Origin: Eubacteriales bacterium | GTDB lineage: Bacteria > Bacillota > Clostridia > Christensenellales > Aristaeellaceae | NCBI GenBank assembly: GCA_028693055.1 | Contig: JAQUWD010000011.1 | Span: forward strand, 1 to 64,000 | Direction of reading: 5' to 3' | DNA length: 64,000 bases | In this document: positions 1-64,000 of the stretch, in pieces | How the letters are laid out: every line of letters starts with the position of its first letter | Numbering within the stretch: the first letter of the stretch is position 1 | The notes under the pieces: model-generated | Database searches by the model: none | Told to the model about the DNA's origin: nothing | The model's input: the letters and a program-made list of their open reading frames with translations, nothing else | Position numbers and translations under genes: made by a program

Positions 1-1
1 C

Positions 2-1117
2 AACGGTCGTTCGGTTATCCCCTTGACCTATGAGGGGTACTACAGCTATCGCTACATTCGCAGCTATGCCATTCATAATCAAAGCCTTCATTTTCAGATG
101 AATAATTTTCTGGAATTTATGCTGAAGCCCTACTACTATATGATGCTGCCCACCCAGTACCTAGGGCTTGTCATGTACCCGGAGGCGACCGTTTACCTCG
201 CGCAGGCTTATAGCGCCCCGGTGGAAGAGGCCTTGTCGGGAGTGGGCGACCGCGTCGTTTCATATGCGGAGCTTTCCGCGATGTGCGAAAAGCTGAACGC
301 CGTTGCCGCAGACGATACTGATTTGCAGCGGGTTTATTTCTATCTGTCCTGCCTGTTAAGCGATTTGCAGGTGCCGGACGCTGTATACGACAAGCTTTGC
401 ATGCTGGATGAGTATTTGGATTTTCTGGATCCCAACCAGCAGGGCATGACCGTGTCCCAAAGCGCCAACGCCATGACCTGCACCATCGGCGATTACACCC
501 TTTATACCCGCCTTGCCCAGAACGGTACGGACAGCTTCACGCTGACCTTGCCGGATCAGGACGGCTACACGCTGACCGTAACCGGACGCAAGGAAGAAAA
601 GGCGGCGGGGCAGGATATGAACCTGCATATCACTGTGGCGACGGAGGAGGAAACCCGGCTGGAGCTGCTACTAAGCGGCGAGGGACTGCCCAAGGAAAAC
701 GAAACCGACGCTATCGGTACGGTGCGTATTTTTCTCAACGGCTCCGCACTGGAGTCCGAGCCGACCACCCAGACCTTTGGGTTCCGGCTGACCCGTACCG
801 CCGCCCAGCCCCCTTATCAGGTGACGCTGGGAATCGATTGGCTCCATCCCGCCACGGCAAAGGCCGCCATTACAATGCTGTATCAGGCGGATATCGAAAT
901 GCTTGATCAAAGCGCGTTGAAGGATCATATTTATGATAACCAGATCGATTTCTTCCACCTGAACCAAACCTATTTGGAGGAGTACCAAGCCGCGTTCCAG
1001 AAATCTCTGGTTTTTGCGGTTGCTCCGATTCTGCTGGAAATGCCGTCGGGAGTCCTGAACGACGTGGTTCGTTTCTGCGAGACCACGGGGATTTTGGCTT
1101 CCTTTGGGATTGAATAG
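2..1117 (+). CDS. hypothetical protein, 5' end truncated by window edge
   Basis: Frame stays open upstream of the listed TTG at 23 to base 2; no family recognised. Confidence 0.6.
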   Translation, partial: NGRSVIPLTYEGYYSYRYIRSYAIHNQSLHFQMNNFLEFMLKPYYYMMLPTQYLGLVMYPEATVYLAQAYSAPVEEALSGVGDRVVSYAELSAMCEKLNAVAADDTDLQRVYFYLSCLLSDLQVPDAVYDKLCMLDEYLDFLDPNQQGMTVSQSANAMTCTIGDYTLYTRLAQNGTDSFTLTLPDQDGYTLTVTGRKEEKAAGQDMNLHITVATEEETRLELLLSGEGLPKENETDAIGTVRIFLNGSALESEPTTQTFGFRLTRTAAQPPYQVTLGIDWLHPATAKAAITMLYQADIEMLDQSALKDHIYDNQIDFFHLNQTYLEEYQAAFQKSLVFAVAPILLEMPSGVLNDVVRFCETTGILASFGIE

Positions 1118-1128
1118 GAGGATTTGGA

Positions 1129-1845
1129 ATGTCGGAGTTTTATTTGGAGAAGAAGAGCCAAAGCCCGCTGTATCAGCAGCTGATGCTCAGACTGAAAAAC
1201 GATATAACCGCAGGGATTTACCCCGCTGGGGCGCGGATCCCCAGCGAACAGCTTTTGTGCGAAACCTACGGCGTAAGCCGCGTTACCGTGCGCAAGGCCA
1301 TGCTCGACCTTGTGCAGGAGGGAATGCTGGTGCGCCGTCAGGGAAAGGGAACCTTTGTGGCCAATGAAAAGCTGCGCAAGGATCTGGCCTTTATTACCAG
1401 CTTTTCGGACGCATGCGCGGTCAAGGGGCATCAGGCTGGCGCAAAGCTGATTTCCGCCCAGTGGGAAACCGCCACCTCTGAGGATCAGGATCGCTTGGGG
1501 GTGGACGAGGGCGCGCAGGTGCTGGAAATCTGCCGTCTGCGCCTGTGCGACGGCGAGCCTGTGATGCTGGAAATCAACCGTTTCCCGGAAGCCTACGCCT
1601 ATTTACGGGACGAGGCCGGGGAAAGCTCTTTGTACGAATGCCTGAAGCGCCATGGGGTGATTCCCTCCTCGGCGGTGCATGATATCTCGCTGGGACACGC
1701 CACCCCCTTGGCTAGCAAGTATTTGGACGCGGAGCTGGGCGACGCTATGCTGGTGCTGGACGAGCTGGTACTGAGCCAGCACGGGGATCCTTTACATACC
1801 AGCCGCCAGTGGATCCGTGGCGACAAATTCACCTTCCGCATCTAA
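1129..1845 (+). CDS. GntR family transcriptional regulator (HutC/UTRA type)
   Basis: N-terminal SPLYQQLMLRLKNDITAGIYPAGARIPSEQLLCETYGVSRVTVRKAMLDLVQEGMLVRRQGKGTFV wHTH followed by UTRA-like C-terminus; RBS aggaggatttgga. Confidence 0.93.
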   Translation: MSEFYLEKKSQSPLYQQLMLRLKNDITAGIYPAGARIPSEQLLCETYGVSRVTVRKAMLDLVQEGMLVRRQGKGTFVANEKLRKDLAFITSFSDACAVKGHQAGAKLISAQWETATSEDQDRLGVDEGAQVLEICRLRLCDGEPVMLEINRFPEAYAYLRDEAGESSLYECLKRHGVIPSSAVHDISLGHATPLASKYLDAELGDAMLVLDELVLSQHGDPLHTSRQWIRGDKFTFRI

Positions 1846-1863
1846 GGAAAGAAAGGGTTTATC

Positions 1864-2853
1864 ATGAGCACCTCAAAGTTTGCCCTGTTTGTGGATTTGG
1901 AGAATTGCGGCGCAAAGGTTTCCACGCTGTTAAATGTGCTGGAAAAGGTAAAAATCCGCGGCGATGTGCTGCTGGGCAAGGTATACGGTTATACGGACAG
2001 CTACAGCGATTTAAAGGAAGTACTTCTGTCCAACACCTTCACTGTAGTTCCCAGCCTGCGCTACGGCATCAGCCAGAAGAACAACGCCGACATTCTGCTG
2101 GTCATTGACGCGCTGGAGGTGGCGTACACCAACCCGTTGATTGACAGCTTTTGCATCGTCAGCGGCGATAGCGACTATACCCCGCTGGTGGGGCGTTTAA
2201 AAAGCATGGGGAAGTTTGTGCTGGGCATTAGCCGCAGCGAGGCTGCCAGCAATATCTTCATCAACGCCTGTAACGAATTTCAATTTCTTGAAAACGTCGG
2301 GCCACGCACTCGCAAGGAAAGCGGCAAGAAAAAGGCCGCCGCCGATAAGGAGCCCTTGGACGAGAACGAGCTTAACAAGCTGCTGTGCTCCATTTTGGAG
2401 GAGCAGACCGATAAGGACGAGCTTTACGCTAGCGAGCTGAAGGGCATTTTACTGAGGCTGCGCCCCGATTTTAACGAGAAGGCCTACGGCTGCGCCACCT
2501 TTTTAAAAATGCTGGACAAGCTGGTAAAGCAGTACGGCAGCCTGCGTATCCATAACGATAATTTTAACGTGATGGTTTCCATCGCCCCGGTCAGCAAGGA
2601 AACCCAGCCGGAGCTGAACAAGGAGAATTGGCGCACGGCTATCAAGGAGCAGCTTACGCGCTACAAGGACGATGGCTTTGAACGCATCAATCCCAGTATT
2701 TTGAAGGCGGACATTCAGGCCAGCCATCCCGATTTCTCCGAAAAAGCGCTGGGCTTTAAGCGTTTTAGCGATATGCTAAAGGCTATGGAGAAGGACGGTC
2801 TGGTTACGGTGGAGCTGGACGAGCAGGGAACCATGCTGATTAAGGTATCCTAA
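1864..2853 (+). CDS. NYN domain protein with two C-terminal OST-HTH/LOTUS-like domains
   Basis: FALFVDLENCGAKV...DILLVIDALE...FCIVSGDSDYTPLV NYN/PIN-like acidic motifs; two repeated winged-helix-like C-terminal blocks. Confidence 0.85.
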   Translation: MSTSKFALFVDLENCGAKVSTLLNVLEKVKIRGDVLLGKVYGYTDSYSDLKEVLLSNTFTVVPSLRYGISQKNNADILLVIDALEVAYTNPLIDSFCIVSGDSDYTPLVGRLKSMGKFVLGISRSEAASNIFINACNEFQFLENVGPRTRKESGKKKAAADKEPLDENELNKLLCSILEEQTDKDELYASELKGILLRLRPDFNEKAYGCATFLKMLDKLVKQYGSLRIHNDNFNVMVSIAPVSKETQPELNKENWRTAIKEQLTRYKDDGFERINPSILKADIQASHPDFSEKALGFKRFSDMLKAMEKDGLVTVELDEQGTMLIKVS

Positions 2854-2868
2854 AGGGAGGCCGAAAAG

Positions 2869-4755
2869 ATGTCCAACGGTTTTGCAAGAATTGCGTCCGT
2901 TAGTCTGCGGGTGCATTTAGGCGACGTTGCCGCCAATGAGAAAGAAATTTTGACCGCCATGGAGAAGCTGGCCTTGCAGGGCGTGCAGGCGGCGGTATTC
3001 CCGGAGCTGTGCCTGACCGGCTACACGCTGGGGGATTTGCTGCTGCACGAGCTGACCCAGCGTCAGGCGTGGGAAAGCATGCTGCGCATCGCAAAGAAAA
3101 CCGCATCGATGGCTGTGGTGGTGGGTCTGCCCGTCAATGTGGAAAGCCGGCTGTTTAACTGCGCGGCGGTGCTGCAGGGCGGCCGGGTTCGGGCCATCGT
3201 GCCCAAGACCTATTTGCCTAACGGCAACGAGTTTTACGAGACCCGCTGGTTTGTCAGCGGCGAGCAGGCCAGAGGTATGCTGGAAAGGGACGGCGTTTGC
3301 TGCCCCATTACGCCCCGCTGCCTCATGGACATGGGGGAGTTTACCTTCGCGGTGGAAATCTGCGAGGATTTATGGACGCCCATCCCGCCCAGCAGCCAAT
3401 ATGCCGTGGAGGGCGCGGACATCATTTTAAACCCCAGCGCGTCAAACGCGCTGGTCAGCAAGCAGGAATACCGCCGGGAGCTATTGCGCCAGCAAAGCGG
3501 CCGTCTTTACGCGGGTTACGCCTATGCTGGCGCGGGCTTTGGGGAAAGCACCAGCGATTTGGTATTCTGCGGTTATACCGCCGTGTACGAAAATGGCCGC
3601 GCTTTAGCCGAGGGGCCGCGCTTTACCCGGGACGGCGGCATGGCGGTGGCGGATATCGACGTGCAGCGTCTGCGCTTCCAGCGTCAGCGCAATGGCAGCT
3701 TCCATCAAATGAAGCGGGAAAACAACATGGTACGGGTTTGCCTCGATTGCCCGCCAACGCCGGCCTTGCCGCTGCAGCGGCCGATTTCGCCGCTGCCCTT
3801 CGTGCCCGGCAGCGGGGAGGAACGCTTGGAGGAAATTGTGCTCATCCAGTCCATGGGCTTGGTAACCCGGTTGAGCACCATCCATTGCAAGGATTTGGTG
3901 GTTGGGGTTTCCGGCGGGCTGGACAGCACCTTGGCGTTGTTGATCGCCGCCCGTGCCTTTGACGAGCTGGGGCTTCCGCGCAAGGGGATTCACGCGGTTA
4001 CCATGCCCGGCATGGGTACGGGAAAACGCACGAAAACCAACGCGGACAAGCTGATGGAGGCACTAGCTGTGGATGCGGCTGAAATTGCCATCGGCCCAGC
4101 GGTAGCCCAGCATTTTGCGGATATTGGGCAGGATGAAAACGTCCATGACGTCACCTACGAAAACGCTCAAGCACGGGAACGCACCCAAATTTTAATGGAC
4201 TTAGCCAACAAATATGGCGGAATCGTGCTGGGCACCGGAGACATGAGCGAAATGGCGCTGGGCTTCTGCACCTATAACGGCGACCATATGAGCATGTACA
4301 ACGTCAACTGCACTGTGCCAAAAACGTTGATTCGGGCGCTGGTCCAGTATATCAGCGAGCACTGCTTTGACGGCGTGGTGAAGGACGTATGCGCCGACGT
4401 GATTGATACGCCCATCAGCCCGGAGCTTTTGCCAGTGAGCGACGGGGAGCTGAACCAGCGCACTGAGGATATTCTGGGGGACTATGCCCTTCACGATTTC
4501 TTCCTGTACCATATGATGGACAGCGGCGCGTCGCCCAGCAAACTGATTTTGCTGGCTGTGCAGGCCTTTGAGGGCGTATATGACGAGACGAAGATCAAGG
4601 AGCAGCTCAAGACCTTCATCCGGCGTTTCTTTACCCAGCAGTTCAAGCGCAACTGCGTGCCCGACGGCCCCAAGGTGGGCAGCGTTGGGCTAAGCCCCCG
4701 GGGCGATTGGCGCATGCCCAGCGATATGAGCTATCAGATGTGGGCGAATGATTAA
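2869..4755 (+). CDS. nadE: NAD+ synthase (glutamine-hydrolysing)
   Basis: N-terminal nitrilase/amidase domain (FPELCLTGY, VEICEDLW) and C-terminal SGGLDSTLAL PP-loop, GTGDMSEMALGFCTYNGDHMSMYNVN. Confidence 0.96.
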   Translation: MSNGFARIASVSLRVHLGDVAANEKEILTAMEKLALQGVQAAVFPELCLTGYTLGDLLLHELTQRQAWESMLRIAKKTASMAVVVGLPVNVESRLFNCAAVLQGGRVRAIVPKTYLPNGNEFYETRWFVSGEQARGMLERDGVCCPITPRCLMDMGEFTFAVEICEDLWTPIPPSSQYAVEGADIILNPSASNALVSKQEYRRELLRQQSGRLYAGYAYAGAGFGESTSDLVFCGYTAVYENGRALAEGPRFTRDGGMAVADIDVQRLRFQRQRNGSFHQMKRENNMVRVCLDCPPTPALPLQRPISPLPFVPGSGEERLEEIVLIQSMGLVTRLSTIHCKDLVVGVSGGLDSTLALLIAARAFDELGLPRKGIHAVTMPGMGTGKRTKTNADKLMEALAVDAAEIAIGPAVAQHFADIGQDENVHDVTYENAQARERTQILMDLANKYGGIVLGTGDMSEMALGFCTYNGDHMSMYNVNCTVPKTLIRALVQYISEHCFDGVVKDVCADVIDTPISPELLPVSDGELNQRTEDILGDYALHDFFLYHMMDSGASPSKLILLAVQAFEGVYDETKIKEQLKTFIRRFFTQQFKRNCVPDGPKVGSVGLSPRGDWRMPSDMSYQMWAND

Positions 4756-4852
4756 ACCAACCCGGCATGAAGGGGCGGAGGCATAGGTGATTTCTCAGCA
4801 GCTGTAGGGGCGTAAACCTCTACACAGACTGTTGCAAAAAACTCAAGAGAGT

Positions 4853-4880
4853 GTCAGGGGAGCCCGTAGGCTCCCCTGAC
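4853..4880. repeat. perfect 12-bp inverted repeat with 4-nt loop
   Basis: GTCAGGGGAGCC-CGTA-GGCTCCCCTGAC. Confidence 0.8.
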
Positions 4881-5194
4881 TGCATTCGTATCGACTGGCT
4901 TTGCCGCAAACAGTACCCGTAACTGATGAAAGAGCGCGTAGCGCTTTTTTGACACGCTGAGGCGCCCATTAGGGTGGGCAATCGTTGAATTAGTGTAAAG
5001 CTTTATATGAAAAGATAAAAGTATAACCGTCGTTCCTAAACCAGACCGACGGCTACAACACCCCAATATATATTTCAATCCGCATCCAAACTCATGATGG
5101 ATGACAAAAGTAGTATATCAGCCTTTTTCATAAATCTCAATGAAAAAAGTTAGCGAACAACATCGAGTTAATCGTCAAAAATTTGTTTCATTGA

Positions 5195-5344
5195 TTGTTA
5201 CGTTGTATTTTGCATAGTCTTGTGGAACTGAAAAACCAGTTCATTCAACAAGGCAGATATACAGACTGTGTTGGTGAGCTTATTTTCAAGGTCATAAATG
5301 CACCTGTAAAGAAAATGAAAATTAATATTTCAAAGCCACAATAA
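5195..5344 (+). pseudogene. possible C-terminal gene remnant of unknown family
   Basis: Open frame LLRCILHSLVELKNQFIQQGRYTDCVGELIFKVINAPVKKMKINISKPQ* without plausible start/RBS, at the edge of an AT-rich segment. Confidence 0.3.
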
Positions 5345-5478
5345 ATGAGTCGCTTATTCTTCTATAAAAAGAGTAAGCGGCTTTTTTGCTAATAAGTTTG
5401 ATATGATTGAGGGAATGTCCTGTGCATCGCTGATTTGTGGTATAATAAAATATAATTTTAAATTTGGGAGAGATAGTT

Positions 5479-6999
5479 ATGAGTTCAGAAAAATATATAA
5501 ACCCCTTTTCAGAGATGGTACTAAAAGTTTCAATGCAATTCGATGATGCTATTTTAAAAAATGATACTGTTGAATTAAGGAGGATAATTGAAGAAGTTGA
5601 ACCTATCATTCCTCATGAAAATATTGCATCACAGGCACAACTCTATTATTCGATTGGAACGGCATATGGCGATATTGCCAACATAACCTCTGTTTCCGAT
5701 GAAGAACTTATAAAAAAGCAACTTTACTATTTCAGAAAAAGTATTGCACTTATGAAACATGAAGAATTATCCAATCCGAAATATGCCCCTTATGTTAACG
5801 CACTGAAAATGAACCTATATACGAACTATGGAAATACCTTTGACCATTGTGGCAGAAAGTTAGCTGCAATAGAGCAATATAAAAAAGCTCTTAAAATTCG
5901 AGATGATTTTGGTATGGCGTTGGGTAATTTAGGGATGGCATATAAACATTATGGGATGCTTGTTTCTGATTCTGTACATAGCAATTATTTCCATCATTTT
6001 GCGTACAACTTATTGAATCAAGCTATAAAAAGCAATGACCCCAATACGCACCAAGAAGCGAAAAACTATTTTATCCGAGCAGCCAGTAGTTATGATTCTG
6101 AATACGTTCATAAATTTCTTGAAGCTCCGCTTGAAATCCATCAATATTCATATTCAAATAAAGAAGAATTCTGTTACAGAGAATGGGCTTTGAAAAACAA
6201 CTTGTTTCTCAATCCCCTAAATGACCTGCCAGTTGATGAGCTTTGCTTTGCAGCAGATGTCATTCAACTTCCTAAAATGCTAGCGAACCTTGATGACAAA
6301 CCAATTTTTCATGGTATGTTTAATCAGTTCAAGCAAGAGTTTATTTATGCAAGATACCAATACTATTGTAGTCAGCAGGTAACAGAAGAAGTTAATTTTG
6401 CGGACAAAGATACCTATCTTTTAAACTTTGCTGATTATCCTCAATATTCTATCCGAATTGAAATTTTAAAATCTACTTTTAAGACTTTGTATTCCTTGCT
6501 TGACAAAATTGCGTTTTTCTTGAATTCCTATTTTAAGCTTGGAATACGAGAACGCGACGTTAATTTTCATAGCATTTGGTACAGTGAAAAGAAAGGAAAA
6601 TATAAATATCAAAACACATTAGACCACAAAACGAATTTTGCGTTAGCTTCAATGTATTGGATAGCAAAAGATTTTTATGAAGAATTTGTTGATTCGCCCA
6701 ATCCACAGGCTAAGCGTATTCGAGATATACGCAATGCTTTGGAGCATAAATATGTAAAAGTTTATTGGGATTTATGGGATGACAGGGCTAATGGAGATAT
6801 TGACGACCTGGCATTTTATATGTCAGAAGCAGAGCTCATATGCGAAACATTTAATCTGCTGAAGCTAATAAGAGAAGTAATTGTTTGCTTAGCATTATCT
6901 GTTGGAATTGAGGAAGGATATCGCCATGAAAAATTAGACCCATCCAAGCTTATTCTCCCAACGTTGTTAATGGATTACCAGGATGAATGGAAAATGTAG
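5479..6999 (+). CDS. TPR-containing protein with C-terminal HEPN domain (LA2681-like)
   Basis: N-terminal TPR-like helices (YTNYGNTFDHCGRKLAAIEQYKKALKIRDDFGMALGNLGMAYKHYG); C-terminal IRDIRNALEHKYVKV carries the HEPN Rx4H motif; ATG at 5479 preceded by gggagag. Confidence 0.8.
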   Translation: MSSEKYINPFSEMVLKVSMQFDDAILKNDTVELRRIIEEVEPIIPHENIASQAQLYYSIGTAYGDIANITSVSDEELIKKQLYYFRKSIALMKHEELSNPKYAPYVNALKMNLYTNYGNTFDHCGRKLAAIEQYKKALKIRDDFGMALGNLGMAYKHYGMLVSDSVHSNYFHHFAYNLLNQAIKSNDPNTHQEAKNYFIRAASSYDSEYVHKFLEAPLEIHQYSYSNKEEFCYREWALKNNLFLNPLNDLPVDELCFAADVIQLPKMLANLDDKPIFHGMFNQFKQEFIYARYQYYCSQQVTEEVNFADKDTYLLNFADYPQYSIRIEILKSTFKTLYSLLDKIAFFLNSYFKLGIRERDVNFHSIWYSEKKGKYKYQNTLDHKTNFALASMYWIAKDFYEEFVDSPNPQAKRIRDIRNALEHKYVKVYWDLWDDRANGDIDDLAFYMSEAELICETFNLLKLIREVIVCLALSVGIEEGYRHEKLDPSKLILPTLLMDYQDEWKM

Positions 7000-7011
7000 A
7001 GAGGCACGAAC

Positions 7012-7389
7012 ATGAAAATTGGAAGGAATGAACCCTGCCCGTGTGGAAGTGGATTACAATATAAAAAATGCTGTCTTGAAAAAACTGAAGAATAAAAATA
7101 TATCGAAGCCATTTCAGCATCGCAAAATAATTTGAATTGTGATTCAAGGATTAAGCAATGTCACCATCCCAACACTCAAGAATGCAGCGGTAGTATAAAT
7201 AAAGCTCTTGCAAATCAAAATAATCGTATTTTAAATAAATTAGCATTAGATGGCTGCGTAATAACAATGGATTTGCCGTCCGCAGAGAATATAAAAAGCT
7301 GGAAAGGCGCGTCAAAAGCGATGAAAAGCATTTGGCAAACAGTGTATCAAAGCTACCCCAAGAGGATTGATGTTCTGGAGAACATGTAA
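7012..7389 (+). pseudogene. SEC-C motif protein, interrupted by in-frame TAA at 7093-7095
   Basis: [27 protein letters not shown] then same-frame KYIEAISASQNNLNCDSRIKQCHHPNTQECSGSINKALANQNNRILNKLALDG...; the two halves share one frame. Confidence 0.65.
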
Positions 7390-7527
7390 ACCACCGCCTT
7401 AATACAAAACATAAAATAATTTCTTGAGCCATTGACAATATGGTAAAATAGGTATATGATTTATATATCTTAATTAATCTTTATATATTGGGGAGTAAAT
7501 TAATTGAGAAGAAAGAAGGAAAAAAAT

Positions 7528-7791
7528 ATGGTATATTATGAAATCGCAAAAATTCATTACCAAGATAACGATACCAGCAAATCTATTTCACGCATCAAAA
7601 CCACAAACGACATCGAAAAACTTCGGCAGACTGTAGTAGCAGATATTGAGAATGGACACCAGATCAAAACCCATCCATCGAATGGCGGCGGCGCAGAAGT
7701 ACATGTTATTCAAGTTGCAAACACAAAGTATCTTCGCACGGATCGAAATAGCGTTGCAAAGGATAATTTAGGAAATCTACCGCAGTTCTAA
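7528..7791 (+). CDS. DUF3892-like small protein
   Basis: Ends with AEVHVIQVANTKYLRTDRNSVAKDNLGNLPQF, typical of DUF3892; ATG at 7528 after aagaagga. Confidence 0.65.
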   Translation: MVYYEIAKIHYQDNDTSKSISRIKTTNDIEKLRQTVVADIENGHQIKTHPSNGGGAEVHVIQVANTKYLRTDRNSVAKDNLGNLPQF

Positions 7792-7919
7792 CCAGTTTAC
7801 AAAAATGTTTTCTCGTTCCAGCGCGATCGGGCTTGCAAAAGGCAAGCTCGCCCGCGCTCCTTAGCCCCCATAAAACCACGATTCCCCCTCCAAGTTTACA
7901 ATTATATCCACTTTTCCTC

Positions 7920-7983
7920 TTGACAACCGCTTTTCCTTCGGCTATGATATGCGTATCAACCGTACTATTTGTACTAGTACGGT
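7920..7983 (+). promoter_or_regulatory. sigmaA-type promoter (TTGACA-N17-TATGAT) followed by 9-bp inverted repeat operator
   Basis: TTGACA 7920-7925, TATGAT 7943-7948, ACCGTACTA-N7-TAGTACGGT 7959-7983. Confidence 0.75.
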
Positions 7984-8006
7984 CTGTGTAAAAGGGAGGT
8001 GATTCT

Positions 8007-8366
8007 ATGTTTATGATCAATCCTAAGAACAAGACCCCGATTTACGAGCAGCTCATCCAGCAGCTACGCCACCAAATCGCTACGGGGGCGCTGGCTGGGG
8101 GCGAGCCGATCTCCTCCGTGCGGCAGCTTTCGATCGACTTGGGCGTCAACCCAAATACGATTCAAAAAGCCTACCGCCAAATGGAGCAGGAGGGGCTGAT
8201 TTATACCGTTAGCGGCAAGGGCAGCTTCATTACAGATGAAATCACGCCGCTTATTGAGAAACAACGTGCGGATCAATTAGCGGTTCTCACCAAGGAACTG
8301 GAAAAGGCAAGGGATATCGGCATACCGCTGGAAGACGTTCAAAAGCGACTGATGCTGATTTACTAA
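8007..8366 (+). CDS. GntR family regulator, YtrA subfamily
   Basis: 119 aa; KTPIYEQLIQQLRHQIATGALAGGEPISSVRQLSIDLGVNPNTIQKAYRQMEQEGLIYTVSGKGSFI; precedes ABC genes. Confidence 0.92.
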   Translation: MFMINPKNKTPIYEQLIQQLRHQIATGALAGGEPISSVRQLSIDLGVNPNTIQKAYRQMEQEGLIYTVSGKGSFITDEITPLIEKQRADQLAVLTKELEKARDIGIPLEDVQKRLMLIY

Positions 8367-8378
8367 GGAGGAAAAGCC

Positions 8379-9263
8379 ATGCTGACAGCCACCAATATTC
8401 AAAAACGTTTCGGAAGTAAGCTTGCGCTCAATCACGTAAACATCCAACTGAACGAGGGCCATGTCTTTGGACTGCTAGGCACCAACGGCGCAGGCAAATC
8501 TACCTTGCTGCGCGTGTTAAGCGGCATTCTGCGCCCCGAGGGAGGAACCGCATCGCTGGACGACAAGCCGATCTACGATACGCCCTCCAGCTTGCAGGAC
8601 ATCTGCTATCTCAGCGACGAGCCCGCCTTTCTGTATTCCGCCACCATGAGCAGTATGGGCAGCTTCCAGCGCGCATACTATCCCGCCCATGACGATCAAC
8701 GGTTGAAGGAGCTATGCCAAACCTTTTCCCTGCCCATGGACGAGCGGATCCATAGCTTTTCCAAGGGCACTCAGAAGCGGGCGCAGCTGTGCCTTGCGCT
8801 GGCTCGCCGTCCCAAGGTGCTTCTATGCGACGAAACCTTCGACGGTTTAGACCCGGTTATGCGGGAGGCCTTCAAGCGCAAGCTGAGTGAAGAAACCTAC
8901 GATCGCGGGCTGATCACCGTGTTGGCAGGCCATAATCAGCAGGAGATGGAGGACATTTGCGATCAGGTCGGCTTCCTTCACGAGGGCGAGCTGTTTGCCG
9001 CAGGCGATCTGGACAGCATGCTTCGGGATGTATTCAAGGTGCAGTGCGCCTTTGACGAGCCGCTGGAGAACCGCGACTTCGAATGTCTCCATCCCCTTCA
9101 CGTCCAGCGTCAGGGTCGGCTATGCGTGCTTACCATGAAGGAGGATCCCGATCAGGCAAGGGCGCATCTGGAATCCTTGCATCCCGTATTCATGGAATTT
9201 CTTCCCCTTTCGCTGGAAGAGGTTTTCATTGTGGAAATGGAGGAAAAGGGCTATGCAAACTAA
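8379..9263 (+). CDS. ABC transporter ATP-binding protein
   Basis: Walker A GTNGAGKS, signature SKGTQKRAQLCLAL, Walker B VLLCDE. Confidence 0.94.
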   Translation: MLTATNIQKRFGSKLALNHVNIQLNEGHVFGLLGTNGAGKSTLLRVLSGILRPEGGTASLDDKPIYDTPSSLQDICYLSDEPAFLYSATMSSMGSFQRAYYPAHDDQRLKELCQTFSLPMDERIHSFSKGTQKRAQLCLALARRPKVLLCDETFDGLDPVMREAFKRKLSEETYDRGLITVLAGHNQQEMEDICDQVGFLHEGELFAAGDLDSMLRDVFKVQCAFDEPLENRDFECLHPLHVQRQGRLCVLTMKEDPDQARAHLESLHPVFMEFLPLSLEEVFIVEMEEKGYAN

Positions 9264-11364
9264 AATACAAAAGCAAAACCCGCTTGGCTTTCTGCTAAAG
9301 CGGAACCTGTTTCTGGGTTTACTCAACTTTCTGGTTATGTTTTTCCCAATGGCCTTCTTCGGCTTTGTCACCATGGCAAGGCTCAAAAGCGACTTAACCT
9401 ACATTACCGACCCGGCGACCTATTTACTCCGTGCTGTGAATACGGAGGGCATCCCCTTTAACGCGGAGATCATGTCCATTCTCTACGGCGCGCTGGGCTT
9501 TCTAAGCGCTATGGTGCTTTTTCATCACCTATTTTCTCGCAAAAGCGCCATGCTGGAGGCTTCCCTGCCGTTGACCCGGCAGAAGGCTTTTGTTCTACGG
9601 CTGCTCTGCGGGGGCGTTCTACTGCTGCTGCCGCTGCTTCTGAACATTCTGCTCTATTTCGTGTCTATTGTTATCAACGGCTTCTGGTCGTACATACTGC
9701 CTCAGCTTTTGGTTCCCAAGTTTGCCGCGCTATTCATGATCACCCTGTATGGCTTCGCGCTCGGTGTGCTCAGCACCACGCTCACCGGCCAGTTCTGGTC
9801 CTCCCTTCTGGCGGGAGCCACCATCGCTCTTTCCTTAGAGGGACTAGCGCTGATCACCGGTGAAATTGCAACCCACTACCTTCGCACCTTGCCGAGAGAG
9901 ACCATACTATCCGCCACCAAGCTATACTCCCCGGTAATGACTTTATACAAGGGCTGGGTATCCCCCATGACCTTCCGTTGGCTTCCGGGTCTACTGGCGA
10001 TCCTCGTCTTTTTAGCCCTTAGCTTTTGGCTCTATTCCATTCGCAAAACCGAGGCTGCCGAAAAGGTATTGGCCTTCGAACCATTGAAGGGAATCATGGA
10101 GGGCGTACTAGGCGTGGTGGGCGCCGCGCTTCTCGGTTTTCTCTTCATGTCCGTCTTTGGCTCCGAAACAGGGCTGCTGGTGGGTCTTATCCTAGGAGCC
10201 GCAGCCGTCTTTGTCCTATGCCGTGTGATCTTCAATCTGGGCTTCTCCAAGCTACTGGCTCATTGGCCTATTGCACTAGCCAGCCTTCTGATTGCGCTGA
10301 CGGCTTGGGGCTGCATCCGGCAGGACGTTTTTGGCTATGACCGCTACCTGCCCAGCGCAGAGGCCCTCACATCCGTAACCATCCACAACGCTTCCGAAGC
10401 GGATTCTCAAACCATCTCCTTCTCCTCCCCGAACGCAGTAGTCACAGCCCTTGGCTGGACGCAAATCATGCGGGACGCCAGCACCTCCATCGCACACGGC
10501 TTCAGCTATGCTGGCAGCGGCGGGCATCTGGTGGAATACCAGATCGGAAATCAAACCGTCACCCGCTCCTACCCCGAGGACGTGAAGGCCGCCTCCTACC
10601 CTACCATACTCCGTCTACTGGAAACCGAGGATTTCAAAACCAGCTATCAAAGTACCGCTACGTCCACGGCTCTGATCGAACCAAGCCTTGGCATCAGCAC
10701 CAATTTCCGCAATGTTTTATCGGACAAGGAAGCCATCGAGCGTTTCGGCATCAGTCTTTCCTACAGCGCGTTCAACCGCCAGTCCGAGCAAAAGCAGAAG
10801 GCGCTGCTGGATGCGTACTGGCAGGACGTAGCCGACCGTACCGCCGAGCAATGGCAAACAAAAAGCATCCTTACGCTAAATGTATCCGGCTCTACGCCCG
10901 GCACGCTTCCCTATCAGGAAAGTTACGTTTATCGTCAGCTGCCCATATACGCCTGTGACACCCGTTTTTTAACCGCCGTTTTCGGCGACAAGGCCCAAGC
11001 GTTTATCGACTATGCCTCCGGCGGCTACGCGCTGGAGGACGGGGTTAAGGTGGTCTATCAGACCTACGACGAGGAGACTGTCAGCGATTACAGTGCTCGG
11101 GAGCGTATTCCCCTAACCAGCGAGCTGATCACCGATCCCCAGCAAATACGGGAGCTGCTCCAGAACGCCAGCGATCAGCCGGGCAGCAGCTGCTATTATT
11201 ACCAACCCACCGATCCCAACAGCAATATTTTCATCTTCTGGGATCAGGATCTACTGGAATGGGGCGTTTCGCTCGCAACCATCGATTACACAACCTTACC
11301 CCAAAGCGAGCAACACACCTACCGCTCCGTTCTCTATCCCGTTGATACGCCAGCAGACAATTGA
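9253..11364 (+). CDS. ABC transporter membrane/permease subunit
   Basis: Multiple TM segments followed by long soluble C-terminus; ATG at 9253 overlaps the ATPase gene by 11 bp. Confidence 0.75.
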   Translation: MQTKIQKQNPLGFLLKRNLFLGLLNFLVMFFPMAFFGFVTMARLKSDLTYITDPATYLLRAVNTEGIPFNAEIMSILYGALGFLSAMVLFHHLFSRKSAMLEASLPLTRQKAFVLRLLCGGVLLLLPLLLNILLYFVSIVINGFWSYILPQLLVPKFAALFMITLYGFALGVLSTTLTGQFWSSLLAGATIALSLEGLALITGEIATHYLRTLPRETILSATKLYSPVMTLYKGWVSPMTFRWLPGLLAILVFLALSFWLYSIRKTEAAEKVLAFEPLKGIMEGVLGVVGAALLGFLFMSVFGSETGLLVGLILGAAAVFVLCRVIFNLGFSKLLAHWPIALASLLIALTAWGCIRQDVFGYDRYLPSAEALTSVTIHNASEADSQTISFSSPNAVVTALGWTQIMRDASTSIAHGFSYAGSGGHLVEYQIGNQTVTRSYPEDVKAASYPTILRLLETEDFKTSYQSTATSTALIEPSLGISTNFRNVLSDKEAIERFGISLSYSAFNRQSEQKQKALLDAYWQDVADRTAEQWQTKSILTLNVSGSTPGTLPYQESYVYRQLPIYACDTRFLTAVFGDKAQAFIDYASGGYALEDGVKVVYQTYDEETVSDYSARERIPLTSELITDPQQIRELLQNASDQPGSSCYYYQPTDPNSNIFIFWDQDLLEWGVSLATIDYTTLPQSEQHTYRSVLYPVDTPADN

Positions 11365-11417
11365 GAGCAGGGGCTTCCGCCCAATGTCATTAAGTTAAGG
11401 AATAACCAGGCAAAAGC

Positions 11418-11452
11418 ACGAAGTATAGCAATATGTTTCGTGCTTTTTTTGT
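11418..11452. terminator. terminator-like hairpin inside left end of IS relic
   Basis: AAAGCACGAA...TTCGTGCTTTTTTT. Confidence 0.6.
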
Positions 11453-11490
11453 ACAAAAAAGATTTGAAGAACGGCATAAAAAGCTATTGA

Positions 11491-11697
11491 CAAAATGACA
11501 AGCGAAAGCTCGATTACCAAATCAATCTCGACACAGCTATTTATCTATGTCTCAATTTCTTCAATAACAGTCAACAAACACCGTCTGAAACTGAAAACCT
11601 TATTCGCTCTTACCTAGTTCCCATTCGTCCAAATCGGTCTTTCCCAAGAAGGAGCAAATCAACCAGATCTGTCAGTTTCAATTATAGATTAAACTAA
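11491..11697 (+). pseudogene. C-terminal fragment of IS4-family transposase
   Basis: QNDKRKLDYQINLDTAIYLCLNFFNNSQQTPSETENLIRSYLVPIRPNRSFPRRSKSTRSVSFNYRLN*. Confidence 0.7.
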
Positions 11698-11765
11698 TTC
11701 GTTCTGTTTTTCAACATATTTCTTCTTGGGTTGCTTCTCATTAGTAACCTTCTAGTTTTGTGCGC

Positions 11766-11807
11766 AAAAAAACGAGTTCTCGCTATAATGGCTACATCTC
11801 GTTTTTT
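11766..11807. terminator. terminator-like hairpin inside right end of IS relic
   Basis: AAAAAACGAG...CTCGTTTTTT. Confidence 0.6.
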
Positions 11808-11914
11808 CCCTGTTGCTTAACTTAATGACATTGGGCTTCCGCCCCTGCACCCTGACAAGGGCTATGCCCTTGACCCATTCTTTGCTTGTACACACCCTTA
11901 CACAAAACCCCATC

Positions 11915-11945
11915 GAAAAAGCCCCGCGACCCTCCGTCGCGGGGC
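11915..11945 (-). terminator. rho-independent terminator of lysA, part of a dispersed repeat
   Basis: GCCCCGCGACGGAGGGTCGCGGGGC followed by TTTTTC on minus strand. Confidence 0.9.
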
Positions 11946-11997
11946 GATTCCCACCTCACCCCCTGCCGCAGCAGTCCGGTGTGCAGGGGCACTGCCC
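11921..11997 (-). repeat. dispersed ~77-bp repeat copy A (3' end of lysA)
   Basis: Nearly gapless similarity to 19103-19178. Confidence 0.8.
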
Positions 11998-13248
11998 CTG
12001 CCATGCGGGGTCGCAGTCTAGAGTGGCAAAATAGTCTTTGGGCGTTTCCGCTCGACGAATCAATTGGAAGATTCCGTCCTGACGGTATAGTACCTCCTTG
12101 CAGCGTAGCTTGCCGTTGTAGTTGTAGCCCATGCTTAAGCCGTGAGCGCCGGTGTCGTGGATTACGAGAAGATCACCAATGGCTGTTTTGGGCAAAGAAC
12201 GATCGATGGCAAACTTGTCGTTGTTTTCGCATAGGCTGCCAACCACGTCCACAATATCGTCATGGGGCAAATGCTCCTTGCCGGGAATGGTGATATGATG
12301 GTACGCGCCATACATTGCCGGACGCATTAGATCGCAGGCAGAAGCGTCGACGCCTAAATAGTGCTTGTAAATATTCTTTTCATGAATGATGTGCGTTACC
12401 AGCCAACCGCAGGGGCCGGTCATGTAACGTCCTAGCTCGGTTTTGATGGCGACGCCTGTTATACCTTTTGCAGTAAAACAGCTGTGATATTTTTCCGCTA
12501 CGCCTGCGCCCACGGCTTCCAAATCGGTAGCGGGTGCATCCGGCAGGTAAGGAATGCCGATACCGCCTGAAAGGTTGATAAAGCTTAAGGTAAGCCCGCT
12601 TTCGTCCATCAACTCAAGCCCGGTTTGGAAGAGTATCTCCGCTAACGCAGGATAATAAGCCGGATCGGTGGTGTTGCTGCTTAGGAAGGAATGAAGGCCA
12701 AAGCGCTTCAGACCGTTTTCCTTGAGCATTTTCAACGCTTGACTCAGCTGCTGGCGAGTCATGCCGTATTTTGCATCGCCCGGATCGCCCATGATGGTGT
12801 TGCCAATGCGAAACGAACCGCCGGGATTGTACCGCAGACAGACCTCCTCGGGCACACCGCCGTTTTCCCGTAGCGTTGCCACATGGGTGAGATCGTCCAG
12901 ATTAATATAAGCGTTTAAGCGCCGGGCATAGCGAAACTCCTCAGGCGGCACATCGTTTGCGCTGAACATGATATCCCGCCCTTGAAAACCGCAAGCCTCG
13001 GCGAGCATCAGCTCGGTCATGCTGGCGCAGTCCACACCGCAGCCTTCCTCCTTCAAAATACGAAGAATGGCAGGGGTGGGCAGCGCTTTTACCGCAAAAT
13101 ACTCGCGAAACTCCGGCACGCCGGAAAACGCAGCCTGAAGCCGCCGGGCAGTGCCGCGTATGCCCGCCTCGTCATATAGATGAAAGGGTGTATCATACGC
13201 CTGTGCAGCGTTAAAATATACCTGATCGGATAAAGAAAAATTCGGCAT
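11956..13248 (-). CDS. lysA: diaminopimelate decarboxylase
   Basis: PLP-binding YFAVKALP, FGLHSFLSS, GGGIGIPY-like INLSGGIGIPY, VVGSLCENNDKFAIDR; ATG at 13248 after ggaggaaag. Confidence 0.9.
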   Translation of the reverse strand: MPNFSLSDQVYFNAAQAYDTPFHLYDEAGIRGTARRLQAAFSGVPEFREYFAVKALPTPAILRILKEEGCGVDCASMTELMLAEACGFQGRDIMFSANDVPPEEFRYARRLNAYINLDDLTHVATLRENGGVPEEVCLRYNPGGSFRIGNTIMGDPGDAKYGMTRQQLSQALKMLKENGLKRFGLHSFLSSNTTDPAYYPALAEILFQTGLELMDESGLTLSFINLSGGIGIPYLPDAPATDLEAVGAGVAEKYHSCFTAKGITGVAIKTELGRYMTGPCGWLVTHIIHEKNIYKHYLGVDASACDLMRPAMYGAYHHITIPGKEHLPHDDIVDVVGSLCENNDKFAIDRSLPKTAIGDLLVIHDTGAHGLSMGYNYNGKLRCKEVLYRQDGIFQLIRRAETPKDYFATLDCDPAWQGQCPCTPDCCGRG

Positions 13249-13513
13249 ACTTTCCTCCATGGTGTGTATTGGGTTCGACCCATTGTACCATAGGGATTTT
13301 TGCAATTCAATGCAAATACAAGGGAAATGCGAAGGCAGTAAGTTCGCAAAATACGTTTCTGTGTGATTTTTGGTAATTAATTTTCAAAAATATACAATTT
13401 ATTATTGACACAAGACTGTTTCCGCTGTAAACTCATTTTGTATATAAAACGATTAATTTCATATATGAAATATGAGCAGTTAAATTGTTACTGACGAGAT
13501 TGGAGGGTGCTTT

Positions 13514-14305
13514 TTGGATGATCATAATCGACCTATTGCTGCAAATGACTATACTGTCCCCGCCATCAGCCGTGCGCTTGACGTAATTGAGTACTTATCC
13601 GCAAATTCACGCGAGTACACACTGAATGAATTGGTTGAAAGGCTGGGCTTTCCCAAGGCTTCACTCTTTCGCATTCTGCATACACTAAAGCAACGGGGTT
13701 TTGTTTTTCAATCAGATAGCGGTTTATACAAAATTGGCAATGCAATGTACATGCTTATGCTGGACAAACGACGTTCCGAGGTTCTTCCATTATTGTTCCG
13801 AGAAGAAATGGCTAGACTCGCAAGACGTTCCGGACAGGTAACCCAGTTATCTGTATTGACAGACACAGGAGTGATGTATCTTGACGCGGTTCAGCCTCAA
13901 CGCGAACTCAGCATCATCGCTCCCCTTCACCAAACCTTACCAGTAAACATTTCTGCTGGGGGAAAGGTGATCCTTGCCTATCAAACAAAAGAATATCAGA
14001 AACACTTTTTAAAATGCGCCAAGCTAGCCAACCAAACTGCTAAAACGATTTCTAACATACCCGATTTTCTACTTGAACTTGATCGCGTGCGAGAGCGGGG
14101 ATTTGGACTTGATGACGAAGAGTATGCTGTTGGCGTTGGATGTATGGCCATGCCTATTTGGAATGCAGAGGGAGAGGTTATCGCCGCAATCGGTACAACA
14201 GGTCAATATTGCATGTATGACTCGGCAGAAAAAATCGCTATGCTAGGGAAAACCATACGTGACGCTGCCGAGAAAGCTACTGCAATTTTAACTTGTAATC
14301 CATAA
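13514..14305 (+). CDS. IclR family transcriptional regulator
   Basis: wHTH AISRALDVIEYLSANSREYTLNELVERLGFPKASLFRILHTLKQRGFV plus IclR effector domain. Confidence 0.93.
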   Translation: MDDHNRPIAANDYTVPAISRALDVIEYLSANSREYTLNELVERLGFPKASLFRILHTLKQRGFVFQSDSGLYKIGNAMYMLMLDKRRSEVLPLLFREEMARLARRSGQVTQLSVLTDTGVMYLDAVQPQRELSIIAPLHQTLPVNISAGGKVILAYQTKEYQKHFLKCAKLANQTAKTISNIPDFLLELDRVRERGFGLDDEEYAVGVGCMAMPIWNAEGEVIAAIGTTGQYCMYDSAEKIAMLGKTIRDAAEKATAILTCNP

Positions 14306-14321
14306 AGGAGGAAACTGAAAA

Positions 14322-14430
14322 ATGGGTTCTCTTATTTAACGGTAGCGGCGTATTGGAGCATGACGCCGGAAAGCCTACCATTCATAACCGGCTGATGAAA
14401 CAACTGTTAAACACTGATGATGCCCAGTAA
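14322..14430 (+). pseudogene. gene remnant: RBS+start (MGSLI) joined out of frame to a C-terminal fragment
   Basis: aaaggagg...ATGGGTTCTCTTATT then frame-shifted FNGSGVLEHDAGKPTIHNRLMKQLLNTDDAQ*. Confidence 0.4.
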
Positions 14431-14570
14431 ATACTTACGCAAGCGTATTGAAGCGTTGAAGCCATGATATATCTTTGCCCGCTTTGTTCCCGGCTTAGAG
14501 TAGCGCGTGGCTTACAGCTATATAACGTCACACTCACAAAAACCGTCTCAAAATGAAGGAGGATATCGGT

Positions 14571-15836
14571 ATGATCAAACGCTTGATGGCAATTCTAATC
14601 GCTGCAATACTTATGATAAGCATATGCACGCTTTCTCTGGCAGAGGAAAAGATCGAACTCACTTATTGCTATTGGGGAGCTGCTGCGGAAGCACAAGTAC
14701 GTGAAGAAGTCGTACAGATGTTTAATGCCTCTCAGGATAAGATCGTCGTTAAACCAATTTTTATCGAAGGCGGTACATATCTAGCCAAGCTGCAAGCCTA
14801 TTTTGCTGCTGGAGAAGCGCCGGATATCATCCAAAGCTCAGGCGATTTCGGTGACACCTATATCAGCAAAGGCATGATAGAAGACTTGACCCCCTATATC
14901 GAGCGTGATGCTCTAACCGACGCATGGGATTCCATCCTGCTGGACGCCTACACCTATGATGGAAAGGTTTATGCCGCCCCCATGATTTTCAATTCCTTCT
15001 ACCTTATCTATAATAAAACCCTGTTTGATAAAGCTGGCGTTCCTTATCCGACTGACGACTGGACAGAATCGGATTTTCTGGACGCCGCACAAAAGCTAAC
15101 CAGTGGCGAAGGTGTAGAAAAGACATATGGTGTACGACTAAGTTGGCTTCCTACAACGCTGCTAGCCGATATGTATGGCACATCCATCTTCGAAGAATCT
15201 GCAATGAAGCTACACGTATCGGATAATCAGGCTTTCATTGATTCCTTCCAGTTTCTGACCGATCTGGCCCTCAAGTATGGCGTTGCCCCGGATGCGGCTG
15301 GCGAAAAGGCTGCAGGCTCCGGTTTCGTAAGCGGGCGTTTCGGCATGGAAGTTTCTGCCATGTGGGACATGGATCAAATTGTCAAGACCGTAGGGGACAG
15401 CTTCGAATTTGATATCGCAAAATTTCCGATCAGCGAAACCTATGGCCGTTGGCGTACACCTATCGCAAACATTGGCTACTACATGTTTAGCGGCTCTAAG
15501 CAGAAAGAGGCTGCCTGGGAGTTCATAAAATATGCATCTACTGACCAGGAAGCTCAAAAGGTTATGAATCTTGCCGGTATACCGGCAAGCAAAGCCGTTG
15601 TTACCGCGCCCGACTTCGCCAATACTTATCCGGAAGGTTGGCCAACCCTGAACAAGAGCATTGTACAGAGTATGGATTCTGCGGTTTTGTGGCCTACATC
15701 AACTGGTGTTTGGCAGAAATTGCTAACCGAATTAACTAACCAGTATGATTTGGTCATGAACGGCAAGGTTACTGTGGAACAAGCGGTTCAGGATTTACAA
15801 CGCGTTGGAGATGGAATACTACTTAAGAACAAATAG
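14571..15836 (+). CDS. extracellular solute-binding protein (carbohydrate ABC transporter)
   Basis: Signal peptide MIKRLMAILIAAILMISICTLSLAEE; YFAAGEAPDIIQ; WEFIKYAS; RBS aaggagg. Confidence 0.92.
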   Translation: MIKRLMAILIAAILMISICTLSLAEEKIELTYCYWGAAAEAQVREEVVQMFNASQDKIVVKPIFIEGGTYLAKLQAYFAAGEAPDIIQSSGDFGDTYISKGMIEDLTPYIERDALTDAWDSILLDAYTYDGKVYAAPMIFNSFYLIYNKTLFDKAGVPYPTDDWTESDFLDAAQKLTSGEGVEKTYGVRLSWLPTTLLADMYGTSIFEESAMKLHVSDNQAFIDSFQFLTDLALKYGVAPDAAGEKAAGSGFVSGRFGMEVSAMWDMDQIVKTVGDSFEFDIAKFPISETYGRWRTPIANIGYYMFSGSKQKEAAWEFIKYASTDQEAQKVMNLAGIPASKAVVTAPDFANTYPEGWPTLNKSIVQSMDSAVLWPTSTGVWQKLLTELTNQYDLVMNGKVTVEQAVQDLQRVGDGILLKNK

Positions 15837-15953
15837 GCAAACAGCAGGCATTGGAGCGATGCAGCTTCAGCTCTGATGTAATAGCATGATCTCATAATGA
15901 AAAGTATTCGTTTTCTGTCTGCCCATTTGTGCACAATGGAGGGGTGTTCTGCA

Positions 15954-16859
15954 ATGATTCAATCTACTACACAGATAACCAAAACGACAATGAGTCGGTT
16001 GCGTCGTCGTGAGGAACAAGCTTTTTATCTATTTATTCTCCCTTGGATTCTAGGCTTTTTATTATTAACCCTCGGCCCAATGTTGATATCGCTCTATACC
16101 AGTTTTACCAATTGGGACGGTATCACCGCGCCTCGATGGAACAATTTTGCTAATTATCAAATAATGTTTACGATGGATGACCAATTCATCCATAGTGCTA
16201 TCGTAACTGGCAAGTATGTCCTTTTTGCGGTTCCCACCTCATTGATATTTGCATTGCTACTGGCTGCCTTGTTATGCCGGAATCTCCCAGGAAGCGCCTT
16301 TTTTCAAGGTTTATATTACTTTCCCTCCATTGTATCCGGTGTGGCTGTATTCATGGTTTGGAACTATATGTTTGACCCTATTACCGGGGTTATCAATCAT
16401 CTATTATCAATACTAGGGATACAAGGTCCATTATGGTTAGCCAGTCCGGATTGGTCATTACCTGCATTAGTGCTAATGAATCTATTCTTTTGCGGTGGAC
16501 AAATGCTCATTTTTGTAGCTGGTATTAAACAGATACCTCAGGAGTATTATGAAGCCGCCAGTATTGACGGCGCCAGTGGTTGGGTTAATTTTCGAAAAAT
16601 AACCGTGCCGATGCTCATCCCCATGATAATCTACAATCTCATTACATCTATTATTTCTACCGTGCAGGTATTTGCACAATCGTTTATTATGACAGGTGGA
16701 GGACCGGCGAAATCCACTTATTTTATGGTATATTATCTTTATGAAACGGCATTTAAATTTACTGATTTTGGCTATGCATCGGCTATGGCCTGGGTCATCA
16801 TGGTTATCATCCTGTTATTCAGTCTTCTGGTTCTAAAGCGCAATCGAGACAACTCATAA
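15954..16859 (+). CDS. carbohydrate ABC transporter permease (MalF/UgpA type)
   Basis: EEQAFYLFILPWILGFLLLTLGPMLISLYTSFTNWDG and EAASIDGASGWVNFRKITVPML EAA loop; ATG at 15954 after tggagggg. Confidence 0.92.
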   Translation: MIQSTTQITKTTMSRLRRREEQAFYLFILPWILGFLLLTLGPMLISLYTSFTNWDGITAPRWNNFANYQIMFTMDDQFIHSAIVTGKYVLFAVPTSLIFALLLAALLCRNLPGSAFFQGLYYFPSIVSGVAVFMVWNYMFDPITGVINHLLSILGIQGPLWLASPDWSLPALVLMNLFFCGGQMLIFVAGIKQIPQEYYEAASIDGASGWVNFRKITVPMLIPMIIYNLITSIISTVQVFAQSFIMTGGGPAKSTYFMVYYLYETAFKFTDFGYASAMAWVIMVIILLFSLLVLKRNRDNS

Positions 16860-16871
16860 GGGGAAACGAAT

Positions 16872-16979
16872 ATGAATACACAATCAGCTGGAAAACATAC
16901 CTTTACCCATAAACATGGATCAATTGGTGGATACCCAAAACAAAACTTTGGGTCTAAGGCTATTGGAAAAAACGGGTGA
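16872..16979 (+). pseudogene. start of a lost second gene (probable MalG-type permease) running into GH2 sequence
   Basis: RBS aaggggaaacg + ATG; MNTQSAGKHTFTHKHGSIGGY...; continues out of frame into the GH2 coding region and stops at TGA 16977-16979. Confidence 0.45.
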
Positions 16980-18603
16980 TATGCGGTTTCGAGTGAATCG
17001 AATGGAAATCAAACTATGGGGCGGAAATCTGGTTCCTATCGATGGTTGGACCCATCGTTGGGATAAGCAGCGCAGTACAAAGCTTTTTCATCGTTTAGAC
17101 GATTTGGGCTGCAATCTATATCGACTCTGGGGAGGCGGTATGCCATACGGCGATGATTTCTATGAGGACTGTGACCGTAGTGGAATCATGATTTATCAAG
17201 ATTTCTATTTAAATTGGTCCTATTATCTTGATGGAGAGAAAGAGCGTGAACTTTTTTATCAAGAAGCACTTCATACGGTGCGGCGGCTCAAGCACCATGC
17301 CAGTATTTTGCTTTGGAGTGGCGGAAATGAAACGCTTATGCATCACCAAGAAAATGCTTATGAACGCCCAGAATTATCTTATGCACCCTTTATGGAGGAT
17401 TTCGCACGTGCTGCCCAAGAGGCGGATCCAGACCGTTTCTATCTTCTCAGCTCACCTAGTGGTGGAAATTATCCAAGCGATCCAGGTGAAGGGGACGGCC
17501 ATCCTCTGTATTACACCTATCGTCATGCCGTGGAGAAATACCCAGTATTTGTTTCAGAGTCAGCGCGCACCTCTACTGGGCCTCTGCGTAGTCTAAAACG
17601 TTTTATGAACGAAGATGAAATATGGCCGAAGGGCTATATCAACCAAGTCACCTATCCTAGTGCGCATCCCAATAAAGAGAAATATTTCAAAGCCGACGAA
17701 AAATTCTTTATCCCTTTATGGAAGCGGGTACCCATTCCCGATACATGGAAAAAATGGAGCGCCGGTTTCTTTGCAGGCGAATCGGCGGCTGTAGAGCGTT
17801 TTTATGAAGCCCATGACGCAGCATCTCTAGTATATCGATACAATGCCGCTTACGCTGACTTCATGAGGACGTACAGTGAGGGTGTTCTGCGAGGAAAACC
17901 ATATTTTGATAGTGAAAGTCGTCGAACTCCTAATGGCTATTTGCTATGGAAGGTAAACGATACATGGCCGCAGTTCTACTGCTCCCTCATTGACTATTTT
18001 ATGGAGACCTATATTCCCTATTATCAGGTGAAACGCTCCTTTGCCCCCATTTTACTATCTTTTGAAGACGATAACCATCTGTTGCTTTGGGGTGTAAACG
18101 ACACAGCGCATGAGGTGTGCGGAACTCTGCGAGTTGTAGGCTTCAGCATGGCCAATAATCGCATAATGGGTGAATTTACGGTGCCTGTATCTCTCCGAGC
18201 AGGTGAATCCCGTGTCCTCACAGATCTTGACCCTATTTGCCCCGTGATACGGGAATGGGTGCTTTATGCTTCATTAACAACCAGTGACGGTCACGAGTTA
18301 GCCCGCAAAGACGCCTTTATCGAGCTGGAACGTTATCTGACTTTTCCGGAGGCAAAGCTTTCTCTTGAATGGCACGACGATACAATCATTGTACAAACGG
18401 ATCGCTTCGCCCACTGTGTCGAGCTGGGAGGTGGAGTCGATGGGCAGGAATTCGGTTGGCTATTTGATGATAACTACTTCAATATACTGCCATTTGAAAA
18501 AAGAGTTATTCACGTACTTGAACGCCCATCAGACAGCTGCATACTCCATGCAAAAGCCCATTATTCTCCCTATGAAACGACTGTGAGTGTTAAAAATGAT
18601 TGA
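16915..18603 (+). CDS. glycoside hydrolase family 2 (beta-mannosidase-like), N-terminal domain missing
   Basis: Begins within GH2 (QLVDTQNKTLGLRLLEKTGDMRFRVNRMEIKLWGGNLVPIDGW); catalytic-type motifs LLWSGGNE and PVFVSES retained. Confidence 0.8.
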   Translation: MDQLVDTQNKTLGLRLLEKTGDMRFRVNRMEIKLWGGNLVPIDGWTHRWDKQRSTKLFHRLDDLGCNLYRLWGGGMPYGDDFYEDCDRSGIMIYQDFYLNWSYYLDGEKERELFYQEALHTVRRLKHHASILLWSGGNETLMHHQENAYERPELSYAPFMEDFARAAQEADPDRFYLLSSPSGGNYPSDPGEGDGHPLYYTYRHAVEKYPVFVSESARTSTGPLRSLKRFMNEDEIWPKGYINQVTYPSAHPNKEKYFKADEKFFIPLWKRVPIPDTWKKWSAGFFAGESAAVERFYEAHDAASLVYRYNAAYADFMRTYSEGVLRGKPYFDSESRRTPNGYLLWKVNDTWPQFYCSLIDYFMETYIPYYQVKRSFAPILLSFEDDNHLLLWGVNDTAHEVCGTLRVVGFSMANNRIMGEFTVPVSLRAGESRVLTDLDPICPVIREWVLYASLTTSDGHELARKDAFIELERYLTFPEAKLSLEWHDDTIIVQTDRFAHCVELGGGVDGQEFGWLFDDNYFNILPFEKRVIHVLERPSDSCILHAKAHYSPYETTVSVKND

Positions 18604-19036
18604 ATGGAAAGTGAAAAGCGCCCAGCCAGCCGAAGTGTGCTCTATGCCGGAGGGGTTTATCTATGAACCGCCAACAGAGCAGTTTGATCTCAAAAATGAC
18701 TGGCTAACTTGGCGAAAATGCCAAGCATCCCTTCCCTTAGAAACAGCGGCAATCTGCGGTTTTTTATCCAGCCGTAAAGCCAAATGTACCAGTTTTGAAC
18801 AAGTCGAAACTCATACGCAGCAGGAGCAATTTCTTTTTGCTAAAGGTATTTCTACCATGATATTGCTTACATCAACAAAAATACCCTTGTATTTTTCCTT
18901 TCCCGAAGGCTCATCGCTAATCGTTTTTCCCGGTGCGGCCCATTATTTAGGACCCTCTCTCACGGAAAACGCACTATGTATAGTCGTTACCTCACCGAAA
19001 TCCACAACAAGCCTTTTTCCTTTGTCCGAACCGTAA
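18595..19036 (+). CDS. cupin-like protein, possibly ureidoglycolate-lyase-like
   Basis: ATG overlaps GH2 stop; small beta-rich FLFAKGISTMILLTS...LIVFPGAAHYLGPSL. Confidence 0.4.
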
Positions 19037-19102
19037 TCCTGTTCCAATAACACAATCCAATCGTATCACTGTGCACCCTCGCTTCTCACTCCCAATGAAA
19101 AC

Positions 19103-19127
19103 GCCCCGCGACCCTCCGTCGCGGGGC
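19103..19127 (-). terminator. rho-independent terminator (same stem as lysA terminator)
   Basis: GCCCCGCGACGGAGGGTCGCGGGGCGTTTTC on minus strand. Confidence 0.9.
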
Positions 19128-19178
19128 ATTCTACACCCATCCACTGCCGCAGCTGTCCGGGATGCAGTAGCACTGCTG
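19103..19178 (-). repeat. dispersed ~77-bp repeat copy B
   Basis: Similarity to 11921-11997, begins immediately after the stop of the 19179-20435 gene. Confidence 0.8.
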
Positions 19179-20435
19179 TTATTCCAAGGCTTGCTTTAAA
19201 TCGAGGATGAGGTCCTCCGGGTTTTCAAGCCCAATGCTCAAACGGATTAGCTCCGGCCGTACCCCGGCCGCCAATAGCTCTTCATTGTTCATCTGCCCGT
19301 GGGTGGTGCTGGCGGGATGAATCACAAGGCTCTTTGCGTCTGCTACGTTGGCTAGTAGGCTGAATAAATGAAGGCGATCAATAAACCGACGGCCTTCCTC
19401 CACGCCGCCCTTTACCCCAAAGCTCATGACCGCCCCCGCACCGTTAGGCGTATATTTCATGGCTCTCTCGTGATAGGGATCGCCCGGAAGCATGGGATAG
19501 TGCACATAAGCCACATTGGGGTGACTGTCCAGAAATTGCGCAATCTTCAATGCATTTTGGCAGTGACGCTCTACCCTTAGGCTGAGGGTCTCCAATCCTT
19601 GCAAAATCAAAAAGGCGTTAAAAGGGCTCAGGCACGCGCCAAATTCACGTATCATTTGGCAGCGCAAACGGCTTGCTACCGGCGCGGGTTGGTCGGCGTA
19701 AATGATCTTTCCGTTTTGTGGGTCAGGCTGCGTCATCACGGCAAAACGGGGAGAATGAAAATCAAAACGTCCCATATCGATCACACAGCCGCCAATCGAG
19801 GTGCCATGTCCGCCAGCGTATTTGCTTAAAGAATGGACGATAATATCCGCATAGGGCTTTGCGCAAAAGATAGGCGGCATGCCAAAGGTATTGTCCAGCA
19901 CGATGGGAACGCCGTGGCGATTTGCGATGGCGCGGATTTTTTCAAAATCAGGAATATTGATATTCGGGTTGCAGATGGTTTCTAAATAAATCATTCGCGT
20001 GCGCTCGCCGATCGCGTTTTCCATAGCGTCCAAATCATCCGGGGAAACAAAGGTGGTATGGATATCGCTCACCTGAGGCAGCCGGGAAGCGAGCAGGGTA
20101 TACGTACCTCCATAGAGGGTTGATATGGCGACGATGTGGTCGCCATGTCCGCAAAGGGCGTAAATAGCGGCGGAAATCGCCGCCATACCGCTGGCAAAGC
20201 AGACTGTCGCCACCCCTTGCTCGATGGCGGTCATGCGCTGCTCAAGAGCCTCGATGGTGGGGTTATCGATGCGGGTATAGGTAAACCCCTTCACGCTGCT
20301 GTTGAAAACCCCGGCTGCCATAGCCGCGTCGTCATAGCAGTAGGAGGTAGTTTGATAAATCGGCATGGCACGGGAGTGGGTTTCCCGGTCGGGATGTTGT
20401 CCGGCATGTAGCTGAATAGTATCCAAATGTTCCAT
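19179..20435 (-). CDS. metY: O-acetylhomoserine aminocarboxypropyltransferase / Cys-Met metabolism PLP enzyme
   Basis: HAGQHPDRETHSRAMPIYQTTSY, SLSKYAGGHGTSIGG PLP lysine motif, RLSIGLENPEDLILDLKQAL. Confidence 0.92.
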   Translation of the reverse strand: MEHLDTIQLHAGQHPDRETHSRAMPIYQTTSYCYDDAAMAAGVFNSSVKGFTYTRIDNPTIEALEQRMTAIEQGVATVCFASGMAAISAAIYALCGHGDHIVAISTLYGGTYTLLASRLPQVSDIHTTFVSPDDLDAMENAIGERTRMIYLETICNPNINIPDFEKIRAIANRHGVPIVLDNTFGMPPIFCAKPYADIIVHSLSKYAGGHGTSIGGCVIDMGRFDFHSPRFAVMTQPDPQNGKIIYADQPAPVASRLRCQMIREFGACLSPFNAFLILQGLETLSLRVERHCQNALKIAQFLDSHPNVAYVHYPMLPGDPYHERAMKYTPNGAGAVMSFGVKGGVEEGRRFIDRLHLFSLLANVADAKSLVIHPASTTHGQMNNEELLAAGVRPELIRLSIGLENPEDLILDLKQALE

Positions 20436-20464
20436 AGTCGTCTCTCCCCATTTTCAGCATAGGA

Positions 20465-23400
20465 TTATTTGATGATCTGGTTTCCTTCCAAGTCATAATA
20501 CTTTTTCTCGGCAACGCTACCGTCCGTCTGATAGGTGTATTCCACAGACGCATATCCGTCGCTATTCAAAACCGCCCTGCCACCGCGATCCAAATAGCTT
20601 TCCTTCACAACTTTTTTGTTGCTGTTGTACTCGCGTACCACGATAGCGTAGCCCTTTACCTGCAGCACTGGCAATCTTCTGTCGTCGTAATAGGATTCTT
20701 TGCTCACATTACCCGCATCGTCATACTCTCTCTCAAGCATAGCGTAACCTTGATCGATCATCATTGGTTCGCTATTTACGTCATAATAGCTCTCCTTAAT
20801 GATCTTCTGATCCCTAAAGGTTCTCTGCACCATGTAATAGCCATTTTTATGAACGATCGGCTGACCGTTTCCATCATAATAGGCTTCTTCGTTACAATTA
20901 CCCGCGTCATCATAGCCGCGCTTTACCATGGCATAGCCGTTTGACAGCGTAAGCGGCTGACCTTCCCCATCAAAGTAGCTTTCTTCAATGATTTTCTTAT
21001 TTTCATTATATACGCGCCGTAGGATCGAGTAACCATTTTTGTGAGCCACCGGTAAGCCATTTCCATCAAAATAGGCTTCTTCGTTTACATTGCCCGCTTC
21101 GTCATAGCCGCGCTTTATCTTTGCATAGCCGTTTGGCAGCGTAAGCGGCTGACCTTCCACATCAAAGTAGCTTTCTTCGATAATCTTCTTGTTATCACTA
21201 AATACGCGCTGTATCCTGTGATAGCCGCTTTTGTGAGCTACCGGCAAGCCGTTTCCATCGAAGTAGGCCTCTTCGTTCACATTGCCCGCTTCGTCATAGC
21301 CGCGCTTCAGCATTGCATAACCGTTTGCCAAAGTCAACGGCTGATTGTCACCATCATAGTAGCGCTCTTCAATGATCTGCTTTTCCTCATTATACACACG
21401 TCGTATCATCCAATAGCCATTTTTATGGGCGACTTGCTGTCCTTCTCCGTCGAAGTAGGCTTCTTCGTTCACATTGCCCGCTTCGTCATAGCCGCGCTTC
21501 AGCATCGCATAGCCGTTTGGCATTGTCATTGGCTGTTCGCTGCTGTCAAAGTAGCTTTCCTGCACAACTTTCTTGTTTTCATTGTACACGCGATGTATGG
21601 AATAATACCCATTTTTATGAGCAACTGGCTGTCCGCTACCGTCGAAATAGCTTTCTTCGCTCACATTGCCCGCTTCATCATAGCCGCGCTTTAGCGCTGC
21701 ATAGCCGTTGGACAATGTAAGCGGTTGATTGGACGTATCAAAGTAGCTTTCCTCAATAATTTGCTTCTTATCGTTAAATACACGCCGTACGATGGCATAA
21801 CCGTTCTTATGAGAAACGGGCTGTCCGTTTCCGTCGAAATAGCTTTCTTCGATGACATTTCCCACTTCATCATAGACGCGCTTTAGCATCGCGTACCCAT
21901 TAGTCAAGATGATAGGCAGATTTTTCGCATCAAAGTAGCTTTCCTGAATCACTTTTTTATTTTCGTTGTACACCCGCCGAAGAATCACATAACCGTTCTT
22001 GTGAGTTACTGGCTGTCCATTTCCGTCATAATAGGCTTCCTCGCTTACATTGCCCGCTTCGTCATAGCCGCGCTTCAGCATCGCATAGCCGTTTGCCAGC
22101 GTTATAGGCGCGCTGTTTCCGTCAAAATAGCTTTCTTCGATGATTTGTTTTTTTTCGTTGAATATACGTCTCAAGAGCGCATATCCATTTTTATGGACTA
22201 CCGGCTTTCCGTTTCCATCGAAATAGGCTTCTTCGTTTACATTGCCCGCCTCGTCATAGCCGCGCTTCAGCATCGCATAGCCGTTTGTCAGCGTTATAGG
22301 CGCACCGTTTCCGTCAAAATAGCTTTCTTCGATGATTTGTTTTTTTTCGTTGAATATACGTCTCAAGAGCGAATATCCATTTTTATGGACTACCGGCTTT
22401 CCGTTTCCATCGAAATAGGCTTCTTCGTTTACATTACCCGCATCGTCATAGCCGCGCTTGAGCATCGCATAGCCGTTTGCCAGCGTTACAGGCGCGCTGT
22501 TTTCGTCAAAATAGCTTTCTTCGATAATTTTATTGCTTTCATTGTATATGCGCCGTACCAGAGCGTACCCGTTTTTGTGCGCTACGGGCTGTCCGTTTCC
22601 GTCGAAATAGGCTTCTTCGTTTACATTGCCCACCTCGTCATAGTCGCGCTTGAGCATCGCATAGCCGTTTGTCAGCGTTATGGGCGCGCTGTTTTCGTCG
22701 AAATAGCTTTCTTCCACGATTTTATTATTTTCATTGTATAAACGCCGTACCAGCGCGTACCCGTTTTTATGCGCTACGGGCTGTCCGTTTCCGTCGAAAT
22801 AAGCTTCTGCGTTTACATTGCCTGCTTCGTCATAGCCGCGCTTCAGCATCGCATAGCCGTTTGCCAGCGTCACAGACGCACCATTTTCGTCAAAATAGCT
22901 TTCTTCGATGATTTTATTGTTTTCATTGTATACACGCCTTACTAAGGCATATCCATTTTTGTGTGCTACGGGCTGTCCGTTTCCGTCAAAATAAGCTTCT
23001 TCATTTACATTGCCCGCTTCGTCATAACCGCGCTTTAGCATCGCATAGCCGTTTGCCAGCGTCACAGGCTGATCTGCCTCGTCAAAGTAACTTTCCTGAA
23101 TAATCTTCTTGTTCTCGTTGTACACCCGCCGAAGAATCGCATAACCGCTCTTGTGCTGTACAGGCTGAACGTTACCGTCAAAATAGGCTTCTTCGTTTAC
23201 ATTGCCCGCTTCATCATAGCCGCGCTTTAGCATTGCATAACCGTTTGCCAACGTTACGGGTTCTCCGTTTTCATTGTAATAGCTTTCTTCAATGATCTTT
23301 TTTTCCTCGTTGTACACCCGTTTTAAAGAATAATAACCGTTCTTATGCATGATGGGCTGGTCGTTTCCATCATAATAGGCTTCTTCGTTTACATTGCCCG

Positions 23401-25831
23401 CTTCGTCATAGCCGCGCTTTAGCATTGCATAGCCGTTTGCTAGTAGGATAGGCGCACCCTTTTCATCAAAATAGCTTTCCTCAATGACCTTCTTGTTTTC
23501 GTTAAACACCCGTTGTATCTCCGCATATCCCGCTTTACTCAGCAACGGCTGCTCATCCGTGTCAAAATATGTTTCTGAAGAGACATTACCGTTTTCATCA
23601 TAAGAGCGCTGAACCACATGGTATCCGTTTTTGCAAAGAATCGGCTGTTCTTCTTCATCAAAATAGCTTTCGCTGGCAAGCTTGCCATTATCGTAGTACG
23701 TTTTTTTTACTGCTGCATAGCCGTTGCTATTTCGCGTAGCCTTCCCCTGTTCATCAAAGTATCGTTCCTCAGCCACGTATTGCTTTTCATCATAAGCTCG
23801 TTCAAAAGAAGCATAGCCTTGGCTTACCTTGCAGGGCTGCCCATCCGCCGCTAAATAGCTTTCCCGGATCAGTAGCTTGCCGTCGTACTGCCGTAAACGC
23901 ACGGCATAGCCGTCCTTGCCCATCATTGGCTTTCCGTTTCTATCTAAAAAACCATATTCTATTACGTTTCCATTTTCATCATAGGAGGAAACGATCGTGC
24001 CATATCCGTTTGCTGTTTCCACGAATCCATCGTTAAGGTCCAAATAACTCTCTTTAACAATCTTCCCATTTTCGTTTAGCATGCAGAGCTTTTTGGCATA
24101 CCCGTCCGCTAGCTTTATCGGCTGGTTATCCGCACCGTAATAGGTAAGCGTATAGGAGGTACGATCCTCACTGTAAGCCTTGCGCGTATAGGCGTATTCG
24201 TTGCCCATAAGGGCAAGGGAGCCGTCCTTCAAATAGTAAAGGGTGGATAAAAGCGTATCCTCTTCATCGTATTCGTTTATCTTGGAAGCATAACCAGAGG
24301 AGCAATTCATCAGCTCCCCTTCCAAATCAAAATAGCTTTCTTCCTCCACTTTACCGTTTTCATGGTAGCGGTAATTCACTCCATGATATCCAGAGGTGGA
24401 ATAGACTCCTTCTCCATTGATAAAATACGATTCCGTAGCAACCTTGCTATCATAATAAGTATAGTGGATTTCACTGTAGCCCTTTGCGTTTACAACAGGC
24501 TGCCCGTCTGTATCCAGATAAGTGGTTACCAGCTTTTTGCCGTCTTCATCCACCGTATAGGAAATGGAGCTGTACCCCTGCGTGGTCACGACGAGTTTGC
24601 CTTTTGCATCCAAATAACGCTGCCCGGTCAGGTGCTTGTCATCATCATAGAAATACTCAATCTTCGCGTAGCCTTCCGCGCTTTCGATGATATTCCCCTT
24701 CGTATCGTAATAGGATGTGGTTCCAATCTGAGAATTGATAGCAAAGCTGTTTTTCAGCTTCGCATATCCCAGCTGCGGTACGATCATGAGCTTATCCTTA
24801 TCATTATAGTAGCGAATCTGAGAGACGCGTCCATTGGTGGCATATTCGGTATCAACACGGGAGTATCCCTTGTCATGATAGGTGCGGTTGCCATCCGCAT
24901 CATAATAGCATTCGCTTCTCACACGATTTCTGCCGTCATATTCTCGGGAGATTCCATAATATCCCCCCGTTTGCTGACAGGGCTGCTCAAATTCGTCAAA
25001 ATACATTTCTTTGGTGGGGTTTACCGCCCCGCCCGCATATTCGTAGGTCACATAGGCATAACCAGCCTTTACCATCGTCAGATTTCCATTTTCATCATAA
25101 TAAGCCATTTTACGAAAACGGCCTTTTTCATAGGTCTTTTCCATCGTCGCATAGCCGACGTTGGTGTTAAAAACACTATTACCTGCCGCATCCAGATAAG
25201 CGATACGGCTTGTATAGGTTTCCCCTACATATTCAAAAATAGCCGTAGCATAACCGTTTTCATTATTCATCGGCTGTCCGTCAGCGTTAAAATACTCTTC
25301 CTTGTTCTTCTTGGTCTTATCATATTTATTAGTGAAATAGCTAAATACGCAATGGGCATAAAGAGTGTCCGAGCGTACCGGCTGCTCATTGGCGTCATAA
25401 TTCCACGTGTCCAACAGCCAACGTCCTTTATAGGCGCTGATTTGTTTCGCGAATCCTTCCGGGCCAACAGCCAGCTGTCCGTCCTGATCATAGTAGATTT
25501 TTTCAATGACCTTGCGGCTTCCATTCCATTTCTGTGTGCATACGGCATAACCGTCGGCATTATTGACGGGTTCACCCTTAGCGTCTAAATACTCCGTCTT
25601 TACCAGCAAAGAACCGGAGGCATAGGTATACTTAACGGTAGCATAGCCAAGATTATCCGCTATTGTCGGATTACCGGACGCATCCACATAGGTAAGCCCG
25701 ATCAGCTTACCGTTATAAGCATAGGTTCGTTGAACTGATAGGTTGTTAGATACCTCTGCGCTTGACGAAAAAAGGGGAGCAAAAAGAAGGCAAATGCTAA
25801 CCAAACAACAAAGCAATTTATTGAAACGCAT
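20465..25831 (-). CDS. giant secreted tandem-repeat protein (1788 aa)
   Basis: Signal peptide MRFNKLLCCLVSICLLFAPLFSSSAEV followed almost entirely by ~32-aa repeats GYAxLKRxYDExGNVxEExYFDxxGxPVxxxN. Confidence 0.9.
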   Translation of the reverse strand: MRFNKLLCCLVSICLLFAPLFSSSAEVSNNLSVQRTYAYNGKLIGLTYVDASGNPTIADNLGYATVKYTYASGSLLVKTEYLDAKGEPVNNADGYAVCTQKWNGSRKVIEKIYYDQDGQLAVGPEGFAKQISAYKGRWLLDTWNYDANEQPVRSDTLYAHCVFSYFTNKYDKTKKNKEEYFNADGQPMNNENGYATAIFEYVGETYTSRIAYLDAAGNSVFNTNVGYATMEKTYEKGRFRKMAYYDENGNLTMVKAGYAYVTYEYAGGAVNPTKEMYFDEFEQPCQQTGGYYGISREYDGRNRVRSECYYDADGNRTYHDKGYSRVDTEYATNGRVSQIRYYNDKDKLMIVPQLGYAKLKNSFAINSQIGTTSYYDTKGNIIESAEGYAKIEYFYDDDKHLTGQRYLDAKGKLVVTTQGYSSISYTVDEDGKKLVTTYLDTDGQPVVNAKGYSEIHYTYYDSKVATESYFINGEGVYSTSGYHGVNYRYHENGKVEEESYFDLEGELMNCSSGYASKINEYDEEDTLLSTLYYLKDGSLALMGNEYAYTRKAYSEDRTSYTLTYYGADNQPIKLADGYAKKLCMLNENGKIVKESYLDLNDGFVETANGYGTIVSSYDENGNVIEYGFLDRNGKPMMGKDGYAVRLRQYDGKLLIRESYLAADGQPCKVSQGYASFERAYDEKQYVAEERYFDEQGKATRNSNGYAAVKKTYYDNGKLASESYFDEEEQPILCKNGYHVVQRSYDENGNVSSETYFDTDEQPLLSKAGYAEIQRVFNENKKVIEESYFDEKGAPILLANGYAMLKRGYDEAGNVNEEAYYDGNDQPIMHKNGYYSLKRVYNEEKKIIEESYYNENGEPVTLANGYAMLKRGYDEAGNVNEEAYFDGNVQPVQHKSGYAILRRVYNENKKIIQESYFDEADQPVTLANGYAMLKRGYDEAGNVNEEAYFDGNGQPVAHKNGYALVRRVYNENNKIIEESYFDENGASVTLANGYAMLKRGYDEAGNVNAEAYFDGNGQPVAHKNGYALVRRLYNENNKIVEESYFDENSAPITLTNGYAMLKRDYDEVGNVNEEAYFDGNGQPVAHKNGYALVRRIYNESNKIIEESYFDENSAPVTLANGYAMLKRGYDDAGNVNEEAYFDGNGKPVVHKNGYSLLRRIFNEKKQIIEESYFDGNGAPITLTNGYAMLKRGYDEAGNVNEEAYFDGNGKPVVHKNGYALLRRIFNEKKQIIEESYFDGNSAPITLANGYAMLKRGYDEAGNVSEEAYYDGNGQPVTHKNGYVILRRVYNENKKVIQESYFDAKNLPIILTNGYAMLKRVYDEVGNVIEESYFDGNGQPVSHKNGYAIVRRVFNDKKQIIEESYFDTSNQPLTLSNGYAALKRGYDEAGNVSEESYFDGSGQPVAHKNGYYSIHRVYNENKKVVQESYFDSSEQPMTMPNGYAMLKRGYDEAGNVNEEAYFDGEGQQVAHKNGYWMIRRVYNEEKQIIEERYYDGDNQPLTLANGYAMLKRGYDEAGNVNEEAYFDGNGLPVAHKSGYHRIQRVFSDNKKIIEESYFDVEGQPLTLPNGYAKIKRGYDEAGNVNEEAYFDGNGLPVAHKNGYSILRRVYNENKKIIEESYFDGEGQPLTLSNGYAMVKRGYDDAGNCNEEAYYDGNGQPIVHKNGYYMVQRTFRDQKIIKESYYDVNSEPMMIDQGYAMLEREYDDAGNVSKESYYDDRRLPVLQVKGYAIVVREYNSNKKVVKESYLDRGGRAVLNSDGYASVEYTYQTDGSVAEKKYYDLEGNQIIK
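20990..23500 (-). repeat. 192-bp (2 x 32 aa) tandem super-repeat array
   Basis: Recurrence of tcgtcatagccgcgctt(t/c)agcat at ~192-bp spacing, e.g. 22061, 22253, 22445. Confidence 0.85.
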
Positions 25832-25971
25832 AACTGTCTCTCCTTTACCATTTCACGAGCTGTAGTCAAAAGAAAACGGAAAAAAATGCCATAATGCATT
25901 TGATTCATTATGGCATATCCATTTCTATTTTTCAAGTAAACATTTGGCTTTCAAAGAAGAAACGCGCTTTT

Positions 25972-27354
25972 TTAGGCCTTGAAGAATTTTTCCACATAAC
26001 CCAATACAAAGATGATCAGCATGATGACAGGAAGCACATAGGTCAAATATCGACGGCTCCATTTGGGAAACTTGATTCCCTTACCCGCGTCGCATTCCTC
26101 AATGAAACGATCCCAGCCCCAGCCGCTTTTGCTGACACAAAAGGCCAGATAAATCAAGCTGCCCAGCGGCAGAAGGTTGTTGGAAACAATAAAATCCTCT
26201 AAATCCTGAATATTGCTCGCGCCGCCTAGGGGATGAAACCCACTTAACAGGTTAAAGCCGAGCACGCAAGGCAGGCTCAGCAATGCGATCAGCCCGAAGT
26301 TGATCCAAACGGATTTTTTACGAGACCAACCCCAAAGATCAATGGCAAAGCTAATAATATTTTCAAAGACAGCCACAATGGTGGACAAGGCCGCAAAGGA
26401 CATAAACACAAAGAAAAGCGTGCCCCACAACCGTCCGCCCGCCATCTGATTAAATACGTTGGGAAGGGTGACAAACACCAAGCCCGGGCCGGCCCCCGGC
26501 TCTACTCCAAAGGAAAAACAAGCGGGGAAAATAATCAAGCCAGCCAAAAAAGCAGCGAAGGTATCCAACAGACAGATGTTCACGCTTTCGCCCATCAGGC
26601 TATGCTCCCGGCTGATATAGCTGCCGAAGATCGCCATGGAACCGATACCGATGCTCAGTGTGAAGAAAGCCTGCCCCATAGCCGCATAAACGGCGTCCCA
26701 CAATCCGCCTTCCACTAATCTGCCAAAATCAGGCACCAAATAAAATTGTATGCCAGCGGAAGCGTTTGGTAAGGTCAAGCTGCGCACGCAAAGGATGATC
26801 ATGATCACAAACAAAGCGCTCATCATCAGCTTTGTGATTCTTTCTACGCCCTTTTGCAGTCCAAGGCTGCATATCAAAAAGCCGAGAAGCATGGTGATCA
26901 GCATCCAAAAAGTCATTTCAACAGGGTTTGTCAGCATCGCATCAAAAACGCCGCCTACCGCTTCAACGCTCAGCCCGTCAAAAACCCCGGAGGCGCTTTT
27001 GAAAACATAAGAGAGCATCCACCCGGCGACAGTGGTATAAAACATCATCAAAAGGTAGTTGCCGATCACACCGAAAATGCTAAAGATATGCCATTTCGTA
27101 CCCTTTGGCTCTAAGGTATGAAAGCTGCGCGCAACGGATTTCTGGCTGGCCCGGCCAACGGATAACTCCATCGTCATGATGGGAAGCCCCAGAATCGCCA
27201 AAAAGAAAAGGTAGAACAATACAAAGGCAGCGCCGCCGTATTTTCCCACAATGTACGGAAATCTCCATACGTTGCCAAGGCCGATGGCACAGCCTGCCGA
27301 AATAAGAAGAAAGCCCAAACGCGATGAAAACTTTTCCCGCTGCATTGTTATCAA
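25972..27354 (-). CDS. neurotransmitter:sodium symporter (NSS/SNF) family transporter
   Basis: FSSRLGFLLISAGCAIGLGNVWRFPYIVGKYGGAAFVLFYLFFLAILGLPIM. Confidence 0.95.
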   Translation of the reverse strand: MITMQREKFSSRLGFLLISAGCAIGLGNVWRFPYIVGKYGGAAFVLFYLFFLAILGLPIMTMELSVGRASQKSVARSFHTLEPKGTKWHIFSIFGVIGNYLLMMFYTTVAGWMLSYVFKSASGVFDGLSVEAVGGVFDAMLTNPVEMTFWMLITMLLGFLICSLGLQKGVERITKLMMSALFVIMIILCVRSLTLPNASAGIQFYLVPDFGRLVEGGLWDAVYAAMGQAFFTLSIGIGSMAIFGSYISREHSLMGESVNICLLDTFAAFLAGLIIFPACFSFGVEPGAGPGLVFVTLPNVFNQMAGGRLWGTLFFVFMSFAALSTIVAVFENIISFAIDLWGWSRKKSVWINFGLIALLSLPCVLGFNLLSGFHPLGGASNIQDLEDFIVSNNLLPLGSLIYLAFCVSKSGWGWDRFIEECDAGKGIKFPKWSRRYLTYVLPVIMLIIFVLGYVEKFFKA

Positions 27355-27359
27355 TCCCT

Positions 27360-28475
27360 TTAATTATATACCCTTACCGGCAGTACCAGATACAAATAGC
27401 TATCGCCGTCCAAGGGACAGATCACGCACGGGCTGACGCTGGTGTTCATGCATAGCGTGCAGCATTCCTCGTCCACGTTTTTAATCACGTCGCTGATATA
27501 CCGGGCGTTAAAGGCGATCTCGATATCCTCGCCCTCCAAATGAGCGTCCAAATCCTCTAATACATCTCCCATTTCGCTGTTGGAGGTGATTTTTAGATTG
27601 TTTTGGGTGGCTTTCATACGGATCAGATTATTTTTGCCTTCCTTAGCCATCAAGCTGGCGCGTTCGATGGAATCCTGCAATTCCTTACGCTTTACCGTCA
27701 CTCGACTTAACCATGCGGTAGGCAGAATCTGACGATAATTAATGTATTCGCCGGCTAATAGACTGGTGACTAACGTCGTGTTCCCAATGACAGCCATGAG
27801 ATGGGTGCTGTCGATATGGAAGGTGCACATGCCGTTATCGTCGTCCATAATATGAGTAAGCTCGTTCATTACCCTGCCGGGAATAATGGCTTTAACCTCA
27901 TCTTTTCCCTCTGGCAATACGAAGGTATCGTGCATACGCTGTAAAGCGAGCCTAAAGCCGTCTAAGCCAATCAGACGAAGCTCCTCCTTGGTTACCTCCA
28001 TCAAGCAGCCTGTAAGGGCCTGACGGCTCTCCTGAATGGCAATCGCAAAGGTTACCTTGCTGATCATATCCCGTAGCTTCTTTTGGGGGAAATGAAGGGC
28101 ATGGGTATTGATGAGATCCTTCATTTCTGGAAACTCGTCTACAGCCATACCGGTGATGGTGGAGCGGCTTTGCCCGCAGCGAATGGACACAGCCATATTA
28201 TCGTTCATGGAAAAGCTGGCTATCCCTTCCGGTAGCTTTCGAACGATTTCCGTTAAGAGGCGGCCCGGCAAAACCACCTCGCCTGCTTCCTTGATATCAG
28301 CCTTCACAAAGGAACGGATGCTTAAGGAGCCGTCGGAGCATAGCAGATTAACGCCATCCTCCTCCGTGCGCACCAGCACGCCTTCTAATATTTGCATAGC
28401 GGGACGGGCGCTTAACGCACGGGTAGCGTTTACCAAGCCGTATACTAAATCCTGCGCGGAGCATTCAAACTTCAT
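27360..28475 (-). CDS. dnaN: DNA polymerase III beta subunit (sliding clamp)
   Basis: MKFECSAQDLVYGLVNATRALSARPAMQILEGVLV..., C-terminal PL...YLYLVLPVRVYN; ATG at 28475 with RBS ggaggtacc. Confidence 0.92.
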   Translation of the reverse strand: MKFECSAQDLVYGLVNATRALSARPAMQILEGVLVRTEEDGVNLLCSDGSLSIRSFVKADIKEAGEVVLPGRLLTEIVRKLPEGIASFSMNDNMAVSIRCGQSRSTITGMAVDEFPEMKDLINTHALHFPQKKLRDMISKVTFAIAIQESRQALTGCLMEVTKEELRLIGLDGFRLALQRMHDTFVLPEGKDEVKAIIPGRVMNELTHIMDDDNGMCTFHIDSTHLMAVIGNTTLVTSLLAGEYINYRQILPTAWLSRVTVKRKELQDSIERASLMAKEGKNNLIRMKATQNNLKITSNSEMGDVLEDLDAHLEGEDIEIAFNARYISDVIKNVDEECCTLCMNTSVSPCVICPLDGDSYLYLVLPVRVYN

Positions 28476-28890
28476 TGGGGTACCTCCAATACCGTAGTAG
28501 TAGTATTTATAAACAGTAGTAGTAGTAGGGGGTGTGGAAAACATGGAAAAGCGGGTTATTTCCAATGCTCGTTTCAAAAATGCCCTTGGAAAGAGCAAGG
28601 TTTATTTTGGGAAAAGAGGAGGTTTTCCATAGGCAAAGACGTTCTTTTCTCAAAATGAGCGCTATCCTTTCGTTTTTAGGTAGGCTCAAAGCTATAAAAT
28701 TCGTGATCGACCCTTTTCTTTCCTGCAAATAAAAAGGAAAACCTCTCCTCAAAAAAAGACAGAAGCTTGTAAAAAATCCTTTTTCCACATTTTCCATAGG
28801 TTGAGGAAAAGCATAAGAGGAGAAAAAAGGTCGAATCCTATAAGCGTTTGGCGGCTCTTTCCACAAGCAGCGCTGATCTTTTCAACAGCC
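28476..28890. promoter_or_regulatory. candidate oriC / DnaA-trio (basal unwinding) region
   Basis: TAGx3 28495-28503, AT-rich TATTTATAAAC, TAGx4 28517-28528, GGGG 28529-28532, TGTGGAAAA 28533-28541; further TTTTCCA(C/T)A boxes at 28623, 28781, 28790. Confidence 0.5.
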
Positions 28891-28895
28891 AGCGA

Positions 28896-29144
28896 TTATA
28901 AAAGAAGGGAAAGAACTTCTTCCATTGCCTGCTCCTCGTCCACGCCGTCAGCGGCTAGCGTTACCACGCCGTCTTGGGGGAAGGACTGTGATAGAAGCCC
29001 CAGCATGCTTTTCATATTCAGAATGGAATTGCCGTGCTCCATCAGAAAGGTACATTCGTACCGGGAAGCCGCTTTGGCGATGGCTGCGGCTTTCTCCCGA
29101 TTGATAGGCAGCAGGCTCGTTATGTTTACCGTAGTTCTTTTCAT
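28896..29144 (-). CDS. crh: HPr-family protein, Crh-like (no catalytic His at the His15 region)
   Basis: NSILNMKSMLGLLS (Ser46 region) present; GLHARPA replaced by SLLPINREKA; directly downstream of whiA. Confidence 0.7.
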   Translation of the reverse strand: MKRTTVNITSLLPINREKAAAIAKAASRYECTFLMEHGNSILNMKSMLGLLSQSFPQDGVVTLAADGVDEEQAMEEVLSLLL

Positions 29145-29157
29145 GGTGACAGACTCC

Positions 29158-30111
29158 TTACAGCGTTTCTTTCTTCTTATTTTCGGCGTACTCTAATAGC
29201 CGCCGCATGCGGTGATTGACTCCGCTTTTTCCAATCGGCGGGTTCATGGCCTCTCCCAGCTGGGCAAGGGATGCGTCCGGCGCGTTCAGCCGTGCCGCCG
29301 CCATCTCTTGAAGGGATTTGGGCAGTCCCTTTAATCCGTCGTTTTCAGCTAGCTCGGCGATCATGCGAAGCTGCTCGTCGCTGGCGTTCATTTGTTTTCT
29401 CAAGTTGGCGTTATCACAGTTAATCATTCGATGGACGGAGCCAAGAACCTGCCTTTGAACCCGCAGATTTTCAATTTCCATCACCGTTTGATTGGCTCCA
29501 ACCACCTTTAAGAACGTGACGATATGATCAATTTGCTTTAGGTACAGGTAGCCGTGTCCCTTCCGGGCGCTTTGCTTGATGGGGAGATCAAACTTCTGTA
29601 GGCATTTGGCCAGATCCTCCCGTATGGAATCGTCCCGGCAGGAAATTTCCAAATGATAGCCTTGTTCCGGCTTGGTGATCGACCCGCCGCCCAGCATCGC
29701 GCCCCGAAGAAAGGCGCGCATGCAGCAGGAACGGGTCAGGCTTACTTTGGGGGTGGTGGATCGAAGCATAACGGCCCCGTCCTTTTCATCCGTCATCATG
29801 CGTAGAGCGATTAAAAAGGACGGGCTTTGCAGCGGCCCCAAGGTTAATACACATTTGCGGGTGCCGCCGAAGCGGGCGTTAGATACGTAATGAATCTGTG
29901 GCGCTAGGTGCAGCGCTTGGGTTAGCAGGGTATAAATTCTGCGGCAGACCGTGATGTTTTCGCCGGAAAACTGGACGTTTACCTTTCCCCGCCCTAGTAA
30001 ACTCAAGCTTCCCATGGTCATGTACAGCGCGCATAGCTCGCTGATCAGACAGCAGCTTTTTTCCGGCTTGATCAGGCAAAGCTCATTCTTGCATTCGCTG
30101 GAAAAGGACAT
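29158..30111 (-). CDS. whiA: DNA-binding protein WhiA
   Basis: MSFSSECKNEL..., LRGAMLGGGSITKPEQGYHLEI LAGLIDADG-like domain, PIGKSGVNHRMRRL C-terminal HTH. Confidence 0.95.
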   Translation of the reverse strand: MSFSSECKNELCLIKPEKSCCLISELCALYMTMGSLSLLGRGKVNVQFSGENITVCRRIYTLLTQALHLAPQIHYVSNARFGGTRKCVLTLGPLQSPSFLIALRMMTDEKDGAVMLRSTTPKVSLTRSCCMRAFLRGAMLGGGSITKPEQGYHLEISCRDDSIREDLAKCLQKFDLPIKQSARKGHGYLYLKQIDHIVTFLKVVGANQTVMEIENLRVQRQVLGSVHRMINCDNANLRKQMNASDEQLRMIAELAENDGLKGLPKSLQEMAAARLNAPDASLAQLGEAMNPPIGKSGVNHRMRRLLEYAENKKKETL

Positions 30112-30156
30112 TGACGGACTCCTATCGATAGACGAGTGAAAAGAAGAAAAGGTTGA

Positions 30157-31188
30157 TTATCGGCTGCTCTTGTCGTAGGGAATTCCTTCCGCCTTAGGCG
30201 CGCGGGAATTCTTGGAGGTAAAGGCTAGCACTACGAGCGTAATCAGATAAGGAAGCAAACGGTAAAAGTTGGAGCTTAGGCCGATATCCTTCAGCAGATA
30301 AAGGCCGTCGCTGTTGATATCAAGGCTGGCGTAGGAGGCGGCCACGCATTTAAACAGTCCGAACAAAAGCGCCGCTCCAGCAATATTTAAGGGCTTCCAG
30401 TTGCCGAAGATCATTACAGCCAAGGCTAAGAAACCGAAACCGGCAACGTCGCCGTTCGCGGTACAGTTGGCGGTGGTGAGGGCGTAAACGAAGCCGCCCA
30501 TACCGGCTAACGCGCCGGAGATGGTAACGCCAGCGTAGCGGGTTTTGGTTACGTTGATGCCCAGCGAATCGGCTGCTTGCGGGTTTTCACCGCAGGAACG
30601 AAGCCGTAAGCCGAATTTCGTCTTGTACAGGATAATGGAAAGCACAATGAACAGCACAATGCAGATATAGGTGGAAAGATAAACCTTGTTTAGAAAGGTT
30701 TCGGCTAAGAAGCCCAGCTGATCGGATTTTTCATAACCAAGCATGGTTTTCTTGATCATGAACCAGCTGGCGGAGTCGCCGGAGAACATTTGCAAGGTGT
30801 TCTGGTTTGCAATGATGCGCACGAAGAATAACACCAGTGCGGGAGCCAGCAGGTTAAGGGCCGTACCGCCGATGGTTTGGTCGGCCTTTAAATTGATCGC
30901 CGCAAAGGCTAACAGCAAGGAGAAAATCGCGCCCAGCGCCGCCGCTACCAGCATAGCCAGCATCATGAAGCCCTGTAGGGAAGCCCAGTCTCCGGCTGCC
31001 TTGGCGGCGTCAAAAACCTGCGCCTCCTGCATCAGCCGCACAAAGTACACGCCTACGAAAGCGCCGAAGATCATAATTCCTTCTAGGGCTAGGTTGATAA
31101 TACCGCTGCGCTCGGCAAATACGCCTGCCAGCGCCACAATCATCAGGGGAATTGCATAGATTAACATTTGACGGATCAAGAAACTCAT
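30157..31188 (-). CDS. ABC transporter permease (nucleoside/BMP-type, NupQ-like)
   Basis: ALAGVFAERSGIINLALEGIMIFGAFVGV...LRSCGENPQAADSLGINV. Confidence 0.93.
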   Translation of the reverse strand: MSFLIRQMLIYAIPLMIVALAGVFAERSGIINLALEGIMIFGAFVGVYFVRLMQEAQVFDAAKAAGDWASLQGFMMLAMLVAAALGAIFSLLLAFAAINLKADQTIGGTALNLLAPALVLFFVRIIANQNTLQMFSGDSASWFMIKKTMLGYEKSDQLGFLAETFLNKVYLSTYICIVLFIVLSIILYKTKFGLRLRSCGENPQAADSLGINVTKTRYAGVTISGALAGMGGFVYALTTANCTANGDVAGFGFLALAVMIFGNWKPLNIAGAALLFGLFKCVAASYASLDINSDGLYLLKDIGLSSNFYRLLPYLITLVVLAFTSKNSRAPKAEGIPYDKSSR

Positions 31189-32417
31189 TTCTGCTCCGCC
31201 TCCTTTCCGGCCTGTTGGTCGTCTGGTGTGACGGGGGACGAGGGAACGGGCTTATGCTTTTTTCCCCTTCCGCTGAGCCACATCTTGATCACCAGCGAGA
31301 AGGCGGACAGGTACACAATCACGGCGATAATCACGTCGGTGATATATTCGTTATAGGCTGTTAGGTTGGTCAGCTGCAAGCCGGATATATCCAGCATGGA
31401 CATAAAGATGCCCGCAAAGATCACGCCGATGGGATGGTTTGCCGCCAACAGCGCCACGGGGATACCATTAAAGCCCACCGCCGGCAACGACTGATAGGTG
31501 GACCAGTAGAACTCCGTATTGCCGCTCAGGTAGTACAGGGAACCAGCCGCTCCCGCCAAGCATCCGGCTAAGGCCATAGCCAGTACGATATTGCGTTTAT
31601 CCTCAATGCCCGCGTACCGGGCGGCATAGCGGTTAGAGCCGCAGGCCTTCAGCTCGTAGCCCAAGGTGGTTTTGTTCATCAGTACATAGACGATGATGGC
31701 TAGCACAATAGCGATTAGGATACCGCCGTTGATCTGAGAATTGGGAAAAACCTGATCCAACCCCATTTTTGAGGTGGCTACATTGTTAAAGGTCGTTTTG
31801 TAGATGTAGCCGGTTTTGGTGTTTTCCACTGTGTTTTTGAGATTGCTGGCTTCAAAAATCCAAGTCACTAAGTTAGCGGCGATCCAGTTGGTCATGATGC
31901 AGGCCAGCACCTCGTTGATGTTGAGGAAGGCCTTTAGCATGCCGGGAATGGCTCCCCAAATGGCTCCCGCCAGGATGCCGCCTACAAAGGCGAGGCACCA
32001 AACCAGCCAAGGGGCAACCGTGGTGGTAGGAACGCCTAGCGCAATATACAAGGTGGCGGCGGTACCTGCCAGATACTGACCCGGCGCGCCGATATTGAAA
32101 AGTCCCGTTTTAAAGGCTAGCGCCACGGAAAGACCGGTCAAAATCACCGGGGTGGAGCGGAAGAGCAGATTGCCCATATTGGTGGGGTTAAAGCCGAAGG
32201 TCAACGCGCCAGCCGCATCTCGGCCGGTGCTGAATAGACCCATGACCACCAATTGGATGCCCTCCCACGCGCTTTTCAGGCCAAGGGTAGGGTTGGTACA
32301 GCCAACGATAAAGATGATTAAGCCGCCCGCAAATAAGCCGATCAAAATGGAGAGAAGCGAAGCCGCGACGGAACGCGCGCCCGTTTTTCGGGAAAGACTG
32401 CTTTCTTTTCTACTCAT
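31185..32417 (-). CDS. ABC transporter permease (nucleoside/BMP-type, NupP-like)
   Basis: KTGLFNIGAPGQYLAGT..., YELKACGSNRYAARYAGI. Confidence 0.93.
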   Translation of the reverse strand: MSRKESSLSRKTGARSVAASLLSILIGLFAGGLIIFIVGCTNPTLGLKSAWEGIQLVVMGLFSTGRDAAGALTFGFNPTNMGNLLFRSTPVILTGLSVALAFKTGLFNIGAPGQYLAGTAATLYIALGVPTTTVAPWLVWCLAFVGGILAGAIWGAIPGMLKAFLNINEVLACIMTNWIAANLVTWIFEASNLKNTVENTKTGYIYKTTFNNVATSKMGLDQVFPNSQINGGILIAIVLAIIVYVLMNKTTLGYELKACGSNRYAARYAGIEDKRNIVLAMALAGCLAGAAGSLYYLSGNTEFYWSTYQSLPAVGFNGIPVALLAANHPIGVIFAGIFMSMLDISGLQLTNLTAYNEYITDVIIAVIVYLSAFSLVIKMWLSGRGKKHKPVPSSPVTPDDQQAGKEAEQK

Positions 32418-33961
32418 GCGATGGCCTCCTTTTCTCGGCGTTTGGCTCCGGCCATGTAAAGACCTAGCTCCTCTACCGTTGTATTCTTCGGATCAAATTC
32501 CCCTACGATTTCGCCCTCATACATCACAAGGATGCGGTCGGATAGATTCATGACCTCGTCCAACTCCAAGGAGACCAGCAGCACCGCTTTTCCCGCGTCT
32601 CGCTGCTTTACCAGCTGCTTGTGGATGTATTCGATGGCTCCTACGTCCAAGCCGCGGGTTGGCTGAACGGCTACAATCAAAGGCAGATCCCGGTCTATCT
32701 CCCGGGCAACAATGGCTTTTTGCTGATTGCCGCCGGACATGCTGCGCACCACCGTTACAGGCCCTTGGCTGGAGCGAACGTCGTACTGCTTGATCAATCG
32801 CTCCGCATATTGGCGCACCTGATCAAAACGGATAAACCCGCCATGCTGGAATTCCGGCTCAAAATACTTTTGCAGCACCATGTTCTGCTCAAGGGTATAG
32901 TCCAAGATTAAACCGTGCTTATGCCGATCCTCGGGGATATGGCTCATCCCTTCAAGGCTGCGGTGACGAATAGAAGCCTCGGTAATATCGCGGCCGCACA
33001 AGGTCACACTGCCGCCGCTAGGTTTTTCAAGGCCGGTCAAGGCATGTACCAGCTCGGTCTGACCGTTGCCGTCGATACCGGCGATACAGAGGATTTCTCC
33101 TGCCCGGGCGGTAAAGGTTACGTTTTTCACAGCTTCTTTTTTGTATAGCTTGGAATGAACCGTCAGGCCGCGAACCGTCAAAACCGGGTCGCCTAAACGT
33201 TCCTCTCCTTTTTCTACAATCAGCTGCACAGGACGGCCTACCATCATGCGGCTCAGCTCATCCACATTGGTTTCTGCAGTGTTGACTGTACCCACGTATT
33301 TTCCCTTGCGCAGCACGGTTACCCGGTCGGAGGCTTCCATAATCTCATTCAGCTTATGAGAGATGAATAGGATGCTCTTCCCCTCGTTCGTCAGGTTATG
33401 CATGATTTGGATCAGCTCCTGAATTTCCTGAGGGGTCAACACGGCGGTGGGTTCGTCAAAGATGAGAACCTCGTTATCCCGGTACAGCATCTTGAGGATT
33501 TCTACCCGCTGCTGCATACCGACGGTGATATCCTCGATTTTTGCGTCCAAGTCCACCTTTAGGCCATAGCGCTCGCTTAAGTCTTTTACCTTTTGGCGAG
33601 CCTCTTTTTTGCGCAAAAAACCAAAGCGGGTATCCTCCGCGCCAAGAATGATATTATCCAGCACGGTAAATACGTCGATCAGCTTAAAATGCTGGTGCAC
33701 CATGCCGATATGCAAAGCGGTCGCGTCGTTGGGATCGTTAATTTTTACTTCCTTACCGTCCTTTTTGATCACACCAGCCTCCGGCTGATACAAGCCGAAC
33801 AGGACGCTCATCAGCGTGGACTTTCCTGCGCCGTTTTCACCCAGCAGGGCGTGAATTTCCCCTTTTTTGAGCTGTAGGGTAATATCGTCGTTGGCCTTGA
33901 TGCCCGGAAACTCCTTGGTGATGTGGAGCATTTCGATGACATATTCCGAGGCGCTATCCAT
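32414..33961 (-). CDS. ABC transporter ATP-binding protein, two ABC domains (NupO-like)
   Basis: [45 protein letters not shown]; start [20 protein letters not shown] at 33961. Confidence 0.94.
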
Positions 33962-34084
33962 GAGCCCACCTCCCAGTATAGAATGAAAGACAAACATGCT
34001 TTTATTATAGGGTTCATAGCGCAAAAATGCAAGCATTCATTAAATCCCCCACGGGTTTCTTTATGAAAAAAAAGCATAGAAAAA

Positions 34085-34114
34085 GCGTCCGTCTTTGTTT
34101 CCAAAGACGGACGC
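34085..34114 (-). terminator. rho-independent terminator of BMP gene
   Basis: GCGTCCGTCTTTG-loop-CAAAGACGGACGC followed by TTTTTC on minus strand. Confidence 0.9.
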
Positions 34115-34130
34115 GAGGAAAATGCTTCGA

Positions 34131-35255
34131 TTACTCGATGATGTTCAGCTTCAGGTTGCTGTATTCCTGGGTCAGGTTGGCTTCGTAGTCGGCGTCGATT
34201 ACCAGCGTGCCATCCTTAACGGCGGCGAACTGGGCTTCGTACTCTTCTACGGTGTAGTTCTTCAGCATCCAAGTAGCGGTGGGGATGCCGGTAGCGCCGT
34301 CCTTAGCGCCCAGGTTAGCGCCTACGCCGCCGATTTCGTCCCACTCGTTGGCGTAGAACTTGCCGATGGCCCAAGAAGCGGCTTCGCCCACGCCCTTGAG
34401 AGCGGAGGTGATAACGGTTTCGGAATCAAAGCTCTGGTCGCTGTCTACGCCCACGACGAACGCATCGTTCTCGGCGGCGGCGGCAGTGATGGAAGCAAAC
34501 ATGGAACCGCCGCAGGCGAAGATCACTTCGGTGCCGTTCTCATACCAGCCGTTCGCCATGGTCTGCAGCTCGGGAGAAGCGGAGAAGGAAGCGCCGTACA
34601 GCCAAGAGTAGTTCATTTCAACTTCCGTGCCCATTTCGGCGGCAGCGGCGTTAGCGCCCTGCACAAAGCCGTAGCCGTAACGGCAGCAAGCGGGGTTGTT
34701 TCCGCCGCCGCCACCGCTGAAGCCCAGCTTGGTGTAGCCTTCCTTCACAACGGCATAGCCGGCGAAGTAACCGCACTGCTCTTCTTGGAAAGCGATGGGG
34801 GCAACGTTGGTCAGAGCGGCGCCAGCGGCGTCGGTCAGCGTCCAGCCGTCGATAAATACGAACTTAACATCGGAAAATTCGATAGCGGCCTTGGTCAAAG
34901 CGGTGCCCTGCATGAAGCCGGCAGCAACGATAACCTTGGCGCCTGCGTCCGCGGCGGCCTTCATAGCGTCGTAACGGTCGTCATCGGTAGCCTGATCGCC
35001 ATTGGCGGGCTGATAGTACTTGTAGCTCATGTTGTTAGCGGCGGCGTAGCTCTTTACGCCGTTCCAGGTGCCTTGGTTGAAGGACTTGTCCTTCAGCTGA
35101 CCTACGTCGGTAACGAAAGCCAATTCATAGGTGCCGTCAGCGGAGGTCATGGTATCCTCGATGGTGTCGGGGTCCACGGCTTCGGCGGTCGCGGTGAACA
35201 CGCACAAAGTCAAAACCATTGTGAGAGTCAGAAGCAATGCCAAGAATTTTTTCAC
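34131..35255 (-). CDS. BMP family ABC transporter substrate-binding protein
   Basis: Signal peptide; ELAFVTDVGQLKDKSFNQGTWNGVKSYA, GTALTKAAIEFSDVKFVFIDG, located with nucleoside-type ABC genes. Confidence 0.93.
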   Translation of the reverse strand: MKKFLALLLTLTMVLTLCVFTATAEAVDPDTIEDTMTSADGTYELAFVTDVGQLKDKSFNQGTWNGVKSYAAANNMSYKYYQPANGDQATDDDRYDAMKAAADAGAKVIVAAGFMQGTALTKAAIEFSDVKFVFIDGWTLTDAAGAALTNVAPIAFQEEQCGYFAGYAVVKEGYTKLGFSGGGGGNNPACCRYGYGFVQGANAAAAEMGTEVEMNYSWLYGASFSASPELQTMANGWYENGTEVIFACGGSMFASITAAAAENDAFVVGVDSDQSFDSETVITSALKGVGEAASWAIGKFYANEWDEIGGVGANLGAKDGATGIPTATWMLKNYTVEEYEAQFAAVKDGTLVIDADYEANLTQEYSNLKLNIIE

Positions 35256-35425
35256 TGAAAATGCTCCTCCTTTTATTCATCGTTCCTTATGGAACTCTGT
35301 TTTCTAAGTATAGCATGAACAAGGTTGGTTTTCAAGGAGATCAAACGATTGTTCAAGAATTGGAAACACCCAAAAGAAGAGGGCAAATTTGGAATTTCGG
35401 GTTCAAGCTACGAATGGATTCGCGT

Positions 35426-36151
35426 TTAAATTGTCGAAGTATCCGGTAAACCGCGGCTATAAATCCCGGTTTGGATTTCGTGAATGTAGGCGTCAATGCG
35501 CGGCACCCGCGGCGCAGCCAGCGCGTCCTTGACGGCTTGGTCTCGGTCATAATCAAGCTGCCGCAGCCGTACTTCAAAGGGAGCAATCGCTTTTCCTTCG
35601 GTAACGTCAAGCAGGGCGTAGCAGCATTGGGGAATGCCCATGGCGTTGCCCACGCTGCCAATATTAACAAAAAGGCCCGGAGACATGGTTCGTAGCGCTT
35701 GGCGGTGAGCATCCGCATAAATCACTGCGTCATAGCGCTGACCGTTTTGATCCTGAAAGTAGGGCATAATCACGTCTTCCCCGTGGTGAGCCACCACAAG
35801 ATTATCCATGATGGGTCTGCCATGGAAAAGTCTTACTCGGCGGCCGCTTACCCATAGCTCTGTTTCTTGGGGAAGCTGCTGCAGCTGCTGCAGTCTCTTC
35901 TGTCCTAGCTGCTCCCAATAAAAAACATCCGGCTCGAATTTTTGGAAACCAACGCCATAATCCCAATTGCCGCCTAAAACGAGGTCGCAATGGGACATGG
36001 CCCAGTCAAAGGTGAAGGCGTTATCGGGGCCTTTGCCAACAATATCCCCCAAGCAGATTACCCGTTGGGGCTTTATTTGAGCAAGATCCTTCGCCAGTGT
36101 TTCAGTAGCCGGGCGGTTTCCGTGTAAATCGGCTACAAGTGCGATTAGCAA
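35426..36151 (-). CDS. metallophosphoesterase
   Basis: LIALVADLHGNRPA, VICLGDIVGKGPD, LGGNWDY motifs; TTG start at 36151 preceded by ggaggg. Confidence 0.88.
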   Translation of the reverse strand: MLIALVADLHGNRPATETLAKDLAQIKPQRVICLGDIVGKGPDNAFTFDWAMSHCDLVLGGNWDYGVGFQKFEPDVFYWEQLGQKRLQQLQQLPQETELWVSGRRVRLFHGRPIMDNLVVAHHGEDVIMPYFQDQNGQRYDAVIYADAHRQALRTMSPGLFVNIGSVGNAMGIPQCCYALLDVTEGKAIAPFEVRLRQLDYDRDQAVKDALAAPRVPRIDAYIHEIQTGIYSRGLPDTSTI

Positions 36152-36280
36152 AGCAATCCCTCCTTCTGATCGTGATACTGGAAGTATAGCAAAAACAGAT
36201 AGTGGGGACAAGAAATAAAAATTGAAAATGGTACTTTACAAAGCAAAGGGTTTGTGTTATCATTGTTAACGCTGAAACGC

Positions 36281-36356
36281 GGGGCATTAGCGCAGTTGGT
36301 AGCGCACAACACTGGCAGTGTTGGGGTCAGGAGTTCGAGTCTCCTATGCTCCACCA
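36281..36356 (+). tRNA. tRNA-Ala (anticodon GGC), CCA encoded
   Basis: GGGGCAT/ATGCTCC acceptor with G3-U70, D arm GCGC-AGTTGGTA-GCGC, anticodon arm CAACA-CTGGCAG-TGTTG, T arm AGGAG-TTCGAGT-CTCCT. Confidence 0.93.
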
Positions 36357-36359
36357 GCA

Positions 36360-36397
36360 TCGGAAATCCTTAGTTGATAAGGGTTTCCGATTTTTAT
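36360..36397 (+). terminator. terminator downstream of tRNA
   Basis: CGGAAATCCTTA-GTTGA-TAAGGGTTTCCG-ATTTTT. Confidence 0.8.
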
Positions 36398-36550
36398 TGC
36401 TAAACAATTTTGCTGTTTTAGGTCCGTGCCCATATTTTTATGCCTTTCGTGTTGTTTAAGGATCATTTCGTGCAGTTTGATGGAAATTTGAGAATATATT
36501 TGATATAATATCATAAGTCCCTACTACATTTTAATAGGAGGATACTAAAA

Positions 36551-37222
36551 GTGAAAAAAATCATTGCACTACTGTTGCTTCTTCTGATGTTCATTACCTC
36601 TGGAACCGTCCTTGCAGAAGGTACTGTCTGCCCCATTGACGTCACAAACCTGACGGTTCAGCTGCCCGATGGATGGAGCTCTCGCGAATTGATGCCCACC
36701 GATACGATGAACGGTATGCTGCTGGTGGCGCACAACGCCGACAAGAGCGTTTCGCTGGACGTCACAGAGGAAAGCTACACGGCAGAGGAAATGCAAGCCA
36801 AAATCGACGCGGGCGCTCAGGCTCTTGAGTTTGGCGGCATCCCATATGTGATGGAAGAGACAGAAAACGGCATTTGGTACTATATGACCGAATTGTCCGA
36901 AGCAGACGTATTGACGTTTACCGTCTACGCGGAGGGGGAAGCGTTTTCTGCCAATAAGGAAGCCTTGGAGCAGCTGCTTGGTTCCTTGACGCTTTCTTCC
37001 GAGGCCGAGAAACTGGGAGGATTTGTCAAGGGTACGGTAAAATCCTTCAATAGCCGCAGAGGCTATGGGTACATTCTGTCCGAGGATGGTACTGAAATCT
37101 TCGTACACTACACAGGCATTAATATGGATGGCTTCAAGATGCTGGAGCCGGGTCAGCGGGTGTTATTCAACATTATCGAAGGTATTCGCGGCCCGCAGGC
37201 GACGAACGTAATCATCGAATAA
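36551..37222 (+). CDS. predicted exported protein with C-terminal cold-shock domain
   Basis: Signal peptide MKKIIALLLLLLMFITSGTVLAEG; C-terminus GFVKGTVKSFNSRRGYGYILSEDGTEIFVHYTGI...VLFNIIEGIRGPQATNV. Confidence 0.85.
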   Translation: MKKIIALLLLLLMFITSGTVLAEGTVCPIDVTNLTVQLPDGWSSRELMPTDTMNGMLLVAHNADKSVSLDVTEESYTAEEMQAKIDAGAQALEFGGIPYVMEETENGIWYYMTELSEADVLTFTVYAEGEAFSANKEALEQLLGSLTLSSEAEKLGGFVKGTVKSFNSRRGYGYILSEDGTEIFVHYTGINMDGFKMLEPGQRVLFNIIEGIRGPQATNVIIE

Positions 37223-37378
37223 TACGAATCTTGTATCAGAACAACTCCAACTTGGGGACGCTAATGGCTCTGTTATTCCTGTATTTTCTTCCTTGACGCT
37301 TGGCCAAAATCACCCCAAGCTGTTCGCCCCTTTAATGGAGATTCGTATGACAAAATGAAACGCAGTGTTACTCGTTCC

Positions 37379-37404
37379 CGCGGCAGGAGTGATCTCCTGC
37401 CGCG
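37379..37404 (+). terminator. perfect 11-bp hairpin, terminator-like
   Basis: CGCGGCAGGAG-TGAT-CTCCTGCCGCG-ATTTTCTC. Confidence 0.55.
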
Positions 37405-37431
37405 ATTTTCTCTAAGAAAGGAATCGCTGAC

Positions 37432-39300
37432 ATGAAAAGAATCGCATGGATCGCGCTTGTGATACTGGCGCTGCTGTCCAAGGCATTTGCCGTCGCCGAG
37501 CCGTTGCCTTCCGTCACAGTAATGGTCTATCTCTGCGGAAGCGATTTGGAAAAGTGGGGCGGCGCGGCGTCGACGGACATTGCCGAAATGCTGGAGGCGG
37601 AAGAAAGCGACGGCGTGCGCGTCTATGTGCAGACCGGCGGCGCGGCGCGCTGGAAGGATAGCAGAATTTCCGGCAATACGGTTCAGCGTTTTTCTTTACA
37701 TGACGGCGGTTTGCATTTGAAACAGGATCTTGGCAAGGTGAATATGGCGGATGAAAAGACGCTTAGCGATTTTATTACCTACTGCGCAAAAGAAGCGCCC
37801 GCAGAGCGTTATATACTGATCCTATGGGATCATGGCGGCGGCCCCGTTTACGGCTATGGAAGCGACGAGCTTTTCGGCGGCGGTTCTATGTCGCTTGTTC
37901 AGATAAAACAGGCGCTTGACAACGCTAATGTGCGCTTCGACCTGATCGGTTTTGACGCCTGCCTGATGGCTACGCTGGAAACCGGACTGATGCTCTCTCC
38001 GTACGCTTCGTATCTGATTGCCAGCGAAAATACAGAACCCGGAACCGGCTGGGCATACACCCAGTGGCTTTCGGCGCTTTCCCAAAACCCCGACGTCGAA
38101 ACGGAAATCCTCGGGCAAATCCTCGTGGACAGTTATATCGACTCCTGCTCGGATAATTCCGCCGCGCAGGACGCTACGCTTTCGCTGATCGACCTTGCTA
38201 AATTAAAGGATAGTGCGTCGGATATCATGAACCTGCTCGCTTTGCATGCGCGGGAGATGATTTCTGCCGGAAGCTACGCACAGCTTGCGCAGGCACGGCG
38301 CAACGCCAAGGCTTTTGGTTACTCCCAGCATGACCTTGTGGATCTCATTGATCTCATCGAGCGCGTCAATTTACCCAACGACTCGCAAATCCTAAATCGC
38401 GTACGCGAAGCAATCCCTTATAGCAAAACCGGAAAAGCGGCGGGACAAGTCTGCGGGCTTTCCGTTTACTTTCCTTTTAATAATGTTGAGGCGCTTTCCT
38501 CTATGCAGTCGGTTTATGCAGCGCTTTCGGACATGAAAGCTTTTGCATCTCTTTTATCCGAATTTGCCACGCTGAGAGTAAGCGGAAATACGGAATCTTC
38601 AACCAGCGATAGCTGGTGGTTTAATGGCGATTTCTCTCAGCAGATGAACGCATATATCGTTTCAAACCAGTTGACAGTGTCGGAGATGCAGCTAATGGAT
38701 AAGGGGGAGTATTACGCCCTATGTCTGCCCGCCGAAGCGCTGGAGGTGATCGAGAACGTCCAAATGCAGCTATCCATTTTCGATGAGGACGGTCAAATCG
38801 TTATGGGCGTAGACGACGTAATTGCTTATGACGACGACGGCGATATCATCGCCGACTTCGATGGAACATGGGTCGCGTTGAACGGGCAAATCGTACCGTT
38901 CTATTCCGAGGAATATACAGAAATCGGCGATTCCTTCCGCTACAGCGGCTGCGTACCTGCGGAGATCGATGGGGAGGACCGGGAAATTGTGATAATCTGG
39001 GACAACGATCATCCGAATGGTCTTGTCATCGGCGCAAGGCCGGTCTTTGAAGACGCACAGACGGTTGCCCACGGTTTATTGCCAATAGAGGTCGGCAGCG
39101 TGATTTCCCCCTATTGCGCGTATTTTGCGGAAGAGTCGGAGGAGTCTACCTACTATTACTACGGCGACGAAATTCACTATGACGGAACGCTGACGGTTTC
39201 CTATGAAACCGTCGAACCCGCGGACAGGTGCAGCTTTTGCTATGTCCTTACAGACGTCTATGGGAACAAATACTTTTCGGAGGATATCTACACGCAGTGA
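37432..39300 (+). CDS. clostripain-related (C11 family) cysteine peptidase, secreted
   Basis: VTVMVYLCGSDLE, ILILWDHGGG, FDLIGFDACLMATLE catalytic His/Cys motifs; signal peptide. Confidence 0.92.
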   Translation: MKRIAWIALVILALLSKAFAVAEPLPSVTVMVYLCGSDLEKWGGAASTDIAEMLEAEESDGVRVYVQTGGAARWKDSRISGNTVQRFSLHDGGLHLKQDLGKVNMADEKTLSDFITYCAKEAPAERYILILWDHGGGPVYGYGSDELFGGGSMSLVQIKQALDNANVRFDLIGFDACLMATLETGLMLSPYASYLIASENTEPGTGWAYTQWLSALSQNPDVETEILGQILVDSYIDSCSDNSAAQDATLSLIDLAKLKDSASDIMNLLALHAREMISAGSYAQLAQARRNAKAFGYSQHDLVDLIDLIERVNLPNDSQILNRVREAIPYSKTGKAAGQVCGLSVYFPFNNVEALSSMQSVYAALSDMKAFASLLSEFATLRVSGNTESSTSDSWWFNGDFSQQMNAYIVSNQLTVSEMQLMDKGEYYALCLPAEALEVIENVQMQLSIFDEDGQIVMGVDDVIAYDDDGDIIADFDGTWVALNGQIVPFYSEEYTEIGDSFRYSGCVPAEIDGEDREIVIIWDNDHPNGLVIGARPVFEDAQTVAHGLLPIEVGSVISPYCAYFAEESEESTYYYYGDEIHYDGTLTVSYETVEPADRCSFCYVLTDVYGNKYFSEDIYTQ

Positions 39301-39613
39301 TCGCAAGCATCAAACAACCAAAATCAGTCGCAAAGGTTTTATAGGTAGCAAAGAGACGTATGCCTGCGCCTCTCAAAGCGGAAAAACAACGCCTGAACGT
39401 CTCACCCGCTAATGATGAGATATTCAAAATAGAATGAACTCATGTGTTGACCGCCCCTTCGCCATTTCCCACGCTTGACGAACCCCACAAATTCGCGATA
39501 CAATGGCAATGCTTATTGCTGCCACTGACCGATTTTCCCCCACTTATTTGTTATACCGCACTTATTACTAATCGTAAGGCAGGGCGGGCAGAGCGTAGAA
39601 AGGATGACGGACT

Positions 39614-40537
39614 ATGTTTGGACATCGCCCCGAGGGCCGACGGATCAAGGATGTGGATCCCATTGTACAGGTTACCCCACATCTCATGCCCATGCGCTGC
39701 GACGCGCAGGTATTTCTAGCCCACGACGTTGAATATGAACCCATGATGCGCTACATTGCCCAGAAAAGCCGCGAGGGCGTAAAGATTACCTTTATGGAAA
39801 TCCTGATCGCCAGCTTTGTACGCGGCGTATCGCAGGTGCCGGAAATCAATCGCTTCATCATGAACAAAAAATTCTATAACCGCAAGGAGCTAACCTGTAG
39901 CTTCACCATGCTGCTAGATACCCCGGATGGCAGCTTGGAGGAAACCGCTGTAAAGATTATGTTCGACCCCAGCGATACCATCTACGACGTAAGCGCGCGG
40001 GTGAAGGACACCATCGCTCAGAATCGTAAACCCGAGGATCCGGGTTTTGCTTTAAAGCTGGCAAGGGTAGCCGTCAAAATTCCCGGCCTTTTGCTGGTGC
40101 TGGCGGGACTCATCCGTTTTTTGGATCGTTACGGTCTGCTGCCAAAATCCTTGATCGATGCGCTCCCCTTCCATACCAGTATGTTTGTCACCAATATGGC
40201 TTCCATCGGTATGACCCGCGTCTATCATCATATCTATAATTTCGGCAATACCAGCCTGTTCTTCTCCATCGGCAATCCGGAGCGTAGCTATGGAGTAAAC
40301 GCCGGCGGCGATATCATTCGTAAATGCATTTTGCCCATCGGTATTACCGCTGACGAGCGGGTTTGCGGCGGCGCGGTCTATGCCAAGCTTTTCGCGGTGA
40401 TGAAGCATTGCCTGCGCCATCCGGAGGAGCTGGAAACGCCCCCGGATGAAGTGAAGTATAATAAGAACTGCGAGTATCACGTGCCGAAGCCTCAGCATGT
40501 GGTCACGCCGTCCGTGAAAGAGGAAGCAAAGGCATGA
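39614..40537 (+). CDS. 2-oxoacid dehydrogenase E2-type (CAT-fold) acyltransferase domain protein without lipoyl domain
   Basis: VKITFMEILIASFVRGVSQVPEINRFI..., SLFFSIGNPE..., DERVCGGAVYAKLF. Confidence 0.7.
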   Translation: MFGHRPEGRRIKDVDPIVQVTPHLMPMRCDAQVFLAHDVEYEPMMRYIAQKSREGVKITFMEILIASFVRGVSQVPEINRFIMNKKFYNRKELTCSFTMLLDTPDGSLEETAVKIMFDPSDTIYDVSARVKDTIAQNRKPEDPGFALKLARVAVKIPGLLLVLAGLIRFLDRYGLLPKSLIDALPFHTSMFVTNMASIGMTRVYHHIYNFGNTSLFFSIGNPERSYGVNAGGDIIRKCILPIGITADERVCGGAVYAKLFAVMKHCLRHPEELETPPDEVKYNKNCEYHVPKPQHVVTPSVKEEAKA

Positions 40538-41148
40538 TCGGCGTTTTGGATTATGGCATTGGCAATATCGGTTCCATCTTGAATATGCTCAAAAAGGTTG
40601 GCGCTCAAGCCTGCGCCGTTACGACGGCTGATGAGCTGAGCGCCTGCGATAAGCTGATTTTGCCCGGGGTAGGCGCGTTTGATCAGGGCATGGCGCTGCT
40701 TGAAAAGAGCGGCATGCGCCCCGCGCTGGACGACGCAGCCGCCTCCGGCAAACCGCTGCTGGGAATCTGTCTAGGGATGCAAATGCTGGGCAGAAGCAGC
40801 GAGGAGGGAACGGGGCAAGGCCTTTGCTATATTCCATTTGATTTAAAACGGTTCCAACTGCCCGATCATCCGGAGCTGAAGGTTCCTCATATGGGCTGGG
40901 ACTTCGTAGCTACGGTACAGCCCGACGACGCTTTTGTGAAAGGCTTGGAGCAGCCTGCCCGGTTCTATTTTGTTCACAGCTATTATGCTGTCTGTGATGA
41001 TCCCTCCGACGTGCTTTTCCAGTGTGATTACGGCCTTTCCTTTGCGGCGGCGGTACATCGCGGCAATGTATGGGGAACCCAGTTCCACCCGGAGAAAAGC
41101 CATCGCTTCGGCATGCGGCTGCTTACCAATTTCGCAAAGGAGTGTTAG
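40534..41148 (+). CDS. HisH-type glutamine amidotransferase (HisH2/WbuY-like)
   Basis: GVLDYGIGNIGSI, LLGICLGMQMLG, VWGTQFHPEKSHRFGMRLL; overlaps upstream gene (ATGA). Confidence 0.88.
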   Translation: MIGVLDYGIGNIGSILNMLKKVGAQACAVTTADELSACDKLILPGVGAFDQGMALLEKSGMRPALDDAAASGKPLLGICLGMQMLGRSSEEGTGQGLCYIPFDLKRFQLPDHPELKVPHMGWDFVATVQPDDAFVKGLEQPARFYFVHSYYAVCDDPSDVLFQCDYGLSFAAAVHRGNVWGTQFHPEKSHRFGMRLLTNFAKEC

Positions 41149-41149
41149 C

Positions 41150-41929
41150 ATGTTTCACCGCCCACGGCTGATTCCCTGCCTGCTTCTTTCGGAAGGAAAT
41201 CTGGTGAAAACCGTAAAATTCAAGGATCCTACTTATTTGGGGGATCCCATCAATGCGGTCAAGATTTTTAGTGAAAAATGTGTGGACGAGCTGTGTATTC
41301 AGGATATTGAAGCGTCCAAAAACGGCAGAGGCCCAGACTTTGATTTATTGAAGGATATGGCGGAAGAAGCGTTTATGCCCCTGTCCTATGGCGGCGGCGT
41401 AACCACATTGGAACAGGCTGCAAAGCTTTTCCATATTGGCTTTGAAAAAGTGGTGCTCAACACCGCCTTAACCGCTCAGCCGGAGCTCATTAGCCAAATC
41501 GCCGATCGCTTCGGTGTGCAGAGCATAGTCGCCTCCATCGACGCAAAGCAGGATTTGTTTAAGCGTTACCATTGCGCTGTGAAGGACGGTACGGAACAAA
41601 CCAGCATCAGCCCTGTCGCCTTGGCAAAGCGTGCCCAACAGCTAGGGGCGGGCGAGGTGCTTTTAAACTCCGTCGACCGGGACGGCGTTATGCAGGGCTA
41701 TGACCTCAAGCTGATTCAGGCGGTTGCCAAGGAGCTAACCATTCCCCTGATCGCTTGCGGCGGTGCGAAGGACGCTTCAGATATGAAGCAGGCCCTTCAA
41801 AGCGGCGGCGCTCACGCGGCGGCAGCCGGAAGCATGTTTGTTTATTGGGGGCCGTTAAAGGCGGTGCTCATTAACGCCCCTAGCGAGGACGAGCTGTATC
41901 GGCTAGGGATTTACCAACGGGAAGCGTAA
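41150..41929 (+). CDS. HisF2/WbuZ-like protein (acetamidino sugar modification type)
   Basis: RLIPCLLLSEGNLVKTVKFKDPTYLGDPINAVKIFSEKCVDEL rather than canonical HisF N-terminus. Confidence 0.82.
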   Translation: MFHRPRLIPCLLLSEGNLVKTVKFKDPTYLGDPINAVKIFSEKCVDELCIQDIEASKNGRGPDFDLLKDMAEEAFMPLSYGGGVTTLEQAAKLFHIGFEKVVLNTALTAQPELISQIADRFGVQSIVASIDAKQDLFKRYHCAVKDGTEQTSISPVALAKRAQQLGAGEVLLNSVDRDGVMQGYDLKLIQAVAKELTIPLIACGGAKDASDMKQALQSGGAHAAAAGSMFVYWGPLKAVLINAPSEDELYRLGIYQREA

Positions 41930-41992
41930 ACCATACGAATTGTACGATGCGAAGGACAGAATCATCACGGCTGATTCGTCCTTCTTTTTTTA

Positions 41993-42064
41993 TTGATACC
42001 CTATTGACTTAGTCGGGTATCAATGCTATGATTTCAATATACCCCCACCCGGTGGGAGGGGTAT
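41993..42064 (+). promoter_or_regulatory. promoter with two CsoR-type operator dyads
   Basis: TTGACT 42004-42009, N17, TATGAT 42027-42032; TTGATACCC...GGGTATCAA 41993-42023; ATACCCCCACCCGGTGGGAGGGGTAT 42039-42064. Confidence 0.75.
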
Positions 42065-42082
42065 TTTTGAAAGGAGACTCCA

Positions 42083-42349
42083 ATGAACGCAGAAAAGCAG
42101 AAAGCCGTGCAAGCGCTAAAAACAGCAACCGGCCAAATGGAAGGAATCATCCGTATGATTGAGGAAGAGCGCTATTGTATTGATATATCCAACCAGATTC
42201 TTGCTGCATCCGCCCAGCTAAAGCGCGCAAATTTGTTGATTCTACAGCAGCATATGAATCACTGTGTCAAAACCGCCATCGAAAACGGAAATGGCGATGA
42301 AAAGATTTCGGAAATAATGGGTATTCTATCAAAGATCATGGATCGATAA
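42083..42349 (+). CDS. csoR: CsoR/DUF156 family metal-sensing repressor
   Basis: ATGQMEGIIRMIEEERYCIDISNQILAASAQLKRANLLILQQHMNHCV; precedes copA. Confidence 0.92.
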   Translation: MNAEKQKAVQALKTATGQMEGIIRMIEEERYCIDISNQILAASAQLKRANLLILQQHMNHCVKTAIENGNGDEKISEIMGILSKIMDR

Positions 42350-42359
42350 GGAGTAAGCT

Positions 42360-44606
42360 ATGAGCCAATCACCCGTTACCTTTGCTATTACCGGCATGAC
42401 CTGCGCTTCCTGCTCTGCTCGCATTGAAAAGATGGTGGGCAAGATGGAGGGCGTAGCGTCCGCTAGCGTGAACCTAACCACCGAAAAGCTAACGGCTACC
42501 TTTACCACTCCTGCAACCGAGGATAGCATCATTGCATTGGTGGTAAAGCTTGGCTACGGCGCAACGGTAGAAAAGCAAGCGCAAATCAATGCCCAAAAAA
42601 AGTCGGAGCAAAAGGATCAAGCCATCTATCGCATGTGGACGAAATTCGGCATAGCGGTCGGCTTTGCCATCCCCTTGCTGTACCTTGCCATGGGGCCGAT
42701 GATAGGTCTGCCTGTACCGTCGTTTCTATCGCCTGAGCAATATCCGCTCCGTTATGCATTGACCCAGCTGTTGCTAACCATCCCCATCCTTATTGCGGGA
42801 AATCAGTTTTACTCCGTGGGCTTTCGAGCTTTATGGAACAGAAGCCCCAATATGGATAGCCTTATCGCCATGGGCACCACCGCTGCCATGGCATATAGCC
42901 TTTATTCCGTGTTTCGCATTGCAGCAGGTGAAATACATGCCGTCCATGGCTTATATTTTGAAAGCGCCGGCGTGATTATCGCTTTGATTTTGCTGGGCAA
43001 GTCCATGGAAGCTGTATCCAAAGGGCGTACCTCCGAGGCAATCAAGAAGCTCATCGCCCTTCAACCCAAGACCGCAATTTTGATCAAGGACGGGCAAGAG
43101 CGAGAAATCCCCATCGAAGAAGTGCAGCCCGGAGATATACTACTGGTCAAGCCTGGCTCAAAGATACCCGTAGACGGGGAAGTAGTCTCCGGCAGTACCG
43201 CTATCGATGAGAGCATGCTCACTGGAGAAAGCATGCCCGTGGATAAAAAGACCGGCGATTTCGTCTATGCTGCATCCATGAACAAGAATGGAGTTATTCA
43301 GTTTCGCGCCGTAAAGGTAGGCGCGGAGACGGCCCTCGCCCAAATCGTCAAGCTGGTAGAGGACGCGCAGGGCGCTAAGGCTCCCATCGCAAAAATTGCC
43401 GATGTGGTTTCCAGCTATTTTGTTCCCATTGTCTTTGCCATCGCTTTTTTATCAGCCGCCGCATGGCTCATCAGTGGAGAGAGCTTTTCATTTGCTTTAA
43501 CCATTTTAGTTTCCGTATTGGTAATCGCCTGTCCCTGTGCTCTAGGCTTGGCAACGCCCACAGCGATTATGGTGGGTACGGGGAAGGGAGCGGAGCTGGG
43601 CATTCTCATTAAAGGCGGGGAGGCGCTGGAGGCGGCTCATAGCATCCAAACCGTCGTATTGGATAAGACGGGAACCATTACGGAAGGAAAGCCTTGCGTA
43701 ACCGACTTATTGCCGGTATCGTCGATGAATGAGAATCAACTGTTAAGTTATGCAGCCGCAGCGGAGAAGGGCTCCGAGCATCCGCTAGGGCAAGCCATTG
43801 TGTCCGAAGCGGAAAAGCGCCAGCTCATTTTGCCTGCTGTAGCTCATTTTGAAGCGATTACCGGTCAAGGCATTCGTGTGCAGTCCGATAGCGGTGCTAT
43901 CTTGTTAGGAAATAGCAGCCTGATGAAAGAAAACAACATTGATGTTTCCATGCTTCAATCCGATGCTGACCAATTGGCGCAAGCTGGCAAAACCCCTATG
44001 TTTATCGCGTTGGCAGGGAAGGCGGCTGGCTTGGTGGCAGTAGCCGACGTAGTAAAGCCAACCAGCGTAGCGGCTATTCAAAAGTTAAACGCTATGGGGA
44101 TTGAGGTCGTCATGATGACCGGGGATAACCGACGCACAGCTGAAGCCATTGCTCGCGAAATCGGCATAACCCGCATATTATCGGAAGTCCTTCCCCAGCA
44201 CAAGGCTGACGAAGTGAAAAAGCTGCAAACGGAAGGAAAGAAGGTAGCCATGGTAGGGGATGGAATCAACGATGCGCCCGCTTTGGCCCAAGCGGATATC
44301 GGCATTGCCATCGGCTCCGGCACCGACGTCGCCATCGAATCAGCCGACATTGTCCTGATGCACAGCGACCTAATGGACGTTCCCACCGCCATACAGCTAT
44401 CTAAATCCACCATCCGTAATATCAAGCAAAATCTTTTCTGGGCCTTTGCTTATAATACCTTAGGAATTCCCGTCGCGGCTGGGCTGCTCCATTTATTTGG
44501 CGGGCCGCTGCTCAATCCCATGCTGGCTGCCGCCGCCATGTCTCTTTCCTCGGTGTCGGTGCTTAGCAATGCGTTACGCTTGAAGCGGTTTAAGCCGTTC
44601 CAATAA
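42360..44606 (+). CDS. copA: copper-translocating P-type ATPase
   Basis: GMTCASCSARIEK HMA, CPCALGLATPTA, DKTGTITEGKP, MVGDGINDAPALAQADIGIAIG. Confidence 0.96.
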   Translation: MSQSPVTFAITGMTCASCSARIEKMVGKMEGVASASVNLTTEKLTATFTTPATEDSIIALVVKLGYGATVEKQAQINAQKKSEQKDQAIYRMWTKFGIAVGFAIPLLYLAMGPMIGLPVPSFLSPEQYPLRYALTQLLLTIPILIAGNQFYSVGFRALWNRSPNMDSLIAMGTTAAMAYSLYSVFRIAAGEIHAVHGLYFESAGVIIALILLGKSMEAVSKGRTSEAIKKLIALQPKTAILIKDGQEREIPIEEVQPGDILLVKPGSKIPVDGEVVSGSTAIDESMLTGESMPVDKKTGDFVYAASMNKNGVIQFRAVKVGAETALAQIVKLVEDAQGAKAPIAKIADVVSSYFVPIVFAIAFLSAAAWLISGESFSFALTILVSVLVIACPCALGLATPTAIMVGTGKGAELGILIKGGEALEAAHSIQTVVLDKTGTITEGKPCVTDLLPVSSMNENQLLSYAAAAEKGSEHPLGQAIVSEAEKRQLILPAVAHFEAITGQGIRVQSDSGAILLGNSSLMKENNIDVSMLQSDADQLAQAGKTPMFIALAGKAAGLVAVADVVKPTSVAAIQKLNAMGIEVVMMTGDNRRTAEAIAREIGITRILSEVLPQHKADEVKKLQTEGKKVAMVGDGINDAPALAQADIGIAIGSGTDVAIESADIVLMHSDLMDVPTAIQLSKSTIRNIKQNLFWAFAYNTLGIPVAAGLLHLFGGPLLNPMLAAAAMSLSSVSVLSNALRLKRFKPFQ

Positions 44607-44629
44607 ATCAACAAAAGGAGAAGGATGCG

Positions 44630-44830
44630 ATGATTACTGTCTTAAAGGTACCCGATATGATGTGTCAGCATTGTGAAAAGGCGGTGAAGGGCGCGCTTCT
44701 TGGAATCACCGGCGTTAAGAGCGCCTTGGTGGACTTGGAGAAAAAAACGGTTACGATCGAGCATATCGAAAGCGTAGCCGTCAACGCGATGAAGGCTTCC
44801 TTGGCTGAAGTCGGTTATGACGCTGAGTAA
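44630..44830 (+). CDS. copZ: heavy-metal-associated domain copper chaperone
   Basis: VPDMMCQHCEKAVKGAL; 66 aa, downstream of copA. Confidence 0.9.
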   Translation: MITVLKVPDMMCQHCEKAVKGALLGITGVKSALVDLEKKTVTIEHIESVAVNAMKASLAEVGYDAE

Positions 44831-44834
44831 TCAA

Positions 44835-44878
44835 AAAGGACTGCATCACATAAATCTTTGTGATACAGTCCCTTTTTT
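44835..44878. terminator. bidirectional terminator
   Basis: AAAGGACTGcATCACA...TGTGATaCAGTCCCTTTTTT. Confidence 0.85.
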
Positions 44879-44884
44879 GAATCT

Positions 44885-46624
44885 TTAGACATTGCAGGGA
44901 ATCGCGCTGCTGCTATACAGGATCTGCTGGGTTTGCTGCCCGGCAATCCCATCCATGGTTAAGCCGTGCACCTGCTGAAAGGTGAGCACTGCATTTACCG
45001 TGGCAGTGTCGTAGGAGCCGGTGATCTCACCGTCGTAATACATCAGCTCATAAAGCGCATATTGCAGCTGCTTCACCTTAGAGCCTGAATCTCCCTGCTG
45101 TAGCTTGCTATAGCTGCCATTCTGGGAGGTGCCGCCATAAAGCAGGCGCTGGGTCGTGGGCCCGGCCATCCCTGTAACCCGTAACCCCATGGAGGATTGG
45201 AAGGATTTAATGGCGGCTTCGGTACCGCTGCCAAAGGAGCCATCCAAACTGCCGCTGTAATATCCCTTAGCTAATAAAGCGCTCTGTACGGCGGTAATGT
45301 TGGCGTTGCTGCCGGAGGTAGAGGAAATGGTGGTATATCCATTACTGGAAGCAGTTGCGCCGTAATTGGTGGGGTTTGAACCGCCGCCGGAGGAGCTGCC
45401 GCCGCTGCCGGTGCCGTTTACGGCTGCATAAATGGCGTTTTGGGTAGCTTTCCCGGCGATGCCGTCTGCCGTTAGCCCGTTAGCTGCTTGGAAATTCGTT
45501 ACGGCTAGCACGGTGCCGGAGCCGTAATCGCCGTCAACGCTGCCTGTATAATATCCCAGCGTTTTCAGCTGCTGCTGCAATGCCCGCACTGCACTGCCGT
45601 TAGCCCCTTGCTTTAAAGAGCCTAAGTTGGCGACAACCGAGGCCGCCTTCTTCGCAGAGGAGGAGTAAAGCTTGGTTAAGGTGGTGGGCCCGGCTACGCC
45701 GTCGTCATAAATACTGTTCCGCTTCTGGAAGGCTTTCACGGCCGCATAGGTGGTTTCGCCATAATCTCCGTCTGCCGTACCAGTCAAGTATCCAAGGACA
45801 ATCAGTCGGTTCTGTAAGATTTTTACCTGATTGCCAGAGGAACCAATCTCCAAATATACATCCGTCCGACCATTGGTATAGCTAGAGGAGGTAGTGCTGG
45901 AAGAACTGCTGGAGGAGGTGGATGAGGAGGAATTACTGGAAGTACTGGTGTTGGTTGCGGAAGCCTTAATAGCATTTTTGCTGTAAACCGCTTCCAGCGT
46001 TTTTTTACCGGCAACGCCGTCAGCCGTTAAATTGCTTGCTGCTTGGAAGGCTTTAACCGCATTGGCGGTACCCGCGCCATAGCTGCCGTCTACAGAGCCT
46101 TTATAATAGCCAAGATCCTTTAGACGCTGCTGCAAGGTTTTAACCTCGGTTCCCGTGGAACCGGTTTTTAGAGAGGAGGAGCCGGTCGAGGTGGTGGTTG
46201 TCGTCGTCGGCTTGGGAGTAGGCGTATTCGTGGTAATCCCCGCCGTGACCGTTCCGCCGTTGCTGGGCGGAGTTGTAGCGCTGGTGGAGCCGCCGTCAGT
46301 TACGCTGGTATTTGTATTGTTACTGGGCGGATTGGTAGCCGCGTCCCCAAAATTCCACGCAGTCCAGTCTACCTGCTCATTTCCCGCCGTTTGCGCGGGC
46401 GCGGGGGTCGGCGTAGCCGTTGCATAGGGGGTATCCGTTACCACAGGAGCAAAATTCTCGTTTCCTCCGTTATTCAGACCGTTATTTTCATCTACTACAC
46501 GGTCTGGGTCCATATAGCATGCGCTTAATGCGATGCATACAAGACAAAGCAGTAGCACAAATGTCACTCGCTTCGCCAGCGCCATGGACGATTTTTTGCC
46601 TTTATTGGCATTCATCTGCTTCAT
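44885..46624 (-). CDS. lipoprotein with five PG_binding_1 repeats and Ser/Thr-rich linkers
   Basis: Lipobox IALSAC; five blocks of the VKxLQxxLxxLGYYxGxxDGxYGxxTxxAVxxFQ...GIAGxxT type. Confidence 0.9.
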   Translation of the reverse strand: MKQMNANKGKKSSMALAKRVTFVLLLCLVCIALSACYMDPDRVVDENNGLNNGGNENFAPVVTDTPYATATPTPAPAQTAGNEQVDWTAWNFGDAATNPPSNNTNTSVTDGGSTSATTPPSNGGTVTAGITTNTPTPKPTTTTTTSTGSSSLKTGSTGTEVKTLQQRLKDLGYYKGSVDGSYGAGTANAVKAFQAASNLTADGVAGKKTLEAVYSKNAIKASATNTSTSSNSSSSTSSSSSSSTTSSSYTNGRTDVYLEIGSSGNQVKILQNRLIVLGYLTGTADGDYGETTYAAVKAFQKRNSIYDDGVAGPTTLTKLYSSSAKKAASVVANLGSLKQGANGSAVRALQQQLKTLGYYTGSVDGDYGSGTVLAVTNFQAANGLTADGIAGKATQNAIYAAVNGTGSGGSSSGGGSNPTNYGATASSNGYTTISSTSGSNANITAVQSALLAKGYYSGSLDGSFGSGTEAAIKSFQSSMGLRVTGMAGPTTQRLLYGGTSQNGSYSKLQQGDSGSKVKQLQYALYELMYYDGEITGSYDTATVNAVLTFQQVHGLTMDGIAGQQTQQILYSSSAIPCNV

Positions 46625-46870
46625 TCAAAACACTCCGTTTCATTTCTGGAACTGGACAAATGTTACAATCCTTTGAAGGAAAACGCGACAGCATCAAGTT
46701 TTCCACATTCCATATTGTACAGTGAAACCCTTACAAAATCAAGACCTAATATTCACCTCTCCATCCAATTAACGATGCGAGAAATGTTTTTCATCCTCGA
46801 ACAAGAAATAATTCTGTCATATTTATCATGATTCTAACGGATTCTGTTTGACGAAACATTGATACAAACA

Positions 46871-49800
46871 CTATTCAAGTCTTTTCATCATCATCGTTTT
46901 TAAGGATAGCGAGTAGAACCCCATTTCTCCCACCTGCAAACCTGTTACTTTTTCAAGCGCCAGTTTATAAAAGGCAATTTGATCAGCGTACAGGTCCCAT
47001 AGCTCCTTCTCGTTATTGATATGATCTGTTTTGAAATCAATCAGAATCCAGTGATTGTTTTCCAAAAAGCAGCAATCGATCACACCTTGCGCAATGGTAC
47101 GTATCGGCTCCTCGATAGCGACGTTGAAGCTCCACTCCCGGTGCACCACAGTTGCTTTCAACAGCCTTTGTCCAATTGATGAGGCGAAAAAGCTGCCGAT
47201 TGCGTCCGCATCAATTAGGGTTTCTTCCTCTTCTGTTAGCATCCCTTGCCGAGTCATACGCTCTATTTCTTCCTTTATATATGGAATACCGCTCTCTATA
47301 TTTTGGAGCCGATCCACCAAATCAATGGAGCTGATCACCTGATGAGTGACGGTTCCGCGTATCGCCGCTCTGTTCTCCAAGGGTGCGTCTAGGAAGGCAG
47401 GAGCCGTCGGAAGAGAAGAGAGGAGCTTTGGGCGTTGGGTTAATAAAGGCATTCGCTTCATGGTGATGGTTTCTATTTCCTCAGCTTCGGAGGATACGGG
47501 CTGCTTTTCCCTAATTGCCCTACACAGAGCCGTTACACCCAGCTTGAGCGGTAGATGCTGATAGGCAGGCAATGGCGATAGGGGATCGTTTGAGAATGAA
47601 TCCTCCTGGTCAGCATTTGTATTTTCCTTCCATCCATCTGTTAGAGGAAGATCGAAAATTGCCTTTTTCTGGTTATCCACTTCTACAGCAGAGGAACTTA
47701 TTGATTTTTCTTTGTCAATGTGGAAAAACACCCTCCAAACGGCATTTTTATGTGGAAAACTTGTGGGATTCGCAGGAAAACTTTTTCCGCTTTCTTTTTT
47801 CCATATCAGATTTGTGGAAACATGATTTTCTTCATTCCACTGAATCGAATCCTGAGGCGTGATACATTGTAGTAACCAATCCAATAGTGAACCCGCTGAT
47901 TGCACCCCCGTCAAGTCGTTGATTTCATTGACTTTTAAGCATGCGTTTTCTACAGTCGATTCTAAGGCTGGCTTTTTCTGTTTAGTCGAGCCAATCATCA
48001 CTAAACGATTTTTCGGCCGTGTCATCGCCACGTACAGAAGACGCGCTTTTTCTGCTCTCTCTTCGCTAGCAAGACGAAGCTGTATCCCGCTCTGCATAAG
48101 GGTTGTACGCTTCGTACGGCTGTGCTCATTTATATACATGAGCCCAATTCCAAGCTCGCTATGCATTGAAATGATTTTGGTCTGCCTTCGCTTTGCAATC
48201 GATCCACCCAACCCCATTAAATAGACTGTTGGAAATTCCAAGCCCTTCGATTTATGGATGGTCAAAATACGCACGACATCCTCCCATGGATTCACCACAG
48301 TAGGAGAAGAGCTGTCGCCGCCTACTCCCTTTTGAATACATTCCAAAAAGCCTTGTAAGCCGTCACGATGAGTTTGCACATATTCGCCCGCTTTTTGGCA
48401 AAGCATCCGTAAATTAGCCTGTCGCAGCTTCCCTCCCGGCTGAGTTCCATAATGGGCATACAGACCGCTGCGCATCAAGAAATCCCACAGATATTCCTCT
48501 GGCGGAAGATTCCGGTATAGAAACCGCTCTTCATCCAACATCTGTAGAACAGCCTTGCATCTCTTAGCCAATTCATCTGGCGGTTCCATTTTGGAAGTTT
48601 TTTGTAGTGCTTCATAAAAGCTGGCCTCTTTTTGAGGTAACTGCAAACGGATCTGAGATAGATCGCTTTCGTTCATCTGAAACAACGGGCTCCTCAGCTC
48701 TGCAATCAAAGCCAGATCATTCCGCTGATTGTCCATTAAGAGCAGATGCTGAATTGCTTGTATGGATTCTTCCCCGCCCAGAGCGTTCGCTCCCGCATCC
48801 GTATATACGGGAATCCCGGCTTTGGTTAGCACCATTTCCACCTTGTCCGCTACATTCTTGACAACCGGCGTCAAAATCGCAATATCCCGAAAATGGAGCA
48901 CACCGACAGCTTGTCCGTCCCGATCCCGTATCTCAGTGCCAACTGTAGCAAGTATATCTTGTGCAATCTCTTCAGCTTCCTGTAGAACAACCTCTGTAGG
49001 TTTTCTATCGGCAGACGAGAACACCCTCAACTCGCAAAATGGATCCTCTCGACTAGGAATCCCCGGATAAAGACGGGCATTACGGTCATAATCAATTTCT
49101 GTTACTCGTTTGTCCATCACATGAGCGAAGGTACGGTTTACAGCGTCCAACACGCCTTCTCTTGAGCGAAAATTTCGATTCAATATGATTTTTCGGTGAG
49201 TCGCATTTTCTTCTTCTGAAAAGCTTTCTTGTTTTGAGAGAAAAAGCTTCGGTTCTGCAAGACGAAATCGATAGATACTCTGCTTTACATCCCCCACATA
49301 GAAGTAGTATTGAGGATGCTCCTCATCCGATTCTCGTTTTAAACCGTTCAGAATCGCTTCTTGAATGGCGCTCACGTCTTGATACTCATCGACAAATACC
49401 GCGTCAAATCGATTGGCTTCTAATTGCTGTAGCCTCGAATCTTTTAAAACCGCCAAGGTCATGTGCTCTAAGTCGTTGAAGTCTAAAACCGCCTGCTCTA
49501 ATTTTCTGCCTTGAAAAGTATCAAAAAGGATCTTCATTGCTTTTCCTAGCCCAGCCGTTGCCGTCGATATTTGATTCATATCCTGCAATGCCGTATCCAG
49601 TCGAATGGGAAGAAGCTCCTTAAAGCTTTGAATCCGCTTTTTGTATCCGTTACGAAGCTCTTTATATGCCTCCACGAGAGCTATTTCATCTTCCGTAATC
49701 GGTTTTGTTCTGGCCAGCGTAACAAACTTGCACTCCGTTACGGCTTTTAACATGGCAGAAAAGCCGTTTCGGACTCCATCTGATAGATTGTTTAAGGTTT

Positions 49801-50533
49801 CCAAGTCACCCTCAATGGTTTTCAAAAGTGGCTGTGCAAATGCGGGTTCCTCTGCTAGTCTTTTTGTTTTTGCCCACTCTGCCAGTACGGCTTCCAGCAT
49901 GAGTACCCCTTCGGATACAAAAACCTCTGCAATTGGCTCCTGGTCAAAGGCTTCTACCATCCACTGCTTTTCGGTCTGCTCTTCAAACCATTGTAGTGGA
50001 TTAGGCCGTGAAATCAGAAAACGAAAGGTCATATCAAGCACAGCGGCGATTTGCTTCTCCGTCATTTTTTTCAGAAAGGCTCCAATAGCTGGATCGGTTT
50101 TTGCATCGGTATAGATACGGTCTAGCGTGTCCTCCATGGATTCCTGATACATTGTTTGTAAAGTACGTTCATCACCGATGGAAAACTGTGGGTCAATGTT
50201 GCAATCTTTGAAATGCTCCCGTATCACTCGCTGACAATAGGCGTGAATGGTTGATATTTGTGCGCTGCCCACAAGCTCCGCTTGTTTTAAAAGGCGATCG
50301 TCCTCTTGCGCAGCGTCCACAATTCTGTTTTCCAAACGCTCACGCAGTTCCGCCGCCGCCGCTCGTGTATAGGTGACAATCAGCATGCGGTCAATGGACA
50401 AGCCCCAATGAGAAATCATATACAATATGCGCTCTACCAATACGGCGGTTTTCCCACTGCCTGCGGCTGCGGAAACAAGTAATTCTTTATTTTTGGCATG
50501 AATGGCACTTTCTTGTTCGGGAGTAAAGCCCAT
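46871..50533 (-). CDS. addA: helicase-exonuclease AddAB subunit AddA
   Basis: UvrD-type helicase FTPEQESAIHAKNKELLVSAAAGSGKTAVLVERI; VDEYQDVSAIQE; C-terminal WILIDFKTD nuclease motif. Confidence 0.95.
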   Translation of the reverse strand: MGFTPEQESAIHAKNKELLVSAAAGSGKTAVLVERILYMISHWGLSIDRMLIVTYTRAAAAELRERLENRIVDAAQEDDRLLKQAELVGSAQISTIHAYCQRVIREHFKDCNIDPQFSIGDERTLQTMYQESMEDTLDRIYTDAKTDPAIGAFLKKMTEKQIAAVLDMTFRFLISRPNPLQWFEEQTEKQWMVEAFDQEPIAEVFVSEGVLMLEAVLAEWAKTKRLAEEPAFAQPLLKTIEGDLETLNNLSDGVRNGFSAMLKAVTECKFVTLARTKPITEDEIALVEAYKELRNGYKKRIQSFKELLPIRLDTALQDMNQISTATAGLGKAMKILFDTFQGRKLEQAVLDFNDLEHMTLAVLKDSRLQQLEANRFDAVFVDEYQDVSAIQEAILNGLKRESDEEHPQYYFYVGDVKQSIYRFRLAEPKLFLSKQESFSEEENATHRKIILNRNFRSREGVLDAVNRTFAHVMDKRVTEIDYDRNARLYPGIPSREDPFCELRVFSSADRKPTEVVLQEAEEIAQDILATVGTEIRDRDGQAVGVLHFRDIAILTPVVKNVADKVEMVLTKAGIPVYTDAGANALGGEESIQAIQHLLLMDNQRNDLALIAELRSPLFQMNESDLSQIRLQLPQKEASFYEALQKTSKMEPPDELAKRCKAVLQMLDEERFLYRNLPPEEYLWDFLMRSGLYAHYGTQPGGKLRQANLRMLCQKAGEYVQTHRDGLQGFLECIQKGVGGDSSSPTVVNPWEDVVRILTIHKSKGLEFPTVYLMGLGGSIAKRRQTKIISMHSELGIGLMYINEHSRTKRTTLMQSGIQLRLASEERAEKARLLYVAMTRPKNRLVMIGSTKQKKPALESTVENACLKVNEINDLTGVQSAGSLLDWLLQCITPQDSIQWNEENHVSTNLIWKKESGKSFPANPTSFPHKNAVWRVFFHIDKEKSISSSAVEVDNQKKAIFDLPLTDGWKENTNADQEDSFSNDPLSPLPAYQHLPLKLGVTALCRAIREKQPVSSEAEEIETITMKRMPLLTQRPKLLSSLPTAPAFLDAPLENRAAIRGTVTHQVISSIDLVDRLQNIESGIPYIKEEIERMTRQGMLTEEEETLIDADAIGSFFASSIGQRLLKATVVHREWSFNVAIEEPIRTIAQGVIDCCFLENNHWILIDFKTDHINNEKELWDLYADQIAFYKLALEKVTGLQVGEMGFYSLSLKTMMMKRLE

Positions 50534-50602
50534 AATGATCCCCTCCGCTTTCTATCCCGTTTATTGTAGCGCAAATAGTAGCTGATCGCAACTCTTCCCA
50601 TT

Positions 50603-50618
50603 TGTTTCACATGAAACA
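50603..50618. promoter_or_regulatory. parS-like site 1 (one mismatch)
   Basis: TGTTTCACATGAAACA. Confidence 0.7.
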
Positions 50619-50643
50619 AATGGAGTAAATCGCTTATAGTGAA

Positions 50644-50659
50644 TGTTCCACGTGAAACA
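50644..50659. promoter_or_regulatory. parS site 2
   Basis: TGTTCCACGTGAAACA matches TGTTNCACGTGAAACA. Confidence 0.88.
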
Positions 50660-50688
50660 TTTATGAACGACAACACACTTGGAATTCA

Positions 50689-50704
50689 TGTTTCACGTGA
50701 AACA
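50689..50704. promoter_or_regulatory. parS site 3 (perfect palindrome)
   Basis: TGTTTCACGTGAAACA. Confidence 0.92.
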
Positions 50705-50733
50705 TTGATCATAATCCCAGTTTCTGTTATAAT
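50705..50733 (+). promoter_or_regulatory. glgP promoter
   Basis: TTGATC 50705-50710, N17, TATAAT 50728-50733. Confidence 0.7.
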
Positions 50734-50772
50734 GGGAAGCGCCGTGACGGAAACGTCAGGACGCAGAGGAGG

Positions 50773-53229
50773 ATGAAAATGGCGAGTAATACAATTACAA
50801 CAGAAAGCGTTAAAGAGAGCATTATTGGTAAGCTGCAACGCTATTACGGCTTGACCGTATCGGAGGCGAGTCAACAGCAGTTATACAAAGCGGTCGCATC
50901 GACGGCACGAGATCAAATTATGTCGAAATGGATGACCTCCCGTCGGAAGCGTCATGAGCAGTACGGAAAGCGGGTTTACTACCTTTCTGTAGAGTTTTTG
51001 ATGGGGCGTTCGTTGAACTGCAACCTCATTAATCTGTGCAGTCAAGAAATCTACGAGCAAGCCTTGCGAGAGTTGAATATAAACTTAGTGGATATTCTAC
51101 CCGAGGAGCCGGAGCCGGCATTGGGAAACGGCGGCTTGGGTCGCTTGGCTGCCTGCTTTATGGATAGCTTGGCCAGTGAAAGCCTGCCTGCTATGGGCAG
51201 CACCATTCGGTATGAGTATGGTCTTTTCCGTCAAAAGATGGTGGATGGGCAGCAGGTAGAGCTGCCGGATAATTGGCTGCAAAACGGCAATGTGTGGGAA
51301 ATTGCGGCTATGGAGGATACCTGCCAAATTCAGTACGGCGGTCATGTAGAAGAGACCGAGGAAAACGGACGCAAGGTTTTCCGCACAGTAGACGCCTATA
51401 CGATTGACGCCGTTCCTTATGATATGCCCATTGTGGGGTATAATAACGAATGTGTAAACACTCTTCGCACGTGGAGCGCTCGTAGCCAGCAGAGAATTGA
51501 TCTGCAAAGCTTTGGAGAAGGCGAATACATGAAGGCCATGGAAGAAATGGAGATGGCCGAAGTGATTTCCAAGGTGCTTTACCCGGAGGATCGGCATTAT
51601 GAGGGTAAAATGCTTCGGTTGAAGCAGCACTACTTCTTTGTAAGCGCAACGCTGCAATATGCTTTAAAGAACTTTAAAAAGTACTATGGCAACAATTTTG
51701 ACCTGTTGCCGGATAAGTGCGTATTCCATATCAATGATACTCATCCCGGCTTAGCGATTCCGGAAATGATGCGTTTGCTGATTGATCAGGAGGGGCTTAC
51801 TTGGGAATTAGCAGATCGTATTACGCAGCGCTGCATGGCGTATACCAATCACACCGTCATGACCGAGGCCTTAGAATGCTGGCCGGAGGAAATGATGAAG
51901 CAGACGCTTCCTCGTATCTATATGATTCTGGAAGAGATGAACAAGCGTTTATGCGCGATGCTCTGCAAAAGCTATCCCGATCAGTGGGAGCGGATTGGCC
52001 ATATGGCGATCCTTGCTTACGGGCAGGTTCATATGGCGAATCTCTGTGTAGCCTCTTGCTTTAGCGTTAACGGCGTAAGCCAGCTTCATGGTAAGATTTT
52101 GTGCGACTCCCTCTTTCACGACTACTGGCTGCTGCAAAAGCAGAAGTTCTGCGCCATCACCAATGGCATTACCCATCGACGCTGGTTGATCGAAAGTAAT
52201 AAAGGCCTTACCAACTTGATCAAAGATGCAATTGGCGACGGCTTTGTTCAGGATGCAGAAAAGCTGGAGGAGCTGGTACCCTTTGCGGACGATGCAGCCT
52301 TCCGCGATCGCTTTGATCAAGTGAAGAAACAGAACAAGCAGCGTTTGCAAGCCTTGATCAAGGCCCGTCAAGGGATTGATATTGACACCGACTTTATCTT
52401 TGATACGCAAGCGAAGAGACTACATGAGTATAAGCGGCAAATGCTGAATGCCCTTCATATTCAGGTACTATACAATCGCATTGTGGACGATCCCAGCTTT
52501 TCGATGCCGCCTCGGCTGTTCCTCTTTGGGGCCAAGGCTGCGCCGGGTTATGGCCGTGCCAAGGTGATTATTCGTTACATTAACGCGTTAGCGAAGCTGA
52601 TTGACAAGCATCCAAGAGCAAAGCAGATGCTGAAGATCGTTTATATCGAGAATTACGATGTTTCCACTGCTGAGGTTTTGATGCCCGCAACGGAAATTAG
52701 CGAGCAGCTGTCCACCGCCGGAAAGGAAGCCAGCGGCACCGGCAACATGAAATTCATGATGAATGGCGCAATCACAATTGGCACCATGGATGGCGCAAAC
52801 GTGGAAATCTTCGATCAGGTCGGCGAGGAAAACATCTACATTTTTGGCATGTGCGCAGATGCGGTCGATAATATGTACCGTGAGCGTAATTATAATCCCA
52901 TGAGCATCTTTGAAACCAATACGGAAATTCGGAAGGCCATGTCCCAATGGTTGGACGGCACGCTATTCCCGGATCAACCCTTGGTACTTCAGGAGCTTTA
53001 TCATACGCTCTTGGTGGGCGATTACGGCGGTATGCCGGATCCGTACTTTGTGATGAAGGATTTTGGATCTTATAATTTGGCCAATCGCCGGATGATGGAC
53101 GATTATCAGAACCGAGAGAAATGGCTAAAGATGGCAATTATGAATACCGCAAAATCTGGCTATTTCAGCTCTGACCGCACCATTCGGGAGTACAACGAAA
53201 AGATTTGGCATATTCAACGTCAGCGTTAA
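50773..53229 (+). CDS. glgP: glycogen/starch/alpha-glucan phosphorylase
   Basis: GNGGLGRLAACFMDSLASESLPAMG; EASGTGNMKFMMNGAITIGTMDGANVEI PLP motif region. Confidence 0.97.
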   Translation: MKMASNTITTESVKESIIGKLQRYYGLTVSEASQQQLYKAVASTARDQIMSKWMTSRRKRHEQYGKRVYYLSVEFLMGRSLNCNLINLCSQEIYEQALRELNINLVDILPEEPEPALGNGGLGRLAACFMDSLASESLPAMGSTIRYEYGLFRQKMVDGQQVELPDNWLQNGNVWEIAAMEDTCQIQYGGHVEETEENGRKVFRTVDAYTIDAVPYDMPIVGYNNECVNTLRTWSARSQQRIDLQSFGEGEYMKAMEEMEMAEVISKVLYPEDRHYEGKMLRLKQHYFFVSATLQYALKNFKKYYGNNFDLLPDKCVFHINDTHPGLAIPEMMRLLIDQEGLTWELADRITQRCMAYTNHTVMTEALECWPEEMMKQTLPRIYMILEEMNKRLCAMLCKSYPDQWERIGHMAILAYGQVHMANLCVASCFSVNGVSQLHGKILCDSLFHDYWLLQKQKFCAITNGITHRRWLIESNKGLTNLIKDAIGDGFVQDAEKLEELVPFADDAAFRDRFDQVKKQNKQRLQALIKARQGIDIDTDFIFDTQAKRLHEYKRQMLNALHIQVLYNRIVDDPSFSMPPRLFLFGAKAAPGYGRAKVIIRYINALAKLIDKHPRAKQMLKIVYIENYDVSTAEVLMPATEISEQLSTAGKEASGTGNMKFMMNGAITIGTMDGANVEIFDQVGEENIYIFGMCADAVDNMYRERNYNPMSIFETNTEIRKAMSQWLDGTLFPDQPLVLQELYHTLLVGDYGGMPDPYFVMKDFGSYNLANRRMMDDYQNREKWLKMAIMNTAKSGYFSSDRTIREYNEKIWHIQRQR

Positions 53230-53398
53230 TAAGCAAGGATTATTTTCATCAATGATGCCCATTGTGGAGCCGAATCCCAGTTTGAGCCGTTTTTATACGG
53301 CTTCTAATGGGGTTCGGCCCATTTTTTCTCCTATTCTTATGAAAAATAGCTTATTTCTTAAGGGAATAATACCAAGAAAATCGCTCTGGAAAGATAAA

Positions 53399-53603
53399 GA
53401 TTGACACCCCATATAGGCATATGCTATACTTTGTTTGTCAGTAAGCCGTGGTGAAAGACCATTGGCTGAAACTTTTTTTGCGGTTGATACCGCTTAGCTG
53501 ATGCTGCTTCATGAGCAATCATTTTATAATATATCCTGTCCATAAAAGCAGGGAGAAATGGATATATTATTATAGATTTTGACTGTGGAGGCGCATCTTT
53601 TTT
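53399..53603 (+). promoter_or_regulatory. promoter plus long leader
   Basis: TTGACA-N18-TATACT then about 170 nt containing hairpins such as GCGGTTGATACCGC. Confidence 0.4.
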
Positions 53604-54476
53604 ATGGACAAACAGGTAAAAATCATCTATTACTATAACAGCGGCTTTTCCGTTCAGGTGGGAAGCACGCTGTTACTCTTTGATTACTGGGAGGGCGAGG
53701 GGCGAAAGCTCAGCGAGTCGGTACGGATTACCCCCAGCTTTTTAAAGGCGTTTGAGCAAATTTTTATCTTTGTCAGTCACGGACATCCTGATCATCTGGA
53801 TCCAATCATTTATACTTGGGCTAAGGAGAATTTGCCCATTACCTACATCGTGTCTAATGATATGCCGATTGGCACGGTGGGAAAGCGGATGGCTCCCCTC
53901 CAAGTGAAGGAGTTAACCAGAGATATTTCGGTAAAGGCTTTTCAGAGCACCGATTTAGGGGTTGCCTTTCTGGTTCATGCCTATGGCTTGAACATCTTTC
54001 ATGCAGGAGACTTAAACCTGTGGCATTGGCGGCAGGAAAGCACGCTGCGAGAAATTGAAGCCGCCGAGGATGCATTTTATGAGGCTATGAAGCCTATGAA
54101 GGATGAAAAAATCGATGTGGCGATGTTCCCGGTGGACCCGAGACAAGGCATGATGTATGATGCGGGCGCGAACCACTTCATTATGACGCAAAAGCCGCGG
54201 GTTTTTATTCCGATGCATTGGCAGGAGCGCCCTGAAATCGCTATTGATTTTGCGCGCAGAGGTAAAACGCCTCACACGGAAATTCTAGCGATGACCAAGC
54301 CGGGCATGGTTGCGAATATGACCTTCTCGGATCAGGTGCTGGATATTCATATTATTGAACCGCCTAAGGATATGGAGGACGTTCCTATTCAGCCAATACG
54401 CAAGCTAGACCCCTACGCGAAGGAACCGGGAGAGGATCCATTTACGGATACAGATCTGCCGGTAGATATCGAATGA
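53604..54476 (+). CDS. MBL-fold metallohydrolase
   Basis: IFVSHGHPDHLDP; NIFHAGDLNLWHW; PMHW. Confidence 0.88.
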   Translation: MDKQVKIIYYYNSGFSVQVGSTLLLFDYWEGEGRKLSESVRITPSFLKAFEQIFIFVSHGHPDHLDPIIYTWAKENLPITYIVSNDMPIGTVGKRMAPLQVKELTRDISVKAFQSTDLGVAFLVHAYGLNIFHAGDLNLWHWRQESTLREIEAAEDAFYEAMKPMKDEKIDVAMFPVDPRQGMMYDAGANHFIMTQKPRVFIPMHWQERPEIAIDFARRGKTPHTEILAMTKPGMVANMTFSDQVLDIHIIEPPKDMEDVPIQPIRKLDPYAKEPGEDPFTDTDLPVDIE

Positions 54477-55342
54477 GAATATGGAAAGCCTTGGCAGTGG
54501 CGCTGTTGCTGTGGGGCTGTGCTACTGCGAGCGCCGTGGGCGAGGTTTTTATTGATGCTGCCCCGGCTGCGGATTGGAATACCCGAGACCTGCTGCGGCT
54601 TACGGTCTTTGCCACAGGCGCCAGCGACTGTATGCTGCTTGAGGCGGGTGGCGAAAGCATGATGATTGACGGCGGCATCGGCGGCTCCCATCGTTTGCCG
54701 CTGGCACAGGCGCTAAAAGAGCGGGGAATTCAACGCTTCACCTATATGCTGAATACTCATTATCATGCTGATCACCTGACGGGACTGAAGCTTTTGCTGG
54801 AGGATGGGTTTCAAGCCGATGTTTTTCTAACCCCTTATAAAGAAGCTGGCGAACGGACGGTGTCGCTGCTTAAGGAAACCATGGCGGTAGTCCGAAAAAG
54901 CGGAGTTGCCATCCGCAGGGTTTCTTCCGGTGATGTATTTTCATTGGGGGATGCGTCGATTACCCTGTATCGCTTCGAAGACGGAGATGATACCAACGCG
55001 CGCTCCGTTATTGAGCATATTCGGTATGGTGAAGCTACTCTGCTACTATGTGCGGATCTATCGGGAGCGGCGCAGCGGTACTTCTTAAAGCAGCTGACGG
55101 CGGAAGAGCTGCAGGCGGATGTGATGAAAGCGCCTCATCACGGAATCAACGCAGTGGTTACGGAATTCTTGGACGCTGTCAATCCGAGTGTCGAGGTCAT
55201 TACCAGCGACGAGAAGCGTGGTCAAAAATGTTATCGTCAGGCATTAAACAGGCAGATTGCCGCTTTTTGTTCGGCAGAACGCACCACGGTGTTAGAGACG
55301 GACGGTAAAGATTGGTATGTCTATCAGAACGACGGGTTCTAA
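54473..55342 (+). CDS. ComEC/Rec2-type MBL-fold hydrolase with signal peptide
   Basis: DCMLLEAGGESMMIDGG, TMLNTHYHADHLTG-like YMLNTHYHADHLTG, KAPHHGINAVV; overlaps previous gene. Confidence 0.9.
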   Translation: MRIWKALAVALLLWGCATASAVGEVFIDAAPAADWNTRDLLRLTVFATGASDCMLLEAGGESMMIDGGIGGSHRLPLAQALKERGIQRFTYMLNTHYHADHLTGLKLLLEDGFQADVFLTPYKEAGERTVSLLKETMAVVRKSGVAIRRVSSGDVFSLGDASITLYRFEDGDDTNARSVIEHIRYGEATLLLCADLSGAAQRYFLKQLTAEELQADVMKAPHHGINAVVTEFLDAVNPSVEVITSDEKRGQKCYRQALNRQIAAFCSAERTTVLETDGKDWYVYQNDGF

Positions 55343-55354
55343 CCGGATAAGTGC

Positions 55355-55400
55355 AAAAAGAAGCATGCTGCAAAGAAAACTTGCCGCATGCTTCTTTTTT
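55355..55400. terminator. bidirectional terminator between convergent genes
   Basis: AAAAAGAAGCATG...CATGCTTCTTTTTT. Confidence 0.85.
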
Positions 55401-55417
55401 CCTTCCATTGTCTTCCT

Positions 55418-56194
55418 CTATGCAGTCTTTTCAAGACTGAGTTTATCGGCAAGCATTGCAATGAACTCGCCGTTTGTCGGCTTATCTTCTGGCGTGCATA
55501 CCTTGCAGCCAAAGGCGAAATTGAGCGTTTCGATTCGTCCGCGATTCCATGCCACTTCGATTGCGTGGCGAATGGCGCGTTCCACCTTGCTGGCGCTGGT
55601 GCCAAAGTGCTTTGCGATTCCGGGATATAGCTCTTTGGTGATTCTGTTGATCACATCCGGCTGATCGACGACCATTTTTACGGCATAACGTAAAAACTGG
55701 TAGCCCTTGATATGGGCGGGGATGCCCATGGTTAAAAAGAGACTGCCTAATCGCTCGTCAATGGTTCGTACCAGCTTAGCTGGAGGAGCCTGTATGGGCT
55801 GAGGATGGACGGCCGTGCAGCACAGCTCTCTGATGTGGTGAATCAGATGCTGCATTTCAAAGGACTTGACCATGTAGAAGCTAGCGCCAAGCTCGATGGC
55901 GCGCATGACAAAATCGTCCCGGCTAAGGGCGGAGATGACGATGGTTTTCGGTACAGAGGGCAGCTGCATATGCTTCATTTCTGCCAGCAGCGTATAGCCG
56001 TCCATCATGGGCATGATGATATCGGTGATCATCACGTCAAAGGATTCGTCAGCGAGGTACTTTAACGCTTCTACCCCGTTTGCGGCTTCCTTGATTTCAC
56101 CGATTTCTTCTTGCTTTTGCAGAAACTCGATCAGACACTTTCTCATCGGTTTGTGATCATCTACCACAAGAATTCTTAATCCTGGCATAGGCAT
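55418..56194 (-). CDS. spo0A: sporulation transcription factor Spo0A
   Basis: Receiver domain ILVVDDHKPMRKCL/MITDIIMP; DNA-binding ITKELYPGIAKHFGTSASKVERAIRHAIEVAWNRG. Confidence 0.95.
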   Translation of the reverse strand: MPMPGLRILVVDDHKPMRKCLIEFLQKQEEIGEIKEAANGVEALKYLADESFDVMITDIIMPMMDGYTLLAEMKHMQLPSVPKTIVISALSRDDFVMRAIELGASFYMVKSFEMQHLIHHIRELCCTAVHPQPIQAPPAKLVRTIDERLGSLFLTMGIPAHIKGYQFLRYAVKMVVDQPDVINRITKELYPGIAKHFGTSASKVERAIRHAIEVAWNRGRIETLNFAFGCKVCTPEDKPTNGEFIAMLADKLSLEKTA

Positions 56195-56530
56195 TCCTCC
56201 TTTTCAAGATAACGCACGTTTCGCGTTATTCCCTGCTTTTCGGTTAGTATATCACGGAATCCTTATAGGATGGGCTTTTCGTTGAAAATAGAAGGAAATG
56301 TTGCTAATATGACATAAAAGGAGACAATGAACAAAATGCCATGGATATATTTAGACAAATCCTGAATAAATATGATACCTGCCGCAACAAAATAACCCAA
56401 AAAATGGGAAAAAAGTTGCTTCATTGTGTAGAATCTTGGATTGAAAAAAATTGCATAGATATAAAATGTTTTAGGTTTCTGTAATATCATTTTTGATTGA
56501 TGTAGAGGAATGCAAATAGAAAAAGAGAAA

Positions 56531-56552
56531 ATCGCAAGGAAATCCTTGCGAT
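56531..56552 (-). terminator. terminator downstream of rapZ
   Basis: ATCGCAAGGA-AA-TCCTTGCGAT palindrome, T-rich on minus strand. Confidence 0.65.
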
Positions 56553-56659
56553 ATATGGATGGAATTTTTTACCACATACAAATGATTACAAAAATAAATA
56601 GAAAAGGTAATAGTTACGGGTATTTTAGGGAGAAATGGTAATAAAGACCGTCCATTTTA

Positions 56660-57571
56660 TTATGGTTCGCCCTTCTGATAGTCGCTTTTTGCTGCCCAAT
56701 GGGCTTGTTCCAAGGCAATGTCGCGATGGTTGATATTGACTCGATAACCTAATTTCTTTAAGGTTTCGCCGATATATTCACTAATGGCTACGCTGCGGTG
56801 CGCACCGCCGGTACAGCCAATAGCGATGACCAAGCGATGCTTTCCCTCGGTGATGTAATTGGGTAAAAGGAAGGTGAGCATGTCCACACATTTGGTGAGA
56901 AACTCTTGGGTTACAGGGTGATTTAAAACGAAATCTCTTACGTCCGGTTCAAGCCCGGTATGGTGTCCAAGCTCTGGAATATAGAAGGGATTCGGTAGAA
57001 AGCGCACGTCAAAAACCAAATCGCCTTCTCGTGGAATACCGCGCTTAAAGCCGAAGCTAAGGATTTCTACCCGAAGGGGAGATTCCTCGTCCGCGTGCAG
57101 CACTAGCTCGCTTAGCACATTCTGAAATGCACGAGGACGCAGATTGCTGGTATCGATGAGCTGATTGGCAGCCTCCCGCAAGGGCTGTAGACGGTTGCGC
57201 TCCTCCTTGATGGCTGCATCCAGCGTCTTGCATTCCGCAGTGAGGGGATGCTCTCGGCGAGTTTCCTTATAGCGGTTCACAAGCACGTCGTCAGCAGCTT
57301 CTATAAAGAGGGTGTCGATATGGAAGCCCACCATACGGGCTTCGTCGATCATCTTGGTTACGGCTTTTGCATCAAAAAATTCGCCGGAGCGTATGTCTGC
57401 TGCAATCGCAACCAAGGAAGTATGCAGATTGGCTGTTTGACAAGCCTCCATAAAGGGAACCAGCATCATGGGCGGGAGATTATCCACGCATAATGCGCCT
57501 AGATCCTCTAAGTAGCGTATCGCTACGGTTTTTCCCGCGCCGCTCATGCCCGTTAAAATGAGGTAATGCAT
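56660..57571 (-). CDS. rapZ: RNase adapter RapZ / YvcJ nucleotide-binding protein
   Basis: LILTGMSGAGKTVAIRYLEDLGALCVDNLPPMML; IGCTGGAHRSVAISEYIG. Confidence 0.95.
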   Translation of the reverse strand: MHYLILTGMSGAGKTVAIRYLEDLGALCVDNLPPMMLVPFMEACQTANLHTSLVAIAADIRSGEFFDAKAVTKMIDEARMVGFHIDTLFIEAADDVLVNRYKETRREHPLTAECKTLDAAIKEERNRLQPLREAANQLIDTSNLRPRAFQNVLSELVLHADEESPLRVEILSFGFKRGIPREGDLVFDVRFLPNPFYIPELGHHTGLEPDVRDFVLNHPVTQEFLTKCVDMLTFLLPNYITEGKHRLVIAIGCTGGAHRSVAISEYIGETLKKLGYRVNINHRDIALEQAHWAAKSDYQKGEP

Positions 57572-57598
57572 ATGATCAACTCCCACTGTAAGGTAAGG

Positions 57599-58564
57599 TC
57601 AGACGTTGTGTATTGGAGCATCCTCGCCAAGTATGCGCACTTCGGGAATGAGCAAGATACCCGTTTTTTCCTGCACGGTTCGTTGTACATGGTTGATCAG
57701 CGCCAAATAGTCAGCAGCTGTTCCGTTTTCATCATTAACCAAGAAACCGGCATGCAGGGGTGAAACGCATGCTCCGCCAATGCGGAAGCCTTTGAGTCCG
57801 GCTTCGTCGATGAGCGTGCCTGCAAATTGTCCTTCGGGTCGACGGAAGGTGCTGCCGCAGCTGGGCAAAGTAAGGGGCTGCTTTTCGCGACGGCGGGCTG
57901 AAAACTCACGCATGGTCGCCTGTATGGTTTCGCCGTCTCCTTTGGTAAGGACGACGGTGACGGAGGTGATAGCGCTTAATTCTTCGTCGTCGCAAAAGCG
58001 GCTGTGACGGTAGCTCATGCGCAGGTCACCGATTTCGTAGGATGCGTTCTTGCCGCTGCATTCAACAGCCGTTACGTGGGAGACAACATCCTTCATTTCG
58101 CCGCCGTAGGCGCCCGCGTTCATATAAACCGCTCCGCCGATGGTGCCGGGAATCCCGGAGGCGAACTCCAACCCCGTCAGCTCATGATCCATTGCAACAT
58201 TACAAAGCTTTTGCAACGTTGCTCCGGCTTGGGCGGTGATGGCAAAGCGACCGTCCGGCAAAGGTACTGGCGCGCTTAGCTCTGCAAACTGATCTCCCAT
58301 ATGGATCACAAGGCCGGGGATTCCGCCGTCCTTCACCAGCAGATTGCTTCCATTGCCGATTAGGGTAACGGCGACGTCCAACTCTCTGGCAGCTGCGAAG
58401 GCGGCGTTGAGCTGATCCGGCGAGGCGATTTCGCATAGAACTCTAGCTGGGCCGCCTAAATGGAGGGTAGTATAGCGGCTCATTGGCACGTTTTCAAAGA
58501 GCTGCTTCTTCGGGATGCTTTCCCGCAGGCGTTCGTAAAGCTTCTCTGCTGTTGAAAAGTCCAT
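57599..58564 (-). CDS. murB: UDP-N-acetylmuramate dehydrogenase
   Basis: YTTLHLGGPARVL; TLIGNGSNLLVKDGGIPGLVIHMG; GIPGTIGGAVYMNAGAYGGE. Confidence 0.96.
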   Translation of the reverse strand: MDFSTAEKLYERLRESIPKKQLFENVPMSRYTTLHLGGPARVLCEIASPDQLNAAFAAARELDVAVTLIGNGSNLLVKDGGIPGLVIHMGDQFAELSAPVPLPDGRFAITAQAGATLQKLCNVAMDHELTGLEFASGIPGTIGGAVYMNAGAYGGEMKDVVSHVTAVECSGKNASYEIGDLRMSYRHSRFCDDEELSAITSVTVVLTKGDGETIQATMREFSARRREKQPLTLPSCGSTFRRPEGQFAGTLIDEAGLKGFRIGGACVSPLHAGFLVNDENGTAADYLALINHVQRTVQEKTGILLIPEVRILGEDAPIHNV

Positions 58565-58707
58565 TCGCGGCCTCCTTCTCTAAAAAAAGAAAAAATCTCT
58601 GAATTGATTGTATCGCAGATTGGTATGGATGTCAAAAGGAATCCCTCGGAAGTGTATGCAATTGGTTGGGCTACCATACATGCGGGCGTCGCTTGTCCAT
58701 TTCCATA

Positions 58708-58769
58708 AAAAAACCGCCCGGCTCTGTGTCGTCTTAGCTTAGCTAAGGAACGACAGGGCCGGGCGGTTT
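58708..58769 (-). terminator. rho-independent terminator
   Basis: AAACCGCCCGGC...GCCGGGCGGTTTTTTT on minus strand. Confidence 0.85.
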
Positions 58770-58799
58770 AAGAAAGGATAGTAACTAAAGCTTTGATTA

Positions 58800-60317
58800 T
58801 TAGTCTTTCACATCGTTGGCAGCCATCCACACTGCATAGTCGGCGTTAGCCTCTTCGGTTACAGGGTATAGTTCATCAGTCAGATACTGCTCAAAATCTT
58901 CAAGGGAAATCTCGCCCATAATATACTCAATTTCCTTGGTCTGACGCGTAGAAGACACATCGGGATGGTCGGCGTCGAAGGTGCTCAATAGGGGTGCGCG
59001 CTGATAAGGCACGTTAATGTGATCAATCTTATTCAATACGGCCTTAAACTCGTTGGTGAACTTTTCAAGTCTTTCAGCCGTATCTGTGTTGGTATAGATT
59101 GCGGGCAAACCATCGTGAGCAAATTCAAACGTGAAGTAGCTGCTTGTCATGGTATTGAGCAAAGCAGCCTGCTCGCTCGTACGATCAATTGTATGGGTAG
59201 CGATATCATACGAATTATAGGTTACGCCTTCAATACCAAGGTTGGTCAGGATGAAGCCTTCCTCTGACATGCAGTAGTCAATAAGAGCTAGGCATTTATC
59301 AATATTCTCGGACTCTGCGTTAATCATGTAGCATCCCCACATGGCGGGGATGGAATAGCAGGTTGCCTTGTTGGTGTAAATGTTTTCCATGGGGGCAATA
59401 TAGTTGTACTTATCCAAAACAAGAGAATCATCAAGATAAGAGCACTGTGCCAACGCGGTGGTCTGCAGGGCGGGAATGCAGCCTACAGTGCCAGAACGCA
59501 GTTTTTCACTACTCTCAGCGTTCATGACCCATTCAGGGTCAATTGCGCCCGCTTCATACATCTCGCGCAGAAAGGTTAGATAGGGAACATAGCCAGACAT
59601 ACGCTGGATAATGTTGTATGCTCCGGTTACCGGATCAGCGATGTAGGAAAGTCCGAATGCAGAGGCAAGGCCGTTGTTGGTATAATCAGTCAGGCAATTC
59701 GTGCCCATGATCATGCCATAGGTGTTTTTCTTGCCGTCGCCGTCCGGATCTTCTGTCGCAAAGGCGATCATCGTTTTCTTGAAATCATCAATGGTAGCGG
59801 GGGCTTCCAATCCCAGTGCCTTAAGCCAATCGTTGTTGATAACGAAGCCGTTGTAGTTGACCATGTTGGGCCGCGCAATCGACATGATCTTTCCGGTTGC
59901 AGTAGAACGCATGGCCTCCTGCATTTCGGGAGTCACCTGTGACATCAGATTAGGATAGTTCGGAAGATAGTCATCCAATGCGAGGATCGTGCCTTCTTTG
60001 GCCCAGGTTTCAAGGTATGCGTCAGCTGCGCCATGATGGTAAATGATGTCCGGAAGATCGCCGGACGCCATAATCAGCTGCTCTTTTTCCGAGTACGCAG
60101 AAACAGCAACAGCCTCATATTCAATATTGATTCCCAATTTATCCTCTAGTGCCTTGATGATGAGGTTGCTATCATCTACTGATACCTCGGGATTAAGGCG
60201 GTTCATAATCCGAATGGTTGGTACGCTTGCCTCGGCAAGCGCCGCCGTGGATACCGGTACCTGGAAAAACGCAAACGCCAAGATGGTTGATAGGATAACA
60301 GAGATACTCTTCTTCAT
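58800..60317 (-). CDS. extracellular solute-binding protein (LplA-type)
   Basis: Signal peptide; EKEQLIMASGDLPDIIYHHG; start MKKSISVIL at 60317. Confidence 0.88.
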   Translation of the reverse strand: MKKSISVILSTILAFAFFQVPVSTAALAEASVPTIRIMNRLNPEVSVDDSNLIIKALEDKLGINIEYEAVAVSAYSEKEQLIMASGDLPDIIYHHGAADAYLETWAKEGTILALDDYLPNYPNLMSQVTPEMQEAMRSTATGKIMSIARPNMVNYNGFVINNDWLKALGLEAPATIDDFKKTMIAFATEDPDGDGKKNTYGMIMGTNCLTDYTNNGLASAFGLSYIADPVTGAYNIIQRMSGYVPYLTFLREMYEAGAIDPEWVMNAESSEKLRSGTVGCIPALQTTALAQCSYLDDSLVLDKYNYIAPMENIYTNKATCYSIPAMWGCYMINAESENIDKCLALIDYCMSEEGFILTNLGIEGVTYNSYDIATHTIDRTSEQAALLNTMTSSYFTFEFAHDGLPAIYTNTDTAERLEKFTNEFKAVLNKIDHINVPYQRAPLLSTFDADHPDVSSTRQTKEIEYIMGEISLEDFEQYLTDELYPVTEEANADYAVWMAANDVKD

Positions 60318-60488
60318 GGTTGGTCTTCCTTTCCTTTTGTTTACCGCGACAATCAATTATTGAAGTATCATATCGCGGCTTTGTTGTAAACAGGATAATG
60401 TCTGCCGAGAATGAAGTAAATAAGAAATACTGCGATTCGTAACAAATAGTACTGTGTCGCGCCTTTCAATACGAATATTCTTATCGAT

Positions 60489-62573
60489 TTAGATTTTTGC
60501 TATCATGCCTTTTTGGGTAATACGCTCTCGATATTGACCCGGTGTTACGCCTTCGATCATTTTGAACACCTTGATAAAGTAGTGAGAATAGGTAAACCCA
60601 ACCTGATGAGCAATGCTGTCTATCGTCAATGTCTTATCTTCCAAAAGCTTGCAGGCACGCTCAACCTTAATGTGGTTTACATATTCGTTGAACGTCATAT
60701 CCGTACGGCGTTTTAGGATATGTGCAAGCTGATTACGGCTGATCGAAAACGCATCAAGCACCGCAGTCAGATTGAAGTTTTCATCAGCCAGCGTTTGATC
60801 GATATACTCAAAAACACTTTCCTCAAGCTTGCTGCCATCATCGTCCACTTGGGCGGTGAGCAATGTGAAAAGCTGACTTGTAAAGCTGTTCAGCTTGCTC
60901 ATTACGCCTGCGCGCGTATCCTGCGGCGAGTATTGGCAGGACATATCGGCTGGAAGACGCAATGGGATAGATGCGGCTTGTAATAAAAGCGCGTTCTGCA
61001 TCCGGATTACCCAGGCAATCATTTCATTATCCTGTAGATATAGGCTTTTGTCAAAAACGATGTCCTCAAACTTTGCCAGCAGCTCCTGACATACGGAATC
61101 ATCTCCTACCACAAGGTTGTTACAAAGCTGCCGCTCTATTGATTCGGGATATTCATGGGGGATAAGGCTTGGGGAAACATCTGCACGGAAGAGTATGCGC
61201 TCATCATCCATTTGCATGGTGTAATTCATCAATAGCTGCGATTCTTGGTACGCCTCTGCAAGGGAGGCGCCGCTCTGCTTGGTGGTGCTAATAGTCATGG
61301 GAATGCAGAGCTCAATCTCCTTTTCCATTCTTTCATGGGTCGAGCAAAGCCATTGACGCCAAAAATCTGCGTTGCTACCATCCGCATAACAGACCAGCAT
61401 CATCGTCTGGCAGACATTTGAGCGAATAATATATTTTTCCGTGTCAACCGGCCATTCAATACTCGTTCGGCACCATTCCAGCGCCCGTTCCGATACATTT
61501 TCCGGGGTTTCATAGAGTATGATAAAGAAGTAATTGTAAGCAAGAGGGTATGGTTCTTGCGCTGCCGTTCCCGGTGACAGGATCGCTTCCTTGAGGGCAA
61601 GCTCCTTTTGTGACATGGCTAGCTCAGAAACGGGGTGCATACTTTTGCGTAAGCATAGATATGCGATAAACAATAGCACCGTCCCGGTAAATAGAATTGT
61701 CAATAGTATGCCCCAAATATTGATAAATTTAATCGGCACATTGTTTCCCAATTGATAGAGATGAACATGCCAGCCCAGCTTATCAAAATCATACTCCGCA
61801 TGGTAGCATACCTGAGCCCCGCTTAACAGGCTCTTGTACATATTCGGGGCACAATCGTTATACTCAAGCTCCGCTATGTTTTTGTTGATGTCACCATAGT
61901 CGCGGGCAAGCAAAATCGTCCCGTCATCCGATGCGATAAATACGTGGCTGGAGGATATGTCGTCCATACGTACGAGCAGATTCTTGAATATCGTGCCAAT
62001 GTCCACGTTTACGACGAGCATGCATCTATTGTCGGCGCTGTTGAGGCGTATCGGTACAATGAGGGAATAAAGCAGATTCGATGTGCCTGGCATCGATGAT
62101 TTTTGTACTAGGCGCGGCCCGTATACCGCGATAGACCCTTCGTTTAGCTTGTCCAGCATTTGTTGATCTTCATAGTTTTCGGTCGATTGAAAGCTATTGT
62201 TTGCGCTGGAATAAATCCAATCGTCGATTTGGGAATAGACTAGCACACTATCATAGTAACGGTCGCTAACCAGAATTTGCGTTACTTTGGTAGCAAAATC
62301 AGCCATGATGGTAGGCTTGTCGCGCATTCGCGAAATCGCTTCAGACATGCCGGTATCATTTAATATGAAACGATACGTTTGATCGGCAGATTGCCCCAGA
62401 ATCATTTCCATCGCTGTGGCGATCTGCTTGCAGTACTCTAAATTGGCAGCGTCAATATTTGAAGCCTGAAGCATTGAAATAAGAATCATATAGGCGCTTA
62501 AGGAAAGTAAAAGCAAGGAGATAACAACGATGGTGATGATTCGCATAATTTTATGCAGGAAGTTTTTATACAT
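60489..62573 (-). CDS. membrane-anchored AraC family transcriptional regulator with extracytoplasmic sensor
   Basis: Two TM segments flanking sensor domain; C-terminal AraC HTH FNLTAVLDAFSISRNQLAHILKRRTDMTFNEYVNHIKVERACKLLEDKTLTIDSIAHQVGFTYSHYFIKVFKMIEGVTPGQYR. Confidence 0.92.
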   Translation of the reverse strand: MYKNFLHKIMRIITIVVISLLLLSLSAYMILISMLQASNIDAANLEYCKQIATAMEMILGQSADQTYRFILNDTGMSEAISRMRDKPTIMADFATKVTQILVSDRYYDSVLVYSQIDDWIYSSANNSFQSTENYEDQQMLDKLNEGSIAVYGPRLVQKSSMPGTSNLLYSLIVPIRLNSADNRCMLVVNVDIGTIFKNLLVRMDDISSSHVFIASDDGTILLARDYGDINKNIAELEYNDCAPNMYKSLLSGAQVCYHAEYDFDKLGWHVHLYQLGNNVPIKFINIWGILLTILFTGTVLLFIAYLCLRKSMHPVSELAMSQKELALKEAILSPGTAAQEPYPLAYNYFFIILYETPENVSERALEWCRTSIEWPVDTEKYIIRSNVCQTMMLVCYADGSNADFWRQWLCSTHERMEKEIELCIPMTISTTKQSGASLAEAYQESQLLMNYTMQMDDERILFRADVSPSLIPHEYPESIERQLCNNLVVGDDSVCQELLAKFEDIVFDKSLYLQDNEMIAWVIRMQNALLLQAASIPLRLPADMSCQYSPQDTRAGVMSKLNSFTSQLFTLLTAQVDDDGSKLEESVFEYIDQTLADENFNLTAVLDAFSISRNQLAHILKRRTDMTFNEYVNHIKVERACKLLEDKTLTIDSIAHQVGFTYSHYFIKVFKMIEGVTPGQYRERITQKGMIAKI

Positions 62574-62881
62574 AGCATATACTCCTAACGCTTCACTTTC
62601 TCATGGGTTATTGAAGCAATAACAAAATATTGGTAGTCCCAATAGATAAATTGTATTTTTGATTGCATTTTTTCTCTGAAATTATATAACAAATCCCAAG
62701 TCAGTTCAATAAAAAAACAAGAAGGCTATAACACAAATTGCAACAAAGCAGAAAAAGTGTGATTTGTGTTGCCATACACAAAAAGCATTATTTACATCGT
62801 ATAAGAACGATGGTAGATTAGCAATAAATCACCTTGTGCGATGAAGCCAGCGCTGCACAGTTAAGAAAGGAAGACAGCCCA

Positions 62882-63583
62882 ATGCAAATACACGATACTC
62901 CAATGCTCCCAACAAAGGCTAAAAAGAGGAGCGGTTTCTGGTACTATGTCCGCAAAAAAAAGTGCCTATATATAATGCTGATACCTTGCATACTATACTT
63001 TTTGATCTTTAACTATCTTCCCATGGGCGGCATAATCATAGCATTCAAGGACTTCAGCTTCAAAAAAGGAATCTGGGACAGCGCTTGGTGCGGGCTGGAA
63101 AATTTCAGCTATATGTTTGGACTAAAAGATTTCTATAATGTTGTTGGAAATTCGCTGATCCTAAGCTTGCTTCGAATTGTCCTGACATTCCCAATACCGA
63201 TATTGCTGGCGTTAATGATGAATGAAATTAACAATGCCTTTTACCAGAAAACCATTCAAACGGTCATCTATCTACCACATTTTATTTCGTGGGTAGTGGT
63301 TGGCAGCATTCTTACCAACTTCCTATCGCCCTCAGGCGGCGTAATAAACGATTTGCGCCAGGCGATGGGGCTTGACTCTATTTTCTTCATGGCGGATAAA
63401 GACTACTTCAGACCATTGGTTATATTAACAAGCATATGGAAAGAGTCCGGGTGGGGAACCATAATCTATTTGGCGGCTATCGTAAACGTATCCAACGAGA
63501 TTTACGAGGCGGCACGCATCGACGGCGCTAGTCATTTTCAAATGCTTCGTTATATTACCTTGCCGTGCATTAAATCTATGTAG
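62882..63583 (+). pseudogene. sugar ABC transporter permease (LplB-type), C-terminally truncated
   Basis: YIMLIPCILYFLIFNYLPMGGIIIAFKDF; EAARIDGASHFQMLRYITLPCIKSM then stop; expected final TM segment(s) missing. Confidence 0.75.
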
Positions 63584-64000
63584 AGGAAGCTCTGCTGACC
63601 AGCGAAGGCTTTGGCGTGGGAAGTACTGTGTTTAAAGACGCTCAATTAATGATCGTACGGGGGAAAATTGGTCGGAAGAGAATTGCACTGGCTGTCAAAG
63701 GAGGGCATAACGGCGTATCCCATAACCATAACGACGTCGGAGGAATCATTGTTGACATTGACGGACAGCAGCTGTTATGCGATCTTGGCAGCGCTTCATA
63801 TACCCGTGATTATTTTTCAGATAAACGCTATACATACATCAATTGCTCTTCGCTAGGGCATAGTGTGCCTATTGTCGATGGGCATGAACAGCAGGCAGGG
63901 ATTAATTTTGCAGCAAAAAATGTAGCGTTTCAAAAGGAGAAGGATCGTTGCGTGCAGCAAATGGATATCTCTGGCGCATACGGTTTAGAATCGCTGATAT
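63580..64000 (+). pseudogene. heparinase II/III-family protein fragment, N-terminus missing, continues past window end
   Basis: Open frame VEEALLTSEGFGVGSTVFKDAQLMIVRGKIGRKRIALAVKGGHNGVSHNHNDVGGIIVDIDGQQLLCDLGSASYTRDYFSDKRYTYINCSSLGHSVPIVDGHEQ... to base 64000. Confidence 0.75.

Follow-up and report, generated by a model that had tools for sequence, protein, structure and literature searches.

A single-copy DnaA-box and DnaA-trio module upstream of dnaN, away from dnaA, is the probable chromosomal origin of a Candidatus Limiplasma-like member of the Clostridia

Is a cluster of DnaA-boxes and DnaA-trios that lies upstream of dnaN, with no dnaA gene beside it, the chromosomal origin or a second origin-like module? 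The Firmicute origin context rnpA–rpmH–dnaA–dnaN has been described as conserved (PMC7561715). The stretch of DNA analysed here (the window) is positions 1–64000 of contig C106 (86,622 bp), part of a 3.83-Mb metagenome-assembled genome (MAG) in 116 contigs from an uncultured gut bacterium. Among named taxa, its DnaN comes closest to that of Candidatus Limiplasma spp. and is 84% identical to the DnaN of Ca. L. pullicola. The true start of dnaN is the ATG at 28475; an SNF-family transporter gene lies downstream of dnaN, and upstream are an HPr-like gene whose product shares Asn15 and Ser46 with Crh, and then whiA. This bears out the initial annotation, which had named crh/whiA rather than dnaA as the adjacent gene. 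The sole dnaA of the genome (TIGR00362) is at 16.7–18.1 kb of another contig, C86, so that the bipartite Firmicute arrangement with adjacent dnaA and dnaN is absent from the window. An Rfam scan of the window returned a tRNA and nothing else. The features around dnaN are as follows.

27360–28475, minus strand: dnaN, DNA polymerase III beta clamp, 371 aa (PF00712, PF02767, PF02768)
28494–28505, minus strand: second trio-like array TACTACTACTAC, conserved in part (alignment of relatives)
28505–28513, minus strand: AT-rich unwinding element TTTATAAAT (sequence)
28514–28528, minus strand: DnaA-trio array CTACTACTACTACTG, 3'-GAT-5' repeats on the complementary strand (sequence)
28529–28532, minus strand: GC-rich spacer CCCC from box to trios (sequence)
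28533–28541, minus strand: DnaA-box TTTTCCACA adjoining the GC-rich spacer (sequence)
28542–28550, minus strand: second co-oriented tandem DnaA-box TTTTCCATG (sequence)
28623–28631, plus strand: DnaA-box-like TTTTCCATA (sequence)
28781–28810, mixed strands: distal box cluster with TTTTCCACA (plus, 9-mer at 28781), TTTTCCATA (plus, 9-mer at 28790) and TTTTCCTCA (minus, 28802–28810) (sequence and conservation)
28857–28887, plus strand: outer boxes CTTTCCACA (from 28857) and TTTTCAACA (28879–28887) (sequence)
28896–29144, minus strand: HPr-like (Crh-like) gene (PF00381; Asn15/Ser46 in the translation)
29158–30111, minus strand: whiA (TIGR00647)

Direct reading of the minus strand from 28550 to 28494 gave TTTTCCATG TTTTCCACA CCCC CTACTACTACTA CTG TTTATAAA TACTACTACTAC. 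The order proposed initially (DnaA-box, GC spacer, trios, AT-rich DNA) was recovered with every element in place, as were the further 9-mers reported at 28623, 28781, 28790 and 28857. Three boxes were added: TTTTCCTCA in the distal cluster, the outer box TTTTCAACA, and the tandem box directly ahead of the main box, which had been overlooked. Two co-oriented DnaA-boxes thus stand directly ahead of tandem 3'-GAT-5' DnaA-trios, with AT-rich DNA next, as in the basal unwinding system. When one mismatch was allowed, CTACTACTACTA occurred four times in the window, three of them at the module, versus 0.06 expected, and none of 100 shuffles reached four copies; chance alone would not be expected to give trio runs this long in the window. 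Within the 500 bp that start at 28533 there are seven box-like 9-mers (one mismatch or fewer) versus a contig mean of 0.36, the highest box density of the whole contig. A 119-aa minus-strand open reading frame across the region (28507–28866), earlier suspected to be spurious, is indeed so, as it has no Pfam match and spans poorly conserved DNA.

Aligned across the 15 dnaN-bearing genomes of the genus, the dnaN–HPr intergenic region reaches its highest conservation at the module. The 24-column block with the trio array has a majority-base fraction of 0.956 versus a median of 0.458. The distal box cluster at 28781–28810 comes second (0.806), the dnaN ribosome-binding site and start are less conserved than the module block (0.797), and the second trio-like array scores 0.711. 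In the main box TTTCCACA is invariant across the 15 genomes; the TTTTCCA of the tandem box is kept at the same place in 15/15, and that box reads TTTTCCACG in most relatives. The GC spacer reads CCCC, GCCC, TGCC or GGCT in relatives, the AT-rich element is AT-rich there too, and the phasing between the first and second arrays differs from genome to genome. Loss of the repeats and boxes among close relatives had been named as evidence against an origin; both are kept. Two other sequences were seen in the same intergenic region. A conserved GCAGGAAA motif is present in nearly all relatives, at aligned columns 513–536, which fall in the middle of this region in the window. The Spo0A box TGTCGAA lies ~260–350 bp before dnaN in G006, G007, G008, G012, G013 and G015, at an aligned place in these 6 of 15 relatives and at 16 times the background rate; TGTCGAA is missing from the dnaN upstream region of the window, and Spo0A boxes were for this reason dropped as part of its origin.

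A DNA pattern of the module, searched with two mismatches allowed and with the reversed pattern as a control, matched once per genome in 15 of 17 genus genomes, each time just upstream of dnaN. The two genomes with no match likewise yielded no dnaN, and the control gave zero matches in the genus genomes. These counts bear on the idea that the module is accessory, an integrated plasmid or an extra origin, with the main oriC elsewhere. Some bacteria do use more than one origin, and dnaA is not adjacent here, but the module is single-copy, genus-wide and beside a core gene, the genome has one DnaA and no further module match, and the two near-closed genomes of the family have one main skew switch pair each. 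An accessory origin is extremely improbable on this evidence.

Skew placed the switch at dnaN. On the window's contig the cumulative GC skew bottoms out at 28493, one base off the dnaN-side end of the module (28494), so the minimum does not lie elsewhere, the outcome that had been held to count against an origin; the largest skew step with 10-kb flanks falls on the same base. In G011 the cumulative minimum (79852) and the module (79884–79907) are 32 bp apart within the 180 kb read. In G007 the largest 10-kb-flank step is at 29484, next to the module at 29435–29458, and the skew at dnaN is a local minimum only. The skew is noisy: the contig minimum lies 6.2 kb from dnaN in G014 and 2.9 kb in G001, and the 140 kb read in G120 have their minimum 50 kb away from dnaN. 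At chromosome scale, skew was taken from sampled stretches of two nearly closed family genomes. In G056 (3.97-Mb contig) it was positive between 60 kb and 2.0 Mb and negative over the rest; a local minimum at 63307 lies beside dnaN (63588–64688), and dnaA is 47 kb off on the falling limb. In G120 (3.26-Mb contig) it was mostly negative before ~1.67–1.72 Mb and mostly positive after; dnaN maps to 1.671 Mb, and dnaA lies within one replichore at a distance of 1.21 Mb. The skew minimum at the module is thus contig-level in the window genome, and the whole-chromosome switch lies near dnaN in G056 and G120. The gene-orientation switch in the window is not sharp because the genes at 28.9–36 kb face the origin. 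A separate skew minimum, at 78 kb of the dnaA contig C86, was rejected as an origin; it falls in a LacI/sugar-transporter cluster and has neither parS nor a module match.

ParB sites (parS) gave a second positional marker, and the gene they precede carries further DnaA-boxes.

46871–50533, minus strand: addA
47719–47821, minus strand: DnaA-box array inside the addA coding sequence, boxes at 47719, 47751 and 47813, with conserved spacing
50603–50704, strand unassigned: three parS-like sites, at 50603, 50644 and 50689 (3 versus 0.14 expected)

The parS-like sites of the window (TGTTTCACGTGAAACA and variants) lie directly before addA, 22 kb from the origin. The distance between such sites and dnaN is ~1–24 kb in the window's contig and in G001, G007, G011, G014, G056 and G120, among them all five of the dnaN contigs read in the genus; none was found in 300 kb of contigs having dnaA without dnaN. 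Their placement before addA is similar in G001, G007, G011 and G014.

Skew and parS also weigh on a reading in which the boxes and trios are a DnaA-controlled dnaN promoter left over from the former operon, with initiation taking place elsewhere, for instance at dnaA. The module lies ~20–75 bp from the dnaN start codon, its near end ~20 bp before the ATG, and the dnaA loci of the genus have DnaA-boxes ahead of dnaA as well, both of which would suit a promoter. Those loci, however, have no trios (17/17 are without a box-plus-trio module), skew keeps one direction through the 200 kb surrounding dnaA in G014 and through dnaA in the window genome, and the skew switch and parS are at dnaN instead. 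Nor would a promoter need CTA repeated exactly four times at a constant distance from two boxes. We therefore consider a promoter relic very unlikely and retain the reading of the module as an origin.

The separation of dnaA from dnaN is widespread in the family. Among 103 family genomes with both genes, the two are adjacent in 30 and far apart on one contig in four; in 46 more the flanking contig sequence rules out adjacency, and 23 are undecidable. At least 50 of the 103 are hence split. Single-contig distances are 47 kb (G056), 1.21 Mb (G120) and 38 kb (G095 and G119). Since most of these genomes are fragmented MAGs, the split might be an assembly artefact, with dnaA truly abutting the origin, and the 101-kb distance in G007 is indeed uncertain because a scaffold gap (100 N at 50269) lies between the two genes. 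The single-contig splits and the 46 excluded adjacencies nevertheless speak against this, as do the HPr-like gene and whiA in the position of dnaA in the window; for the family the artefact is already refuted, and overall we give it almost no probability. dnaA is normally kept near the origin, and its place in G120, at 458 kb and roughly three quarters along the origin-to-terminus arc, is unusual.

Relatives with adjacent genes point to where the module came from. In G026, G017 and G024, which belong to the same order or family as the window, the same module sits in the dnaA–dnaN spacer (TTATCCACATTGTCCACACCCCCTACTACTGCGACTACTACT, TTATCCACATTATCCACATCACTACTACTGCTACTA and AATCCACACCCCCTACTACTAACTACTA, respectively). 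A strict trio scan misses degenerate trios in several order-level relatives, whose spacers were read by eye; by that reading G020 and G027 have no clear module at dnaN. The module of the window therefore corresponds to the spacer origin, with dnaA displaced. So the ancestral module probably lay between dnaA and dnaN, and dnaA appears to have left while the origin stayed with dnaN.

Given its anatomy, conservation and single copy, the skew switch, the nearby parS and this correspondence to the spacer origin, we propose that 28494–28887 is the single chromosomal oriC of this Candidatus Limiplasma-like bacterium and 28494–28550 its basal unwinding system, with a probability of about 0.93. The initial annotation had left the choice between an origin with displaced dnaA and a second origin-like module; the former is favoured, and the latter falls away. 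If the module works as in B. subtilis, DnaA expressed from the distant dnaA gene would bind the two tandem boxes, and the outer boxes, among them the conserved cluster at 28781–28810, may raise the local DnaA concentration. DnaA-ATP would then oligomerise over the CCCC spacer to reach the CTA repeats and capture one strand. The strands would be pulled apart toward dnaN, the AT-rich DNA beside dnaN would melt, and the helicase would be loaded there. We infer that DnaA binding, unwinding and bidirectional initiation all take place at the module, which would make it a compact, one-piece origin. Bipartite looping, as proposed for C. difficile, is unlikely because the boxes of the dnaA promoter, in genomes of known dnaA distance, lie from tens of kb to 1.2 Mb off.

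The module itself is ordinary. It shares with the B. subtilis incC/basal unwinding system (PMC6669920, PMC10721633) the two co-oriented boxes, the trios, the AT-rich DNA, their order and the dnaN side; the main box takes the position of B. subtilis DnaA-box 7 and the tandem box that of box 6. Unlike in B. subtilis, the trios form a nearly perfect run of CTA, there is no dnaA on the other side, and an adjoining dnaA-promoter half (oriC1) is not possible. The C. difficile oriC2 likewise has a trio, CACCTACTACTATTACTACTATGA, in the spacer upstream of dnaN, with boxes before and AT-rich DNA after, but it lies in an rnpA–rpmH–dnaA–dnaN context as part of a bipartite origin, both halves of which are needed for melting in vitro (PMC7561715). 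The E. coli oriC, too, is away from dnaA; the authors of the basal unwinding model tie that departure to divergence from the basal module (PMC6669920), whereas the module of the window stays textbook.

What is new is the gene context, an ordinary unwinding module with unusual neighbours, and the arrangement is already known in cyanobacteria. In Synechococcus elongatus oriC lies at dnaN with a GC-skew switch, and dnaA and dnaN are encoded separately (PMC7198777); it belongs to another phylum, and the comparison covers gene context and skew. No report of a dnaA-free dnaN origin in the Clostridia or other Firmicutes was found in the open-access literature. That the module is textbook throughout the genus although dnaA is gone, and that the genes are 38 kb to 1.2 Mb apart in the family, suggests that box–trio unwinding can do without dnaA in cis and without an oriC1 next to it. 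The locus is also an exception to the rule of annotating Firmicute origins in rpmH–dnaA–dnaN. With both arrangements in one family (30 adjacent, at least 50 split), it offers a natural experiment on the role of dnaA proximity and dosage.

The addA boxes form a pattern of their own. Two exact TTTTCCACA boxes stand 32 bp apart in 14/14 addA genes of the genus (loci L165–L178), and a third lies 62 bp ahead of the pair in most genus genomes. The boxes fall in a linker segment in differing reading frames; one box encodes Phe as TTT and the other as TTC, and each choice thereby spells a box. Exact boxes number 2–5 per gene versus at most 0.12 in codon shuffles. The array looks like a DnaA-binding cluster within a gene near the origin, and a role as a DnaA titration or timing site would be a guess. 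No report of DnaA-boxes in addA was found in the part of the open-access literature covered. A broader scenario is that the origin of this large Clostridia family is one-piece and dnaA-free, the lost dnaA-side boxes having been functionally replaced by parS and the addA array as a titration or timing site; we hold this to be speculative and somewhat unlikely. Also near the origin region, the minus strand at 20465–25831 encodes a 1788-aa protein with many tandem repeats of the YDEAGNVNEEAYFDGNGQPVxHKNGY type.
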